IMG/VR virus record: IMGVR_UViG_3300047487_000176
Coordinates: 1-55,115 of that record
Reading direction: 5' to 3' (one strand)
DNA from: a virus
DNA length: 55,115 nucleotides
The stretch's first letter is position 1, and the number at the start of each line of letters is the position of its first letter. Below the pieces are notes generated by a model. It saw only the letters and a program-made list of their open reading frames with translations. It made no database searches and had not been told where the DNA came from. Positions 1-55,115 of the stretch are shown in pieces. The translations under genes and the position numbers were made by a program.

Positions 1-482
1 ATCGAATTGAAGACGCCGTCGACGCTGAACCCGACGGCGGGGTCGCAGTCCAAGACGATCGTCCACGCCGTCTTCGGCGCCTCGTCGCGGACGTACCGCA
101 GGCACTCGTTGCGGCAGTAGGCGAGGCGGTTCGTGCGGTCGGCCCCGAACCCGCGGATGTCCTCGCCGCCGAGCGTCTCGTGGTCGACAACCACGCCGAA
201 CGTCTCCCGGGCATATTCGTCGAGCAGTTGGGCCGTGCCGTCGCGAGAGTCGTTCTCGAACACGTAGACGCTCGAGTCGTTGAAACCCTTCCGCATCTCC
301 TCGACCAAGAGCAGCGTGTTCGCGAGCGCCGGCCGGGCGTTCCTCGCGATCATCACAATCGCCGCGTCGAGTTCCTTCGCCGCCCCGCGGCCGATGGCGA
401 CGGCGGTGCGGTAGGACTCCTCGTAGACCGGGTCCACCGGCCAGAAGTCCTCCGGCCGAATCAGTTGTTCTGGAACGTCCAT
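1..482 (-). CDS. Glycosyltransferase, GT-A type, partial
   Basis: The first 160 codons are present and the C-terminal part lies beyond the left edge. The ATG at 482 is 22 nt inside the end of the upstream gene. Residues 40-50 form a strand (AAIVMIARNAR), 55-65 a helix, and 72-83 read VYVFENDSRDGT, the strand-turn signature of nucleotide-sugar glycosyltransferases of the family-2 and Anp1/CAP59 kind. A second strand ends in LDCDP, putting a DxD metal and nucleotide-sugar motif at D145/D147. It probably moves a sugar from an activated donor in the cytoplasm. Its partner is the overlapping glycosyltransferase at 461-1231. The acceptor cannot be deduced. Confidence 0.75.
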   Translation of the reverse strand, partial: MDVPEQLIRPEDFWPVDPVYEESYRTAVAIGRGAAKELDAAIVMIARNARPALANTLLLVEEMRKGFNDSSVYVFENDSRDGTAQLLDEYARETFGVVVDHETLGGEDIRGFGADRTNRLAYCRNECLRYVRDEAPKTAWTIVLDCDPAVGFSVDGVFNS

Positions 483-1231
483 AGTTCGATCGGTTGGTTG
501 ATGATCAGTCGCGGATCGCACCATATCTCACCTCCCAGTTGTCGTATTCGGTCGCATAGACCGACGAATCCCTCGTTCTCCATCCGAGCGCCGCATCGCA
601 GGTACTCACCCTTGATGAGCGCGACGCTCCCCACCGTGTCGAGGCGGAACGGCTCCGTCGAATAGCACGGCGAGTACGGGGGCACCGAAGTGAACCTGTT
701 TCCTTCGTGCCGATACCCCCATGTGTCATAGAAAAACGGCAGCGGCGCCGGGCCGCCGTTCAGGTGCAACTGGAGGTGCTCGCCGAGCCTGAGCGCCCCG
801 TCGCACAAGTCGAGCGAGCGGTCCATGCCGACGCTCGCGAGGCACGGCCACCCGCCGGCGACGGCACGCTTCTCGTCGCCATCGAGGACGTCGGCCAGCC
901 GCTGCACCACGTCCGGCGGCGAGATCAGGTCGCTCTCGTGGATGAGCACACGCCCCGCCCCGTGCATGAGCGCGGCGTTGATCGCGACGTCCCCCACGAG
1001 CGAGCAGGCGAGCAAACGATCGGCCGGCTTGTCCCACGGCTCGACAACAAGAATCACCGGCACCGGCGAGTGCTCGATCACGTACCGCAGCATCTTCTCG
1101 GTGGCGTCGTTCGTCGGCCGGACGATCCACACCCAGCCGGACACGCCGGCTTTGTCTACGAGGTGGCTGGTCCGCCGGATGAAATGCTTCCCGACGTCGC
1201 CCATCCACGCGGAGATGCCGATGGTCGTCAT
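461..1231 (-). CDS. Glycosyltransferase-like protein
   Basis: 256 residues. The ATG at 1231 overlaps the stop of the aminotransferase gene as ATGA, which is preferred to an in-frame start 27 nt further upstream. A strand VWIVRPTNDATEKML near residues 33-47, a helix, then VLIHESDLISPPDVV resembles the donor-binding half of a GT-A fold with an acidic E-S-D in place of a clean DxD. The C-terminal GSVALIKGEYLRCG and later EIWCDPRLII resemble the acceptor side of such enzymes. Wedged between a sugar aminotransferase and a second glycosyltransferase, it most likely adds a sugar to a glycan. The family call rests on motif shape and context, so the specificity is open. Confidence 0.6.
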   Translation of the reverse strand: MTTIGISAWMGDVGKHFIRRTSHLVDKAGVSGWVWIVRPTNDATEKMLRYVIEHSPVPVILVVEPWDKPADRLLACSLVGDVAINAALMHGAGRVLIHESDLISPPDVVQRLADVLDGDEKRAVAGGWPCLASVGMDRSLDLCDGALRLGEHLQLHLNGGPAPLPFFYDTWGYRHEGNRFTSVPPYSPCYSTEPFRLDTVGSVALIKGEYLRCGARMENEGFVGLCDRIRQLGGEIWCDPRLIINQPIELWTFQNN

Positions 1232-2307
1232 GCCGAGCACCTCTCGAGCGCCTCGCACACGGTCTTCGCGTCGTCCCTCGTGAGGCCGCAGTGCGTGGGC
1301 AGGACGATGCCCTCGTCGTGGAGCCGGTGCGCCGCGGAGCCGCCCACGGTGCGAAACGTCCTCATGTGGCGGTGCGTGTTCATCGGAGGGAACGCCGGCC
1401 GCGTCTCGACGCCGGCCTGCGCCATCCGGCGGATCACGGCGGCTGCCTGCATCCCGCTCTTTCGCGCCGCGTAGGCCCAGTACCCGCTCGTGTCGTTCGG
1501 GTGCGTCGCCTGCGGCACGAAGCCGGCCGGCAGGAACTCGCCGTACCAGCGGAAGAGCATCCGGCGGTGCGTCAGGAACGAGTCCAGTTTTTTGAGTTGC
1601 TCGACCAGCACGGCGGCCTGCAACTCCGTCATCCGGTAGTTCGTGCCGGCTGCGTCATGCACGTACCGCTCGCGTGTCTGGGCCTGACCGGCCATGTGCC
1701 GGACCCGCGCCCCGTGCAGCGGATCGCGCCAACCGACGGCCCCGCCCTCCCCGCAGGTCACGGTCTTCGAGCCGTAGAAGGAGTACGTCGTCAGGTCGGA
1801 AACGGCCGGCACGCCGGAACGTAGCGCCCCCAGTCCCTCGGCGTTGTCCTCGATCAAGGCGATGCGCCGGCCGGTCGCGAGGTAGTGATCGTGCCGCCAC
1901 TGCTCGAGCGACGGCGGCGGCGTGCCGTAGAGGTTGACCGTGATGATCGCCTTCGTCCTCGGCGTCACGGCGCCTGTCAGAAACCCCGGCTCGATCGTCC
2001 ACATCTTGTCGTCGATGCCGACGAACACGGGCTTCGCGCCGCAGTACAGGACCGCGTTGGCCGTCGCCACGAAACTGGTCGCCGGCACGATCACCTCGTC
2101 GCCACGGCCCACGCCGGCCGCAAGGAGGGCCAAGTGCAGGGCGGCCGTCCCGCTCGACACGACGTGGCACGGCTGGCCGGTGATGGCTTCCATCGCGGCG
2201 TCGGCTGCATCGCACACCGGGCCGCGGGTCAGCCGGCCGGATGCCAGCACCGAGGCCACGGCGGCGGCCTCCTCCTGCCCGACGATGGCGGCGCCGAACG
2301 AGATCAC
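1228..2307 (-). CDS. DegT/DnrJ/EryC1-family sugar aminotransferase
   Basis: 359 residues, full length for the family. Members transfer an amino group, usually from glutamate, to a keto-sugar nucleotide using PLP. SSGTAALHLALLAAG (51-65) is the phosphate-binding region, IEDNAEGLG (152-160) supplies the aspartate that contacts the PLP ring, and FYGSK (177-181) ends in the Schiff-base lysine K181 followed by a conserved glycine-rich turn. The start is GTG, overlapping the upstream nuclease stop as GTGA. With a GDP-mannose dehydratase at 20205-21185, a perosamine-synthase-type reaction on GDP-4-keto-6-deoxymannose is the simplest guess. Other keto-sugars cannot be excluded. Confidence 0.9.
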   Translation of the reverse strand: MISFGAAIVGQEEAAAVASVLASGRLTRGPVCDAADAAMEAITGQPCHVVSSGTAALHLALLAAGVGRGDEVIVPATSFVATANAVLYCGAKPVFVGIDDKMWTIEPGFLTGAVTPRTKAIITVNLYGTPPPSLEQWRHDHYLATGRRIALIEDNAEGLGALRSGVPAVSDLTTYSFYGSKTVTCGEGGAVGWRDPLHGARVRHMAGQAQTRERYVHDAAGTNYRMTELQAAVLVEQLKKLDSFLTHRRMLFRWYGEFLPAGFVPQATHPNDTSGYWAYAARKSGMQAAAVIRRMAQAGVETRPAFPPMNTHRHMRTFRTVGGSAAHRLHDEGIVLPTHCGLTRDDAKTVCEALERCSA

Positions 2308-2597
2308 TGGAGGCTCTCCAAGAAGTGCCGGGCGTCAGCCGCGCTCGTGACCGTCGTCACGGCGCACCCGTAGGAGGCCAGTTCCCTCTGGCGGTGCAGT
2401 TGCACGCGGGTCGGATCACAACCGGGTCGCTTGACCTCGATCCACGCGGCACGACCGTCCTTGATCGCGAGAACGTCAGGCAGGCCGACAACGGTTCCAT
2501 ATGAGCCTCCGTGGGTTTTCATAACCCACCAGCCCAGAGACCGCGCCTGCGCCATGACCTTGGCGACGATCGTCCTCTCCAGAGGCTCGCGCCGCAT
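2304..2597 (-). CDS. VRR-NUC-type nuclease
   Basis: 97 residues, the usual size of stand-alone phage VRR-NUC proteins. The order fits the PD-(D/E)xK fold: a helix over ERTIVAKVMAQARSLG, then THGGSYGTVVGLPDVLAIK with the catalytic aspartate of PDV, then AWIEVKRPG carrying E-x-K, then Q and a closing helix. Relatives cut branched or flapped DNA and usually sit in phage replication and recombination arms. Here it is separated from the main replication genes by a block of small unknown genes. No strong ribosome site is visible ahead of the ATG. Confidence 0.85.
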   Translation of the reverse strand: MRREPLERTIVAKVMAQARSLGWWVMKTHGGSYGTVVGLPDVLAIKDGRAAWIEVKRPGCDPTRVQLHRQRELASYGCAVTTVTSAADARHFLESLQ

Positions 2598-2630
2598 GGC
2601 CTGATTGTATCCGCGTGTCGCATTGGCTGC

Positions 2631-2906
2631 CTAGTGGAATCTGTGAGTTTTTGCCACGACCGGGCGGATGCCGCCCCGCGACTGCCGCTTCTTCTTCGAC
2701 CACCGCTCCTGCGCCGCCTCCGCCCCGGCCGCGATCTCATCCTCAGACGGGTCCGGCTGCCGCGTCCAGACCGCCACACGCCTCGGCGGGAGGCCGAGAG
2801 CCTTGGCTCGCCGTGTCACCGTCGCCGCCGATACGCCCAGTGTTTTCGCCAACTCCATGATCGAGCACGTCGCCCAGAGCCGCCGCAGAACCAACTCGTC
2901 GATCAA
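2631..2906 (-). CDS. Small helix-turn-helix protein
   Basis: 91 residues if translation begins at the TTG at 2906, which overlaps the upstream stop as TTGA; an in-frame start also exists at 2996. The N-terminal half carries a helix-turn-helix over SIMELAKTLGVSAATVTRRA, then a basic linker and a charged C-terminal helix ending in KKKRQSR. It is a diverged paralogue of the next gene upstream: both have the LGVSA recognition turn, a basic LPxRR segment and a later helix containing RW. It may bind DNA. No specific family is recognised. Confidence 0.55.
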   Translation of the reverse strand: MIDELVLRRLWATCSIMELAKTLGVSAATVTRRAKALGLPPRRVAVWTRQPDPSEDEIAAGAEAAQERWSKKKRQSRGGIRPVVAKTHRFH

Positions 2907-3271
2907 CGCAGTCTCCCGAGGGAATAGACGGGGAAGTGGTACGGCAACGGCCTGACACGCCCGATCGAGCGAAGGGCGAACATCTCGTCCGTCCACCGCG
3001 CCTGCACCTTCGCCATGCGGTGCTGCACCTCCTCCGGCTCGAGTTCCGGTTCAGGGTCTCTGTTCCGCTTCCCCTTGCCGGGGTTGTGCCACGGCTTCCG
3101 CGACGACCGCCGAGGCAGCCTAAGATCGCGCTTGATGCGGTCGAGCACGTAGGCCGACACGCCGAGCGCGGTGCAGATGTCCTCGTTGAGCGCGTCGGTC
3201 CCCCAGATCGCCAGCAGTTTCTCGTGATCGACGACCGCCAGCGGGACGCGGCGGGTTCGCGGTTGCGTCAC
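2903..3271 (-). CDS. Small helix-turn-helix protein, paralogue of its downstream neighbour
   Basis: 122 residues from the GTG at 3271, which overlaps the upstream stop as GTGA; another GTG lies 12 nt further upstream in frame. DICTALGVSAYVLDRIKRDL forms the helix-turn-helix, followed by a basic stretch (LPRRSSRKPWHNPGKGKRNR) and an acidic E/P run (EPELEPEE) before a helix with ARWTDEMFALR. The pairing with the 2631-2906 product suggests a tandem duplication. A DNA-binding role is inferred from the motif only. Confidence 0.55.
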   Translation of the reverse strand: MTQPRTRRVPLAVVDHEKLLAIWGTDALNEDICTALGVSAYVLDRIKRDLRLPRRSSRKPWHNPGKGKRNRDPEPELEPEEVQHRMAKVQARWTDEMFALRSIGRVRPLPYHFPVYSLGRLR

Positions 3272-3525
3272 CGGCCGCCCCACAACTCGAGTATCCGCAG
3301 GCTCAGGCGGGCGATCTTCTTCTCAGTCTCGTGGGCCTCGTGACGCAACTTCTCCACCTCGGCCGACAGGAGCGTGTTCGTGTCCTCGAGGCGGTGACAC
3401 TTCGCTCGCAGCCGGCGGATCGCCTTGTTCGCACTCACGGCCCCCGCCGTGGCCCGGCGCCACTGCAACTCGTAGTGCCGGCAGAGCGCGAGGAGCCGCT
3501 GGATTTCTGCGTGCAAGTCCATCAT
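3268..3525 (-). CDS. Small coiled-coil protein
   Basis: 85 residues. The ATG overlaps the upstream stop as ATGA. The protein is almost wholly helical with a leucine-rich heptad pattern from about residue 30 to the end (IRRLRAKCHRLEDTNTLLSAEVEKL...), indicating a coiled coil or oligomerisation helix. No catalytic motif, membrane segment or family signature is visible. It sits in a run of six short overlapped genes and its role is unknown. Confidence 0.6.
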   Translation of the reverse strand: MMDLHAEIQRLLALCRHYELQWRRATAGAVSANKAIRRLRAKCHRLEDTNTLLSAEVEKLRHEAHETEKKIARLSLRILELWGGR

Positions 3526-3734
3526 TCGATGCCCACTCCGACCTCGTTGGCGATCGTGAACAACTCCTGCCTGACCTCGTCGTAGACCTCGACGCCGTCG
3601 GTGCCGTACTTCGCCTTGTTCCTGAGCCACGACGCCACCCGGCGGAGAACGCTTTGGTACTTGTGGCCGTTCTGGGCTACCTCGAAGTCCTTCTCGTCCT
3701 CCGGCAGGCGGAAGTGCAGGCTCGCGGATGGCAT
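3522..3734 (-). CDS. Small conserved-looking phage protein, unknown
   Basis: 70 residues. The ATG shares its A with the upstream stop (TGATG). The sequence starts with a strand (ASLHFRLPEDEKDFEVA) followed by an amphipathic helix (YQSVLRRVASWLRNKA) and a second helix. This mixed fold with the phrase HFRLPEDEKDFE is seen in small phage proteins of unknown function. No catalytic residues or membrane span. Confidence 0.55.
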   Translation of the reverse strand: MPSASLHFRLPEDEKDFEVAQNGHKYQSVLRRVASWLRNKAKYGTDGVEVYDEVRQELFTIANEVGVGIE

Positions 3735-3949
3735 CAGTCGTCACCCAGATGCTTGCGTGTGTACGCGACCATTTCGAGCGAGTAGACGGCGAGCGCCTCG
3801 CGGATCATGTAGATGGAGAACGCCATGCCCTTCTGGTCGTCGCCGTTGCACTCGCCGGCGACGCCGTCGAGGTAGTCCATGAGCGTGCGGATCGTCTTCT
3901 GTGCGGCGAGCATCCGCCGCACGAGGTCGAGCCGCTCGTCCTCGGTCAT
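3734..3949 (-). CDS. Small helical protein, unknown
   Basis: 71 residues from the ATG at 3949, which overlaps the acetyltransferase stop as ATGA; the open frame continues upstream but that part is a shadow of the acetyltransferase. It is predicted mostly helical (ERLDLVRRMLAAQKTIRTL, then MAFSIYMIREALAVY). No domain is recognised. Confidence 0.5.
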   Translation of the reverse strand: MTEDERLDLVRRMLAAQKTIRTLMDYLDGVAGECNGDDQKGMAFSIYMIREALAVYSLEMVAYTRKHLGDD

Positions 3950-4422
3950 GCCCGCGCCCATTCGTCGCCCTTCTTCTGGAAAAGGGTCGGATGCAGGCAA
4001 GCCCGCCGTGCCACGAGCAGCATGTGCGGATGGAAGACGGCGACGTTCGCGCCGTTTTCGTGGAGCACTCCGGCGGCGAGGCCGGCGGCGCACCACGCGG
4101 CGATGCCGCGGTTCCGGTACTCCGGCGCCACGAACGCCTCGAGCGTGTCGTGGTACGTCATCTCCCAGCAATACGGCGGCCCGCCTTGGTCAAGGAAGAC
4201 CGGACTCGTCCGCTCGCCCCACTTCTCCGTCCGGCACCACCCGACGATCTCCCCGTGGTCGCTCGCGATCGCGATGTGCCCGTCGGCCTCCTCCGGCTTC
4301 TGGCCGCGAAGCCACGCCGTCAACTTCCTCTGAAAGTCGCTCCCCGGCTTCGTGAGGCGGTCGCGCAGCCACTCCGCGGCGTGTTCGGGGAGTTGTGTCG
4401 CTGGGTGGATTAGGCAGTGCAT
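3946..4422 (-). CDS. GNAT-family N-acetyltransferase
   Basis: 158 residues from the ATG at 4422, 1 nt after the upstream stop; a longer in-frame start at 4518 would overlap the upstream gene by about 95 nt and is not favoured. HIAIASDHGEIVGWCRT gives the central strands, and the acetyl-CoA motif follows as TLEAFVAPEYRNRGIAAWCA, where R-N-R-G-I-A matches the (Q/R)xxGxA pyrophosphate loop. Such enzymes acetylate amines on small molecules or proteins. The substrate is unknown. It is the one clear enzyme inside this cluster of tiny genes, so a role in host or virion modification is possible. Confidence 0.75.
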   Translation of the reverse strand: MHCLIHPATQLPEHAAEWLRDRLTKPGSDFQRKLTAWLRGQKPEEADGHIAIASDHGEIVGWCRTEKWGERTSPVFLDQGGPPYCWEMTYHDTLEAFVAPEYRNRGIAAWCAAGLAAGVLHENGANVAVFHPHMLLVARRACLHPTLFQKKGDEWARA

Positions 4423-4423
4423 T

Positions 4424-4957
4424 TCATGGCTCAAAGAGTCGCTGTTGCGTGGCCTGCGTGTACTGCCATTCGTCTCCCACCAGCGTGCAGTCATCCATCT
4501 TGATGAAAGCGTTTGCACGCTCCACCTCGCCGCCGTTTACAGTCTCCTGCGTCGTCGTCCGATCGCATCGAAACGGCACGCAGAAGTCCCCTTCCCTGTC
4601 CACGATCTTCTGCAACATCAGCACCCGCGAGTCCACGAGGTAGCAAAACCCGTACAGAGGAATGCACAGCGACCCGCATACGTCTCTCGCGGTCGTGATC
4701 TTCCGCATCGTGACAAGCCACTCGTTATTCCACACCGTGCGGAAACCCTCAAGCGTGATGTCGTACCGACACTTCGCCTCGACGCCCGCGGATATACGCC
4801 CCGCCGGGGACACAAGAAACCCGTCGATCGATGACTCGCTCGTGTCTGGAAACAGCATCACCTTCCAGCCGGGATATGCCTTCTCCAGCATGACGACGGC
4901 ATCCGCAAGGTCTTTGAGTGTCTGTTGCCCGCGAGGTGTTTTGACGGCGAGTCCCAT
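4424..4957 (-). CDS. Possible PD-(D/E)xK-fold protein
   Basis: 177 residues. SSIDGFLVSPAGRISAGVEAKCRYD near residues 41-65 has the order I-D...(12-14 residues)...E-x-K typical of restriction-endonuclease-fold proteins, preceded by an N-terminal helix (TLKDLADAVVMLEKAY) as in that fold. The remainder has mixed strands and several cysteines. Base composition is lower in GC than its neighbours. The nuclease reading rests on this one motif and should be held loosely. Confidence 0.4.
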   Translation of the reverse strand: MGLAVKTPRGQQTLKDLADAVVMLEKAYPGWKVMLFPDTSESSIDGFLVSPAGRISAGVEAKCRYDITLEGFRTVWNNEWLVTMRKITTARDVCGSLCIPLYGFCYLVDSRVLMLQKIVDREGDFCVPFRCDRTTTQETVNGGEVERANAFIKMDDCTLVGDEWQYTQATQQRLFEP

Positions 4958-4959
4958 GA

Positions 4960-5199
4960 CTACACGCTTTCCGGGGTCGCTTCGGACTCCATCCTCTCCC
5001 GATGCCTCGCGCCAAGCACTCCGACGATTTGATTGGCCTGCGCCTGCGTCATCACATCGATCTCATTCTCAGGCGGCATGTGCGGCTTCACGTACCTCTT
5101 GAAGGCGTAGTCGAGTCCGACGCCCATAGTTGCCGCAACCCGCGCTGCCTTGTAGTAGTAGTCCAGCAAGGACAATGGTTCATTGCTTTCACTGCTCAT
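4960..5199 (-). CDS. Small helical protein, unknown
   Basis: 79 residues. Mostly helical, with an aromatic-rich start (LLDYYYKAARVAATMG) and a hydrophilic C-terminus; no membrane span, metal site or recognised domain. Its stop lies 2 nt before the next ATG, so the two are probably translated together. A GGAG sequence lies about 10 nt before the ATG. Confidence 0.5.
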   Translation of the reverse strand: MSSESNEPLSLLDYYYKAARVAATMGVGLDYAFKRYVKPHMPPENEIDVMTQAQANQIVGVLGARHRERMESEATPESV

Positions 5200-5224
5200 G
5201 TCATTCGCACTCCGATGGCTCGCG

Positions 5225-5473
5225 TTAGTTCGTTCCGCCGATTAGCGACTCGTACTCATCGTCCGTGATGGCAATGTGCGGCGCTCGTCCACCTTGAGGG
5301 ACTGGTATCCCATTCGACTGAAAGAACTCAGCAATATCTCGCAGGCTCATGTTTTTGAGGTTCGCGGTGGGGTCGATCCTCAGAATGATTCGCGCCGCTT
5401 CCATCCAGTCTGGGTGCTTTCCGAGAGTCGCCCAGTCCCTCTTTCGCATCACAACTATCTTGTCTTCGCTCAC
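5225..5473 (-). CDS. Small protein with a helix-turn-helix-like segment
   Basis: 82 residues from the GTG at 5473, which overlaps the upstream stop as GTGA; a TTG one codon earlier is an alternative. The segment SLRDIAEFFQSNGIPVPQGG looks like the C-terminal part of a resolvase-type helix-turn-helix, but no partner catalytic domain is present. It may bind DNA weakly or regulate a neighbour. No family is assigned. Confidence 0.45.
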   Translation of the reverse strand: MSEDKIVVMRKRDWATLGKHPDWMEAARIILRIDPTANLKNMSLRDIAEFFQSNGIPVPQGGRAPHIAITDDEYESLIGGTN

Positions 5474-5742
5474 CAAATCACCCTCACCTTCCTCCGCGAC
5501 TCCCGAACCCTGTCACTCCACGATGCCTGTAGACGCAGGCACTCGCGTGTGATCTGCTCCTCCGTCGGGTCGCCCCACTGCCGCTCGCCGTCGCCGTAGA
5601 CCGGGCGTTCGCGGACGACGCCGCAGTTCATGCACGACCTGCACCACGCGGCGAGGCCGTCTGGGCTGGACGGGTGCTTGTAGAACTTGCGGGCCTCGAG
5701 GTGCTTCTTGCATTCGGGGCAGCGTTTGTAGGCGGGGGTCAT
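5470..5742 (-). CDS. Zinc-ribbon protein
   Basis: 90 residues from the ATG at 5742 (TGATG overlap with the protease stop). Four cysteines, CPECKKHLEARKF near residues 8-20 and CRSCMNC near 34-40, form a treble-clef or zinc-ribbon site of the kind seen near HNH endonucleases, but no histidine-asparagine catalytic motif follows. The C-terminal half is a charged helix rich in arginine. It probably binds zinc and may bind nucleic acid. An HNH remnant is one alternative reading. Confidence 0.6.
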   Translation of the reverse strand: MTPAYKRCPECKKHLEARKFYKHPSSPDGLAAWCRSCMNCGVVRERPVYGDGERQWGDPTEEQITRECLRLQASWSDRVRESRRKVRVIW

Positions 5743-6479
5743 CACTCCACCATCCCCCTCACCTGCTCGATCCACTCCGAAAACAGCGACACGTCGGTGT
5801 GCGCGCTCTCCTCGCCCTCGCGGCTGCGGAGCGGGCCGGTGCCGTCGCGCATCGTGAACGAGTGGATGCCGGCGATGCGTGCGTCCGAGCCGGAGCCTGT
5901 GAAGAGCGGGCCGCCGGAGTCGCCCGGCGCGATCCCGAACTCACGGGAACTCGACCGCCTGTTGATTCCGCAGATGAGGAGCGTCCGCTCCCGCCTCTTG
6001 ATCGTGTTCGTGCCTGCCCGCAGGAGGCCGTCTGATCGCGAGTATCCGCCCGAGATCGGCCCGGTCGCGCCGTATCCTGCCAGCGAGCACACAGTGCCTT
6101 CGTTGTCCGGTTCTGTCGCGTAGCACGGGTAGTGGTCGAGGCCGAAGTCGCCTTTGCACCGCAGGATCGCGAGGTCATGCCAGCCGATATTCGCCTCGTC
6201 GAACTTCGGGTGGACGAACACGGTCGTGACCGGATTGCCGCCGACCGCCACCGTCATGGCCTCGTTGACGACGTGCGCCGCGGTCATTGCCAGATGCGGA
6301 GCGAACACGACGCAGGTGCCGATCGCCAACCTGCCCGACGGCTCGACTACCTCGCACTTCCGCACGTAGGGGGCGAAGGAGGCGCCGTACTTCACGTACA
6401 CGGAGTCAGGCACGGAGTCGTCGATCGTGCCGGCGGCAGCGGCCGATGCGAGAGCGGCGAATGCGAGCGTCGACCTCAC
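5742..6479 (-). CDS. Secreted trypsin-like serine protease
   Basis: 245 residues. The GTG start overlaps the upstream stop as GTGA. Residues 1-16 (MRSTLAFAALASAAAA) are a Sec-type signal peptide with cleavage expected near residue 17. The full chymotrypsin triad is visible: H69 in TAAHV, D102 in WHDLAIL and S188 in GDSGGP. Paired cysteines (C42/C56, C109/C119, C131/C170) could form disulfides, fitting an exported enzyme. No prophage lysis gene is adjacent. It may act in the periplasm or outside the cell on host surface or competitor proteins. A complete triad argues against a broken gene. Confidence 0.9.
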   Translation of the reverse strand: MRSTLAFAALASAAAAGTIDDSVPDSVYVKYGASFAPYVRKCEVVEPSGRLAIGTCVVFAPHLAMTAAHVVNEAMTVAVGGNPVTTVFVHPKFDEANIGWHDLAILRCKGDFGLDHYPCYATEPDNEGTVCSLAGYGATGPISGGYSRSDGLLRAGTNTIKRRERTLLICGINRRSSSREFGIAPGDSGGPLFTGSGSDARIAGIHSFTMRDGTGPLRSREGEESAHTDVSLFSEWIEQVRGMVE

Positions 6480-7123
6480 GCTTCCCTCCGCTCAAACTGG
6501 TAGTACATCAGTTCGTCCTCGCCGGCGGTCCACTTCCACCCGGCGGCCTCGCAGGAAAACTCACGCGAGAAGACCTCCCACCGTTCGTGGCCGGCGAGCG
6601 GCCTGCCGATGAACGCCCCGCCGTCGTGCCAGACGACGCGGTTGTTCGGCTGGCAGGCCAGCCTGCCGCAGTCGAGAGCGATGACGTGTCCGCACTTGTG
6701 GCCGGCGGCCATCTCCGCGTAGCCGGTCTGGTGATCCGGGCCGTGGCACCAGTCGATCGTGAAGAGATACCGACCGCTCTCGGTCGACTTGTCCTTCATC
6801 ACGACCGTGCATTTCGCGTTCTTCAGGTAGTCGTGCCTGACGACGCTGAAGTAGGGCGAGAAGCAGTCCCACAGTTGCAGCCAGTCCAGCGGGTAATCAC
6901 GCCGGGTCGCTTCCGGCACGTCCATCCGCAGGTAGTGGATCGGCACCCTCGCGTGCTGGCTGCCCATCTCGCTCATCACCGAGAACATCAGGCACCGCCT
7001 CGGAATGCTGGTCACGCCGAAGACTTCGACCAACAGGCCGTCTTCGCCGGTTGGCAACGAATCGTGCAGGAAGCCCGAGTCGAGCCACGCCCAGAACGGT
7101 GGGATGTCCGCGTTCAGATACAT
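6476..7123 (-). CDS. Conserved phage protein, unknown
   Basis: 215 residues from the ATG at 7123, inside the end of the upstream gene (10 nt overlap). The central part has strands and turns with the phrases YLFTIDWCHG, AGHKCGHVIALDCG and QPNNRVVWHD, a combination I associate with hypothetical proteins of tailed phages. No signal peptide or membrane span. Histidine, cysteine and aspartate are enriched at 145-180, which could suggest metal binding, but no known site is recognised. Confidence 0.55.
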   Translation of the reverse strand: MYLNADIPPFWAWLDSGFLHDSLPTGEDGLLVEVFGVTSIPRRCLMFSVMSEMGSQHARVPIHYLRMDVPEATRRDYPLDWLQLWDCFSPYFSVVRHDYLKNAKCTVVMKDKSTESGRYLFTIDWCHGPDHQTGYAEMAAGHKCGHVIALDCGRLACQPNNRVVWHDGGAFIGRPLAGHERWEVFSREFSCEAAGWKWTAGEDELMYYQFERREA

Positions 7124-7341
7124 CGCTGCTTCTTCTCGAGCCAATCGGCCGCCTTCACGAGCCACGCGGCAGTCTGCCGAAGCAGGTCGACGCGCTCGCT
7201 GTAGTCGAGGTCGCCTTCACGCGGCGGGATCGTATCGATCCGCAGGTCGACATACGGCCTCGTGCATTCGTCCTCGATGCACTGGAGGCAGAACTGATCC
7301 TCGTCGACCACGAGTGCTGCGGGTACCACTTCATTCGGCAT
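7114..7341 (-). CDS. Small protein, unknown
   Basis: 75 residues. A GGAG lies 8 nt before the ATG, within the end of the small membrane peptide gene. An N-terminal strand segment holds CLQCIEDEC, then DYSERVDLLRQTAAWLVKAADWLEKK makes one long amphipathic helix. The CxxC...C cluster could bind metal but is incomplete for a classic finger. Confidence 0.5.
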   Translation of the reverse strand: MPNEVVPAALVVDEDQFCLQCIEDECTRPYVDLRIDTIPPREGDLDYSERVDLLRQTAAWLVKAADWLEKKQRCI

Positions 7342-7345
7342 GACG

Positions 7346-7429
7346 TCACTCCATGTATCGCATGAGGCTCAGATACGTCGCGGCTCCTGCCGCAACGAGG
7401 ATCACGAAGACGTTCGCCCATGTGTCCAT
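7346..7429 (-). CDS. 27-residue single-span membrane peptide coupled to csrA
   Basis: The ATG at 7429 shares its A with the csrA stop (TGATG), so translation is almost certainly coupled to csrA. The peptide is M-D-T-W-A-N followed by a hydrophobic span (VFVILVAAGAATYLSLM) and a short R-Y-M-E tail. One transmembrane helix fills nearly the whole chain. Size and topology resemble small membrane peptides that tune a membrane protein, or a tiny holin-like or toxin-like peptide. Nothing in the sequence decides between these. The length is below usual gene-finder limits, but the exact overlap argues that it is real. Confidence 0.5.
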   Translation of the reverse strand: MDTWANVFVILVAAGAATYLSLMRYME

Positions 7430-7605
7430 CACGGCTTCTCCGCGACGGCTGGCTTCGGTGCGACCAACTCCTCGCGGAGGACAGTCGTGTCCCGCGGGGC
7501 GACGACGCCGATGCGGACGCGGCCTTGCTCTACGCCGCGCACCTCGATGACGACGTCCTTGCCGATCAATATCCGCTCGCCAATTCGTCTGGTCAGGCAC
7601 AGCAC
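7429..7605 (-). CDS. csrA: CsrA-family translational regulator
   Basis: 58 residues, the normal length. CsrA dimers bind GGA motifs in mRNA leaders and change translation and stability. The family pattern is clear: LCLTRRIGERILIG at the N-terminus (beta 1-2), VVIEVRGVEQGRVRIGVVAP (beta 3-4) and TVLREELV, which holds the arginine R44 that contacts RNA. The start is GTG, preceded by AAGGAG at a good distance. The cysteine at position 3 is unusual. It lies at the head of the small accessory genes and is coupled to a 27-residue membrane peptide. It could act on host transcripts or on the many GGA-containing ribosome sites of this phage. Confidence 0.93.
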   Translation of the reverse strand: MLCLTRRIGERILIGKDVVIEVRGVEQGRVRIGVVAPRDTTVLREELVAPKPAVAEKP

Positions 7606-7640
7606 TTGAGGCTCCTTCCTCGTTTGTGTCGGTCGGAAGC

Positions 7641-8108
7641 CTAGCAGGCTGCCGGATTCTCTGCAAGCCATGTTTGGCACGCTTCTCTCGCCGCAGAGTC
7701 CTTGTGGTTTTTGGCTGCGTATTCGCAGTATTCCCGCCATCTGGGTTGACCTGCGGCCTCCGCGATCCCCATCCCCTGAAAACGTCCGCTTGAGAACGCG
7801 AACGCTTTGTGCTCGCCTGCCGTCTCCTGCTCAGGCTCCGGCTCTTCGCGGGCGTCGATCCACTGCCCGGTCCCGCAGTAGCAGCACTCGATACGCCACT
7901 GGTCTCGGCACTTGTCGGTCACGTCGTGGCACGCCCCTTGACAGTTCTGGTCAAGGCACAAGACGTCGCCGTCGAGCCGGCCCAGAAACGAGATCGCCCG
8001 CCGAACCGTCGGCATGAACGTCGCCTTGGCCTCTTCCGGCGAGACCGCCTTCTTGGTCTTCTTCTTCCGCGGCTCGTCGGTGGGCGAGATGTCGAAAAGC
8101 AGGCTCAT
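7641..8108 (-). CDS. Cysteine-rich zinc-finger-like protein
   Basis: 155 residues from the ATG at 8108, which overlaps the helicase stop as ATGA. A lysine-rich N-terminus (PRKKKTKK) precedes a cysteine cluster at about 51-80: CLDQNCQGAC, CRDQWRIECCYC, which could form one or two zinc sites. The C-terminal third is helical (REYCEYAAKNHKDSAAREACQTWL). Coupling to the UvrD-like helicase suggests a DNA-associated accessory role. No family is recognised. Confidence 0.55.
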   Translation of the reverse strand: MSLLFDISPTDEPRKKKTKKAVSPEEAKATFMPTVRRAISFLGRLDGDVLCLDQNCQGACHDVTDKCRDQWRIECCYCGTGQWIDAREEPEPEQETAGEHKAFAFSSGRFQGMGIAEAAGQPRWREYCEYAAKNHKDSAAREACQTWLAENPAAC

Positions 8109-9742
8109 AGTGGCAACCTCATCTTGTAGTCGGCCGCTTGCTCCGTCCCCACGATCAGCCGCCGGCGTGCCCGCGTGACGCCGACGTACTCGATCCTTCG
8201 CTCCTCGTCGTGCTGGCCCGCGTCGATCCCTTGGGCTTCGGCGATCCGCCGGCTGATCGTCGTCGAGAGCACGACCGTGTCGGCCTCCATGCCCTTGGCC
8301 GCGTGAATCGTGCCGATCCGTATCGCCGGCTTGCTGGCGAGTTCCGCACCGTACTTCTTCGCCGCGGTCCTCCACCGCTCCGCCCCCGCGAAAAGCCCGC
8401 CCCACTCGCCCTTCCGCAGCCTGTCGGCGAATTCCGGCTTCATGCCGGCGTCCTCGAGGTCGCCCGGGAGCACGACCTCCCAACGTCTGAGCGTTTCCTC
8501 CCGCTCCCACGTCTTTTTTGTGCCGCGGGCCATGTTTTTGCCGTCGTTGCTCGGCATGAGTTCGACAGCCGCCGCGAAGTCCTCCGGCGAGCAGTGCTCG
8601 CCGTGCTCGATCGACCACAAAGCGCCGACGGCCCGGTAGAACTTCGTCTGCTCCTTGGCCTTGAGTTTCGCGAACGGCAGCCCAGCCTTTGCCAAGGCTT
8701 CAGCCCAGATGTCGAGCGTGTAGTTGCAGCGGGCCACGACCAGCGTCTGGTCGGTCGGCGTCAGCGACCGGACGATGCTCTCCGCGTACCCACCGCGGAC
8801 GACCTCGCCCTCGTGGTCGGCTGGAGCGATCCCGCGATCCCAGTAGCCGTTCCGCATCTTCTTCAGGCACGCCTCGCCCAGTGCCAGCACCGGGGCCGGG
8901 CATCTCCACGTCTTCTGCATGACCCGCTCTTTGTCGGCCTTCCAACCCATGAAAAACCGCGAGTCGCTCCCTCCGAAGCCGAAGATGGACTGCATTGGGT
9001 CTCCGCCGAGGTACACCCACTGCACCAGCGGTCCCGAGGCGAGCCGGCGGCAGCATCGATCGACCAGCGCGGATGCGTCCTGCTGCTCGTCCATGACCCA
9101 CGCCTTGACGCTCGGAGGCAGTTCGCCCTCCGGGTCCGTCTCCTCCCAGCCATCCGGCGAGAACCTAATCCCACCGAACCTCGCGAGGAGGTCGGTGAAG
9201 TCGAAGCGGTTCTCCAGCCGCTTCGCCATCTCGTACTTCTCGATGTACTGCTTGCAGGTCGAGAACGACGGCACCTCCTCGCCCATTCGTGCCGACCGCA
9301 GGATTGTGTCCTTCAGTGGTTCAAGACGCGACCGGGCCTGCTCCCACACGTTCAGCGCGGCGGCGGCCGACCGCTCTCCCGTGAACCGCGTGTAGCCGGA
9401 GTCGTCGTCGATGATCGACCGCACGTTGACCCCTAAAGCCCCTGCGATCCACTCAGACGACTTGTTCCCGTCGTCCAGCATCTCCCCCTTCTTCACGCCC
9501 AATTGCCTGTAGGCGATGCTGTGGACGGTCCTGAACCACCCGTCCTGCGACAGCGTCTCCGACGGCACACCCCACGCGGCACTGGCCCTGCCGACCGCCT
9601 CGGCCCGGGCGGCCCTCGTGAAACTGGTGAACCCGATGGCGAAAGGGCTACCACCCAAGGCGTTTTTGGCTCCCTCCATGACCCTCAAAAGTTCCGTCGT
9701 CTTTCCCGTGCCTGCCCCACCTACCAATCTTGCCACTTGCAT
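8105..9742 (-). CDS. UvrD/Rep-like superfamily 1 helicase
   Basis: 545 residues. The ATG at 9742 has GGAGAAG upstream and puts the Walker A loop (GGAGTGKTT, 8-16) right at the N-terminus as in the family; a GTG at 9829 in frame would add 29 residues but overlaps a repeat-rich stretch. Motifs run in order: MDEQQD (motif II), LGGDPMQSIFGFGG (motif III), IGTIHAAKGMEADTVVL (motif V) and EERRIEYVGVTRARRRLIV (motif VI). It should be an ATP-driven 3'-5' translocase. It is shorter than bacterial UvrD, as phage forms are. It follows the primase-polymerase and belongs to the replication module. Confidence 0.93.
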   Translation of the reverse strand: MQVARLVGGAGTGKTTELLRVMEGAKNALGGSPFAIGFTSFTRAARAEAVGRASAAWGVPSETLSQDGWFRTVHSIAYRQLGVKKGEMLDDGNKSSEWIAGALGVNVRSIIDDDSGYTRFTGERSAAAALNVWEQARSRLEPLKDTILRSARMGEEVPSFSTCKQYIEKYEMAKRLENRFDFTDLLARFGGIRFSPDGWEETDPEGELPPSVKAWVMDEQQDASALVDRCCRRLASGPLVQWVYLGGDPMQSIFGFGGSDSRFFMGWKADKERVMQKTWRCPAPVLALGEACLKKMRNGYWDRGIAPADHEGEVVRGGYAESIVRSLTPTDQTLVVARCNYTLDIWAEALAKAGLPFAKLKAKEQTKFYRAVGALWSIEHGEHCSPEDFAAAVELMPSNDGKNMARGTKKTWEREETLRRWEVVLPGDLEDAGMKPEFADRLRKGEWGGLFAGAERWRTAAKKYGAELASKPAIRIGTIHAAKGMEADTVVLSTTISRRIAEAQGIDAGQHDEERRIEYVGVTRARRRLIVGTEQAADYKMRLPL

Positions 9743-9767
9743 GACCACTTCTCCAAGGGGTGCCAGA

Positions 9768-9833
9768 AAACGTGGATCACGCAAGTCCTTGCCGCCACAC
9801 GACTTGCGAAGCAAAAACCACGTTTCCACGTTT
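9768..9833 (-). promoter_or_regulatory. Interrupted hairpin and tandem 8-mer before the helicase gene
   Basis: Two nested inverted repeats lie in the 94-nt gap between the primase-polymerase stop and the helicase ATG. The outer arms are AAACGTGG (9768-9775) and CCACGTTT (9818-9825). The inner arms are CGCAAGTC (9780-9787) and GACTTGCG (9801-9808), with a 13-nt loop. The outer right arm is repeated in tandem at 9826-9833. The RNA could fold into a two-part stem that affects read-through or helicase translation. There is no T-tract, so a plain terminator is unlikely. Confidence 0.45.
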
Positions 9834-9836
9834 CCA

Positions 9837-11558
9837 TCAGTTTTTTTCGATTCTCAAAGGGACTTCCTCGTGAATAGAAAAGGCCGTCTCGCTCTCGGCC
9901 CCGAATTCACCTGCCGCCAGACGCTCTAGGACGCGGATGTGCTGGCTTGTGAACCGGACGAACCGGCGGCTGCTGTCGCCCTCCCCGGCCGATCTGGAGG
10001 CCGGCAGGCTCTTCTGGCCGACGCCCGCCAGAAGCATCTTCTTGATGGTCAGGATGTCGCCGTCCTCGAGTTTCCTCCGGCCGCGGTCAACCATCTCCCA
10101 CGCCTTCATCCATCCGAACCACAACTCCCAGACCCCGTCGCGGCCACGGACCCACGCCGGCATCCCCGTGACGTCCGGGCTGCCGCTCTCCTCGGCGTCG
10201 TCGTCCGGCTTGGGGGTCATCATCAGGACGTCGAGCAGCCAACCCGCGACCGTCGCGAATCGGCAGTTCTCCGCTGTAGCCGGCTCTTGAGTGGACTCGT
10301 CCATCAGTTTCGCCTTGAGGCCGCGGACGGCCGGCTTCCCCTTCTTCTTCCCCTGCCCGTTCCAGATCGTGAACCACTCCTCCGGCACCTCGTCCACGAT
10401 GACGGTGTGCGTCGATTCGAGGATCGCTTGGGCGACCTTCGCCGCCGACCGGAACACTTCCACGCTGAGTGGCACGGAGACCTTCACAGTCTTCTGCTCG
10501 CCGCCGACCTCCCTGAACACAGGCACCGTGAGCGAGTACCTGACCGGGTCGCCGTGGATCACCTTCAGGTGCCACTGGCCGGGCCACCACTGCTCGCCGT
10601 CGTACCGCAGGCCGGTGAAGGTGAACGGCAGGTCTTTTTTGGCGTCCTCCGTCGGCTCCTCGGCCCCCTTCTCGAGCCGCTCCGCCACGGCCTTCGCCTT
10701 CTCGGCCTCGTCCGCGACGCCCTGAGCACGCTTCCGCGTCGCCCACTGCAACTCGTGGCGGAAGATGTTCTCGATCTCTTCCTCGCCCTTCGGCGGATTG
10801 CACTTGGTCGTGTTGATCGCCTTGATCAACTCCAGAACATCCTGCTGCTCGACAGGGTCGTGGACGTTGACCATGTTGATGCACTGACGCGCCGCGAACC
10901 GGACCAGAGAGTGGTGGCGGTCGCCCTCCCCTGCCGGCTTGTAAAGGATCATGTTCGCCGACGGTTGCCGCTCGCCGCCTTCCTCGCCGGCGTCGTTCAC
11001 GATCGCGACGAGCAGTTCCTTCGGCAGTTCAGCGACTTCGCAGTCCTCTGGACTCATCCCGTTGACCCACGAGTAGGACGCCCCGCTGGCGTGGGCGCTC
11101 GGCGGCATGATCGACTGCGCTCCGCGGGCGCCTCCGCCGATGCGAATCTCGAGGCCGGAGAGTTTGTGGACGGCCTTCTGCGGAAGGCGACGGTCCCACT
11201 TGAAAAGCCGGTGCGTCGATCGCTTCGACGTGAACGTGGGCGTGTACGCCTTGTCGATTCCGAACCGCTCGGCCGTCTTCCGGCCCTGCTCGGTGTCGAA
11301 CTCGATGTCGATGATCCCGCTCTTCTCACCCAGTTGGACGCCGACGTTGTACTTCCTCGACCCGTCGAACCAGTGACCCAACTCGTCCTCGTCGATCGTG
11401 GCCTTGTGCTGCCACGCGGTCAGCACAGGGTGCTTCCCGGGCGTCGCGCACTCCGGGTTCAAGCATGTGCATTTGTCGCCGTTCAATCCGTGGCACGGCA
11501 CGACGTACCATCCCCGCGCCGCGTACTGGGCTGCCCACTTGAACTTGGTGTCACTCAT
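9837..11558 (-). CDS. Primase-polymerase of the AEP superfamily
   Basis: 573 residues. AAAGGAG lies 7 nt before the ATG at 11558. The N-terminal 190 residues match bifunctional primase/polymerase domains: YAARGWYVVPC, a cysteine pair in DKCTCLNPEC, GKHPVLTAW, NVGVQLGEKSGIIDIEFD with the metal-binding acidic residues D84/E86/D88, and later RIGGGARGAQSIMPPSAH. The middle is a charged linker helix (EAEKAKAVAERLEKGAEE). The C-terminal 250 residues are not a recognised helicase; no Walker motif is visible, so unwinding is probably left to the flanking helicases. It likely primes and may extend phage DNA. Confidence 0.85.
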   Translation of the reverse strand: MSDTKFKWAAQYAARGWYVVPCHGLNGDKCTCLNPECATPGKHPVLTAWQHKATIDEDELGHWFDGSRKYNVGVQLGEKSGIIDIEFDTEQGRKTAERFGIDKAYTPTFTSKRSTHRLFKWDRRLPQKAVHKLSGLEIRIGGGARGAQSIMPPSAHASGASYSWVNGMSPEDCEVAELPKELLVAIVNDAGEEGGERQPSANMILYKPAGEGDRHHSLVRFAARQCINMVNVHDPVEQQDVLELIKAINTTKCNPPKGEEEIENIFRHELQWATRKRAQGVADEAEKAKAVAERLEKGAEEPTEDAKKDLPFTFTGLRYDGEQWWPGQWHLKVIHGDPVRYSLTVPVFREVGGEQKTVKVSVPLSVEVFRSAAKVAQAILESTHTVIVDEVPEEWFTIWNGQGKKKGKPAVRGLKAKLMDESTQEPATAENCRFATVAGWLLDVLMMTPKPDDDAEESGSPDVTGMPAWVRGRDGVWELWFGWMKAWEMVDRGRRKLEDGDILTIKKMLLAGVGQKSLPASRSAGEGDSSRRFVRFTSQHIRVLERLAAGEFGAESETAFSIHEEVPLRIEKN

Positions 11559-11562
11559 CAAA

Positions 11563-12264
11563 TCACTCCTTTGATTGATCGCTTCTCCAACTCTTCTGGT
11601 TTTCTTCCGGCGTCACCAACCGGAGGCGGCAGTGCGACTGGTGGTACAGAACCCAAGCCTTCTCAAATTCCTCGTCGGCCAGCACCCAGCCGCCGAGGTC
11701 GTCCTGCTTGAGCGGAATGCTCTCTGCCGGGTGGGGCCAGCCGGCCAGAAAGTCGTCACGCAGTTTCGCGAACGTCAGCGGGCGGACGTGATCGACTTGG
11801 CAGGTGTCCCAAGTGATCGGCTTTCCGCTGATGTCGCTGGTCAGTGACGAGGACGACGCGAATCGCAGCCTCTTGTAGGCCCGAACGTCGCGGTCGACCG
11901 CCACACGCATCCCGTGCGTCAGCCAACTCGACCGCTTCCTGAATCCGGTGCAGCACTGAACCCAAGAAAACGAGATTTCCAGACCTCCGCGGTAGACGAC
12001 GAACGTGTGATTGCACGCCGCTTTTCGCAGGACAGCCTTGGCGGATTCGTGCCGCACACGAACGCCGATGACCTCGTCCTCAAGGCCGGGGAGAATCTTC
12101 TCGTCAGGCATACTGTGACGCTGGCGGATCAGATTCAGCATGAAGTCTCCGCACTCGATGAGTTCGCCATCTGCCGTGGCCGATATGGCATTGCGGCAGT
12201 ACGCAACCAGTTCTTTCAGGCTCGCGAACTCGACGCCGGCGACCATTGTCTTTTTTCGAGCCAC
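11563..12264 (-). CDS. DUF3223-like protein with an HNH-like fold
   Basis: 233 residues. AAGGAGG lies 7 nt before the GTG start. The C-terminal half has the pattern of DUF3223/DCL-type proteins: KPITWDTCQVDHVRPLTF near residue 150, a helix-loop, then YHQSHCRLRLVTPEENQK near the end. The D-H...H-x-x-L-R-L-V-x-x-x-x-N spacing resembles an HNH nuclease in which the second half is an N in EEN. The N-terminal region (residues 1-85) holds a helix like a homing-endonuclease DNA-binding part. It may nick or cut DNA or bind structured RNA. It follows replication genes. Confidence 0.6.
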   Translation of the reverse strand: MARKKTMVAGVEFASLKELVAYCRNAISATADGELIECGDFMLNLIRQRHSMPDEKILPGLEDEVIGVRVRHESAKAVLRKAACNHTFVVYRGGLEISFSWVQCCTGFRKRSSWLTHGMRVAVDRDVRAYKRLRFASSSSLTSDISGKPITWDTCQVDHVRPLTFAKLRDDFLAGWPHPAESIPLKQDDLGGWVLADEEFEKAWVLYHQSHCRLRLVTPEENQKSWRSDQSKE

Positions 12265-12297
12265 TGAAAAGCCTCCTTCTGGCGTGCCTTCAGTGAG

Positions 12298-12591
12298 TCA
12301 GTTCCAAGCCGCGAAGTTCGGCCTGTCGACGATGCTGCTCGGCGCATCGTGAACAATCGTCGTGGTGCACATGCCAGTCTTTTCGTCCCACACTCGCCGG
12401 AACTCCGCGATCTGATCGCTGTCGGGGTGTATGTCCCATGACACGACAGCGCCGAACGTCTCGTAGGCCAACGAGAATGCGTCCACTCTCAGGATCGTGG
12501 ACGACCCTCGGTCGTTGCCGATGAAAGTCCCGACAGCGGCGAAAACATTGGCAACGCTTGACGGGCAATCCAACTTGATTCGCATGATCAT
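12298..12591 (-). CDS. Small protein, unknown
   Basis: 97 residues. AAGGAA lies 7 nt ahead of the ATG. The N-terminus is a strand with RIKLDCPSSVANVF, then alternating strands and loops (TILRVDAFSLAYETFG; AVVSWDIHPDSD). No domain or catalytic motif is seen. It is the first gene after a strong hairpin terminator, so its expression may depend on read-through. Confidence 0.5.
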   Translation of the reverse strand: MIMRIKLDCPSSVANVFAAVGTFIGNDRGSSTILRVDAFSLAYETFGAVVSWDIHPDSDQIAEFRRVWDEKTGMCTTTIVHDAPSSIVDRPNFAAWN

Positions 12592-12628
12592 GTTTCGATT
12601 CCTTGTTGTTGAAGAAGTGTGAAACCCC

Positions 12629-12662
12629 CCCGCCGCCCCGACCTCTCGATCGGGGCGGCGGG
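12629..12662 (-). terminator. Strong GC hairpin, probable intrinsic terminator
   Basis: A 13-bp perfect stem (arms 12629-12641 and 12650-12662, CCGCCGCCCCGA core) with an 8-nt loop lies after the 12803-13585 gene. On the minus strand it runs straight into G-rich sequence and then only a TTT, so the U-tract is short. It can stop or weaken transcription of the replication operon at this point, leaving the genes to the left partly insulated. Confidence 0.6.
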
Positions 12663-12802
12663 TCAGGTTCGCCCGCCGGCGTGGTGGAATACGACACCAG
12701 AGGCTCGGTCAGACTTCCGGTCGGTTACGACGCCACCGCCGGCTGGGCGGCCGGCTCGTCGCGACGATGACGACGAGTGCGCCGCCGGCCCGGCGGGATG
12801 CA
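12663..12802. other. Non-coding gap before the terminator
   Basis: 140 nt lie between the stop of the 12803 gene and the hairpin. It is very GC-rich, with repeated GCCGGC and GACGA runs. I see no open frame with a ribosome site, no promoter-like pair of hexamers and no tRNA-like fold. Confidence 0.4.
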
Positions 12803-13585
12803 CTACTCGTCGCTCTCGACCACCTCGGCGGCGACGGCGCCGCCGCTGAACGTCGTGAACATCCGGGTCAGCGACTCCGTGTAGAGACGGCGAGCGACCT
12901 CGCCCTCCTCCTCGGAGATCGTGCCCACGAGCCGCGGGACGATCTGGGAGTACGGCTGGCCGCCGGCACCCTTCGCCTTCTGCAACTTGAGTCCGATCAC
13001 GCACTCGTAGTGGAAGGCCGGCAGCCGCTTCCGAAACGGCAGCCACGACGGCAGCGACCCCGGCCCGACGGTCACGAGCACCGGCCAGACGTCGCCCTGA
13101 CGAAGGATCGCGAGGATGCGACTCTCCTTCACCCGCTTCGCACCACCCTTCGACGAGCCGAACCCAAACTCCGGCGAGATCGAGATCGCCGCCCAGTCGT
13201 AGAGACGATCGCCGATGCGATACTTCTCCAGCGCCGCCGGCGAAATCTCACTCCCGAGATCGTCCGAGAGACGTCGCGCGACGATGAGGTCGCGCGACTC
13301 GAGGATCGGACGCTGCTCGCTGGGGTCGAGCGACGGCCACAGGTAGCCGCGCTTCCCCTCGCCGACGAGCAGTCCCTTCAGTTCATCGGTGCTCTCGGTA
13401 TTCCCGTCCACGTCGATCTGCCACGTCGTCGACCCGCCCAGCGGTGTCTTCACGCGGACCAAATCCATCTCCCGCATCTGCTCACCATCCAGATTGCTCT
13501 GGATGATGCGTGCCTGCCGACTGTTCGGCTGAAGGCACGGGTAGGCGACCTCTGTGGTCGCCGTCGCAATCGCTGTGGTAGCCAT
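12803..13585 (-). CDS. Conserved replication-module protein, unknown
   Basis: 260 residues from the ATG at 13585, 9 nt after AGGAG; an ATG nine bases upstream is too close to that site. The chain is mostly beta: STTWQIDVDGN, KRGYLWPSLDP, RLYDWAAISISPEFGFG, SRILAILRQGDVWPVLVTVG, with a helix before the acidic C-terminus (AAEVVESDE). An acidic tail on a beta-rich protein is a trait of single-strand DNA-binding proteins, and the place between a helicase and primase fits, but no OB-fold signature can be confirmed by eye. Unknown function is the safe call. Confidence 0.55.
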   Translation of the reverse strand: MATTAIATATTEVAYPCLQPNSRQARIIQSNLDGEQMREMDLVRVKTPLGGSTTWQIDVDGNTESTDELKGLLVGEGKRGYLWPSLDPSEQRPILESRDLIVARRLSDDLGSEISPAALEKYRIGDRLYDWAAISISPEFGFGSSKGGAKRVKESRILAILRQGDVWPVLVTVGPGSLPSWLPFRKRLPAFHYECVIGLKLQKAKGAGGQPYSQIVPRLVGTISEEEGEVARRLYTESLTRMFTTFSGGAVAAEVVESDE

Positions 13586-13630
13586 TTGTGGCATACTCCT
13601 GTCGTGTAGATCAGACCATCAACCTCTGCG

Positions 13631-14080
13631 TCACCCGACCGTCGTGTGCCGCAGTTTCGGCGAGACGAACTCGCCGACGATCCCGTCGAACTCCGTCCCA
13701 GCCGAGTAAGGCAGGCTGGGGTCCGTCCCAGCCTCTCGTGCCCTCTCGGTCAGCAAGGCTTTCAGCCTTGCTGTGTTCACCTGCGTGACCGCCTCCAGCA
13801 GCCCCGCCGATCGGGCGGCCTCCATCACCGCCTCCTTTCGCGCCTCCGGCGCAGAGAACGAGTGTGTCCACTCGATCCTCCAACTCCTCCCTGCCGCCCG
13901 GACTCCGTCCAAGCGTTGTCCCTGAAACTCTTCGATCGCGATCGACTCGTAGTGGTCGCGCTTTTTCTTGAGCGCGTCGATCTGGTCGTTGAGCGCGGCA
14001 ACCTGCTTGTCAATCGCCGTGATCTCAGCGAGCGCCGTTTGCAGTGCCGGCGCGTCGTTCATATCCGTCGATGATGTCAC
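13631..14080 (-). CDS. Coiled-coil protein of the replication module, unknown
   Basis: 149 residues. GGGAGGTG stands 5 nt before the GTG start at 14080, inside the last 56 nt of the helicase gene. Residues 10-50 are a heptad helix (LQTALAEITAIDKQVAALN...LKKKRD), followed by a compact domain with QRLDGVRAAGRSWRIEWTHSF and a helical end. This layout is common in small phage proteins next to SNF2-type helicases and recombination genes. I cannot name the function. Confidence 0.55.
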   Translation of the reverse strand: MTSSTDMNDAPALQTALAEITAIDKQVAALNDQIDALKKKRDHYESIAIEEFQGQRLDGVRAAGRSWRIEWTHSFSAPEARKEAVMEAARSAGLLEAVTQVNTARLKALLTERAREAGTDPSLPYSAGTEFDGIVGEFVSPKLRHTTVG

Positions 14081-15425
14081 TGAGCACCTCCCTTCGATCC
14101 CTCAGAGCCTCGTACACGCGGCCGTCCACCGTGGAGCGGCCGTCGATTGTCGCCACTAGATGCCAAATAGACACCTTGCGTTCCTGCCCGGGGCGATGCA
14201 GACGCGCAACCGCCTGAAGGTATTCAGCCAGTGAGTAGCCTAGCGAGAAGAAGACCGCGAAACGTGCCCGCGTCAGATCGATCCCGATGCCGCCCGACTG
14301 AATCTGCACGATGAGCACGTTCGTCTTCCCGGCCTGCCAGTCGGCGAGATCGTCTGCGGAGCCGCTGAGTTCGCCCCACGATCGCTTGAGCCGCTCACAC
14401 GCGGCTCGCGCCGCCACGATGTCGCTCCTGAAGCGACAGAACACGACCCACGGCTCGTCAGCGGGGGAATCCCACAGCATATCCTCGAGGACTCCGGCCT
14501 TCGCGGGGTCGGCGACAATCTGCCTCGCGAGGCTCTCGCCGTCATACGTCACCGCACCACCGCAAACCTGTTGCAGGCGTAGCAGTTGGACGAGAGCGTT
14601 CGCCGGCGTGATCGTGCCCTGCTCGAGCACAGCACAGAACTCACGCTCGATCTCGCGGTAGACCTTCGCTTCCTGCGGCGACAGGTCGCACGGCAGGTCG
14701 ATGAATTGTATTTGTGGGAGGTCTAGAACATCAGCGGCCACCGCACGGTGCGTCGTGGCGGCCACGCGGCGATGAGCGTCGTCGAGGTTCTTGTAGCCGA
14801 TGACGAAGTTCTGGCCGGGGGCGATCATCGCGTACCGGGCCTTGTGCAGCGTGTACGTCGTGCCGAACGTCTGGCATTCAGGACTCTCGACGGCTCGCCA
14901 GATGCCGTAGCAGTCGAGGACACTATGCGGGATCATCGTGCCGGAGAGTCCGATCTTCACGGCCTCGGCGTTCTTTTTGCACACCCGGCTCGCCCAGCGG
15001 CTCGCAGCCCCGCTCGGACTCTTGAGCCGATGCACCTCGTCCCAGACGATCGCCGACCACTTGGTCTTCTCGATGATCGGCATCCGCCACGCCGTCTCGT
15101 AGTTGACTACGAAGACCACGGGCGTGCGATCGGCGAGCGCGGCCTCGACCTGCTTGACCTTCTGGGCGCTCGTGCCCTTCGTGAGGGCGACGACGCGGAC
15201 GTCAGGCCACCAGAGGCTGCATTGCTTGACCCACGCCGCGATCACGGCCTTCGGGCAAGAGACAAGCACGGAGAACCCGCCGCGATCGCCGCGAGCCATG
15301 CGGCGCCTCAGAATCTCGATGGCCGTGCGGGTCTTGCCGCACCCCATCTCGTGGTGGAGCAGCACCGCGGTGCGGTCCTCGCTCCACTTGATTGCGTCGC
15401 GCTGATGCGACCACAGGCCGTCCAT
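14025..15425 (-). CDS. SNF2-type superfamily 2 DNA helicase
   Basis: 466 residues. AAGGAGGAG lies before the ATG at 15425. Motif I is HHEMGCGKTRTA with K31, motif II is WDEVHRLKS (D129-E-V-H), motif III is GLSGTMIPHS, motif IV is WVVFCRFRSD, motif V is GGIGIDLTRARFAVFF and motif VI is YLQAVARLHRPGQ. The DEVH box and the RLHRPGQ ending are SNF2-like. Phage members of this size act in replication and recombination on forked DNA. It is the second gene of the leftward operon and overlaps the next gene by 56 nt. Confidence 0.92.
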   Translation of the reverse strand: MDGLWSHQRDAIKWSEDRTAVLLHHEMGCGKTRTAIEILRRRMARGDRGGFSVLVSCPKAVIAAWVKQCSLWWPDVRVVALTKGTSAQKVKQVEAALADRTPVVFVVNYETAWRMPIIEKTKWSAIVWDEVHRLKSPSGAASRWASRVCKKNAEAVKIGLSGTMIPHSVLDCYGIWRAVESPECQTFGTTYTLHKARYAMIAPGQNFVIGYKNLDDAHRRVAATTHRAVAADVLDLPQIQFIDLPCDLSPQEAKVYREIEREFCAVLEQGTITPANALVQLLRLQQVCGGAVTYDGESLARQIVADPAKAGVLEDMLWDSPADEPWVVFCRFRSDIVAARAACERLKRSWGELSGSADDLADWQAGKTNVLIVQIQSGGIGIDLTRARFAVFFSLGYSLAEYLQAVARLHRPGQERKVSIWHLVATIDGRSTVDGRVYEALRDRREVLSDIIDGYERRAGTANGAR

Positions 15426-15474
15426 GCCGCTCCTCCTTGGCGGGCGGCATGGTACGCGGCTGCTAGGCGGCCAG

Positions 15475-16047
15475 TCAAGAGAAATCCCGAGGCCGCCCCA
15501 CCTTCCCTCCGGCGTGCTGCTGCTGCCTCACGATCTTCGCGTTTTCGAGGCAGGACTTCCTCGAGCAGATGTAGACCGCTCGGTGCCGCGTGAGGACTTG
15601 ATCGCGTGAGTGGAGCCGCCTGCCGACGATGTCGCCGGCCTTGATCATCCGCGGCACGAACGACGGGTGGACGCCGAGGATGCCAGCGGCCTCGCGGACG
15701 CCGATGGCGTCGCCGAACGCGATCGGCTCTTCGATCGCCGCGAGTTTGCGAAGCATCGGCTCACGCAGATGAATCCACGCGCGCGGCCGGCGGTCGTTGG
15801 TGCCGCCGCGTGCCTGCACCCTCTCGTCGTACTCGCGGTAGTTCGCGTCGCACTCCGTGCCGTTGTAGAGCACGAACGCCCGCTGCCCAGTGCCGGCGCC
15901 CTCCATCTCGCTGGCCGACAACCAGCCCTTCGACAGCATCCTCGCCGGCACGGACCAGTGCAGGCCCATGATGGCGGCGGCCTCGTGCGGGCCGACGGCC
16001 TGATTCACGGCCTGCCGAATTTCGCTCTCTGTCAGTCGTCTAGCCAT
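15475..16047 (-). CDS. DNA-binding regulator with two helix-turn-helix-like segments
   Basis: 190 residues from the ATG at 16047, 8 nt after GAGG; an earlier ATG at 16056 touches that site and is not favoured. Two segments look like excisionase or MerR-type recognition units: VGPHEAAAIMGLHWSVPARML (21-41) and IGVREAAGILGVHPSFVPRMI (near 117-137), the second followed by the wing-like GRRLHSRDQVL. The pair looks like an internal duplication. It is the first gene of the leftward operon and faces the divergent control region, so it is a good candidate for a regulator of the early genes or for an excision factor. Confidence 0.65.
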   Translation of the reverse strand: MARRLTESEIRQAVNQAVGPHEAAAIMGLHWSVPARMLSKGWLSASEMEGAGTGQRAFVLYNGTECDANYREYDERVQARGGTNDRRPRAWIHLREPMLRKLAAIEEPIAFGDAIGVREAAGILGVHPSFVPRMIKAGDIVGRRLHSRDQVLTRHRAVYICSRKSCLENAKIVRQQQHAGGKVGRPRDFS

Positions 16048-16072
16048 CGATCGCATCCTCTACGTGTCCGGC

Positions 16073-16135
16073 GGCAAACTGCTGCCGGTTGGGTGGATTT
16101 TGACGGCGGGAAAGGTGGTTGGCAAACTCCGGTTG
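16073..16135. promoter_or_regulatory. Direct repeats, candidate operator sites
   Basis: The words GGCAAACT and CCGGTTG occur together twice, at 16073-16091 (4-nt spacer) and at 16121-16135 (no spacer). The second copy covers the -35 boxes of both divergent promoters and the first lies just downstream of the leftward -10. A protein bound to both copies could control both promoters, as in a lysogeny switch. Confidence 0.45.
16097..16125 (-). promoter_or_regulatory. Candidate leftward promoter
   Basis: On the minus strand a TTGCCA box (16125-16120, 5 of 6 to the sigma70 -35) is followed after 17 nt by CAAAAT (16102-16097, 4 of 6 to the -10). It points at the regulator gene starting at 16047 and the replication operon. 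Spacing is ideal. It overlaps one copy of the GGCAAACT repeat, so it may be controlled. Confidence 0.5.
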
Positions 16136-16161
16136 ACAAGATGCAATGGAGGCGGCAACAC
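16133..16161 (+). promoter_or_regulatory. Candidate rightward promoter
   Basis: A perfect TTGACA (16133-16138) is followed after 17 nt by a weak -10 (CAACAC, 16156-16161; the next frame gives AACACT). It points to the 16215 gene and the integrase. The weak -10 suggests that an activator is needed or that the promoter is used at low level. Confidence 0.4.
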
Positions 16162-16214
16162 TCTAACTCCGAGGCGGCTGGACACACCCTCAGAAACGCG
16201 AAAGGAGTCGATAA

Positions 16215-16427
16215 ATGCCCATCCAACGTGCCTATATCGCGGTGATTTCGTGGATCGACGGCGACGTCGAGGACGCCGATGAACTCAGGGTCTTCGCCGA
16301 ATCGGCCGAACAGGCCAAAACGCTCGCCCGGGAAGTCTGGCTCCGAGCCAAGTCGCCCCGGTGGCCGACGTGCCGGATCACCTCGGTGGAGGCTTTCCCC
16401 CCTGCGAGGCTCTCGACGCTTGCGTGA
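16215..16427 (+). CDS. Small protein upstream of the integrase, unknown
   Basis: 70 residues. AAAGGAG lies 7 nt before the ATG. AYIAVISWIDGDVEDADELRVFAESAEQAKTLAREV reads as strand-loop-strand-helix, a small alpha/beta fold; the C-terminal third ends with TCRITSVEAFPP. It is the first gene of the rightward unit and is followed by the integrase after 39 nt, a gap that holds a small GGGTG-gtgt-CACCC hairpin. Position would suit an excisionase, but no helix-turn-helix is visible. Confidence 0.55.
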   Translation: MPIQRAYIAVISWIDGDVEDADELRVFAESAEQAKTLAREVWLRAKSPRWPTCRITSVEAFPPARLSTLA

Positions 16428-16466
16428 TCGGAAGGGTGGTGTCACCCTCCGCAGTGAGGTTGCAAC

Positions 16467-17330
16467 ATGACTCACACTCTCCTGTCTGTACTCCACGATC
16501 TGTACGTGCCGCTCAGGTCGCTCTGCCCAAGAAGCGTCGAGAACTACGAATTCACGATTCGTGCGTTTTCGACGTTTCTTGGGCGAGAGGCGACTCTGGA
16601 CGACCTCGACGAACTGACCGTCGCGAGGTACCTAACCAATCGCGTCAAGGAGCGCGCGATCGCCACGGCCGCGAAGGACCGCGCCCAACTCCGCGCACTC
16701 CACGAGTTCAGCGTTCGCCGCAAACTTTGCGACCACTGGCCTCAGTATCCGCCGATTCGGGTGCCCGACCGCGTGCCGGAGGCGTGGTTCTCCGGCGAGA
16801 TGCAGAGGCTTCTTGACAGTGCTGGTCAAGAGAAGACGGTCCTCGACGGCATCCCCGGCGGCTTGTGGTGGCGGGCGCTCCTGCTTCTGGCCTACGACAC
16901 GGCCGAGCGTGCGACCGCTCTGACGAGCCTCCGCTGGAGGAACGTCAGAGGCTCATCGGTCCTCTTCGTGGCCGAGGACCGCAAGGGCCGTCGCCGCGAC
17001 ATCCTCCGCGAGATCGGCGAAGACACTCTGGCGGCGCTTGAAGCGATCCGTGGCGACCGCGGGCCTGACGACCTCGTCTTCCCGTGGCCTCGGACGAAGA
17101 CGTACCTCTGGCGGCGGCTCGAGATCATCCTCGAGCGAGCCGGCCTGCCTCACGGCCGAAGGGACAAGTTCCACAGAATCCGCCGGACGACCGCGTCCTA
17201 CTACGAGGCCGCCGGCGGCTCGGCGCAGCGGCTTCTTGACCATTCCGACCCGGCGACGACGAGGAAATACATCGACCCGCGGATCGTCAGGCCGCAGGCT
17301 GCGCCGGAACTGATCCCGAGGGTGTCGTGA
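16467..17330 (+). CDS. Tyrosine-family site-specific integrase
   Basis: 287 residues. GAGG stands 8 nt before the ATG. Residues 1-95 form the helical core-binding domain. The catalytic set is present: R148 in TAERATALTSLRW, K173 in DRKGRRR, H236 and R239 in HRIRR, H259 in LLDHSD and nucleophile Y268 in TTRKYID. The domain lacks an obvious long N-terminal arm-binding region, so it is a compact phage or prophage type. It would insert the element by recombination between attP and a host site. A possible attP lies about 450 nt downstream. Confidence 0.93.
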   Translation: MTHTLLSVLHDLYVPLRSLCPRSVENYEFTIRAFSTFLGREATLDDLDELTVARYLTNRVKERAIATAAKDRAQLRALHEFSVRRKLCDHWPQYPPIRVPDRVPEAWFSGEMQRLLDSAGQEKTVLDGIPGGLWWRALLLLAYDTAERATALTSLRWRNVRGSSVLFVAEDRKGRRRDILREIGEDTLAALEAIRGDRGPDDLVFPWPRTKTYLWRRLEIILERAGLPHGRRDKFHRIRRTTASYYEAAGGSAQRLLDHSDPATTRKYIDPRIVRPQAAPELIPRVS

Positions 17331-17545
17331 CCGACATCGTGACACGCCTGCGCCGGTGGACGCACGCCGTGGACGCTGCACCGGCGAGCGACCTGATGGA
17401 CGAGGCGGCGGATGAGATTGAGCGGCTTTTGCGAATCATCAACCGGGCGGCAGGAGACTTGAGCAGGCTTCAGGGCGAGAACCTCCGGCTGCGGTCGCTG
17501 TGCGGGCTGGCGGCGAACCAGCCGATACCGGAGATAATGTCGTGA
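17327..17545 (+). CDS. Small phage protein, DIVxRLR type
   Basis: 72 residues. The GTG start overlaps the integrase stop as GTGA. It begins TDIVTRLRRWTHAVD, then DLMDEAADEIERLLR, a pattern found in many small phage proteins that carry an RLR helix and a DAADEIxxLR helix. The C-terminal part is a leucine-rich helix. The 18105-18620 gene carries the same two elements and is a paralogue. Function unknown. Confidence 0.65.
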   Translation: MTDIVTRLRRWTHAVDAAPASDLMDEAADEIERLLRIINRAAGDLSRLQGENLRLRSLCGLAANQPIPEIMS

Positions 17546-17592
17546 GTGAGAGCCTGAGAAGAACTGACGCCACACGCACTAGGTAACGCCGC

Positions 17593-17769
17593 ATGAACCT
17601 CGCCGCCGCCGCCGAATTCCAGCAGGAGATCGCCCGCCTCCAAGCGGTCATCGACTCACTACGTCAGGAGGTGCGCGAGCAACGCCGGGAGATCGCCGGC
17701 CTGCGCGAAGAGCGGCGAGCGATACTCGACGCGGATCGACCGAGGGTGGATCAAGCGCTCGGAGGATGA
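17593..17769 (+). CDS. Small coiled-coil protein
   Basis: 58 residues, starting at ATG 17593 and ending at TGA 17769. The chain is an uninterrupted charged helix (FQQEIARLQAVIDSLRQEV then EQRREIAGLREERRAIL) with heptad spacing of L, I and V, so it is expected to form a coiled coil. An ACTAGGTAA word lies just upstream, also present in the repeat tract beyond the gene. No strong ribosome site is seen, so reality of the gene is moderately supported. Confidence 0.45.
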   Translation: MNLAAAAEFQQEIARLQAVIDSLRQEVREQRREIAGLREERRAILDADRPRVDQALGG

Positions 17770-17778
17770 CGCCCATCC

Positions 17779-17875
17779 CATATGCGAAAACCATCAGTAA
17801 TGAGTGTTTTTCACATACGATTTGGGCGGCCGGAACTAGGTAACTTCACAAAGAATTAGGTAGTAAACTAGGTAA
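17779..17875. other. AT-rich repeat tract, candidate attP or integrase-binding region
   Basis: By hand count, 17781-17880 holds 39 G+C in 100 nt, far below the neighbouring sequence. It contains an imperfect inverted repeat (CATATGCGAAAAC at 17779-17791 against TGTTTTTCACATACG at 17805-17819) and three decamers: AACTAGGTAA (17834-17843), AATTAGGTAG (17854-17863) and AACTAGGTAA (17866-17875). A fourth nine-base match lies at 17578-17586. Adjacent integrase, low GC and clustered short repeats fit a phage attachment site with arm-type sites. Confidence 0.45.
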
Positions 17876-17879
17876 TACC

Positions 17880-18104
17880 ACTCACTTTGCTCGCCGTCAT
17901 ACCGGCTGGACGCCATATCCAGCCAACTGGACGCTGCCCTCATAGTCAGCGGCTGCCGGCGGGCTGCCCCGAGGCGTAACGCGGCCCGACAACGGCTTGG
18001 CGACGAGTGGACCGGGACAGTGGCACAGCGATCCCGGCGGGCAGGCACCGCACCGATAAAGCGGCCAGCCGAACCCGCCGGGGTCGCGTTCTGGAGAGTG
18101 GAAC
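17880..18104. other. Non-coding stretch with hairpin
   Basis: 225 nt between the repeat tract and the next start codon. It holds a hairpin (GGCTGGA 17904-17910, TCCAGCC 17918-17924, 7-nt loop) and a repeated CTGGACGC word around it. I see no convincing gene on either strand; minus-strand open frames here are shadows of neighbouring sequence. Part of it may be leader for the 18105 gene, whose GGAGAG site lies 7 nt before the ATG. Confidence 0.4.
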
Positions 18105-18620
18105 ATGAAAGAATTCGATACACCGCAGCCCATCGACATCGTCATCCGCCTGCGCCAGACGCGGGCCGAAATGATTGGCACTGACGACGAGCAGCACTAC
18201 TGGGACTGCCATGATGCGGCCGACGAGATCGTTTCGCTGCGGGTGTTGCTGAAGCGGCAGAGCGAGGCGGCACATCAAGCAGTCACAATGATGGGCAGGT
18301 ACGCCGAGCGATACGGATTCCTGCTGGGCGGGCTGGAGATGGTTGCCATCGGGCATACGACGGCCGAAAGGGTGTTGAGGTGTGCGAGAGACAAATACCC
18401 GGAAGACCCCGCAAGTACCCCGCAAGTAGCCCGCAGAACGCACAAGAACAGGAGCGGCGAGACATGGACACTGAGAACACGCAAGGCGCGGCCGAGCCGT
18501 CTCCTGCATCCGCTGGTTCTCAGCCGGTGGCGTGGGCTGTCTGGTCGCCATCTTTCGGCTATCCGTTTGGCGATGCGGCAATCTTCAAGCGGAACGAACT
18601 TGCAATCGAAATGTGCGTGA
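18105..18620 (+). CDS. DIVxRLR-type small phage protein with an out-of-frame tail
   Basis: 171 residues as read. Residues 1-100 look genuine: IDIVIRLRQTRAEMIG and HDAADEIVSLRVLLKRQSEA repeat the plan of the 17327-17545 protein, followed by a helix. From about residue 105 the frame runs through an 11-bp tandem repeat and then 157 nt over the start of the next gene in another frame, giving arginine-rich sequence that looks like a shadow. The true protein is probably the first two thirds. A frameshift or repeat slippage explains the long overlap. Function unknown. Confidence 0.5.
   Translation: MKEFDTPQPIDIVIRLRQTRAEMIGTDDEQHYWDCHDAADEIVSLRVLLKRQSEAAHQAVTMMGRYAERYGFLLGGLEMVAIGHTTAERVLRCARDKYPEDPASTPQVARRTHKNRSGETWTLRTRKARPSRLLHPLVLSRWRGLSGRHLSAIRLAMRQSSSGTNLQSKCA
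18406..18427 (+). repeat. 11-bp tandem duplication at a gene junction
   Basis: ACCCCGCAAGT occurs twice in tandem (18406-18416, 18417-18427), followed by a degenerate third copy. Eleven is not a multiple of three, so copy number sets the frame. One copy would join the 18105 gene in frame with the 18464 gene, two copies give the present long overlap, and three would place a TAG right after the repeats. Confidence 0.6.
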
Positions 18621-18781
18621 TGAATGGGTACGGCGTTGACGACATTGTTCCGCTGTATCGCAAGCCGATGTTGGCAGACGAGGAGTTGAAAGCGATCCGA
18701 AGGGCGAAGGCAGTGGCACGCGAGATGCACGACTCGCGAATAGAGGCTGCGCTGGGTGGCCTACTGGAGCGGCTAGGCTGA
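18464..18781 (+). CDS. Small phage protein with PVAWAV...VPLYRKP signature
   Basis: 105 residues. AGGAG stands 9 nt before the ATG at 18464; the frame is open back to 18380. A low-complexity N-terminus (SPASAG) precedes SQPVAWAVWSPSFGYPFGDA, a helix, then DDIVPLYRKPMLADEELKAIR, the common layout of small accessory phage proteins with a VPLYR turn. It ends GLLERLG. The next gene has the same start and end motifs, so the pair arose by duplication. Function unknown. Confidence 0.55.
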   Translation: MDTENTQGAAEPSPASAGSQPVAWAVWSPSFGYPFGDAAIFKRNELAIEMCVMNGYGVDDIVPLYRKPMLADEELKAIRRAKAVAREMHDSRIEAALGGLLERLG

Positions 18782-18881
18782 GAACGGCTGCATTGAGCAG
18801 CCCGAGAGGGGACTTTGATATGACGCAGGACGATGCCGGGTCTGCTCCAATGCTTGGTTCTCAGCCGGTGGCGTGGGCTGT
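18514..18881 (+). repeat. 27-bp direct repeat inside two paralogous genes
   Basis: A 27-bp block coding for GSQPVAWAV is identical at 18514-18540 and 18855-18881. A second shared block, CGGCTAGGCTGAGAAC, spans the stop codons at 18770-18785 and 19162-19177. Identity at both ends, including bases after the stop, indicates recent duplication or recombination between cassettes. Confidence 0.75.
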
Positions 18882-19173
18882 TGTGCGCACCGATGGGGAG
18901 TTTGAGTGCGTGCGCGAGTTGGAGGATGAGGCCCGCGAATACGCTGCATGGGTGCGGTCGGAGATGGGCGGGCAATACGACGTTCTGCCACTCTACGCCA
19001 GCGACAGGTGTCCTCACATTCTCGGAAAGACGACGCACTACTGCTCGCTCAACTTCACGCTCACCAATGCGGAGCGGGCGGCGATCAGCGAGGCTTGCGA
19101 CGAGGGGCGATGGTATCCACGCGATTACCACCATATTCGCACGCTGCGCGGGCTGCTGGAACGGCTAGGCTGA
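18820..19173 (+). CDS. Paralogue of the preceding PVAWAV-type protein
   Basis: 117 residues from the ATG at 18820, after GAGAGGGG; an in-frame TTG at 18793 is a less likely start. It shares GSQPVAWAV near the N-terminus, a VLPLYA turn and the LLERLG end with its neighbour. The middle differs: DRCPHILGKTTHYCSLNFTLTNAERAAISEACDE, with two cysteines and a histidine. A modular pattern, fixed ends and variable middle, is typical of small accessory phage genes. Function unknown. Confidence 0.55.
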   Translation: MTQDDAGSAPMLGSQPVAWAVVRTDGEFECVRELEDEAREYAAWVRSEMGGQYDVLPLYASDRCPHILGKTTHYCSLNFTLTNAERAAISEACDEGRWYPRDYHHIRTLRGLLERLG

Positions 19174-19191
19174 GAACTTGTGTTTACACGG

Positions 19192-19227
19192 TCCGTATAA
19201 CACGCCGCTTCCGTATATCACGCCGCC
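19192..19227. repeat. 18-bp tandem duplication in a convergent gap
   Basis: Two adjacent 18-bp copies (19192-19209, 19210-19227) differ at two positions; each reads TCCGTATAxCACGCCGCy. They lie in the 115-nt gap between the last rightward gene and the end of the leftward GDP-fucose synthase gene. A weak 6-bp hairpin follows near 19273. The gap may hold terminators, but none is clear. Confidence 0.5.
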
Positions 19228-19288
19228 CCACTCATACGCGAAACTCATCGCAAAACGACTGATTGCCAATATGATCGGGGCGTCGCGA

Positions 19289-20204
19289 TCAGACGGCGCA
19301 GCCGCTCGTCGCCCGCCACCACGCCACGGTCTCGGCGATCCCTTCTCGCAGCGTGACCTGCGGCTCCCACCCGAGCACCTTGCGTGCCAGTGAGGCGTCG
19401 ACCGCACGGCGAGGCTGGCCGTCCGGCTTCGAGGAGTCCCAGCGGATCGTGCCGTGATGCTCGCACTCGCCGGCGATCAGTTCGGCGAGGTCTCGCATCG
19501 TCACCTCGCCGCCGCCGCCGAGGTTGACAGGCTCCGGCGTCTCGATGCGTTCGGCGGCACAAAGAATCCCTTCGGCCGCGTCGGCGACGTGCAGAAACTC
19601 GCGGCTGGCACTTCCGGTCCCCCAGAGCGTGACGTCGCCGGCATCGCAGAATCGCCGGATCATGGCTGGGATGACGTGGCTGGACGCCGGGTCGAAATTG
19701 TCCCCGGGGCCGTACAGATTGGTCGGGATCACGACGGCCCCCTCCATCCCGTACTGGGCGTGGTACTGCTTCAGGAGTTCGTAGACGGCCCTCTTCGCCA
19801 CGCCGTACCCGGCGTTCGTCGGCTCTGGGTAGCCGTTCCAGAGGTCTTCCTCCTTGAACGGCACGGGCGGCGAGACGGGGTACGAGCATACCGTCCCGAC
19901 GGCGACCGTGCGGCGGCACTCGTGCAGGCGGGCGGCCTCGACGACGTTCAGGCCCATCGCGAGGTTCGCGTATGTGAACCTGCCCGGCGTCCGCATATTG
20001 GCGCCGATTCCGCCGACCTCCGCGGCCAGATGCAAGACGACGTCCGGCCGGCAGGCTGCGAACAGTCTCGCCGTGGACCGCGGGTCGGTCAGGTCGCACA
20101 CGCGCCGCCGCGGCACGGTGACCTGCGTGCAGCCGCGCTCCTCGAGCAGCCGGCACACGACGCGGCCGAGGAACCCTGCCCCGCCGGTGACCAGCACACG
20201 GCAG

Positions 20205-20227
<23 letters not shown>
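19289..20227 (-). CDS. fcl: GDP-L-fucose synthase-like epimerase/reductase
   Basis: 312 residues, the family length. It would convert GDP-4-keto-6-deoxymannose to GDP-fucose by epimerisation and NADPH reduction. [18 protein letters not shown] (11-28) is the Rossmann GxxGxxG loop, [13 protein letters not shown] a conserved segment, GTVCSYP the serine region, and YGVAKRA the YxxxK pair. The ATG at 20227 lies 23 nt inside the end of gmd. The pair gmd-fcl is the standard order. It lies after the fibre genes and convergent to the integrase unit. Being short of the usual C-terminal extension, a reductase or epimerase variant on the same substrate is possible. Confidence 0.88.
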
Positions 20228-21185
<958 letters not shown>

Positions 21186-21209
21186 GGCGGCATTGTAGCG
21201 TTTTGCCGC

Positions 21210-21440
21210 CTACGAATCGCGTCCTCGCCAGAATGCCCACGCCCCCGCCACGAGCGGCGGCAGCCAGATGGCCCACGCCTGCGGCACCTGCCAGCCGAGC
21301 GAGCCGCTCGCCACGATTGCGAGGACGCCGACGATGCCTCCCGCGATACGCCAGCCGCACGCCGACAGGACGGCCGCGACGAGTCCGAGGAGGAGCACGG
21401 TCGCGACAATTGCCGCGACGAGGAACGCGAGGGACTCCAT
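21210..21440 (-). CDS. Small membrane protein, holin candidate
   Basis: 76 residues from the ATG at 21440, which shares its A with the upstream stop (TGATG). Three hydrophobic segments are visible: SLAFLVAAIVATVLLLGLVA, IAGGIVGVLAIVAS and AIWLPPLVAGAWAFW, with a positively charged C-terminus (RGRDS). Size and three-span layout fit a class I or II holin, but no endolysin or spanin gene is recognised nearby, so the lysis role is a guess. It could equally be a small membrane accessory protein. Confidence 0.5.
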   Translation of the reverse strand: MESLAFLVAAIVATVLLLGLVAAVLSACGWRIAGGIVGVLAIVASGSLGWQVPQAWAIWLPPLVAGAWAFWRGRDS

Positions 21441-21751
21441 CACTCCGGCCCCGCCACTACGCCCTCTGCCACGCCCACCTTCGCCACGTACTGCATCAAC
21501 GCCCCCACCGCCGCCGCGAGGTCGGGATCGGAGTCGGCTCCCGCGAGCAGGTCGCGTACGTGCAGCCGGATCGGCTCGGCGGGTGCCTCCTCCACGCCGG
21601 TCTCGGTGGTGCGGAATCGGACCAGCGTGACGCGGGCTTCGGCTTCGCCTCCTGTCACGCTTGACACTACGATTTCACGGACCCACAGGCGGTCGTACGT
21701 GGCTGCGTAAGACAGCGGCTCGGCAGCGTACAGCGTGGGGATGTCAGGCAT
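21440..21751 (-). CDS. Small protein after the fibre gene, unknown
   Basis: 103 residues. The ATG overlaps the fibre stop by 8 nt. It starts with strands ([25 protein letters not shown]) followed by a middle region containing [23 protein letters not shown]. Position directly downstream of a fibre with a chaperone domain suggests a fibre-assembly or tail-tip accessory role. No domain is recognised. Confidence 0.45.
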
Positions 21752-23858
21752 TGATCCTCTCCTCTAGTGCGGCGATGCGTGCGTTGCTTTCTTGCAGTGC
21801 CTTGATCAACACGGGCACCAACTTTTCATACGCCAACCCCAGATGGTCGCCGCACTGCGCGACCACGCTGTCGGCGTAGTCGGTGCCCGCGAGTGCCGCC
21901 TGAGCCTCTTGTGCGATCAGTCCGACCTGACGCTCGGTGGCGAAGTTGCGGTCGCTCTGCGGTATGAAGTCGAACGCGACGGGTCGCAGCGATTCGATGA
22001 CGCTGGTGGCGTCGGTCAGCGATTCGACGCGAGTCTTGAAGCGGGCGTCTGAGGTGGCGATCGTCGCGTTGGTGGCGTAAATCTGGGAGTTGACTTGCAG
22101 AAGGTAGGCACCGTTGTCGGTGGTGGTGCCGATGAGTACCTCACCGCCCAGCGCCTGCATGTAGATCGGATACGAAACGGACGATCCGAAACTCTGGCAC
22201 TGGATGTACGTGCCTCCAGTGCTTGTGTTTACTCCTCCAATGCCAAGCCCATAGCCTGCCGAGAAGTTCTCAATCGTCAGAGGGTAGTATGTTTTCGCAC
22301 CAAGCGCCGGAGTGCCGTTTGCAGATTGATACAGTGACGACGTGCCGACGATGTTCAGTCGCTCCGTCGTCATCTGCGTCCCAATCCCCACATTCCCGCT
22401 CGCATCCACCCGCACCCGCTCAAGCGAGTCGGTGACGATCGACAGCGAATTTGCACCGCCGACCTGCTGGATGCCCGTATCGTCGTCCCCGCTGATCGCC
22501 AGTCCCGGCTTGTACGAGCCGCTGCTGCCGCTGCCTGCGGTGACGAAGCATTGCCCAGCCATCACCGTCTGCGCGACACCTGTGCTGGCATCGGTGCGAC
22601 ACCGCATCACCTCGCTTAGGCTGCCTGCACCGCCGCCCGTCTGCGCGAAGAACACCAGCGCGCCAGCGTAGTTCTGTGATGCGGACGAGTCCTTGACGCC
22701 CTGAATCGCGCCGAATCCGTAGTCCGCAGTGCTGTTCCCTGTCTGGCCCTTGAAGAACACAGTTGGTCCGACATTGACCGCAGCGGTCGCCGTAGAGGTA
22801 AGGACAACAGTATGAGACGTGCCGTTTGCCGGTGCAGAACCGACGCTGCCAGACACGGAGACGCTTCCCGACGTAACCGCCGCCGCACCGGTGAACGCCG
22901 GACTCGCCGTCGGCTGCACGGACAGCACCGTGCGTGCCGTCGCGGCGTCCAGTTCCTCCACGTCGCCTGCACCCGCAGACGAGCGACCGAGAATGCGGTT
23001 GGTGGCGGAGACGTTCTGGAGTTTGGCGTAGGTGACGGCGTCGTTCTGAATCTTCGCCGTGCTGACGGTGTTGTCCGTCGGCGTGCGGGTGTCGCTGAGA
23101 CGCGAGTCGTTGCCCTGACACGCGGTGCCGCCACTGGTCCCGTACGTCACGCTCACCGTGCCGTTGATTGACACGCCCAGCCCCGAGCCGACGATCATCG
23201 CACCGGCGGCACCCGTCGTCGCGAGTGGCAGGCGGGCGGCGTCCAGCGTGCCGGAGGTCACGGCACTGGCCGCGATGGCGATCGTCGTGTTCGACGCCGC
23301 CGTCAGGCGACCGTCAGCGCCGACGGTGAACGTGGCGACCTGCGTTGCCGAGCCGTAGGACGCTGCGGACACACCGCTCGCGGCGATTGTCGGATTCGGG
23401 TATGTGCCTGCGAGCGAGCCGCCTGCACTGCCCGTCGGAGTGCGGGAGTCGGAGAGCCTCGCGTCATTGCCGATGCACACGGTGCTCGAAGACGAGCCCG
23501 TCGGAATGCGGGCAATGTCCAGCGTGCCGGACGTGATGTCCGACGCTGCGTGCGTGTGCGACGACGACGCCTTGCCATCGAGCGCCGTCTGAAGCCCGGT
23601 CACGTCGGAAATCGCGTGCGTGTGGCTGCTTGACGCCTTGCCGTCGAGGGCGGTTTGCAGCCCCGTTACATCAGAGATCGAGTGCGTGTGCGACGCGAGG
23701 GCGTAACTCTGGAACGTGAACGACGTGATGACGTTCGAGGCGTCCTTGAAATACAGAACTTTGTCGGCGTAGTTCAGTGCCAACTCGCCGTGCAGGAGCG
23801 ACGACGGGGCCGATGCTCCGGGCGTGCCGTTGCGCTTGAGTTGGACCGGCGTTGGCAC
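21744..23858 (-). CDS. Tail fibre with S74 autoprocessing chaperone domain
   Basis: 704 residues. The GTG start overlaps the upstream stop by one base. The N-terminus ([16 protein letters not shown]) precedes repeats of [20 protein letters not shown], three histidine motifs of the HxH type, then beta-rich segments with GTYPNPTI and [10 protein letters not shown]. The C-terminal 103 residues match the intramolecular chaperone domain of phage fibres: TSDARFKT with the Ser603/Lys608 dyad, [19 protein letters not shown] and a final helical coil. This domain trims itself off after trimer folding. The fibre is likely the main receptor-binding protein. Confidence 0.85.
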
Positions 23859-25288
23859 TAAAAAGACCCTCCATCGAGCGTCTCAAGAAACGCCACCGAC
23901 GTGCCGGACGCGGAGTAGGTCAGGATGCCGTCGGTCGTGCCGCCCTGCACGGCAGAGACCGTGTCGAGCGCGTTCGACCCGAGGACGCTGCCCTTCGGCA
24001 CGGTCGCGAGGCCAGTTCCACCCTTCGTAGGCCCGATCGCCGTTGCAGACCACACGCCGGTGGTCACCGTGCCGAGCGTCGTGATCGACGTCTGGCCGGC
24101 GTAGGCCGTCGAGATGTCGATGGAGTCGGCTGCCACGCTGATCCGATCCGCCGTCCCGACGGCGTTGATCGTGCTGCCGTCCTTCGTGAGGCCGTTGCCG
24201 GCGGTGATCTGGCCGGCGCCGGAGAACTGGGCGAACGCCAGCGACGTCGTGCCGACCGTGATCGTGCCGTTTGTCGTCAGCACCCAGCCCGTGTCCGCGT
24301 TCGTCGTGCCTTCCTCTACGAACGTGAACGCACCCGGCGTCACTTCGGCGTCAGCGTCGAAGTCGGTGGCACGCACCGCCGCCCCGGACGCCTGCACGAC
24401 GTAGATGCCGTTCTGCGACGCCGTGTCCTGATTCTTGACGAGCACCCGGTCGCCCGTGGCGAGCGTCACGCCGTCGATCGCGTCGCCGTTCTCAAGCGCG
24501 CTCGACAGGTCGATGTTCGCCGTGGTCGCGGCCCTGACGCTTTGCTTGACGTCGAGGCCGTTCCTCGCAGCATCGACGTCCGCTTTCCTCGCGGCGTCGT
24601 TCGCATCTGTCGGCGCCGCGAGGTTCGTGATCTTCTGCGAGTTCATCGTCAGCGACGCCGTCGGCGCAGCGAATGACGTCAGGTTGTACGCCTTGACCGT
24701 GGTCTCGAGGTCGGTCACGTTCGCCGCGACGTGTGTGTGGACGGCGGACGCGGCGGAAACATCGACCGAGGTCAGGCTGACTGTGCCGACCTTTCCGTTG
24801 ACGCTTGAGACCGGCCCGTACTTGGCCGCCTCTGTCGCGAAGTCAGTGACGTCGGCTGCGACGTGCGTGTGGACGGCGGACGCCGCGCTCACGTCGACTG
24901 ACGTCAGGCTGACAGTCCCGGTCTTCCCGTTGACGCTGGAAACCGGCCCGACGAGCGACGCGGCTGTCGTGAAGTCGGTGATCTTGACGCTGGTCAGCGA
25001 CGGGATGTCGTCGGCCACGAGCGCACGGAACGTCGGCGCCGCGTCCGGCCCCGAAGTCGGCCCGGCGAGCACCTTGTTGGCCTCGCGGACAGTGACGATC
25101 GAGATGAACGCCCCGCCGCCGCCGATAGCGACCACGTTCGCGGCGTTCGTGCCGCTCGAGCCGGTGCCGATGTAGAGCGTGCCAGCACCGCCCGTGCCGG
25201 CGGCTTCGGCGTAGGCTAACTCCGCATTCAGGAGATGCTCAGGAGCCGAGCCGCCTGTAGACCTGCGGATACGAATGCGATTAGCCAT
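23858..25288 (-). CDS. Repeat-rich tail fibre protein
   Basis: 476 residues. GGAGGT lies 8 nt before the ATG at 25288. The N-terminus has [20 protein letters not shown], an adaptor-like sequence also seen at the start of other fibre proteins. Two or more copies of [37 protein letters not shown] follow, then a segment with [19 protein letters not shown]. The repeat units are close to those of the 33746-35650 fibre. No chaperone domain is present, so it is probably a half-fibre or shaft that carries the S74 fibre encoded just downstream. Confidence 0.75.
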
Positions 25289-25572
25289 GCGAAGTTACCT
25301 CCATCCACTAGGTTTGTTTCTGCGTAGTCGCGCCATTTGCCTGTTGAGTACCGCAGCACGTCGCCGTCCGCCGGCGAGGCGATCTGCACGTCCGTCAGTT
25401 GGCTCAGTGCCGTGGCGCCTCCAGTCGCCCCGATGTCGCCGGACGGACCCTGCGGCCCGATGCCGCCCGTGACCGCTGCCGCGACGGCTCCGCTGCCGAC
25501 GGTCGCCGAGACGCCGGCGCCGCTGACGGTCGCCGAAATCCGCGTTCCCGTGACGCTGGCCGTGATGCTCAC
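25228..25572 (-). CDS. Small fibre-linked protein with a collagen-like turn
   Basis: 114 residues from the GTG at 25572 (GTGA overlap with the upstream stop). A beta-rich N-terminus (SITASVTGTRISATVSGAG) is followed by GGIGPQGPSGDIGATGG, a short collagen-like G-x-y run, then LSQLTDVQIASPADGDVLRYSTGKW, a motif common at the start of phage fibre repeats. Its last 61 nt overlap the fibre gene start. It probably joins the adaptor and fibre in one structure. Confidence 0.6.
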   Translation of the reverse strand: MSITASVTGTRISATVSGAGVSATVGSGAVAAAVTGGIGPQGPSGDIGATGGATALSQLTDVQIASPADGDVLRYSTGKWRDYAETNLVDGGNFAWLIAFVSAGLQAARLLSIS

Positions 25573-25892
25573 CGCGCCACCTCGACGAAGCCCGAAAGTG
25601 CCGTCCGCTTCACGTCGCCCGGGGCGATCCACTCAAGCCGCCACGAGTACGTGCCCGGCTGGAGCGCCTCGGTCTGTGCCTCGGTCATCGCGACGGACAC
25701 GACGCCCGTCGAGGCGTTCGTGATCGTCGAGGTGATCGTGCCGACCGAGTTCCCCGTGATCGGCGACACGATCGACGATGACACCGTGTACCCCGACATA
25801 TCTATGTCAAAGTCGATAGTCGTTCCGAACTGGTCCCCGCGACGGAGCGAGAGGTTCAGCGGACCCGGCAGTTGGCTGTAGGTATTGCTCAC
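25569..25892 (-). CDS. Baseplate/fibre adaptor-like protein
   Basis: 107 residues. The GTG start overlaps the upstream stop as GTGA. SNTYSQLPGPLNLSLRRGDQFGTTIDFDIDMSGYTVSS opens a small beta sandwich, ended by LSGFVEVAR. The 35647-36015 protein has the same plan (xFSQLPGxLxxxFxxxDEV; TxLSGTVTV) and is a paralogue. Small proteins of this kind lead fibre cassettes and may attach fibres to the tail. Confidence 0.65.
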   Translation of the reverse strand: MSNTYSQLPGPLNLSLRRGDQFGTTIDFDIDMSGYTVSSSIVSPITGNSVGTITSTITNASTGVVSVAMTEAQTEALQPGTYSWRLEWIAPGDVKRTALSGFVEVAR

Positions 25893-26146
25893 CGAGGCTG
25901 CTCCACGGAGACCTTGTATTGCCTCGCCTCTTCAGCGGCCTTGGGCTGGAGCGCGTAGAGGAGCCGGGTCTGCTCCTCGATCGCGCTGGCGATGTCCTTC
26001 TGCGACTCCGAGATCGTCTTCAGGAACGCCGAGTGCTGCTCCACGAGCGGCAGGAGGACGTCGGTGCGGAGGAAGTAGCCTCCGGCCACGCAAAGCAAGG
26101 TCGGCAGGCCGTAGCGTTCGAGGACCGTCTTCAAGACGTCGTTCAT
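25889..26146 (-). CDS. Membrane-anchored coiled-coil protein, holin- or spanin-like
   Basis: 85 residues from the ATG at 26146; an in-frame GTG at 26161 is an alternative. One hydrophobic segment (GLPTLLCVAGGYFL) follows a short helical start; then a long amphipathic helix (LVEQHSAFLKTISESQKDIASAIEEQTRLL). Its stop overlaps the adaptor start as GTGA. Single-span proteins with a long coiled helix occur in phage lysis cassettes, but no lysozyme is next to it. Confidence 0.5.
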   Translation of the reverse strand: MNDVLKTVLERYGLPTLLCVAGGYFLRTDVLLPLVEQHSAFLKTISESQKDIASAIEEQTRLLYALQPKAAEEARQYKVSVEQPR

Positions 26147-26198
26147 TTCTTCACCGCTCACGGGACGCCTCGTGACGCCACAAAGGCAGAATGCGGCG

Positions 26199-26750
26199 TT
26201 ATTTCATTGTATCGTTTTGCAGCCTTACCCACGCAGCATCCACGCGGCCGGCGAGGACCGACAAATCCCCATCGTTGAGCACCTCGTCGTCCACGAGGCG
26301 GGCCTCGATGCCACGCTCGCTCGAGTGCGACCCGGCAGAACCAGCCAATCCAGCCCCGGGCCTGACGACGCGCCAGACGTACCCGCCGCGGGCGTGGATC
26401 GCCTCGGCCTCGTTGTCGAATCGGACGTCCGTGATCACGGCGAGCGGCGACTCAGAGTCTTCGATCCGCTTCATGGTCGCCATCACCCAGATTTCCGGGT
26501 GGATCGTCTCGCGCCCCCACTCCGTGCCGATCGTCTGGAGGAGCCGCCGCGGGCTGGCCGGCAGCCACGGCAGGTCGCGTTCCTTGTGCCGGCGGTCCTG
26601 CAACTCGGCGATCGACATCCCGGTGATCGCCGAAATCGCCGCGTACAACGGGTCAGCGAATCCGAAGACGCCGGCGCCGTGCCGTGCCGCCAGCATCTCC
26701 GCCACCGTGTTTTTGCCGCAGCCGGCGGCGCCGCAGAGGCCGAGGATCAT
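26199..26750 (-). CDS. Deoxynucleoside monophosphate kinase
   Basis: 183 residues from the ATG at 26750 (TGATG overlap with the phosphoesterase stop). ILGLCGAAGCGKNTVAEML is a P-loop (GAAGCGKNT, 7-15). FADPLYAAISAITG and DRRHKERDLPW follow, then ETIHPEIWVMATMKRI and VITDVRFDNEAEAI, the layout of T4 gp1-like dNMP kinases. It converts dNMPs to dNDPs, feeding phage DNA synthesis from degraded host DNA. Its place in the fibre-cargo area, away from replication genes, is unusual. Confidence 0.85.
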   Translation of the reverse strand: MILGLCGAAGCGKNTVAEMLAARHGAGVFGFADPLYAAISAITGMSIAELQDRRHKERDLPWLPASPRRLLQTIGTEWGRETIHPEIWVMATMKRIEDSESPLAVITDVRFDNEAEAIHARGGYVWRVVRPGAGLAGSAGSHSSERGIEARLVDDEVLNDGDLSVLAGRVDAAWVRLQNDTMK

Positions 26751-27919
26751 CACTTCACCCCTGCGACGTGCATGGCCGTCAAGCCGCCCTCTGGGCGGTA
26801 GAGGAACGTCTCCATCGCTCGGCGGGCGCCTATGAATCCGTGCTCGGAGTGCCAGTCGTCCGTGGCCCCGACACTGGGAGCGGTTCGGACGATCACCGAC
26901 TCGATGGTCTCGATCGGCCGCTGCCACTCGGCGGCCTGCGAGTGGTAGTGTCCCGTGTGGTACTCGCGGTACGGGCATCGCGCCCAATCGGCGGCGGCCT
27001 CGATCGCCATGATCTGCGGCAACTTCCGCTTCGCCCGGTGGCCGTGGGCGATTCCGAGCAGATTGGCCCCGTGCGTGACGTACTGCCGGCCGGTGAACTT
27101 CATGCTCACGGCGACGCGCTGGTCGTTTCGGAACCGCTCGAACAGGATGCGCTGAAACGCCCAACTGAGGGTCTCGTCATGGTTCCCGTTCACGACGTGG
27201 ACGTCGGTCGGCGTCGTCGCGGCGGACTGCTCGACGATCGACAAGAGCGCGTCGCTGCCGACCTCGATCATCTTCTGAAGGCGGCCGTCGCGCTCCAACT
27301 GCGTGCCGCTGGTGGTGGTCCCGTGCGGCGAGTCGTAGTGAAAGAGGTCGCCGAGGTAGAAGATGCTCCTCCGAGCGGGCTTGTACTCGTTGCCGACGGC
27401 GATCAGTTCGTTCGACGTCTGCCTGATGACGCGGTCGGCGATGTCGAGATCGTAGTCGCCGTGTCCGGTTGTCTTGCTCCACGCATACTTGCCGACGTGA
27501 ACGTCCGCCACCACGATGACCTGCCACAGTTCTCCCTTCGGCTTCTTGTGGCGGCTCACCGGCCGCTGCTTGAGGCCGACGGCGCCGGCGATCATCGCCT
27601 CCACAACCTCGCGGGTCGTCGGCCCCGCCTTGGGCTTCAGCCGGACGAAGACGCGGTGTAACTCGGTGACGGTCGTGCCGCCCTTGCCATCGCTCGTCGC
27701 GCACTCCCACTTGGTGGCTTCGGATGCCGCTACTTCATACCGCTGCAAGTCCGCCTCGATGTGCGCGAGGAGGTCTTCGACGGTCTTGATGCGGCGGCTC
27801 GTGCTGCGGGCCTCGAGCACGTCGCCCTCGCGCTTGGTCGTGACCTGCTCCGCGTCCGGGGCGGGTTCAGGCTGTGGCAGTTTGGCCGCCACCTTGGCGA
27901 TCAAGTCCTCCTGAGCCAT
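26750..27919 (-). CDS. Calcineurin-like metallophosphoesterase
   Basis: 389 residues. AAGGAG lies 9 nt before the ATG at 27919. Residues 1-130 form a helical and charged extension with a basic end (RHKKPKG). The catalytic domain shows VVADVHVG (D139, H141), LGDLFHYDS (D190), VNGNHDE (N245, H246), GIAHGHR and HTGHYHS in order, the complete two-metal set. Relatives cut phosphodiester or phosphomonoester bonds in nucleotides or DNA. The substrate is unknown. An acyl-cargo role is not implied; its neighbours are a dNMP kinase and a helix-turn-helix-like protein. Confidence 0.88.
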   Translation of the reverse strand: MAQEDLIAKVAAKLPQPEPAPDAEQVTTKREGDVLEARSTSRRIKTVEDLLAHIEADLQRYEVAASEATKWECATSDGKGGTTVTELHRVFVRLKPKAGPTTREVVEAMIAGAVGLKQRPVSRHKKPKGELWQVIVVADVHVGKYAWSKTTGHGDYDLDIADRVIRQTSNELIAVGNEYKPARRSIFYLGDLFHYDSPHGTTTSGTQLERDGRLQKMIEVGSDALLSIVEQSAATTPTDVHVVNGNHDETLSWAFQRILFERFRNDQRVAVSMKFTGRQYVTHGANLLGIAHGHRAKRKLPQIMAIEAAADWARCPYREYHTGHYHSQAAEWQRPIETIESVIVRTAPSVGATDDWHSEHGFIGARRAMETFLYRPEGGLTAMHVAGVK

Positions 27920-28158
27920 GCCTTCACTCCTTGCGGGCCGATGACGATGCCCAGTTCGCCGAGCGTCGCCGAGATCGCCCGGCACGCCGTGATCTCCCGC
28001 TTGCCGAACCGGCCTGCAAAGTACGCATCGCGGAGCGGCAGAACCTGCTCCGCCTGCTCCGGCGTGAGCCGCTGCCACCACGGTTTGACGTGCGGCGTCG
28101 TGTCCACCCGGGACGCGACTCGTTCGATGAGGTCATCCGCTGACAACTTCTCGTCCAT
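27901..28158 (-). CDS. Small helical protein, possibly DNA-binding
   Basis: 85 residues from the ATG at 28158, after GAGGTGC. The C-terminal part, ITACRAISATLGELGIVIGPQGVKAWL, has the look of a helix-turn-helix. An N-terminal helix carries SADDLIERVASRV. The start overlaps nothing on the Rieske side (8 nt gap) and its stop overlaps the phosphoesterase gene by 19 nt. A small terminase-like or regulator role is possible but unproven. Confidence 0.45.
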   Translation of the reverse strand: MDEKLSADDLIERVASRVDTTPHVKPWWQRLTPEQAEQVLPLRDAYFAGRFGKREITACRAISATLGELGIVIGPQGVKAWLRRT

Positions 28159-28166
28159 GCTGCACC

Positions 28167-29231
28167 TCACGAGAGACCGTCGCACGCCATCAGGAGTGCG
28201 CTGATGTGATGCCCGACACGCTCCTCGTCCCCTGACAGGATCGCTTCCACGCCAGACCCGGCGGCGTCGATGGCCCCCGCGTGGACGCTCTCGCAGACCG
28301 CGGCGTCCTCGGCGAACACGGCTCGGTTAAAGTCCACGACCGCCCTGTTGAACACCTCGCGGCGTTCCGCCTGTGCCGGCGAGAGGTCGCCGACCTTCGT
28401 CGCGTAGACCAGAGACGTGAACTCCGTGTCGCCGACGCCAGCCGGCGAGAAGAACTGGACCGATACGCTCATGCCGGCCGCGCTCGCGATTGTGCAGTGC
28501 GGGAAGACCAGTTGGTGGACGTAGCCGGCAGGCTTGTACGGACGCGACGCGAACACGTCCTCCATCGATTCAAGCCACGCCGTGGTCTTCGCGGACAAGG
28601 GCGTCGACCACGACGAGTGCGGGCCGGCGAATGAGAACTCGCCGCCGTTCGCGCCGAGCCGGTGGAACGTCTCCGGGTGGACGTGGCCGACGTGGTACGC
28701 CTCGAGCGTGTTCTCGACGGCGATCTTCCAGTTGCACCGCATCCAGATGCGGTTCGTGTCGAGTTTCTCGCCGCAGGCTTCCGTCATCGCGGCGATCGTC
28801 CCCCAAGCATCTCCGAGCCACGCCTCCAGTTCGATCGCTTTCGTGCGGCAGACGAACACGAGGTTCCCGCACCGGGCCGTCTCGTACACGGCGAGGCCGT
28901 GCTCCGCGAGGTTCACGCCGTCGAAACTGGGCCGCTTCGGCACCCGGCACGGTAGGCCGTCAGGCCCGAACTCCCAGCCGTGGTAGCCGCAGACAAGCGG
29001 GCCGGTCCCGCAGGGCTTCGTGACAAGCCTGTTGAGGCGGTGCGGACAGACGTTCAGGAACGCCTTCAGTTCGCCGTCGACGTTCTGGACGATGACCTTC
29101 CCGCGGACGACGTAGTCGCCGTCTCCGGCGATCTCGTTCGCCATGCAGGCCGGAGTCCAGACGGAGTTCGCAAGCGCCGTCACCTCGCGGGCGTACTGCT
29201 CCTCAGAAGCGTAGTAGGCGGCCGGGATCAT
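28167..29231 (-). CDS. Rieske-type oxygenase, alpha-subunit-like
   Basis: 354 residues. The ATG overlaps the reductase stop as ATGA. The Rieske cluster is complete: C62-P-H64 in NVCPHRL and C81-G-Y-H84 in VCGYHGW. The catalytic domain shows the mononuclear iron site in NTLEAYHVGHVHPETF (about H180 and H185). Family members add oxygen or demethylate ring, choline-like and other substrates, usually with a separate reductase, which is not encoded here. Co-transcription with acyl-chain and sugar genes suggests it hydroxylates or desaturates part of the built acyl or sugar group. That use is inferred. Confidence 0.88.
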   Translation of the reverse strand: MIPAAYYASEEQYAREVTALANSVWTPACMANEIAGDGDYVVRGKVIVQNVDGELKAFLNVCPHRLNRLVTKPCGTGPLVCGYHGWEFGPDGLPCRVPKRPSFDGVNLAEHGLAVYETARCGNLVFVCRTKAIELEAWLGDAWGTIAAMTEACGEKLDTNRIWMRCNWKIAVENTLEAYHVGHVHPETFHRLGANGGEFSFAGPHSSWSTPLSAKTTAWLESMEDVFASRPYKPAGYVHQLVFPHCTIASAAGMSVSVQFFSPAGVGDTEFTSLVYATKVGDLSPAQAERREVFNRAVVDFNRAVFAEDAAVCESVHAGAIDAAGSGVEAILSGDEERVGHHISALLMACDGLS

Positions 29232-29959
29232 TGTGCTGTCATGCCCCCGTCGATCGTGAGGATGGCCCCCGTCGTCCACTTCTGCCGCAGGAGGTACTGG
29301 ATCGCCTCGGCGACGTCCTCCGGCTCGCCGAGGCCGAGGAGGTGATCGTCGACCACGGCTTGCCACTGCTTCGGAGACATCGTGTGCTCGAGCCGCTCCT
29401 GCATCGGCGTCCTGACGACGCCGGGGGCGACGGCGTTGACCCGGATGCCGGAGGGGGCCAGTTCGACCGCCAGCGCCTTGGTCAGCCCGAGCACTGCCGC
29501 TTTCGACGCGGCGTAGGCGCTCGCAGCGGCCTGTCCGACGATTCCAGCCACGCTCGCCACGAACACGATCGCGTCGGACCCGCCGGCCCGAACGGCCGGC
29601 TGCCGGAACGCCTTGGCGACGTGCCACGCCGTGTGGTAGTTCGCCGCGATCATCTCGTCCGCTTTGGCGTGCGTCTGGTATCGCAGGGGGATCAGCGAGT
29701 GGATGCCGGCGGCGTGGACGACGCCATCGAACTTCCCGTGGACCGCAGCGATGTCCGCGAGCACGTCGTCGGTGCGGTCGCCCAGCGACACGAGGTCGAT
29801 GCTCTTCCAGCCGTGGTTGCCTGCTGGCAGTGCGTCGTGGACTTCCCGCAGGCGGCCGTAGTCCCGGCCGAGCAGGTAGACGTCGTGGCCTCCGGCGGCC
29901 AAGAGTCTCGCCGTGGCGGCCCCGATGCCGCTGGACCCTCCGGTCACGAGGTATCTCAC
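29228..29959 (-). CDS. Short-chain dehydrogenase/reductase, 3-oxoacyl-ACP reductase-like
   Basis: 243 residues. The GTG start overlaps the KAS III stop as GTGA. RYLVTGGSSGIGAATARLL carries the TGxxxGIG nucleotide loop, and NYHTAWHV is typical. Catalytic residues are S136 (VASVAGI), Y149 and K153 (YAASK). The C-terminal RVNAVAPGVVRTPM and GAILTIDGGM match FabG-like reductases. Following a KAS III and ACP in the same operon, it probably reduces a 3-oxoacyl-ACP to 3-hydroxyacyl-ACP. A sugar dehydrogenase role cannot be excluded. Confidence 0.88.
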   Translation of the reverse strand: MRYLVTGGSSGIGAATARLLAAGGHDVYLLGRDYGRLREVHDALPAGNHGWKSIDLVSLGDRTDDVLADIAAVHGKFDGVVHAAGIHSLIPLRYQTHAKADEMIAANYHTAWHVAKAFRQPAVRAGGSDAIVFVASVAGIVGQAAASAYAASKAAVLGLTKALAVELAPSGIRVNAVAPGVVRTPMQERLEHTMSPKQWQAVVDDHLLGLGEPEDVAEAIQYLLRQKWTTGAILTIDGGMTAQ

Positions 29960-30891
29960 TCGGCGACCTCCACGAGGTCGTGGAGCCTCGTCGTGGACAG
30001 GTCGGCGGCGACGGCGCAGTACGACCAGCCACCGCCGAATCCGGCCATGACCGTCTTCCCCTTGCCGCCGGTGGTCACGAGCGCCAGCGGGATCGACGCG
30101 CTCGACACGTTGCCGAACCGCCGGACGACGCCGTCGACCCACTTTGACTCCGGCACGCCGCACTTCTCGCGGAGGTGGCGGAGCATGAACTGGTTCGGCT
30201 GGTGCGGCACGATCTGGTCGACCGTGTCCATCGTCCAGCCGGCCGCAGCGAGCGACTCGGTGACCATCATCGGCACCGTCCGCACCGCGAACTCAAAGAC
30301 CTCGGCGCCGTTCATCTTCAAGTACGCCGTGTCGCCGTGACCGAGCGACAGATGATCCGCCCCGCTCCCGTCGCTGCCGAAGGCGACGTGCATGGGCGGA
30401 GCGTCCTCGTCCCGCTCGAGGATCGTCGCGCTCACTGCGTCGCCGAAGAGAGGCTCGGTCGCCCTGTCGTTCGGCGAGACGACGGTCGACAGGCAGTCGC
30501 CGGCGACCAAGAGGACGCGGGGCACGCCGGCGGCCACGAGGCCGGACGCCACCGCGAGGCCGTAGGTGTAGCCGGAGCACCCTTGGTTCACGTCGAACGC
30601 AGCACACGCCGTGCCGAGATTGAGCCTGCCGTGCAGGACGTTCGCGACCGGGGGGATGCGCTGATCCGGCGTCTGCGTGACGACGACGATCGCCTGCACC
30701 GCCCGGCCGAGCACCTCGCGGCACGCGGCCTCGGCCAAGTCGGTGAGCGTCAGGCGATCGACGACACGACGCTCGCGGACGCCGGTGGCGGCCTCCAGTT
30801 TCGACGCCGCGGCGCCCCAGCGCGACTGATCTCGCACGGTCGAAGGCACGGCCACGGCGATGTCGCGGATCGCGACGCCTTGGATGCTCAT
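29956..30891 (-). CDS. Beta-ketoacyl-ACP synthase III-like condensing enzyme
   Basis: 311 residues. The ATG overlaps the ACP stop as ATGA. It would join an acyl-CoA or acyl-ACP starter with malonyl-ACP. The active-site triad is present: C105 in VNQGCSGYTYGL, H230 in IVPHQPNQFM and N261 in RFGNVSSASIPLAL. Length and the thiolase-like halves match the FabH family; the Q-P-N-Q after the histidine also fits FabH rather than chain-elongating KAS I/II. Being outside any fatty-acid operon and beside an ACP, it most likely makes a short specialised acyl group. Confidence 0.9.
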   Translation of the reverse strand: MSIQGVAIRDIAVAVPSTVRDQSRWGAAASKLEAATGVRERRVVDRLTLTDLAEAACREVLGRAVQAIVVVTQTPDQRIPPVANVLHGRLNLGTACAAFDVNQGCSGYTYGLAVASGLVAAGVPRVLLVAGDCLSTVVSPNDRATEPLFGDAVSATILERDEDAPPMHVAFGSDGSGADHLSLGHGDTAYLKMNGAEVFEFAVRTVPMMVTESLAAAGWTMDTVDQIVPHQPNQFMLRHLREKCGVPESKWVDGVVRRFGNVSSASIPLALVTTGGKGKTVMAGFGGGWSYCAVAADLSTTRLHDLVEVAE

Positions 30892-31106
30892 TGGATTCCC
30901 ACGAGCGCGGCCAAGTCGCCGACGGTCCTTGCTTCCATGAGCCGTGCGGCGCTCACGATCACGCCGTACTTCTTGTCGGCCATCGCCATGAACCCCATCG
31001 CGCTCATGGAGTCCCACCCGGCAAGGTGGTTCAGGGACATCTCCGGCTGGCTGGTGCCGGCCGGCTGCTCGACCAGTTGGTCGAGCGCTTCGCAGAACTC
31101 GCTCAT
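30888..31106 (-). CDS. Acyl carrier protein
   Basis: 72 residues. The ATG overlaps the acyltransferase stop as ATGA. LAGWDSMSAMGFMAM holds the D-S-M phosphopantetheine site with S33, and the following helices (VSAARLMEARTVGDLAALV) complete a small four-helix fold. The overall charge is less acidic than housekeeping ACPs. It would carry the acyl chain between the condensing enzyme, reductase and acyltransferase of this cluster. A host phosphopantetheinyl transferase must activate it, as none is seen here. Confidence 0.9.
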   Translation of the reverse strand: MSEFCEALDQLVEQPAGTSQPEMSLNHLAGWDSMSAMGFMAMADKKYGVIVSAARLMEARTVGDLAALVGIQ

Positions 31107-31714
31107 TGTGGCTTCCTGTAGATAACGGCCGCAGGGACTCCCATCACGGTGGATCGCTCCGGCGCCTCGCGGACGACGACGCTGCCGCTGCCAACGATCG
31201 ACCAGTCGCCGGCGTGGGCGTGTGGCAGGATGCTCGCGTGCGACCCGACGAGGACGCCCTCTCCGAGGCTCGCGTGCCCGCAGATGTCGGCGTGGCTTGA
31301 GATCGAGCAATAGTCGCCGGTCACCGTGTCGTGGCCGACGGTCGCAGCGCAGTTGACCGTCACGAACCGCCCGATGGACGAGCCGACGCTCAGGATCGCA
31401 TGGGGGCAAATCACGCAGCCCTCTCCCATCGCGGCCGGCTCGGTGACGATCGCGGTCGGGTGAACGAGCGTCCAGAACCGCGCCCCGCGACTGCGGAGCC
31501 GCTCACAGACGATCCGCTTGAGGGCCGGCTCGCCGATGCCGCACAGGAAGACGTCGCGAGGTGAGAATACGAGGTCGTCAGGCAGGACGGGCAGGCCGCA
31601 CGCGACGCCCTCGGCCGTGTCGAGGAAGGCGTCCACGTCGATGCCTGCGTCCCGTGCCCAGCGGAGCACCTCGCGGCCGAAGCCGCCGGCGCCCACGATG
31701 TACGTGTTGCTCAC
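31103..31714 (-). CDS. NeuD/PglD-like hexapeptide acyltransferase
   Basis: 203 residues. The GTG start overlaps the HExxH protein stop as GTGA. NTYIVGAGGFGREVLRWA is the N-terminal sugar-binding Rossmann-like part of the NeuD/PglD family. The C-terminal half is a left-handed beta helix with hexapeptide repeats (VHPTAIV, VICPHAILS, VTVNCAAT, CSISSHADI, VLVGSHASILP) and ends IVGSGSVVVREA and VMGVPAAVIYR. H-x-D/E catalytic positions sit in TVGHDTVTG. Members acylate an amino group on a nucleotide-activated sugar. Next to ACP, a non-acetyl acyl donor is plausible. Confidence 0.88.
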   Translation of the reverse strand: MSNTYIVGAGGFGREVLRWARDAGIDVDAFLDTAEGVACGLPVLPDDLVFSPRDVFLCGIGEPALKRIVCERLRSRGARFWTLVHPTAIVTEPAAMGEGCVICPHAILSVGSSIGRFVTVNCAATVGHDTVTGDYCSISSHADICGHASLGEGVLVGSHASILPHAHAGDWSIVGSGSVVVREAPERSTVMGVPAAVIYRKPQ

Positions 31715-32016
31715 GGCTGCTTGTCCTCTTGCAGGCGGTAGCCTAAGAACCAGAGGATTCTGCTCACGTCGCGGGCGCTCGCCGTGATCGTCTCCTCGGA
31801 CATCTGCGGGAAGCACACATGGAGCGCCTCGTGGATTTCGGTCTCCATGCGAGTCCGACCTTTCAGCCGCGAGTCGATCAAGACCTTCCGCACCGACGGC
31901 TCGTCGGGCTTGTTCGGGTCAGGCAGGTACGCCCACCCAGCCGCCTGCCCTCGGAGACGGCTATATCGCCACACCCAGCGGGCGCCAGCGATCAGGAAGT
32001 GGTGGGTCGCCGCCAT
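31711..32016 (-). CDS. Small zincin-like protein with HExxH motif
   Basis: 101 residues. METEIHEALHVCFPQMSEETITASARDVSRILW places HEALH in a helix, matching the HExxH signature of zinc metallopeptidases, followed by an amphipathic helix. The N-terminal half is a basic strand segment. No third metal ligand can be fixed by eye; a glutamate in EET or the DVSR aspartate may serve. Small phage proteins with this layout exist, but their substrates are unknown. No promoter is certain; a TTGACT box on the minus strand near 32055 could belong to it. Confidence 0.6.
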   Translation of the reverse strand: MAATHHFLIAGARWVWRYSRLRGQAAGWAYLPDPNKPDEPSVRKVLIDSRLKGRTRMETEIHEALHVCFPQMSEETITASARDVSRILWFLGYRLQEDKQP

Positions 32017-32097
32017 GCCGGATAGTGTCCTTGGGACGCCTAGCGTAAGTCAAGTGATGTTTTTTGGTGCTAGCACGCACGCGATGTGCTGCTGCTC
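32017..32097. other. Gap with palindrome and possible leftward promoter
   Basis: 81 nt. On the minus strand TTGACT lies near 32055, with no good -10 at 17-18 nt. A perfect 10-bp palindrome GTGCTAGCAC sits near 32070 beside a six-base T run on the plus strand. It is one of only a few inter-gene gaps in the leftward unit and could restart transcription of the acyl cluster. Evidence for a promoter is weak. Confidence 0.3.
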
Positions 32098-32643
32098 TCA
32101 CCGATCCTTCACAACGACGACTTGGGCTGCTTTGTGCAGGACTCGCATCTTGAGGCAGTAACACCGCAGAAAAGCGTCAATCCCTTCTTTCGTGTCGATG
32201 CTTCCAAAAGAGTGCTCGTGTGGGATCACGTACCTGTAGTCGTCGAACACAAGAACTCCACCTCTAGTCAGGAGCATCCACGACAGCACGGCGTTTTCAA
32301 GCACAACCCTGCCGTCGTGGTTGCCGTCTATGTAGATGCACTCAAATTCACGTCCTGCTTGAATGAATGATAGGAGTGCCTTCGTGATGTCGGACTTGAC
32401 CATGATGGCGCGACCAGCAGTGTTCTCCGCAAACCTCCGCTCAATGCGCTCATCTAGCCAATGGTCAACGCACGTCAGTTCGTCGCCGTCGCTCATGGCG
32501 TTGCTGATGAGCCACGTCGCCGACCTGCCCTCGTAAGAGCCGAGTTCCAGAAATCGCCTTCGGCCCTGTGGGAGCGCCGGGACGACCACCTTCTCCCATA
32601 CTGGAATCGTGTATGAGTGCCAGTCTGACGTGAACGTGGTCAT
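32098..32643 (-). CDS. Class I methyltransferase-like protein (Methyltransf_24 type)
   Basis: 181 residues. The ATG overlaps the glycosyltransferase stop as ATGA. RRFLELGSYEGRSATWLI carries the ExGxxxGxS SAM-binding loop, LTCVDHWLDE a second ligand, CIYIDGNHDGRVVLENAVLSWMLL the acidic loop, and GGVLVFDDY the fourth strand. This set is typical of class I methyltransferases next to glycosyltransferases. The likely target is a sugar, perhaps the one added by the upstream enzyme. Base composition is visibly lower in GC than the acyl genes to its left. Confidence 0.8.
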   Translation of the reverse strand: MTTFTSDWHSYTIPVWEKVVVPALPQGRRRFLELGSYEGRSATWLISNAMSDGDELTCVDHWLDERIERRFAENTAGRAIMVKSDITKALLSFIQAGREFECIYIDGNHDGRVVLENAVLSWMLLTRGGVLVFDDYRYVIPHEHSFGSIDTKEGIDAFLRCYCLKMRVLHKAAQVVVVKDR

Positions 32644-33782
32644 CCGTCCTCCATCCTTCCCTGAAAATACCGCAGCGCCAAGTGGCTGTAGTCTTGGTCC
32701 CTCCACACCAGAAGGCCGTCTGGTCGCCTGTCGAGAGGGTATTCTCCGGCCACCATCTGCGGCATGAACAGATAGCGTTCCTCGTACTTTCTGTTGTCTC
32801 GCGAGCCGTGCCATTTGTGGTACACGGTGCCTCGCAGAGTTCCTACAGTCGGCTTCAGCGACAGCATCCGCTCCCGATACGCCTTATAGGACGGCGTCTC
32901 GGCGAATGCGTGGCTTTCGCTTTTTGGCAGCCTCGGCACACCGGGCGTCATTGAAAACACCCACGCCGCGTCTCCTCCGCCAAGCGGGTGCCTGTCATAA
33001 AACCCGCCGCATCGCGCAAAGAATTCCCTCGTCATCGCCCATGCGAATCCGGGGTGAAATCTTCCGAGAAGCGGCTGCTCGCCTTGGCGTATCGCCATCG
33101 CCGACGGCTCCCTGACAAGTTCGATGGCGTTGTCTTTTGAAAGCCACGCCGCCGCCGAGAATGGTTGGATCGCATCGCACTCGTCGAGCGCCTCGCTGGT
33201 TGCGTCGAAGATGTCTCGCCGCGAAAAAAACACGTCCGCGTCGAGGAACAGCATCTTCGGCCGCGACGTCATGCCGGCCGCTAGGTTCCAGAGGTTTTCC
33301 TTCAGAAACAGCACCGAGTCGCTTTGCATCACCTCGGTGCGTACTCTGAGCGGAGTGTGTGCCGGTGATTGGTTTTGCTTGACGACCTGAAGAACGAGTG
33401 GCTCAACGCCAGAGGCCGTGAGCGACTCGCACACCTCGAAAAGCAACCGTGGCGGCGTCTTCCACCCGGCCGGGTTGTAGTGACACAGAATGACGTCGAG
33501 ATCGGATCGTCTCGGCGACCAATACGAAGCCGTTCTGGCCTTGTGGGCCGCCGTGACAATGCGATCCGCAAGGCGGCGGTTGATCGAATGGCCCCGCTTC
33601 GCGGCCTCCTCGGCGAGCCATGCACGTTTCGTTTCGTGGTCAAGTGAGGGGTCGGTGTCTGCCACACGAACGCGGGCCTCGAGCGTTTTGCCGGTGAGTT
33701 TTGCTCCGGCGAGCCGCTCGCATATTCGCCTCGCCCTGCTGCCGGCTAACTGCTGGCCCCGCAACACGGCGTCACCCTCCAC
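32640..33782 (-). CDS. Glycosyltransferase, GT-A type
   Basis: 380 residues from the GTG at 33782, 37 nt inside the fibre end. Residues 1-90 are helical and charged. The catalytic domain begins with DVILCHYNPAGWKTPPRLLF, and MLFLDADVFFSRRD gives the DxD motif. Later GFAWAMTREFFARCGGFYDRHPLGGGDAAW matches the acceptor-side loop of galactosyltransferase-like enzymes. With the following methyltransferase it forms a two-gene decoration unit. Base composition is less GC-rich than the acyl cluster, a hint of separate origin. Confidence 0.8.
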   Translation of the reverse strand: MEGDAVLRGQQLAGSRARRICERLAGAKLTGKTLEARVRVADTDPSLDHETKRAWLAEEAAKRGHSINRRLADRIVTAAHKARTASYWSPRRSDLDVILCHYNPAGWKTPPRLLFEVCESLTASGVEPLVLQVVKQNQSPAHTPLRVRTEVMQSDSVLFLKENLWNLAAGMTSRPKMLFLDADVFFSRRDIFDATSEALDECDAIQPFSAAAWLSKDNAIELVREPSAMAIRQGEQPLLGRFHPGFAWAMTREFFARCGGFYDRHPLGGGDAAWVFSMTPGVPRLPKSESHAFAETPSYKAYRERMLSLKPTVGTLRGTVYHKWHGSRDNRKYEERYLFMPQMVAGEYPLDRRPDGLLVWRDQDYSHLALRYFQGRMEDG

Positions 33783-35650
33783 CGCATAGACACTGGGTCG
33801 TACAGCAATTCTGCCTGATCGTTCTCATCAAGCGTGCGATTGGTGCCTGCATCCAGAAGAAGTCTGTTTGTAGAGTCGCTCGCGGTTGAGTTGTGGACGA
33901 GCGTCAGGATATTCGTCGCGACATTGATCAGGCGGAGTGCTTTGTTCTCACCGCCGCCAGAAAACCCTGTGATCGACCTGTTCGCGCTGTTTGCTGAGAT
34001 ACGCAGCACCGTCGCCGTGCCCGGCGAGTGGTCGTTGAGGTTGGCCGTGGCCTCTATCGTGTTCCAAATGTACGCGCCGGCCGCCGTCACGTCCGATGCG
34101 CTTATGGTGACCTGACCAGACTTCCCATTGACGCTGGTCACGGAACTTCCTGCCGTACCAGCCGCGGCGCCAGTGATTGTGATGAAACCAGCGGACGTTG
34201 AGATCGTGACGTTGTCGCCGGCAAGGATTGAGAGCGTGCCTGTCTGGGAGTTCAGGCTCTGGACGTAGGAGTGGGCGTGCGTTGATGAGGCAGCCGAGAC
34301 ATCGGTCGCCACGAGCGTGACGGTGCCTGTGCGGCCATTGACGCTACTGACGGGGCCATATTTGGCCGCTTCCGTGACGAAGTCGGTCACATCAGCGGCA
34401 ACGTGGGTGTGGCTCGCGCTGGCCGCAGAGACGTCGGCTGATACAAGGGTGACCGTGCCCGTGCGCCCGTTGACGCTCGATACTGGGCCGACCTTCGCGG
34501 CCTCCGTGGAAAAGTCGGTGATATTCGCGGCGACGTGCGTGTGGCTGGCACTAGCCGCGGAGACGTCGGTCGAGACCAGCGTGACCGTGCCTGTCCTGCC
34601 GTTCACCGAGGACACGGGGCCGAACTTCGCCGCTTCGGTCACGAAATCCGTGATGTTGGCCGCGACGTGGGTATGGCTTGCGGAGGCCGCGGAGACGTCG
34701 GAGGCGACGAGGGTGACCGTGCCTGTACGGCCGTTGACGCTCGACACGGGGCCGACCTTGGCCGCCTCGGTCGCGAAGTCCGTGATGTTCGCGGCAACGT
34801 GGGTGTGAACGGCACTCGCGGCCGACACGTCGGTCGATACCAGCGTGACGGCTCCGGTCCTGCCGTTGACGCTGGTCACCGAGCCGCCGCCTGTCCCGCC
34901 GGCCGACCCTGTGATCGTGATGAACCCTGCGGACGTCGAGATCGTGACGTTGTCGCCGGCAAGAATTGAGAGCGTGCCGGTCTGGGAGTTCAGGCTTTGG
35001 ACGTAGGAGTGGGCGTGCGTCGTCGAAGCGGCCGAGACGTCGGAGGCGACGATTGTGACTGTGCCAGTCCTGCCGTTCACCGAGGACACTGGGCCGTATT
35101 TGGCCGCTTCGGTGGCAAAGTCCGTGATGTTCGCGACAACGTGTGTGTGGCTGGCCGAGGCCGCTGAGACGTCAGTTGAGACGAGCGTGATCGTCCCCGT
35201 TCTGCCGTTGACGCTTGAGACGGCCCCGCCTGTCGTGCCGCCTCCGGCCGAACCGACGATCGTGATCCCGCTCGAGGACGTCGAGATCGTGATGTTGCTG
35301 CCGGCGAGGACGTTGAGCGTCCCGGTGAGGCTGTTGAGGCTCTGGACGTATGAGTGGCCGTGCGTATTGCTGGCGGCCCCGACGTCGGTGGCGTTCAGGA
35401 CGACCGCCCCGGTCTTCCCGTTGACGCTCGAGACTGGGGCGTCTGCGGCGGCGATCGTGAAGACGCCGCTTGTGGTCGTGACGGTGACGTTGTTCCCGCC
35501 GGCCACGAGCAGGCCGGTCACGGCTTGGGCGACCATCGTCCCGATGCCGACGTCGACCGATCCCGGCGAGCCGACGGAGACGCCGATGGTCGTCTCGGCC
35601 ACGCTGGCAACGACGTTTGTCGTCCCGACGACCGTGACGTTGATGCTCAT
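33746..35650 (-). CDS. Repeat-rich tail fibre protein
   Basis: 634 residues. The ATG overlaps the adaptor stop as ATGA. The N-terminus (SINVTVVGTTNVVASVAETTI) is unique. The shaft has nine copies of a unit that begins SxVNGRTGTVTLV and goes on SDVSAASASHTHVAANITDF in its commonest form. Three copies are replaced by HAHSYVQSLNSQTGTL. HxH motifs in the repeats may bind metal along the shaft. The last 90 residues (LRLINVATNILTLVHNS...LLYDPVSMRWRV) form a different tip. The protein should be a trimeric fibre or spike. Confidence 0.78.
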   Translation of the reverse strand: MSINVTVVGTTNVVASVAETTIGVSVGSPGSVDVGIGTMVAQAVTGLLVAGGNNVTVTTTSGVFTIAAADAPVSSVNGKTGAVVLNATDVGAASNTHGHSYVQSLNSLTGTLNVLAGSNITISTSSSGITIVGSAGGGTTGGAVSSVNGRTGTITLVSTDVSAASASHTHVVANITDFATEAAKYGPVSSVNGRTGTVTIVASDVSAASTTHAHSYVQSLNSQTGTLSILAGDNVTISTSAGFITITGSAGGTGGGSVTSVNGRTGAVTLVSTDVSAASAVHTHVAANITDFATEAAKVGPVSSVNGRTGTVTLVASDVSAASASHTHVAANITDFVTEAAKFGPVSSVNGRTGTVTLVSTDVSAASASHTHVAANITDFSTEAAKVGPVSSVNGRTGTVTLVSADVSAASASHTHVAADVTDFVTEAAKYGPVSSVNGRTGTVTLVATDVSAASSTHAHSYVQSLNSQTGTLSILAGDNVTISTSAGFITITGAAAGTAGSSVTSVNGKSGQVTISASDVTAAGAYIWNTIEATANLNDHSPGTATVLRISANSANRSITGFSGGGENKALRLINVATNILTLVHNSTASDSTNRLLLDAGTNRTLDENDQAELLYDPVSMRWRVTPCCGASS

Positions 35651-36015
35651 GGGTTCGCCACTGTCACGGTGCCGGAGAGAACGGTCCTCGTGACCTGCCC
35701 GGTATCAACCCACCGCAAGTACCAGCGGTAGGCGATCGCCGGCGAGAGCGCGGCGGTCTGTTGCTCGGAGAGGCCGATCGTGATCTGGCCTGCGGCGAGG
35801 TTTGTGTTCGAGATGGAGAAGGTTGCCGCCGTCTCGCCGATGCCCGTCACGAACCCGGTCCCGCCGCCGCCGGAGGCGTAGACGGCGGTGACGTAGACGG
35901 CCGTCGTGATCGTGTACCCGGTGAGGTCGCGATCGAAGTCGAGCGCGATGGCAACCTCATCTGCGGCCACAAAAGTGACGTCGAGGGTGCCCGGTAGTTG
36001 CGAGAAAGTAGCCAT
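35647..36015 (-). CDS. Baseplate/fibre adaptor-like protein, paralogue
   Basis: 122 residues. It opens ATFSQLPGTLDVTFVAADEVAIALDFDRDLTGYT and closes VLSGTVTVANP, matching the 25569-25892 product in both plan and key words. It leads the second fibre cassette and is co-translated with the large fibre (ATGA). A glycine-rich loop (ASGGGGTG) in the middle is unique to this copy. Confidence 0.65.
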   Translation of the reverse strand: MATFSQLPGTLDVTFVAADEVAIALDFDRDLTGYTITTAVYVTAVYASGGGGTGFVTGIGETAATFSISNTNLAAGQITIGLSEQQTAALSPAIAYRWYLRWVDTGQVTRTVLSGTVTVANP

Positions 36016-36064
36016 TAGTCCATTTTAGCCTTTCTGCGGGCGTTTTATGACGGTGCGTGGCACG

Positions 36065-36367
36065 TCAATTCAACCCGTACCAGCGGGCGGCCCTGTTCAG
36101 CACTCGCTCGATCTTGTCTTGCTGCTGGTAGCCCCACTGGTTGAGCCACCTCTGTCGCTTCGCGCAACCGCAGTCCTTGACGCGGAGCCACTGCCTCACG
36201 CGATCCTTACTGATGCCGATGCGGGTGAGCATCCGTTCGACGAGGTCGCCGACGGCGATGCGAGGCAGGCGGCGACCGGACGAACATCTCCGGTACGTTG
36301 GCAGGCGCAGCGCTTTGTGCCCGCACCGCACGCACGCGAGCGTCTGGGTGTCATAGTTGCAATTCAT
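36065..36367 (-). CDS. Small zinc-binding-like protein
   Basis: 100 residues. CVRCGHKALRL near residues 12-22 and DCGCAKRQRW near 66-75 give two cysteine pairs, with a helix ISKDRVRQWLRV between. It could be a small zinc finger or a tail-tip accessory. Its start overlaps the stop of the cysteine-rich protein gene as ATGA. Function unknown. Confidence 0.5.
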   Translation of the reverse strand: MNCNYDTQTLACVRCGHKALRLPTYRRCSSGRRLPRIAVGDLVERMLTRIGISKDRVRQWLRVKDCGCAKRQRWLNQWGYQQQDKIERVLNRAARWYGLN

Positions 36368-37374
36368 GGAGCCAGTATCTCGACACTGAACGAACAGGCT
36401 GCACTTGTGGCGTTGTCGCTGTCGATTGCCGTCGTCATCACGGCATCTTGTGCCTCAACGACGGCTACGGAATTGCACTCGGGCACTGTCGCGGATTGCC
36501 CGTCGCCAAACGGGTCTCCGGGCGGACGTGTGCGAAATTGAATTGAGGCAGACAGCGATCCTGAAATGTCTCCTCGCAGGTCGCAATTCGGTTCGCTCAG
36601 AACGGTCGTGCTGTTGGCAAAGAAACTCAAAAGCACAGGCGCAGATTCGTTTGCAGCAAGGCCGTTGTCGTACAAGTCGCCCAACGGGTTCCCGTTCGCT
36701 CCTGTGTTGGTCAACTGTCCCGGTATGCCGTAGTACGTCTGGCAGTGGGCGTAGGCGAGATTAAAGTTGACGGCGGTCTGGACAGTCACGGAGACTTTGT
36801 ACTGCGAGCCCGGCATCAACAGGCTCGGAGAGCCATTTGCTGTTGACGTGTAAAGCGTCTGGCCCGGGTCAGATGCGTACACCGCGATAAGCATCCCGGG
36901 CACAAACACCGGAGGGGTAAAGGTGCCTGTTTCTGTGTCTCCGTCCCAATCCCCACAGGTGTATTCGTCGCACGAAGGCTGGTACAAGTATCCGCAGTTA
37001 GTGCTGCTAGTCTGCTGCTTGTCATTTCCCAGAAACGTGCTTGAAAACTGCAAGACGTAGTCGCCCTCCATTTCGTCGCAACTCGGCGTCACCTCGAGAC
37101 AAGGGCGATTGGGTATACAGTCGTTTGGCCCGGCAGCGCGGTCCTGCGCTGTCGACACGGCGTTGGATAGCCGCACTGTGATCTCGCTTGGTTGAGTTCC
37201 GGCACAGCACCAGTTGGCAGTGTTCCTGTATGCGGTGCCGCTTGCAAAATCTGCGAACCCGCAAACGCAATTACAGCAATCCGAGCAAGCCCCAAACAAA
37301 AAACCGACCGGGTACATCGCGGCCGCCATGAGCCACGACGACCACAGCACAAGCGAGAGTGGGTCGTCGATCAT
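36364..37374 (-). CDS. Cysteine-rich distal tail protein
   Basis: 336 residues from the ATG at 37374, which overlaps the upstream stop as ATGA. The N-terminus has a hydrophobic segment (LVLWSSWLMAAAMYPVGFLFGAC) followed by CSDCCNCVCGF. Many more cysteines follow, often spaced C-x(3-10)-C, in a beta-rich chain. The pattern suggests disulfides or metal sites in an exposed tail protein, or an exported protein anchored by the hydrophobic start. Its location between tail genes and fibres supports a tail tip or receptor-binding role. No family is recognised. Confidence 0.5.
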   Translation of the reverse strand: MIDDPLSLVLWSSWLMAAAMYPVGFLFGACSDCCNCVCGFADFASGTAYRNTANWCCAGTQPSEITVRLSNAVSTAQDRAAGPNDCIPNRPCLEVTPSCDEMEGDYVLQFSSTFLGNDKQQTSSTNCGYLYQPSCDEYTCGDWDGDTETGTFTPPVFVPGMLIAVYASDPGQTLYTSTANGSPSLLMPGSQYKVSVTVQTAVNFNLAYAHCQTYYGIPGQLTNTGANGNPLGDLYDNGLAANESAPVLLSFFANSTTVLSEPNCDLRGDISGSLSASIQFRTRPPGDPFGDGQSATVPECNSVAVVEAQDAVMTTAIDSDNATSAACSFSVEILAP

Positions 37375-37721
37375 GTTGCCGTCCCGCACACTGCCGCGAT
37401 GAGAAACCACGCTGTGCCGTCCTTCGCAATAGCGCAATCGCCACTGCTCGTAGGTGCAGGAACAGCGGCGAAGAGGTTGAGCGCATTCACCGTATTCGTC
37501 GCCCCCGGCACATACTTGAAGTTGACCGTCTTCGTCTCATTGATCGCCCACGACCCGGTGAATGTGCAAATCCGAAACACCTTCGCCGACCGCGCTTCCT
37601 CGCCCTCGAGGATGACCTGAGTTCGCCGGAACCCTGAGCCGATAGGCTCCCCGTCGACGCGGTCGATGGTGCGTCGTATCTGCGAGAGCAGGTTCGGGCC
37701 AAGGAGGAAGCCTTCGGCCAT
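37371..37721 (-). CDS. Minor tail protein, unknown
   Basis: 116 residues. A helix (FLLGPNLLSQIRRTIDRVDG) is followed by beta strands ending WFLIAAVCGTAT. VFRICTFTGSWAINETKTVNFKYV is beta-rich. Position between tail genes suggests a structural part. No named domain is visible. Confidence 0.45.
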   Translation of the reverse strand: MAEGFLLGPNLLSQIRRTIDRVDGEPIGSGFRRTQVILEGEEARSAKVFRICTFTGSWAINETKTVNFKYVPGATNTVNALNLFAAVPAPTSSGDCAIAKDGTAWFLIAAVCGTAT

Positions 37722-37722
37722 G

Positions 37723-38847
37723 TTATTGGAGTCTCAGGTCGAATGGAGACGAATTGAAGTCGATGTCTGGCTGAATCTGGTACGTGTAGACGAGCACGGG
37801 TGGATCGGCTCCGCTCCATCGCGGCGTCCCGTTCGGATTCAGCGCAATCGGCAGGGCGCATGGCCGCTGCGTCGGCTTCGCGTCCTCGCCGATCAGGATC
37901 ATGCCGCGGACCTTTGTGCCGGCCGTGTTTTCGGCGATCGCGATGTTGTTAGGCCAGCCTTCGATCTCCGTGGCGATGCCGCTTGTGCTCTCCTTTTTCT
38001 TGAGCGCGAGCGATCCGGCCTCAACATTGGCCGCCTCTGCGGCGGCTTTTGAGGCGTAGCCGATGTTCAGGATGTTGACGCCTTCGACGATCTGGGCGTG
38101 GTCCCAGCCGAGATTGATGCTGGACCCGCTGATTTCAAGTTCGTTCTGCTTGTACACGAACTCATACGACGCCTTCCAGCCTCGGTACAGGACAGTCCCG
38201 TACTGCTCAAGAGCCGGTTGCGTCGACACGCCGCGGAACATCAGCGTGTGCTGGGAGCATGTGAGTGATCCGATGGTGATCGGAGCGCTGTTTACGTAAC
38301 CCGCGTAGACGCAGAATCGCGTTGGGTCGTTCAGTACGAACTGATCGACGGTCACGGTGCTCACCGGAACCAGCCTCGTCACGCCTTCGTACCTGTCGCC
38401 AGCCGGGTTCACTGGGGCCGTCCAGTCCGTACCGCCTCCGATAATCAACGCGCTTGCTGCGTCGCCGAACGGCTTCCACTGAAACGCCGGCGCCTCAGTG
38501 AGCGTCGTGGAAATCGACCATTTCGCCGGCCTGATGTCCGGCGAGAACTGCCCGGGGTCTTGGCCTGCGTCACCACCTCCCGGCGTCGTCCGGTAGTTGA
38601 ACGTCGCGACGATCACCATCCGGCTGTCGCCGTCGTACTGGGCGGAGTAGGACGCGCAGTAGAGGCCGGACTCGGTCGGATGCTCTTGGCCGATCTGGAC
38701 GCCGCAGGTCGCGGCTACGTTGATGTACTCGCCGACGTCGGACTTGATGATCCTGAAGACCCGCGTCGTCGAGGAGGCGATCTGCCCCTCTTCCGACGAG
38801 AAGTCGTACTGGACGCCGGCGTAGACCTCTTTCACCATCTTCGGCAT
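37723..38847 (-). CDS. Distal tail/baseplate structural protein
   Basis: 374 residues. Beta-rich with aromatic strands, e.g. YDFSSEEGQIASSTTRVFRI, SQYDGDSRMVIVATFNYRT and AFQWKPFG; a helix (ASKAAAEAANVEAGSLAL) in the middle and a C-terminal VYTYQIQPDIDF. It lies just after the tape measure and tail-accessory gene, where distal tail or hub proteins usually map. The long run of YxxG and strand motifs suggests a hub. A precise family name is not claimed. Confidence 0.55.
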   Translation of the reverse strand: MPKMVKEVYAGVQYDFSSEEGQIASSTTRVFRIIKSDVGEYINVAATCGVQIGQEHPTESGLYCASYSAQYDGDSRMVIVATFNYRTTPGGGDAGQDPGQFSPDIRPAKWSISTTLTEAPAFQWKPFGDAASALIIGGGTDWTAPVNPAGDRYEGVTRLVPVSTVTVDQFVLNDPTRFCVYAGYVNSAPITIGSLTCSQHTLMFRGVSTQPALEQYGTVLYRGWKASYEFVYKQNELEISGSSINLGWDHAQIVEGVNILNIGYASKAAAEAANVEAGSLALKKKESTSGIATEIEGWPNNIAIAENTAGTKVRGMILIGEDAKPTQRPCALPIALNPNGTPRWSGADPPVLVYTYQIQPDIDFNSSPFDLRLQ

Positions 38848-38850
38848 GGA

Positions 38851-39219
38851 TCAGCCCTCTGTGATGTCCACGCGGAGGCGGGCGCCGGAGACGCCGATCG
38901 CGACGTACTCGGTGCCGCTCGTCATCCTCGTGATCGCCGGCTCGCCGCCCCGGAGCGTCGCGAACCCGACGAACGAGCCGCCGGCCTCGATGCCGATCTG
39001 CACGGTCGATGCCGACGAGGTCGCGAGGTTCCGCAGGAACGCCACGCCGACCGTCGACAGGTTCGCCGTCGATATGACGGTCGAATTCGTCGTGAGGTCG
39101 TAGACGACGCTCTTGTAGCCGGCGGCGGCCATAGAGGCCGTGACCTGACTGATTTGAATCTGGTTCGACAGATTGCCCTTGTCGACCTTGAGCGTCATGG
39201 AGTAGGTGATGTCTGCCAT
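38851..39219 (-). CDS. Small beta-rich tail-associated protein
   Basis: 122 residues. DITYSMTLKVDKGNLSNQIQISQVTASM opens with strands; later VAFLRNLATSSASTVQIGIE, GFATLRGGEPAITR and VAIGVSGARLRVDI. The middle V-A-F-L-R-N-L phrase resembles V-K-L-x-x-V-K-N in the two small genes at 46842-47792, so the three may share a fold. It lies next to the tape measure. Confidence 0.5.
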   Translation of the reverse strand: MADITYSMTLKVDKGNLSNQIQISQVTASMAAAGYKSVVYDLTTNSTVISTANLSTVGVAFLRNLATSSASTVQIGIEAGGSFVGFATLRGGEPAITRMTSGTEYVAIGVSGARLRVDITEG

Positions 39220-39230
39220 CGGTGGGTTCC

Positions 39231-42200
39231 TTACTGGGCTACCTGCGGGCCTTCGCGTCCTATCTGCACCAATTCGTTGAGCGCCTGCGTCTGCTTCTGG
39301 AGTTCAATCAGGTTCACGTCCCTCGCCGGGTCTTCGCCGCGGAGGAGCCTGTTGAGTTCCTGCTGGCCTTGGAGCGTGGATGCGTCGGAGGCTTGCAGGG
39401 CTGCCCGCGACGGGCCTTGCAGGAGGGCGTTGGCGACTTCGTCGGAGAAGCCGACGAGGAGCGGAGCAACCTGTTCGGCCTGCTGGCGGAAGGCTCGTTG
39501 CTGCGCTTCGGCGACTGCTAATTCGTCGATCGGCCTGTTTTGCTCCCCCGCATTCCGTTGCGCAGCCAGCCGGATATTCTCAAAATCTCTCGCCAACTGC
39601 TCGCCGGCGCGCTCGGCCGGGGTTTCAAGCAACTCTTGCCCTGCGGCCTCAAGAAGTGGTCGCTGTCGTTCGCGGATATCTTGGGCAACGGCTTTTTGTG
39701 TGTTCTCTTCGAGAAACCCCCTAAAAGTCCCTATCTGTTGGTCTTGTATTTCTTGAAGTCGCTGTCGCGCGGCCTGCACTCCTTGCAAATTGAGCGTTCC
39801 AGATGAAATCTGATCGAGCAGCCGCTGCCGCTCCGCAAGTATTTTTGGGCCGTTGCCCAAGATATCCGCGAACGACTCCGCCTGCGTTCTAATTCTTTCT
39901 AGCCTAACCTGCGCGGCGTTGGCCGACTCGCGCTGCCGGGCGAGGTCTTGCCTCGCTCGCACGACGTCGCGCTGCGACTGCGGCGTGCTGAATGCGGTGT
40001 TTCTTTCAATGGCGGCATTAAGCGCCTGCTGCGCCTGTTGTGTGCGAGACACGACTCCGTCTTGGGCATCGTTGATCGCCTCTGAGAACAATCGTATGGC
40101 GTCCGTGGAGGACTCTAGTCGACTTGCCTGAACAGAAATCGCGTCGAGCGAGTTTTGAGCCGATTGCTGTGCCTGTGGGTTTTGTGCCGCTCGCGCGTCC
40201 TCGAATTCGCGAACAGCCTCGCTTCGGCGGAACTCTAAGTCCCGCAAAACCCTCGCGGCCCGCCCTTCCGGCACTCTCGCTTCATCTAGGCTTTGGCGGA
40301 TACGAGCGAAGCGGGCGTCAAGCGTAGACTGAGGATCAAGTGCCAATCGCTGGCGGAACTCGAATGCCTCGTTCTCTAGGCCGAAGCCACTTTTTCGCAG
40401 TTCCGAAACACGCTCGGTCGCTGCCCGACGACGGCGTTCTGCGGCATCAATTGCGCCCGCTCTCGTGGGGTCGTTTGCCGGCAGTCGCTGCGCGTTTACC
40501 AGAGCGTTGGTGGCATCGTTGACCTCGCGCTCCGCGGCCGTGAGCGCTTCCGCGAGTTTTGTCAATTTCTGGTTGAACGAGACGGCATTCGGCAGTCCCT
40601 GACGTATGGCTTCTCGCAAATCGTCCTGCGCCTGACCAATGCCGAGCGCCGCTGCACGCAGGGAGATGACGACGTTGACGGCTTCCTCGCCGATTCTTGC
40701 TATATCCTCTCGCTGGATAGCCGCAAGGAGCGAGGCGATCTCCTGCAATTGGCGATCGATTTCTGGTCTTTCGGAACTTGGAACTGGAGAAACAGTGTCG
40801 CGGCGACGAGCAGTCAATTCATCGCGGCGACTCTCCAGCGCAATCTCGGCATCCCTCGCGGAGCGGATGGCGGCACCGTCGCCGGCGAGGAACTCCTGCA
40901 CTCTCCTTTCTGCCTCCCGCCTGCCTGCGTCTGGCGCTTGGGTTCCTCTAAAAGTAGCCAGCGTCAGTCGCTCAATTTGCGTCGCGATTTCACTGACGAC
41001 GTCTGCGACTGCTGCTGGTGGACGCACGGCAGCGGCATCCGCCGCCGCCCGTTCCCTTGCCTGCGACTGCTCGATCTCGCGGCGAAGCGAGACAACCTGC
41101 CCTACTGTGGTGGCGTTTTGCAGTTCACGCTCGCGGGCAGCCTGCAAGGCGCGCTCGCGCTGAACCGTAGGATCAAGCGCCGCCGCCTGCTCTCGTTGGG
41201 CCTCTCGCTGCTGCTGCCGTAGTTGCTCGATCTCCCGGCGGAATTCCTCTGCGTCGCGGGCGCCTCCAGAGAAGGCACCGAGCGTGATCGACTGTCCTAG
41301 ATTCCTGAAGGACTCGGCCAACTGATCGACAAGCGTTCTCTGCTGCGACAGGGCGTCGTTGAGGGCTTTTGTTCGGTCGGTCGCTTCGACCCCTGAGTTT
41401 GCCCATTTGATTAAAAACGCAATCGCCTGCGCGCCGACAGAAGCGCTGACGCCAGCGATCAGGCCGTAGGTGCCGCCAAGGACGAAGCCCAACTGCGAAA
41501 TATTGTTTCCGACAGCCCTGATTCGCTGGTTTATGTCCCCAGTCACGGAGAAGAAGTCATCTACCGCGAATGCGGCCTGCTGGATAGCGAGTCCGGCGTT
41601 TCCGAACGATCCGCGCGCGACGTCACCGGACCGGTTGAGGTTCTCGTTGAGACGACGCACGCTGATGCCTGAAACAGCGGCGGTCGCGTTGACGGCACTC
41701 TGCTCGACCCTGTTGATTTCAGCCGCGAGCCTGCGGAAGCCGCCCTGCGTGTTCGCTGCCTGCTGGAGCGTGGCCGCGTACCTGTCGGCGGCGGCCTCGG
41801 CCTGCGTCGTGTCGCCTGTGGCTCTTGCTAGTTGCTGCCGCAGGGCAGCGAGCCGGCCGGCAGCACGTTGGATGTCGCTCGCGTCGGCAAAGTCGCGAAA
41901 CGAACCGCCGAACGCATTGAAAGCCCGCTCTGCCCGGCCGACCTCCTGCCGCAACTGCACGACACGTTGCGTGGCACGCTCCAGTTCCTCCGGGGAGGCG
42001 TCGGTCGCGGCGAGGCGGAGGAGTTCGTTCTCGGCATCGCGGATTGCCGGGATGAACCTTGCCCTCACGCCGACTGGCAACTGGTCGATCTGGTTCTTGA
42101 CCTGAACCGTCGCGGTCTCGAGCCGTGCGAACTCGGCGGCCGACGAGGCGATGTCGGGACCGAGGCGGTCGGAGATGCCTTGGAGTTGGGCGGTGCGCTC

Positions 42201-43568
42201 TGCTGTCGGGTCCGGCTGAGTGATGACTGGTGGGAGAAACGTAGAGGCCGCCTCAACGCGGCGGCGGCGGTCGGCGATTGCCTCCTCTGCGGCTGCTCGT
42301 TGCTCCCGCTCCGCCGCGATATCTCTGATTCGCTGTTGGATCGTGCGGCCCGTCGGGTCTCTGTCGGACCTAAGAGGAGTGGACGCACCGATGTTTGCTG
42401 CGATCTCGCGTTCTCTGTTCTGCGAGTCGATGCCTGCCTGAATCTCCTCGCGGGCGCGAATAGCGTTCCGCCGCACTAGGTTAAGGCTGCTTAAGGCGTC
42501 GGTCACGTCCAAGCCGAGTTCAGTCTGCTGCTGCACCCGCAACTGATATTGTGTGACTAGTTCTTCCGCATAGTTGAGTTGTGAGAGCAGGCCAGCGAAT
42601 CGTGACGGGTCGGGCGCCTCCGACGCCGCCCGTCGCAGTGCTGCGGACGAACGCAACTCTCTCGCAACGTCTGGGTTCGTGAAGATCAGTTCGTTGCCAC
42701 GAGGGCCGGCTGCCGTGAGCGCCTGCAACTCGGAAGCCAGCCGCGTTTGACGCTCGAGTTGTGCGTTGACTTCTCCGAGCCGCTGCACCTGACCATCCAG
42801 AGCACGCTGCGCCCGTGCGATCGCGTCGTAGTCCTCCTGACGTGTGTTTCGGATGTTTTCAAGGACTGCGAGCAGCCTCGCGGCCTCTTCCGCCTCGCGC
42901 TGCTGGAGCGCGACGATTCTGGCGATCTCGTTGCCGTAACTTCCTCGTGCGCTCGCCGGCAGAGCGCCGGCCTGACCCTGAATCGCCGCAGCGCGCTGAA
43001 GTTCGGCTTGCAGGCCAGCCTGCTGAAACCGCAACTCTTGACCGCTCGCAAGGCCGGAAACGGCGGAGCCTGCCTCGGAGAGGCGGCGGATCGAAATCAC
43101 CGTCTCGTCAACCACCCGCTTGTATCGCTCGTAGTCTTGGGCGTTCTTGATCGCGCCGCGCGAGATTTCAGCCTGAGCGGTCGCAGCGGCCTCCTGCGCC
43201 TGTACCAACGACCCGATGAACTCGTTCTGGATCGTTGCCGACAGGCCAGCGAACGCTTTGGCGCTTGATCCGAGCGGCCTTGCGATGTCCTCGGCGGCAC
43301 CGACAATCGCACGCAGTTTTTCTTCAGCCCCGCCGGTGTCGATGTTCAGGCGGTCTCGCGACCTCGCCTGAATCGCACGCTCCAGTCGCTGGATCGGCGT
43401 GAAAATCTGGTCGAAGGACCGGGCGGCTGCCGAGTTGGCCGAAGAGAGCGTCGAACTGATCCGTTTGGCGAATCGATCGACGTCCTTGGCGCTGTTGTCC
43501 AGCCCGCGGCTGAACTGCGCCATGTTGATCGTGCCAACGGCGGCGATCTTGCCGATGTAGTTCGCCAT
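39231..43568 (-). CDS. Tape measure protein
   Basis: 1445 residues, the longest gene of the window. Long charged helices with heptads dominate (e.g. ERAIQARSRDRLNI; RAQRALDGQVQRLGEV). Near residue 700-760 a hydrophobic stretch (ISQLGFVLGGTYGLIAG; AIAFLIKW) looks membrane-active, as in many tape measures. It follows the tail chaperone pair, as in most long-tailed phages. At about 0.15 nm of tail per residue the tail would be roughly 200 nm or longer; that figure is a rule-of-thumb estimate. The C-terminal end repeats Q-rich coils. Confidence 0.92.
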   Translation of the reverse strand: MANYIGKIAAVGTINMAQFSRGLDNSAKDVDRFAKRISSTLSSANSAAARSFDQIFTPIQRLERAIQARSRDRLNIDTGGAEEKLRAIVGAAEDIARPLGSSAKAFAGLSATIQNEFIGSLVQAQEAAATAQAEISRGAIKNAQDYERYKRVVDETVISIRRLSEAGSAVSGLASGQELRFQQAGLQAELQRAAAIQGQAGALPASARGSYGNEIARIVALQQREAEEAARLLAVLENIRNTRQEDYDAIARAQRALDGQVQRLGEVNAQLERQTRLASELQALTAAGPRGNELIFTNPDVARELRSSAALRRAASEAPDPSRFAGLLSQLNYAEELVTQYQLRVQQQTELGLDVTDALSSLNLVRRNAIRAREEIQAGIDSQNREREIAANIGASTPLRSDRDPTGRTIQQRIRDIAAEREQRAAAEEAIADRRRRVEAASTFLPPVITQPDPTAERTAQLQGISDRLGPDIASSAAEFARLETATVQVKNQIDQLPVGVRARFIPAIRDAENELLRLAATDASPEELERATQRVVQLRQEVGRAERAFNAFGGSFRDFADASDIQRAAGRLAALRQQLARATGDTTQAEAAADRYAATLQQAANTQGGFRRLAAEINRVEQSAVNATAAVSGISVRRLNENLNRSGDVARGSFGNAGLAIQQAAFAVDDFFSVTGDINQRIRAVGNNISQLGFVLGGTYGLIAGVSASVGAQAIAFLIKWANSGVEATDRTKALNDALSQQRTLVDQLAESFRNLGQSITLGAFSGGARDAEEFRREIEQLRQQQREAQREQAAALDPTVQRERALQAARERELQNATTVGQVVSLRREIEQSQARERAAADAAAVRPPAAVADVVSEIATQIERLTLATFRGTQAPDAGRREAERRVQEFLAGDGAAIRSARDAEIALESRRDELTARRRDTVSPVPSSERPEIDRQLQEIASLLAAIQREDIARIGEEAVNVVISLRAAALGIGQAQDDLREAIRQGLPNAVSFNQKLTKLAEALTAAEREVNDATNALVNAQRLPANDPTRAGAIDAAERRRRAATERVSELRKSGFGLENEAFEFRQRLALDPQSTLDARFARIRQSLDEARVPEGRAARVLRDLEFRRSEAVREFEDARAAQNPQAQQSAQNSLDAISVQASRLESSTDAIRLFSEAINDAQDGVVSRTQQAQQALNAAIERNTAFSTPQSQRDVVRARQDLARQRESANAAQVRLERIRTQAESFADILGNGPKILAERQRLLDQISSGTLNLQGVQAARQRLQEIQDQQIGTFRGFLEENTQKAVAQDIRERQRPLLEAAGQELLETPAERAGEQLARDFENIRLAAQRNAGEQNRPIDELAVAEAQQRAFRQQAEQVAPLLVGFSDEVANALLQGPSRAALQASDASTLQGQQELNRLLRGEDPARDVNLIELQKQTQALNELVQIGREGPQVAQ

Positions 43569-43569
43569 C

Positions 43570-44213
43570 TCACGATCCCTGCGGCGGGCCGAACAACTTG
43601 GACAACTCCGCGATCATCTGCTCGTTGGACTGCGGCTTCTTCCTTGATGCCGGGATGAACACGTCCTCGTCGGGGATGCGCTTGTAGTTCCCGCTCGCGG
43701 CCATGATCGTCCGGCAGATGCGTGCCGTCTGAAGCCACGGGTTCGGTAGCGGGTATATCTGGTCAAACGCTGCCCACTCGGAGAGTTCCTCGCTGTCGAC
43801 GGTGTTCAGGAGTTCCTTGACACTGCGGCCGAGCGCCAGAGCCAGCCTCAAGTAGAAGAGGCGTTCTGGGCGCTCGGCGAATCGTTTCCCAGCGCCTCCA
43901 CGGCGGCCGGCGTGAAGGCGTTGAACTCCCACGCGACGTCGAACAGGCGATTGATCACCGCGCTCGACTTCTTGTTGAGAGCCTCCACCTCGTCGTTCGT
44001 GAAGAGGCGGTCGCCGTCGGCGTTGCAGATGGTCAGCACGAGGAACCTCGTGCGGAACGACTCCATCTTCTTGTCGGCAAACGCCTGCTCGAACACGTCG
44101 CGATCGGCACCGCTGATGACGCGGACGCAGACGCTCCCGCCCCACTCGGCGACCTCGACCTCCTTGGTCTTGATGTCCTTCGCTTCGAGGATCGCCTTCT
44201 TCGACAGGATCAC
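43570..44213 (-). CDS. Tail assembly chaperone, frameshifted fusion product
   Basis: If ribosomes slip -1 at GGGAAAC (43890-43884), reading passes from residue 110 (GN) of the short chaperone into the other frame, giving RFAERPERLFYLRLALALG and then 104 codons in total up to the stop at 43570. The fusion has 214 residues. The added part holds WAAFDQIYPLPNPWLQTARICRT, typical of the second half of gpGT-like chaperones. Both forms guide tail-tube assembly around the tape measure. The second frame has no start codon with a ribosome site of its own. Confidence 0.82.
43848..44213 (-). CDS. Tail assembly chaperone, short form
   Basis: 121 residues. It opens ILSKKAILEAKDIKTKEVEVAEWGG, a strand-rich start common to gpG-like proteins, then a helix DVFEQAFADKKMESFRTRF and NDEVEALNKKSSAVINRLFDVA. 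It lies directly upstream of the tape measure. Its last 11 residues (DSPSAQNASST) are read only when no frameshift occurs. Confidence 0.82.
   Translation of the reverse strand: MILSKKAILEAKDIKTKEVEVAEWGGSVCVRVISGADRDVFEQAFADKKMESFRTRFLVLTICNADGDRLFTNDEVEALNKKSSAVINRLFDVAWEFNAFTPAAVEALGNDSPSAQNASST
43884..43890 (-). promoter_or_regulatory. -1 programmed frameshift slippery heptamer
   Basis: The minus strand reads G-GGA-AAC in the chaperone frame, the X-XXY-YYZ form of a -1 slip site. The -1 frame is open on both sides, starting upstream and running to 43570, and the zero frame stops 34 nt downstream. Lambda G/GT uses a related GGGAAAG. No clear downstream pseudoknot was sought in detail. Confidence 0.8.
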
Positions 44214-44223
44214 GGATAACCTC

Positions 44224-44589
44224 CTACACCGTGGAATCGGTCATACGAAACTTCAACTGGCCGCGAACCACGTCGGCCGTTTGTGCTGTGACACTCGCGC
44301 TCTCGAGGATCGCCCGCCGGCTGACCGAGTAGGCCGAACTGGTGAACGCGAGGATGCCGTTGGTTCCGATCAGCGTCTGCGGGTCGGTGCCGCCGGCGTA
44401 GAGGAAGTCCACCGTCACCGAGCCGCCCGTGATCGCTCCGGTCGCGACCTGCACCGTGTACCCCGTCGCGTCGCCGACGCCCGTCATGTCCACGATCTCG
44501 GCGACAGGCGTCTCCACCTGCACGCTGGTCACCGTCGCGGCGATGCCGTTGAAGGTGAAGGTCGCGTTGTAGGGCACGCCGATCGGCAC
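44224..44589 (-). CDS. Tail-tube-like protein, copy 3
   Basis: 121 residues. YNATFTFNGIAATVTSVQV opens the chain, then VDMTGVGDATGY, SVTVDFLYAGG and an end KFRM. The plan (FxFNGxxxTxTSVxV, a turn, strand VxVxF, a final RxxFRV-type strand) is shared with the next two genes. It is likely a tube or tube-like protein. The gene is next to the chaperone genes, the usual site of the major tail protein. Confidence 0.65.
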   Translation of the reverse strand: MPIGVPYNATFTFNGIAATVTSVQVETPVAEIVDMTGVGDATGYTVQVATGAITGGSVTVDFLYAGGTDPQTLIGTNGILAFTSSAYSVSRRAILESASVTAQTADVVRGQLKFRMTDSTV

Positions 44590-44591
44590 GG

Positions 44592-44948
44592 TCAGACCTG
44601 CACGCGGAAGGAGGCGCTCCCTCGCACCAAGTCACCTGCGGACGCGGTGACCTGCACCGACACGCACGTCGCGACGGCGCCCGTAAAGGAGAACGCTCCG
44701 GCGATCGAGATCGCCCCGGTCGCCCCGATGGCCGGCGGCGTGCCGGAGATGAACTCCACCTCGACGTTTGGCCGCTCGTCTGATGTGCGGTGCGTGATGT
44801 ACGTCGGCTCGAAGTCGTCGCGGCCAAGGCCCATGTGCGGAGCCGAGACCGTCGCACGCTCGGAGCCGCCGACGTATCGCACGCTGGTCGATGCGAACGT
44901 GGCGCCGTTGAACGTGAAAGTCGTGCCTTGGGATGAGACTCCCGCCAT
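44592..44948 (-). CDS. Tail-tube-like protein, copy 2
   Basis: 118 residues. AGVSSQGTTFTFNGATFASTSVRYVG opens the chain and SASFRVQV ends it. It is close to copy 1 (AGISAQGLTFSFGGTT...SATFRV) at both ends and lies head to tail with it. Beta-rich throughout. The ATG sits 3 nt after the stop of copy 1. Confidence 0.68.
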   Translation of the reverse strand: MAGVSSQGTTFTFNGATFASTSVRYVGGSERATVSAPHMGLGRDDFEPTYITHRTSDERPNVEVEFISGTPPAIGATGAISIAGAFSFTGAVATCVSVQVTASAGDLVRGSASFRVQV

Positions 44949-44951
44949 CGC

Positions 44952-45287
44952 TTACGCGACGCGGAACGTCGCACTCCCAGAGACGAGGGCGCCGACCGAC
45001 CCGCCGAGCGACGCGGACGCACAGGTCGCGTTGCCGCTGAAGTTGATCGGCCCCGTGATCGACAGGGCGCCGGACGCACCGGCGGTGAGGATGTTCGTGG
45101 AGATGTAGTCGACGGTGACCTCGCGGTCGGTCGCAAAGCCGCCGACGAACTCTCGCCGCTGGTTCGGGCCGATGCCGAGGTGGCTGCCGTCGATGAGGTC
45201 TTGCGTGTCATTGACCTGCACGCTCGTGATCGTCAGCGTCGTGCCGCCGAACGAAAACGTCAGTCCCTGTGCGGAAATACCAGCCAT
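44952..45287 (-). CDS. Tail-tube-like protein, copy 1
   Basis: 111 residues. AAGGAGG precedes the ATG. AGISAQGLTFSFGGTTLTITSVQV begins the tube-like fold, then SHLGIGPNQRREFVGG, EVTVDYIS and SATFRVA. It is the first of three tandem paralogues. Which one forms the main tube cannot be told from sequence alone; this copy has the strongest ribosome site. Confidence 0.7.
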   Translation of the reverse strand: MAGISAQGLTFSFGGTTLTITSVQVNDTQDLIDGSHLGIGPNQRREFVGGFATDREVTVDYISTNILTAGASGALSITGPINFSGNATCASASLGGSVGALVSGSATFRVA

Positions 45288-45326
45288 TGCCGCGCCTCCT
45301 TGCGCCTAGTTGTGTTTTTCTGTCGG

Positions 45327-45749
45327 CTAAGACTGCGACTCCTGCCACCTCGCCTGCCACAGTTGCCGGACCTCGTAGGCCGGAGGCATCTGCGAACCGA
45401 CGGTGGTGGGGTCTAGGAAGTCGTCCGTCTCCGACACCAACCTCATATCTTCAATTGTAACCCCGGCAAGCGTGCCAGTTCGGCCGTCCAGCGCAAGCCG
45501 GACGTCGTCTGCGAGTTCCCTCGCGGCGTCGTGGGTGAGCGCCCACGAGGCGACTTGGATGCTGACCATCGGCAGGTAGAGCGGCCCCGAGAGCGTCGAC
45601 TCCCGGGCCACATTTGCTCGCTTGTAGACAAGGAACGGGAAGTCGGTCTTCGGCACCGCCACGGCGTAGATTCGGAACCCGACCCGCCGGGCCACCGCGG
45701 GGTTGCCGGCGAGGACTTGGTAGATGTGCTTTTCGGGCTGGAGGAGCAT
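45327..45749 (-). CDS. Tail terminator-like protein, DUF3168 type
   Basis: 140 residues. LLQPEKHIYQVLAGNPAVARRVGFRIY opens a helix, then FPFLVYKRANVAR, VSIQVASWALTHDAARELADDVRLAL and VTIEDMRLVSETDDF. The order helix-strand-strand-helix-strand with VQVASWA matches DUF3168-type proteins that cap tail tubes. Location between the gp10-like gene and tube genes agrees. Confidence 0.75.
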   Translation of the reverse strand: MLLQPEKHIYQVLAGNPAVARRVGFRIYAVAVPKTDFPFLVYKRANVARESTLSGPLYLPMVSIQVASWALTHDAARELADDVRLALDGRTGTLAGVTIEDMRLVSETDDFLDPTTVGSQMPPAYEVRQLWQARWQESQS

Positions 45750-45751
45750 GG

Positions 45752-46525
45752 CTAGTTGCTCAGGTCGGCGACGAACTTGGTCAGGGACGCCCGCACCGCC
45801 GACAGGACGGCCTGCCGGCTGTCTCCGATGGCTCGCTCCATCGGGTGCTGGGCACGCATGGCGCCGTAGGTTTCGTTGGGCGACAGGAAGTACGGCCGCG
45901 TGCCGCCGCCGCTCGTGCGGACGAACGCCCCGCGGCCGGTCCTGCGGGCCGGGTGCCGCTCGTTGATGCTGCCCATCAGGAAGTAGTACCCGCGGCCCAT
46001 CTGCTCGAATTGCTCGTTGTCGAAGACGAACCCGCCCTCGCGGTTTGTGATCCGCCGGAAACGCCGGTTGATCTTCTCGTGGACGTTCAGGTACGTGCGG
46101 CGGTTCTGGGTGGACGGCCGGCGGCGGTCGGTGCCGAATTCAAGCAAAAATGCGTGGTTCCCGGCCCCCTTCTCCTCGACGTCCCACTCCTTCCCCGACA
46201 CGGAGTGCTGCGGGCCGGCGACGGCGATGTAGATGCCTTCGTAGGTCCGCTTTCCCTTCCGCGAGACCGTGGCGCGGCTCAGGTTCCCCGTGACGCTGTT
46301 GACCTTCCCGCGGTACGAGTCGCGGACGGCCTCCATGCCTTTGATGATCGACTTCTGAAGGTAGCCGCCGGGGTCTTGCAGGCACTTGTCGGCCGCCCGC
46401 TCGAGCGCGGTGATCAGGTCGCCGATGCCGGAGATGTCGAAACTGGCGAACGACTCAGCCGCCTCGCGTGCCGTGCCGCCGCGAGGCAGAATCCGCGATG
46501 TCGTTGCGTCGAGGCGAACTGCCAT
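45752..46525 (-). CDS. HK97 gp10-like neck/tail-completion protein
   Basis: 257 residues from the ATG at 46525 (TGATG overlap); an upstream in-frame extension is a shadow. Helices over IGDLITALERAADKCLQDPGGYL lead to RGKVNSVTGNLSRATVSRKGK, the G-N-L-x-x-S/A turn typical of gp10-like proteins, followed by beta segments and HAFLLEFGTDRRRPS, similar to the ExGxxxR-x-x-x-x-x-P phrase of the family. A long insertion (residues 155-200, RRTYLNVHEKINRRFRRIT) makes it larger than the type member. Confidence 0.75.
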   Translation of the reverse strand: MAVRLDATTSRILPRGGTAREAAESFASFDISGIGDLITALERAADKCLQDPGGYLQKSIIKGMEAVRDSYRGKVNSVTGNLSRATVSRKGKRTYEGIYIAVAGPQHSVSGKEWDVEEKGAGNHAFLLEFGTDRRRPSTQNRRTYLNVHEKINRRFRRITNREGGFVFDNEQFEQMGRGYYFLMGSINERHPARRTGRGAFVRTSGGGTRPYFLSPNETYGAMRAQHPMERAIGDSRQAVLSAVRASLTKFVADLSN

Positions 46526-46845
46526 CACTGCACCTCTCTGGCGAGCATCTCGAGGTACGTGCGGTTCCCGCGCTCCGTCACGCTCGCTAGTTCCATTGTC
46601 CTGCCCCTCCAGACCACGCGGTGGAGGTGCGTGACGTCCTCGCGATACCGGATGCGGATGCGGTGGGTGGCGATCACGTTGGCCTGCTGGGCTTGCAGGA
46701 CGTCCCGGCTCGACAGCCCCTCCACCTGCGCCCAGAACGTCCCGACGGTCGTCTCCCACGAGAACGTCGACTCGCCCGAGAAACTCCGCGTCTCAGTCGG
46801 GGCGAGGATCGTCACACGCTCGGTGTACTTGCCGATGTCGATCAC
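46525..46845 (-). CDS. Head-tail joining adaptor (Phage_H_T_join type)
   Basis: 106 residues. The GTG start overlaps the upstream stop as GTGA. IGKYTERVTILAPTETRS and TVGTFWAQVEGLSSRDVLQAQQ then RIRIRYREDV and VVWRGRTMELASV reproduce the SPP1 gp16/HK97 gp9-like beta barrel. It seals the connector after packaging. Length and neighbours fit. Confidence 0.85.
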   Translation of the reverse strand: MIDIGKYTERVTILAPTETRSFSGESTFSWETTVGTFWAQVEGLSSRDVLQAQQANVIATHRIRIRYREDVTHLHRVVWRGRTMELASVTERGNRTYLEMLAREVQ

Positions 46846-47300
46846 GACACGCTCCCGTTCCCGAGGAGCACGATGTCGTAGGAGCCGCCGTTGGTCCCGG
46901 TCACCGTCACGCCGGAGGCCGACATCCCGGTCGCCGACGGGTCGGACTGCACCGCCACGGCTCCGGCCGCCACGGTCAGGCCGGAGGCCGGGAACGGCGC
47001 TCCGGCGAACGCGAGGCTCGACGCCCCCTTGTTCTTGACGTAGTAGAGTTTCACGGCCGTGAGCGTCACGGTGACCGTGGCCCCGTCACGGACGTCCGAG
47101 AGCGTCGCCAGCGAGAACGTCTGCGACGCCCCGGAGAGCGTCTTCGTGGCGCTCCACGCCAGTTGGGCTTGGTTGCCCGCCGTGCCGTTGGTCAGCGACT
47201 GGGCGTAGGACGCCGGCGTCACCCGCAGCGACGAGGACAGGTCCGTCGCCGAGGTCTCGTGTGCCAGTACCGACAGGCTGATCTGTGCCGAGAATGCCAT
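46842..47300 (-). CDS. Small beta-rich virion protein, unknown
   Basis: 152 residues. AFSAQISLSVLAHETSATDLSS opens strands; TVTLTAVKLYYVKNKGASSLAF in the middle and an alanine/serine-rich end. The V-K-L-x-x-V-K-N element is shared with the next gene, so the two are probably paralogues. In the head-tail gene order this may be a minor virion part. Confidence 0.5.
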   Translation of the reverse strand: MAFSAQISLSVLAHETSATDLSSSLRVTPASYAQSLTNGTAGNQAQLAWSATKTLSGASQTFSLATLSDVRDGATVTVTLTAVKLYYVKNKGASSLAFAGAPFPASGLTVAAGAVAVQSDPSATGMSASGVTVTGTNGGSYDIVLLGNGSVS

Positions 47301-47303
47301 CGC

Positions 47304-47792
47304 TCACGTCCCCATCGCGTAGAACTCGTACCGTTCGGAAGGCACGCCGCCAACCCGGAGGATCGATCCCCCGACGGTCGTTCCGAACCCGTCCGAGTTC
47401 GGGCACGACAAAAGCCACGCCCCCAGCGGCCGGATCGGAAACCCGCGGAGCGTCAGGCTCCCGAGGTTGACCATCGGCGAGAAGTTCCACGACGTCACGT
47501 CCTGCCGGAAGATCGAGAACTGCGTGCCGTTCCAGCCGGCCGACAGGCCGATCGCCGACGTCTCCGAGAGGTTCTTCACGAAGAGCAACTTCACGACCGC
47601 GAGGCCGCCGGTGGCGAAGTTGATCTCGTCGTAGCCGATCGCGCCGAACGTCCTCCGCTCCGCGTACACGCGGTCGCAGTCGCCGGCGTCCACGCCGATC
47701 GAGATCGGCTTCACCTCGACACCCGTCGCCAGCCCGCTCTGCGTCGTGCGGCGGGCGTCGACGCTTGCGCGAATCTGGGCGGTGAGGGTCAT
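47304..47792 (-). CDS. Small beta-rich virion protein, paralogue
   Basis: 162 residues from the ATG at 47792, overlapping the connector stop as ATGA. TLTAQIRASVDARR, then FATGGLAVVKLLFVKNLSETSAIGLSAG, with the V-K-L-L-F-V-K-N element, and LTLRGFPIRPLGAWLLSC. It is close in plan to the 46842-47300 product. Function not known. Confidence 0.5.
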   Translation of the reverse strand: MTLTAQIRASVDARRTTQSGLATGVEVKPISIGVDAGDCDRVYAERRTFGAIGYDEINFATGGLAVVKLLFVKNLSETSAIGLSAGWNGTQFSIFRQDVTSWNFSPMVNLGSLTLRGFPIRPLGAWLLSCPNSDGFGTTVGGSILRVGGVPSERYEFYAMGT

Positions 47793-48439
47793 CGGTAGCC
47801 GGCCCACCCGGAGGCCGCCAAGAGCGTGTCGAACGTCTGCGGCACCGGCAGCACCTGCGAGTAGCCGGTGACCACGGGCTGCCGCATCTCGTACCAGTGT
47901 GCGACCAAGAGCGCAATCGCCTGCCGGAGGATCGGTGGCGTCGAGGCGCCGGAGGGGCCGTAGCCGGCCGTCCACTGCACGACCACGCTGTTCTCGTCGC
48001 CACGAACCGCCGGCCAAACGCCGTTGTAGTTCGGGTAGATGCGGCCCGGCGTCGTGTAGCGGTCGACCTGAAAGTCGCCGGCGGCGCTCGAAAGCGAAAG
48101 ATTCTGCCCTGCCTCGTTGCGGTAGGTGACCGTCACGGTCTCCGGCTGCATCGGCGGGCGGGGCAGAATGAGTTCCCACAGCGGGAACACGTCATAGCGG
48201 GCTTGCCAGACCTGCGTGATGACGCTGATGTCGAGGATGTCCTCGACGTACTGCCTCGCGGCCGTGATGTACGTCTGGACGAGAGCGTCGGAGGTGTCGT
48301 CGTCGATCCTGCACTGCGCCTTCGCCTCGGCGAGGCTCAACGGCTCGACCACGGGCGGCGTGGCTTGATACAGGCTCCGGTACGGCGTGATGCCGATCGT
48401 CGGTGACCTTGGCTCGCCGTAGACGATGGTGACGTTCAT
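47789..48439 (-). CDS. Head-tail connector, phiE125 gp8/gp6-like
   Basis: 216 residues. VEPLSLAEAKAQCRIDDDTSDALVQTYITAARQYVEDILDISVITQVW contains the typical helix pair LSLAEAKxxxRID...DxxxxxYIxAARxxxE of gp6-like connector proteins. A beta-rich second half (VTVTYRNEAGQNLSL; VVVQWTAGYG) and a C-terminal LRQAIALLVAHWYE helix follow, as in phiE125 gp8. It forms the ring below the portal. Confidence 0.85.
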   Translation of the reverse strand: MNVTIVYGEPRSPTIGITPYRSLYQATPPVVEPLSLAEAKAQCRIDDDTSDALVQTYITAARQYVEDILDISVITQVWQARYDVFPLWELILPRPPMQPETVTVTYRNEAGQNLSLSSAAGDFQVDRYTTPGRIYPNYNGVWPAVRGDENSVVVQWTAGYGPSGASTPPILRQAIALLVAHWYEMRQPVVTGYSQVLPVPQTFDTLLAASGWAGYR

Positions 48440-48639
48440 TTCTTCGGCTTCCTGCGGTGCTGCTCGACGGCCCGCTCGAGCGGAGGATCGGTCGCGTCCG
48501 CGGTCTCAACCTCTGGCGGAGCAGGCCGGACCTCCTCGATCAAGCCGCGGGCGGCTAGGACGCGGGCCATCCCGTCGCCCCAGTCGAACTCTTGGCCTTC
48601 CTTGTAGTTCGCGAAGTTCTTCTTGATCCGCACTCTCAT
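48436..48639 (-). CDS. Small protein, unknown, in the connector region
   Basis: 67 residues. The ATG overlaps the glycosyltransferase stop as ATGA. A basic strand RVRIKKNFANYKEGQEFDWGDGMARVLAARGLIEEV is followed by an acidic, proline-rich tail. Such short proteins between capsid and connector genes often occur in HK97-type clusters; no function known. Confidence 0.55.
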   Translation of the reverse strand: MRVRIKKNFANYKEGQEFDWGDGMARVLAARGLIEEVRPAPPEVETADATDPPLERAVEQHRRKPKK

Positions 48640-49364
48640 GCCACGAATCCCCACGCGCCGTCCGGCGCCTGCTGGCCGCTGTTCCAATACTCGGTCGTGT
48701 GCTGCTGAATCTTGCCGCCTTCGGTGGTGCGGCTGGGCCATGTGATCATCAGTTCGGCGTGGCCGACGCTGACGTGCGTCGCGATGCCCAGCGTGTTGCC
48801 GGCGGACTCCCATGCGCGCCAGAATGCGATGTCCTCATCGACGTGGCCGCCCGTGAACTCGCCCTGCTCGTTGGCTTTCGCCAAGAACCACGGCTTGGGC
48901 GTCTTCTTGAGCGCCGAGCACCGCAGGAACGTGCAGCCGAAGTGCGCTGTCGCGACCCGCTGGACGGGCTTCTTGAACCAGTCCTCGTCGACCGTCGTCT
49001 GCTGCTCCGGCGTCACGCCCGGCAGGGCGAACATCACCGCGTTCGCCTCCCGCTTCGTCTGGAGCGGAGCGATCGCGTCCACGCCCGAGTGCATCAGGAG
49101 TGCGAGCAGCGCCTCGATCGTCTTCGACGTGAAGATCGTGTCGTAGTCGAAAGTGAGGATCACGTCGTGGTTGTCCACGACGGTTTCCATCGAGCGCTGG
49201 AGGCATTGGCCCCAGAACGCCCCGGTGTACTTGATCGGCGAGATGCGATGCGGCGCGAGAGCCTGCGCGACGCAGAAGAAGTTGTCCGTGAAGCCGAGGC
49301 GTGGCGTGCTCATCAGAGCAGCCACTTTGACCTCGGCTTCCACGTTGCCGATACGCAGTAGCAT
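48636..49364 (-). CDS. Glycosyltransferase-like protein in the head operon
   Basis: 242 residues from the ATG at 49364, 7 nt after AAGGAG; the frame is open 18 codons further. VILTFDYDTIFTSKTIEALLALLMHSG carries the strand-DxD-helix of GT-A transferases, KREANAVMF follows, and HVDEDIAFWRAWESAGNTLGIATHVSVGHAELM looks like the acceptor-side E-D-x-x-x-x-x-R segment. Position between capsid/decoration genes and the connector is odd for a glycan enzyme. It may glycosylate the capsid or decoration protein. Confidence 0.7.
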   Translation of the reverse strand: MLLRIGNVEAEVKVAALMSTPRLGFTDNFFCVAQALAPHRISPIKYTGAFWGQCLQRSMETVVDNHDVILTFDYDTIFTSKTIEALLALLMHSGVDAIAPLQTKREANAVMFALPGVTPEQQTTVDEDWFKKPVQRVATAHFGCTFLRCSALKKTPKPWFLAKANEQGEFTGGHVDEDIAFWRAWESAGNTLGIATHVSVGHAELMITWPSRTTEGGKIQQHTTEYWNSGQQAPDGAWGFVA

Positions 49365-49439
49365 GGAGTGCTCCTTGGAAGGAGCGGGGGCGCCTCCATG
49401 CGCCTGCTCGGCCGTCATGGCCGTCCCGCTGTACGGGAA

Positions 49440-49877
49440 TCAGCCCTTGACCCACTTGGCGACGTTGACCTCGGTCTCGGTCGACGGGAACTCCTCGCCT
49501 CGCGACAGGAGCGCCACGACGCTGACCGCGGCGGTCACGTCGGGGGTCACCGTCACGCGGAGATACCGCTTCCGAGCCTTGCAGTCGACGTCCATCTTGA
49601 CGATGGAGCCGACCGAGGTGCTCACCGCCGCCATCGTGAAGCCGCTCGCGCCGTCCTTCACGAAGGCCGCGACGTCGCTGTAGGACGAGTTGTCGTCGGA
49701 CTCCTCGACCTTCAGGACGCTCGCGAACGACGTGCCGGTGGAGGGCGCCTTCGACACGACCACGGAGGCGTAGTCATAGTTCCGGCGGTCGACGACCATC
49801 GTGGTGGTGGCGGTCGAGCCGACGGTGACCGGGCCGCTCGTGTGGCCGACGACCTTGAGGTTCTGGCTGTGGATCAT
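49440..49877 (-). CDS. Probable capsid decoration or head protein
   Basis: 145 residues. Beta-rich: TSGPVTVGSTATTTMVVDRRNYDYASVVV, SFASVLKVEESDDNSSYSDVAAF, RKRYLRVTVTPDV. It follows the major capsid gene directly, where decoration or head-stabilising proteins commonly map. A short gap with a weak ribosome site separates it from the glycosyltransferase. Confidence 0.55.
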   Translation of the reverse strand: MIHSQNLKVVGHTSGPVTVGSTATTTMVVDRRNYDYASVVVSKAPSTGTSFASVLKVEESDDNSSYSDVAAFVKDGASGFTMAAVSTSVGSIVKMDVDCKARKRYLRVTVTPDVTAAVSVVALLSRGEEFPSTETEVNVAKWVKG

Positions 49878-49896
49878 CTCTGACGTGCTCCTGTTA

Positions 49897-51261
49897 TCAC
49901 GAGGCCGCGGACTTGAGGGCCACCACCGGGCCGACCTCGCTGGTCGATCCGAGGGAGTGGTGGTTCACGTCGAACCGCATCGTCCCTTGCAGGAGGAGTT
50001 GGTCCGTCGTGGCGTAGACCTGATCGTAGAGCCGGACGCTGAAGTCACGCCGGCGGGCGTAGATGCTCGACAGGCTCATGTTGCCGAAGAGCACCTTGAT
50101 CTTGCTGACGTCCGCACCCAGCGTGCTGTTCATCACATGCACGAGCGTGACGGGGTAGCCGAGGAACGTGTCGACCGTTCCAGCCTGCACGTTCTCGACG
50201 GTGTTGCCACCGGCGGCGTACTTCAGGCGGGCGATCGACGCGGCGTAGCCGGCCGGAGACACGTACCACCGAGCACCGGCCCTCGCGTAGATCGGCAACT
50301 TGCCCATCGCGGCGAGGAAGTCCTCGAGGTCGAGGGTCTCGAAGCCGGTGTTGCCAGCGATGGCACCCACAACCGAGGCGGTGTGCGTGCCGTCGTTGAT
50401 CTTGTCAACGATGCCGTGGATGCCACCGTAGGTTCCGAGCGTCCCGTCACCGAGCCAGCCGCAGAGGTCGATCTTGTAGGCGAGGCTCTGGGCGAACTCG
50501 GTGGCAACTGCATCGGCCAATCCCACCACGCCCTGCGAGTCTTCGACCAACTCGGTAGACATCCTGCAACCGACCGCGAGTTTGCGGGCCACGAGCGACA
50601 CGTTGCCGTAGGTCGGCTCGCTCTCGGTCACGGCCGAGCCTTCGCCGACGAAGTAGGCGGTCGTGCCGGTGAGCCGCTTGGGGATGACCAGCGTGTCGCG
50701 GGTCATCGAGATGTTCTCGCACGCCGGCGGGAGCGTCCCGTAGGACTCGACCAGACGGATCACGCGATTGGCGAACTCGTCGGGGACGAGCGCTCCGCCG
50801 GAGGCGTTGCTGTTTTCGCCCATCGCACGGCTCTCGACGCCGTGATCCTTGCACCACCGGAGGTCTTCGGAGTTCTTGAAGATGTGCGCCCGGAGCCACC
50901 GGCCGCAGCGGTAGGCGCTCTCGACGGCGTCGGGGCCGTCACCGAAGGCACGCAGGGAGGTGTGATGCGGGAGGCTGGCCCGAATCTCGACCTTCTTCTG
51001 CTCCTCGGCGCGAGCCTCGGTCTCGGCGGGCGTCACGACGGGGGCGGGGGCCGCCTTCTCGATGACCTCGCGGAGTTCCTTCTCCTTCTCGGCGAGCCGA
51101 CGCTCGAAGCCGATCTGGGCGGTCAGTTCGCTGGCCTGAGCGCCGAGCGCGACGAACTCCTGATTGTCCTCGGCCGAGCGATCCTCGATCTTGCCGAGTT
51201 CGGCCATGCGAGCGGCGACCGCGGCGGCCCGGTCCTGCAACTTCTTGAGATTCGACGCCAT
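49897..51261 (-). CDS. Major capsid protein, HK97 family
   Basis: 454 residues from the ATG at 51261, after AAGGAG; an in-frame start 10 codons upstream is less favoured. Residues 1-95 form the coiled delta domain (KKLQDRAAAVAARMAEL...), probably removed by the protease. The fold signature follows: GGALVPDEFANRVIRLVESYGTLPPAC, DTLVIPKRLTG, AYFVGEGSAVTESEPTYGNVSLVARKLA, MSTELVEDS and a later RWYVSPAGYAAS; FLGYPVTLVHVMNS and MRFDVNHHSLG near the end. It builds the icosahedral shell. Confidence 0.94.
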   Translation of the reverse strand: MASNLKKLQDRAAAVAARMAELGKIEDRSAEDNQEFVALGAQASELTAQIGFERRLAEKEKELREVIEKAAPAPVVTPAETEARAEEQKKVEIRASLPHHTSLRAFGDGPDAVESAYRCGRWLRAHIFKNSEDLRWCKDHGVESRAMGENSNASGGALVPDEFANRVIRLVESYGTLPPACENISMTRDTLVIPKRLTGTTAYFVGEGSAVTESEPTYGNVSLVARKLAVGCRMSTELVEDSQGVVGLADAVATEFAQSLAYKIDLCGWLGDGTLGTYGGIHGIVDKINDGTHTASVVGAIAGNTGFETLDLEDFLAAMGKLPIYARAGARWYVSPAGYAASIARLKYAAGGNTVENVQAGTVDTFLGYPVTLVHVMNSTLGADVSKIKVLFGNMSLSSIYARRRDFSVRLYDQVYATTDQLLLQGTMRFDVNHHSLGSTSEVGPVVALKSAAS

Positions 51262-51413
51262 GATTGGCCTGCTCCTTGTTGAGCCGGCCATACGCGACGA
51301 TGCGACGGCCGGCGGGTGTTCCCGCTAGCGCGCCGCAGGCGTGAATCCTCACGTCGCTCGCACTGACCATCGCGACATCCATCGCGATGCTTGTATCTAC
51401 TTGTAGGTTAACA
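51262..51413 (-). promoter_or_regulatory. Gap between protease and capsid genes, possible promoter
   Basis: 152 nt, one of the larger minus-strand gaps in the structural block. On the minus strand TTGATG lies near 51417 and a TAGATA stretch near 51395, at a poor distance. CATCGCGATG, a palindrome, is near 51377-51386 and a TCGCGATG word is repeated. A regulatory site that boosts capsid expression would suit the location, but no clean promoter is seen. Confidence 0.3.
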
Positions 51414-53468
51414 TCAACCGTCGGTGTCGTGCAACTTAGTCCAGAGCAGAGCCTCCTGAAGCGCGGCCAACTTGGCCGCTGCATCAGTCGCATCGACGTC
51501 CACGACCGGCTCCGGCTGCTGCACCTGCTCGACCTGCTGCTCGACCTCGGCGACCGCAGGCTCCGACCGCTCTGCTTCGCGTTTCATCTGCGCCACCTTT
51601 CGTGCTGACCACACTTGCCCGGCGTTTCCGCCCCACAGTTCCCACGCCACAAACCCCGGCTTTTCAGCACCCGGCGTGTCCCAGCCGGGCGACTTGCTCG
51701 CCGATTCGTGGCGTGCGAACCACGCATTCATCTCGCGGACGTGGTCCGGCGTGAGTTCCTCGCGGCGTGCGATCTTATTCGCCCTCGCGACCGTCTCCGG
51801 CTTGAGGCCGTCGCCGGACTTGCCCTCCTCGTGGAGGCGGAGTCCACGGCGGGCCGCGGCGGCCATGCCGGCCGTCGGCTTCAGGTCGACTTCTCGCTCC
51901 TCGACGTCCGCCTCGACGCTCCGCTCCTTCGACGACTTCGGGTGGTCGGCCGGCAGGAGGTCGTTGTCGGTGACGTACTTCGCGTCCTGCGGCCTGCCGT
52001 TTCGCAGGAGGTACAGGTAGGCGTTCACGCGGGCCATCGCCCACGCGCCGCGGCTCACGCCCGGCCGGTGGCTGGTCGAATACGCCCCGGCGCCTCGCCG
52101 GTAGACCGCGAGCAACTGCCCGAGCGTCGTCCGAGACCACGACGGCTTCTCGTCCTCACGCATGGCTTCGTTGTGGTCGCGGACCTTGTTCTGGAGGCCG
52201 GCTCGAACCGCCTGCGACACGGCGATCCGGCCACTCGCGTTCTTCGCCGATCCCTCTTTGTTCTTGTCGCTGCCGGCGATCCGGTCCTTCTCCGGGGCGG
52301 GCGTCGACTGGGACTTGTCGCCGGCGGCACGGTCCTCTTCGTCGTCCTCGTCTGGCTCCGGCTGGTCGGTCTTCGTGAGTTCCGAGACCATCACGGCGAC
52401 CATGTAGTCTTCAGGCTCGCCGTCGTCGAACGGCGTCACCACGGCCAGCGGCGCCTCCGGCGTCGCCGTCATGCCTTGGATCGAGCCTTCACGCATGACG
52501 TGCTCGACGCGGCCGATGCTGCCGTCCCACGCGACGAAGTCGCCTTCGGAGAGTTCGTTCGGGGCGGCGCGATCCTCGGCCGTTCCAGATTCTGGAATCT
52601 GGAATGCAGCCTCCGGCGTCCGAACTTCGCTCTCTCGCTGTGCGAGAGAGCGACGCTGCACCCACTTCTCGCCGCCGTCGCCGCCGGCCAGCATCCACTC
52701 GACCCACGCCGGCGAGCCGGACCAGCCGACGGAACGGACCTCGTGGCACCGCTGATGCGTGCCGGCGAGGAACTCGACCTCCTCGACGGAGAGAACCTCG
52801 CGCTCCGCGATGCGTTCGGCGACCGCGACGAGCCGCTCGTCGAAGTCACCACGCGACTTGGCGGCCCGCAGACCCTTCCGAGCCGCGTTCGCCATCGTCT
52901 GATTCGGCCGGAAAGCGTCGCCGAGGGCCATTTCGATCGCCCGACGGCTCACGACCACGCTGGACGCCTCGTAGGCAGGCCGAACGACTGGTCCGACGTC
53001 GTCGAGCAGTGAGATCGAGCGGATTTCTCGCCGGCGGATGCCTCGTTCGTCCGTGCTCCACGAGTCTCCGCCGCTCCGAGACACTGCGAACGCGAAACTC
53101 GACCCGGTGACGTACCCGCCGGAGACCAATTCGACGACCTCGTCGGCCGTTTTCGTCTTCGGAGGCATCATTTCGTAGCGCAGGCCGTAGGGATCGGCCT
53201 TCAGGCGGAGCGAACCGTTCGCGGAACGCGCCAAAAGCATATTTTTGTCGTGGTTGAACACGCCGACGACGTCGGGATTCGTCTTCAGGACGTCATCGAA
53301 CGCCCGCGGGTGGATGGTCTCGATGAAACCACCCAAATCTCTCGAAGGCGACTGGAATACGGCCGCATACCCGACAATCACGGGCCGCTTTTCGCCGCCG
53401 TCGACCTCGCGGTACTCGATCGCCGTGTCGGATGCGGTGATCCGGCGCTCAATTTCGTTCGCGGACAT
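51414..53468 (-). CDS. Prohead protease fused to repeated C-terminal domains
   Basis: 684 residues, about three times the usual protease length. Residues 15-175 are the S78-type prohead protease: VIVGYAAVFQSPS, VVGVFNHDKNMLLAR with H73, GGYVTGSSFAFAV with S123/S124 and REIRSISLLDDVGPVVRPAY. Two diverged copies of one domain follow at 191-278 (MANAARKGLRAAKS...WVEWMLAGG) and 532-631 (MAAAARRGLRLHEE...VAWELWGGN). Between them lies a third domain at about 425-525 with RRGAGAYSTSHRPGVSRGAW. The end is a Q/E-rich coil. The protease matures the head. The extra parts may be scaffold or packaged. Confidence 0.85.
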   Translation of the reverse strand: MSANEIERRITASDTAIEYREVDGGEKRPVIVGYAAVFQSPSRDLGGFIETIHPRAFDDVLKTNPDVVGVFNHDKNMLLARSANGSLRLKADPYGLRYEMMPPKTKTADEVVELVSGGYVTGSSFAFAVSRSGGDSWSTDERGIRRREIRSISLLDDVGPVVRPAYEASSVVVSRRAIEMALGDAFRPNQTMANAARKGLRAAKSRGDFDERLVAVAERIAEREVLSVEEVEFLAGTHQRCHEVRSVGWSGSPAWVEWMLAGGDGGEKWVQRRSLAQRESEVRTPEAAFQIPESGTAEDRAAPNELSEGDFVAWDGSIGRVEHVMREGSIQGMTATPEAPLAVVTPFDDGEPEDYMVAVMVSELTKTDQPEPDEDDEEDRAAGDKSQSTPAPEKDRIAGSDKNKEGSAKNASGRIAVSQAVRAGLQNKVRDHNEAMREDEKPSWSRTTLGQLLAVYRRGAGAYSTSHRPGVSRGAWAMARVNAYLYLLRNGRPQDAKYVTDNDLLPADHPKSSKERSVEADVEEREVDLKPTAGMAAAARRGLRLHEEGKSGDGLKPETVARANKIARREELTPDHVREMNAWFARHESASKSPGWDTPGAEKPGFVAWELWGGNAGQVWSARKVAQMKREAERSEPAVAEVEQQVEQVQQPEPVVDVDATDAAAKLAALQEALLWTKLHDTDG

Positions 53469-55101
53469 CGTTCTCCTCCTCGAAATGAGCCTCGAACCAG
53501 CGATCGGTGACCGTTTCGTAGGGTTTTCCGCTGCGATGACAGTCCAAAAGCAGGTCTTTCGAGCGCTCTAGCCACGATACCACGAACGAGTCAATGTCTC
53601 GACCAGTAGCATTTGCTGCGTCGAGTAACTCTTCACGCAGTTTCTCCTCGACTTGGCCGAACCATTGCGTGATTTTCTCCGCTTTCGACCGGCGGGCGAG
53701 GATTCCGTCGGCTTCGACGGCTGCGATGCGTCGGAGAGTCGTGCGGAAAAGTGCTTCGGATGCGTCGATGGATCGGTCGGCCTCGGCTTCCGCTGGCGGT
53801 TGGTCGCCGTCTTGCTGCTCTGGAGGCTGCTCCTCGGCCGGGAGGCTGGTCGGAGGGGCTTGGGGCGGCTGGCCGTTCGGTGTCTCAAGGGTGAATGCGT
53901 CCAGAAGTTGCATATTGACCTGCACGAACCGCTTCTTGCCGAGGTCGCCGGGGAGCGGGTTGTAGCCGATCTCCGCCCGGTACTCGTCGACATCGAGGGC
54001 GCCCGTGTTGAACGCCTCGCGGAGGTACGTTGAGCGGGCCGCGTAGTCGCCGGCCATGAGCGAGTTCATATCGAACCCGACGAAGTACGTCTTGTCGTCC
54101 ACCACGAGGTCGCGACGGCACGCCAACTCCCACCGCCGGCACCACGGCATGATGCTGAACGTCTTGTAGTCGATCGCCGCCTGCTCCACCGTGCTGTAGC
54201 GGACATTCGACAGGTCGCCGACCAGATGGGGAGGCACCCGGTATGCCCGGCAGACCTCCTCCAACTGGAAGCGCCGTGTGGACACAAGTTCCGCGTCTGC
54301 GTTGTTGACCGGATCGTCCTTCTTCTTGAAGCCGAACGGCATCACGACGGTCTTGAACGCTCGCTCCGGCCCGCGATGTGCCTCGTCCCACTGCTGGCGG
54401 AACCGCTGGAGAGCCTCCGGCTTGTGGGGCTGGTCGGTCTCGATGTACGTGCCGACCTTGGCTCCGTTGCCGAAGAACGCGCTCGAGTGCAGTTCCGTCG
54501 CCCGAGCGAGGGCGATCGCGTCCTTCGACAGGGCCGTTGGCACGTACCCTCGAACGCCGTCCGATGACATCCACCGCAGGTGAAAAATCTCGTCCTGCCG
54601 GTACTCCGTCGGCTGCGGGTTCGGGTCGGTCACCGTCGCCGGCTCGCGGTAGTAGTACCGCAGTTTGCCGTTCTCGAGCCGCTTCACCTCCATCCGCGAC
54701 GGGTGGAGCGGGATCAACTCGTCCACGGCGCCGCGGCGGATGCTGCCCTTGATGTGGGCGTAGGCGTTCCCCCACAAGAGAAGCCACGACTGCATGAGTT
54801 CCTTGAACTCAAAACTCGTCATCCACGAGTTGGGCTGGTAGGCCAGAATCTCGTGGAGCGGCTGGTCGTCGGCGATCTCCTTGCCGCCGCCGGGGAGCCG
54901 TCGGTACAGGTTCGTCGGCATCGCCGCGATCGACTCCGACAGGAGCCGGACGCAGGCCAGCACGGCCGTGCATTCAAGCGCCGTCTCAGGCGAGACGTGG
55001 ACGCCGGCGGCCGTCTTCCGCGACTCCGCGATCTCCTCGAAGACCCGTGACAGGCTCTGCGACCGCAGCGACAAGAGGCCCGTGTACGGCGCTTCGTCCA
55101 T
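53449..55101 (-). CDS. Portal protein, HK97 gp3-like
   Basis: 550 residues. TALECTAVLACVRLLSESIAAMPTNLYRR near residue 40-68 is the family's N-terminal helix set, followed by HEILAYQPNSWMTSFEFKELMQSWLLLWGNAYAHI, DEIFHLRWMSSDGVRGY, FFGNGAKVGTYI, FQLEEVCRAYRVPPHLVGDLSNVRYSTVEQ and FDMNSLMAGDYAARSTYLREAFNTGALDVDEYR, all in the standard order. A C-terminal Q/E/P-rich linker (PPEQQDGDQPPAE) and helical end extend it beyond the usual 400-430 residues. It forms the packaging channel and head-tail vertex. The 20-nt overlap with the protease couples the two genes. Confidence 0.95.
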   Translation of the reverse strand: MDEAPYTGLLSLRSQSLSRVFEEIAESRKTAAGVHVSPETALECTAVLACVRLLSESIAAMPTNLYRRLPGGGKEIADDQPLHEILAYQPNSWMTSFEFKELMQSWLLLWGNAYAHIKGSIRRGAVDELIPLHPSRMEVKRLENGKLRYYYREPATVTDPNPQPTEYRQDEIFHLRWMSSDGVRGYVPTALSKDAIALARATELHSSAFFGNGAKVGTYIETDQPHKPEALQRFRQQWDEAHRGPERAFKTVVMPFGFKKKDDPVNNADAELVSTRRFQLEEVCRAYRVPPHLVGDLSNVRYSTVEQAAIDYKTFSIMPWCRRWELACRRDLVVDDKTYFVGFDMNSLMAGDYAARSTYLREAFNTGALDVDEYRAEIGYNPLPGDLGKKRFVQVNMQLLDAFTLETPNGQPPQAPPTSLPAEEQPPEQQDGDQPPAEAEADRSIDASEALFRTTLRRIAAVEADGILARRSKAEKITQWFGQVEEKLREELLDAANATGRDIDSFVVSWLERSKDLLLDCHRSGKPYETVTDRWFEAHFEEENDVRERN

Positions 55102-55102
55102 G

Positions 55103-55115
55103 TCAGAACACCATC
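55103..55115 (-). CDS. Last codons of an upstream gene, probably terminase large subunit
   Basis: Only 13 nt remain. The minus strand gives a TGA stop at 55105-55103, one base before the portal ATG. In HK97-type gene order the large terminase precedes the portal, but the residues visible (ending V-F) cannot prove it. Confidence 0.3.

Follow-up and report, generated by a model that had tools for sequence, protein, structure and literature searches.

The window, i.e., the whole stretch of DNA that was analysed, is an IMG/VR virus record of 55,115 bases. Its minus strand carries, in this order, genes for the portal, the prohead protease, the HK97-type capsid protein, a small beta-sheet protein (dec), a glycosyltransferase (GT), a small protein and a gp6-like connector, followed by two small genes and the head completion, neck and tail terminator genes (Table 1). 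The portal gene was recognised by profile search (Pfam Phage_portal, 1e-90), and the protease upstream of the capsid gene was of the S78 type by profile. The initial annotation had placed a GT between a probable decoration protein and the connector genes, and this arrangement was borne out, since the neighbours (portal, protease, capsid, connector and neck) are virion genes by profile. The structure of dec gave weak jelly-roll matches in Foldseek, including 3j4u_H (TM 0.42), together with many unrelated beta folds. The protease gene (51414-53468, minus strand; 684 aa) has a long extension with a DUF5824 match. The record stops where the portal gene starts (55101-55115), and the terminase genes (identified by eye), which lie upstream of the portal in the related locus L244, are absent; the genome is therefore probably incomplete. 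A tyrosine integrase gene was detected with Pfam at 16467-17330 on the plus strand, so the phage may be temperate.

The GT gene is a real open reading frame of 242 aa with an ATG start, and its stop overlaps the start of the downstream small gene (ATGA). An alternative longer in-frame start lies at 49418; the conserved start is the ATG at 49364 with its Shine-Dalgarno sequence, as judged from 65 distinct full-length sequences, 4 of which use GTG.

Table 1. Positions of the genes and RNA features in the window
Feature	Position	Strand	Basis or remark
CsrA homologue (csrA), GTG start at 7605	7429-7605	-	CsrA domain over cut-off, E 1.7e-17
Hairpin GAGG-AAGGAG-CCTC, GGA hexaloop with Shine-Dalgarno of csrA	7608-7621	-	
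Hairpin AATCA-AAGGAG-TGATT before Prim-Pol gene (start 11558)	11561-11576	-	Seen in the window
Hairpin GCGC-AAGGAG-GCGC with Shine-Dalgarno of tail-region gene t1 (44952-45287)	45292-45305	-	
gp6-like head-tail connector	47789-48439	-	Profile
Small gene overlapping GT stop	48436-48639	-	phrog_2616/6852-like; weak match to head-tail connector family
GT-A-fold glycosyltransferase (GT), predicted, 242 aa	48636-49364	-	Profile, alignment, predicted structure
Structured RNA leader of GT (predicted)	49365-49439	-	Folding, covariance model; without Rfam family
Leader hairpin P4, stem holding Shine-Dalgarno	49370-49385	-	
Leader hairpin P3, GGCGC-ATGGAG-GCGCC, GGA in hexaloop	49389-49404	-	
Leader hairpin P2	49409-49423	-	
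Leader hairpin P1	49424-49438	-	
dec, small beta-sheet protein, decoration/cement candidate	49440-49877	-	phrog_5707; profile; weak structure matches
HK97-type major capsid protein	49897-51291	-	Profile, 2e-31

Profile searches with the window GT were weak: the Pfam family Glyco_trans_2_3 was matched below its curated cut-off (E 0.0065; 16.7 vs 27 bits), no PHROGs match was better than E 0.29, NCBIfam gave none, and of two PDB sequence searches one was empty and the other returned a single chance match. The same Pfam family was matched by 31 of 34 aligned GT relatives at E ≤ 0.1, with a best E of 5.4e-8. An AlphaFold model built on the 34-sequence alignment (pLDDT 83) gave 129 matches in the PDB at E ≤ 0.001, which were GT-A enzymes plus a few related-fold nucleotidyltransferases lower in the Foldseek list; the top Foldseek match was STIV A197 (2c0n). 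VIA-align matched the model to LH3, A197, Mimivirus R699 and others, with the best score for LH3 (Z 17.4, 206 residues, 4.6 Å) and Z 16.8 over 164 residues at 2.8 Å for A197. The DYDT motif occupies residues 73-76, and D73/D75 (DxD), D176/D178 and H202 are invariant in all 34 relatives. The gene thus encodes, by the predicted model, a GT-A-fold glycosyltransferase with putative catalytic activity: the reading frame, the fold and the invariant acidic motifs agree with the GT-A-like enzyme with DYDT first proposed inside the head module, and the structure prediction then suggested upholds it at the fold level. The protein shares the fold, the DxD motif, the acidic pair and the late histidine with the GT2-like Glyco_trans_2_3 enzymes, but falls below the curated cut-off of that family. 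It resembles A197, an archaeal virus GT, in size, GT-A core and viral origin, yet differs by an identity of 13-14% and by virus type. Alternatively, the protein might serve the head as a structural or chaperone-like part, retaining the GT fold without catalysis, as its virion-like conservation (see below) and the best VIA-align matches would allow, the latter falling in LH3 on a GT-like domain (residue 285-293 onward), which we take to be the non-catalytic accessory domain of that enzyme; the invariance of the usual catalytic and metal-binding positions, however, leaves this a very slight probability.

Relatives were collected with the GT as the query, and the best 80 of 288, all at least 74% identical, were kept. 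The small connector-side gene followed the GT in 80 of these 80 loci, and dec preceded it in 77, while the remaining 3 contigs begin within 111 nt of the GT. Because this set was chosen by the GT itself, the search was repeated from the capsid gene. The GT was located within 1000 nt downstream in 74 of the 80 capsid-seeded loci, i.e., in 74/74 with room for it, as the remaining 6 loci stop 1 to 494 nt past the capsid match. Over 101 distinct loci, the mean pairwise identity was 73.8% for the GT, 77.0% for the capsid and 66.4% for the connector; where the genes were present, it was 71.5% for the terminator (67 loci), 65.6% for the portal (44), 64.8% for dec (96) and 62.4% for the closure protein (83). 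The GT was more identical than the capsid in 34% of the GT-capsid comparisons, and dN/dS in pairs with dS of 0.05-1 was 0.249 for the GT vs 0.270 for the capsid. Remote capsid relatives (60-62%), namely, L244/L249 on one contig, L250 and L252, retain the GT at 63-74%; the remote relative L251 ends at the capsid gene. A chance reading frame or a recent cargo gene was rejected on the fixed position and the capsid-like conservation. The GT belongs to the stable core of the head-assembly module in an uncultivated siphophage-type lineage, and its placement in that module is firmer than initially claimed.

One lineage accounts for all of these loci, which were gathered in scans seeded with the GT, the capsid or the leader. 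Among 50,697 named phage records, none matched the GT in tblastn, and dec likewise had no match; the capsid matched 19 records, every one at below 30% identity. A first genome scan for relatives gave no match, and a second one, over 84,980 species genomes, returned a single contig, within a Planctomycetaceae metagenome-assembled genome (MAG). The recognised genes of this contig are phage genes and the contig is also filed, at equal length, in IMG/VR, so that the host link, which rests on binning, is a hint only. Among 392 genomes from the phylum of this MAG, a prophage search detected the GT in 2, namely, the seed and a partial match (E 8.8e-6).

The fixed position and the conservation of the GT bear on what it might modify. 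Phage GTs often act on surface glycans of the host (also noted in excerpts of PMC12619734), and the window GT could do so late in infection or during lysogeny, masking receptors or excluding superinfecting phages, its place in the head module then reflecting no more than operon convenience; the integrase, the accessory sugar cassette of the window and structure matches that include the wall-glycan GTs TarP and RmlT would suit this role. We consider this unlikely, because the GT is unlike variable surface-modifying GTs in its fixed position and capsid-like conservation (74/74), and its soluble GT-A core fills nearly the whole 242-aa chain in the structure match. Glycosylation of hypermodified phage DNA shortly before packaging carries a still lower probability. 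Virus-encoded DNA-modifying GTs are known (cited in excerpts of PMC12619734), being expressed late, next to the packaging proteins, would fit, and C5 DNA methylase domains were detected in 6 of 23 records (G394, G404, G406, G407, G411 and G413); against this, no C5-methylase was matched in the window, a thymidylate synthase-type enzyme (Thymidylat_synt) was found in 0/23 records with controls matched in 9/14, and Tet_JBP was found in 0/23 with its control silent. A glycosylated virion would be the best reading.

The putative acceptor that fits best is a virion protein, with the major capsid protein as the likeliest candidate. The distance correlation of the GT was 0.52 with the capsid, 0.60 with the portal and 0.62 with the closure protein; the capsid is therefore not singled out, its value being no higher than those of the other two. 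dec was not detected in L244 and L250, where the GT is present, nor before the GT leaders of L173, L178 and L187, which makes five distinct leaders. As the GT is retained where dec is missing, dec is unlikely as the sole acceptor and was rejected in that role. In these five loci, the capsid gene and the GT leader are separated by a very strong long hairpin. A collagen-like acceptor, an idea taken from the LH3/ColGalT matches, was discarded, as no Gly-X-Y runs occur among the predicted proteins of the window.

Regarding the sugar donor, the Gmd pathway had been proposed as its source. Gmd and an Fcl-like gene are present in the window and in its nearest long relative, and Gmd (PF16363) was detected in 1 of the 22 other records of at least 40 kb, all 22 of which carry the GT; a missing Gmd is soft evidence, as records may be partial. 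As the occurrence of the GT is not tied to that of Gmd, this pathway was rejected as the general donor source, and a nucleotide sugar supplied by the host would be the simplest reading. The accessory sugar cassette (19289-21185, 1228-2307, 461-1258 and 29956-31017, all on the minus strand) comprises Gmd, an Fcl-like epimerase, a DegT aminotransferase, a second GT-like reading frame (recognised by eye; no Pfam or PHROG match) and a ketoacyl synthase III-like one (by eye). DegT was present in 5 of 23 records, window included.

Nearly every distinct leader folds into four hairpins, P1 to P4, which take up the 73-82 nt from dec to the GT. The Shine-Dalgarno sequence AAGGAG precedes the GT, but in the best fold predicted for each of the 87 distinct leaders, GGAG is fully paired. 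The initial annotation had called the ribosome site strong and concluded that the GT is made with the virion proteins; the site itself stands, whereas its strength is doubtful in terms of access, given that it is predicted to be base-paired in a conserved stem in every leader, and the conclusion drawn from it is not supported. Thirty leader positions are invariant over 88 sequences. A covariance model returned one match per locus, at the GT, in 26/26 sources, all belonging to the lineage used to build the model (E ≤ 7e-11; next best E 0.23). A DNA-pattern scan of IMG/VR for the leader gave at least 120 stretches; among the matches listed, 99 loci were newly fetched, of which 98 have the GT no more than 60 nt away and one reaches its contig end 42 nt after the leader. 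None of 4227 Rfam families exceeded its gathering score across the window, and the sole Rfam entry listed at the leader was MIR844, on the wrong strand (20.4 vs 70 bits).

Covariation in the RNAalifold structure was thin: 2 of 14 pairs were changed on both sides, in 5 cells, a number reached in 0/500 shuffles, and most pairs were invariant. Leader conservation could thus partly reflect sequence-specific binding or a function at the DNA level. The RNAalifold consensus picks an alternative pairing, GCGGG:CCCGC, which is unchanged in 87/87 distinct rows, would occupy the strand that otherwise pairs the Shine-Dalgarno sequence and may represent a second predicted state of the leader. Folds forced into this pairing were on average 9.8 kcal/mol weaker and left GGAG wholly free in 0/87 leaders, with a mean of 3.3 of its 4 letters paired; the two-state leader is accordingly a proposal only. 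An intrinsic terminator was discarded because no run of T comes after the final stem.

A GGA in a hairpin hexaloop is the classical CsrA site. All 87 distinct leaders have a GGA loop, in P3 only (71), in P2 only (8) or in both (8). A strict GGA hexaloop hairpin was present in 85/87 vs 0.43 in shuffles, the leaders without it being L094 and L244. The P3 loop reads A-N-G-G-A-N, and the GGA hairpin lies mostly 22-27 nt before the Shine-Dalgarno sequence. In glgC-type CsrA leaders, an upstream GGA hairpin is combined with a second GGA at the Shine-Dalgarno sequence. The GT leader is similar in both respects, but its Shine-Dalgarno GGA lies inside a stem.

The phage encodes a CsrA homologue of its own, and csrA was detected in 21 of 23 virus records (the window and 20 of 22 other long records). 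Self-regulation of CsrA is classical in bacteria. A hairpin of this GGA-loop kind carries the Shine-Dalgarno sequence of csrA in 15/21 records, its one loop being closed by several unrelated stems, and such a start hairpin was present in 13 of 17 distinct upstreams, vs 0.1 expected by flank shuffle. Three small genes without PHROG match lie between the tail terminator and the tape measure (44224-45287, minus strand), of which t1 and t2 are mutually similar; start hairpins were found in 49 of 50 distinct upstreams of t1 (0.64 by shuffle) and in 30 of 36 of t2 (0.48 by shuffle). None was found at dec among 43 upstreams having ANGGA, nor at the GT start itself among 48 upstreams (30 nt) having ANGGA. 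Since the Shine-Dalgarno sequence of the GT lies in a stem and not in a GGA loop, the mode of control at the GT would differ from that at csrA, t1 and t2. The RNA-binding arginine of CsrA (R44 of RsmA per excerpts of PMC4066749; aligned by eye) is kept in 21/21 homologues, and RsmA binds a hairpin with an AAGGAU loop (PMC4066749, in excerpt). CsrA occurs in 43 of 119 genomes of the phylum of the MAG.

On these patterns, the GT leader probably answers to the phage-encoded regulator; that CsrA would bind the leader, and with what sign of effect, is what we infer from sequence. Alternatively, the leader might be no CsrA target: its hairpins would work by themselves, damping translation or affecting RNA processing or stability, and its GGA loops would be incidental. 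P1, P2 and P4 need no protein, L094 and L244 lack the strict hexaloop hairpin and covariation is thin, all of which would be compatible with such hairpins; nevertheless, the GGA loop shifts between P2 and P3 and is absent from both in none of the 87 leaders, and the start hairpins of csrA, t1 and t2 stand far above shuffled levels while dec has none despite its 43 ANGGA upstreams. We therefore regard action of the hairpins alone as the less probable reading.

The best explanation, to which we assign a probability of roughly one in two, is that the GT is a core enzyme of virion building whose translation is controlled by the phage-encoded CsrA. A soluble, metal-dependent GT-A enzyme would add a sugar, supplied as a donor by the host, to a virion protein during assembly, the capsid being the likeliest candidate. 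The conserved leader would hold GT output down, with P4 pairing the Shine-Dalgarno sequence away, and the phage CsrA would bind the GGA hexaloop upstream in the leader and time GT translation. The same CsrA would also time translation of the two tail-region genes, and it appears to regulate itself via a hairpin of the same kind at its own start. A more tentative extension, which we hold to be possible, is an autonomous phage CsrA regulon that would comprise csrA itself, the tail-region genes and the head-module GT, in which the GT leader would be a two-state switch timing capsid glycosylation within head assembly.

In mycobacteriophages, Che8 and others, phage GTs are considered responsible for glycans on subunits of the capsid and the tail tube (Freeman 2023, as cited in excerpts of PMC11256854 and PMC12619734). 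The window GT is likewise phage-encoded and would have a comparable virion role. The GTs of mycobacteriophage Maravista, as described in these excerpts, are located near the 3′ genome end, whereas the window GT lies beside the capsid gene; the window GT has no sequence match to any named phage; and the excerpts report neither a structured leader nor a CsrA link for the mycobacteriophage enzymes, while both are predicted here. CsrA homologues were reported in 30 of 2517 phages (PMC7366521, in excerpt), and phage and plasmid CsrA/RsmA proteins have been proposed to steer the host, including CRISPR control (Campa 2021, PMC8450108, in excerpt). The lineage of the window is similar in that CsrA is carried by phages, but csrA is near-universal in it, and the sites predicted here map to genes of the phage itself (csrA, the tail-region genes and the GT), in contrast to the host targets proposed in those excerpts. 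A literature search found no paper on a phage CsrA acting on phage genes, including the excerpts of PMC8450108, PMC7366521, PMC12038007 and PMC4066749.

The conserved leader, together with the phage's own CsrA, is the surprise of this locus, and the leader structure is one not described before. Phage GTs are usually optional and variable, whereas this lineage of uncultivated phages keeps its GT as firmly as its capsid gene; protein glycosylation thereby becomes a candidate for a core step in building the particle. Phage CsrA is usually seen as an anti-host tool; a lineage with predicted CsrA sites on its own genes would make a phage-internal translation programme directly testable.
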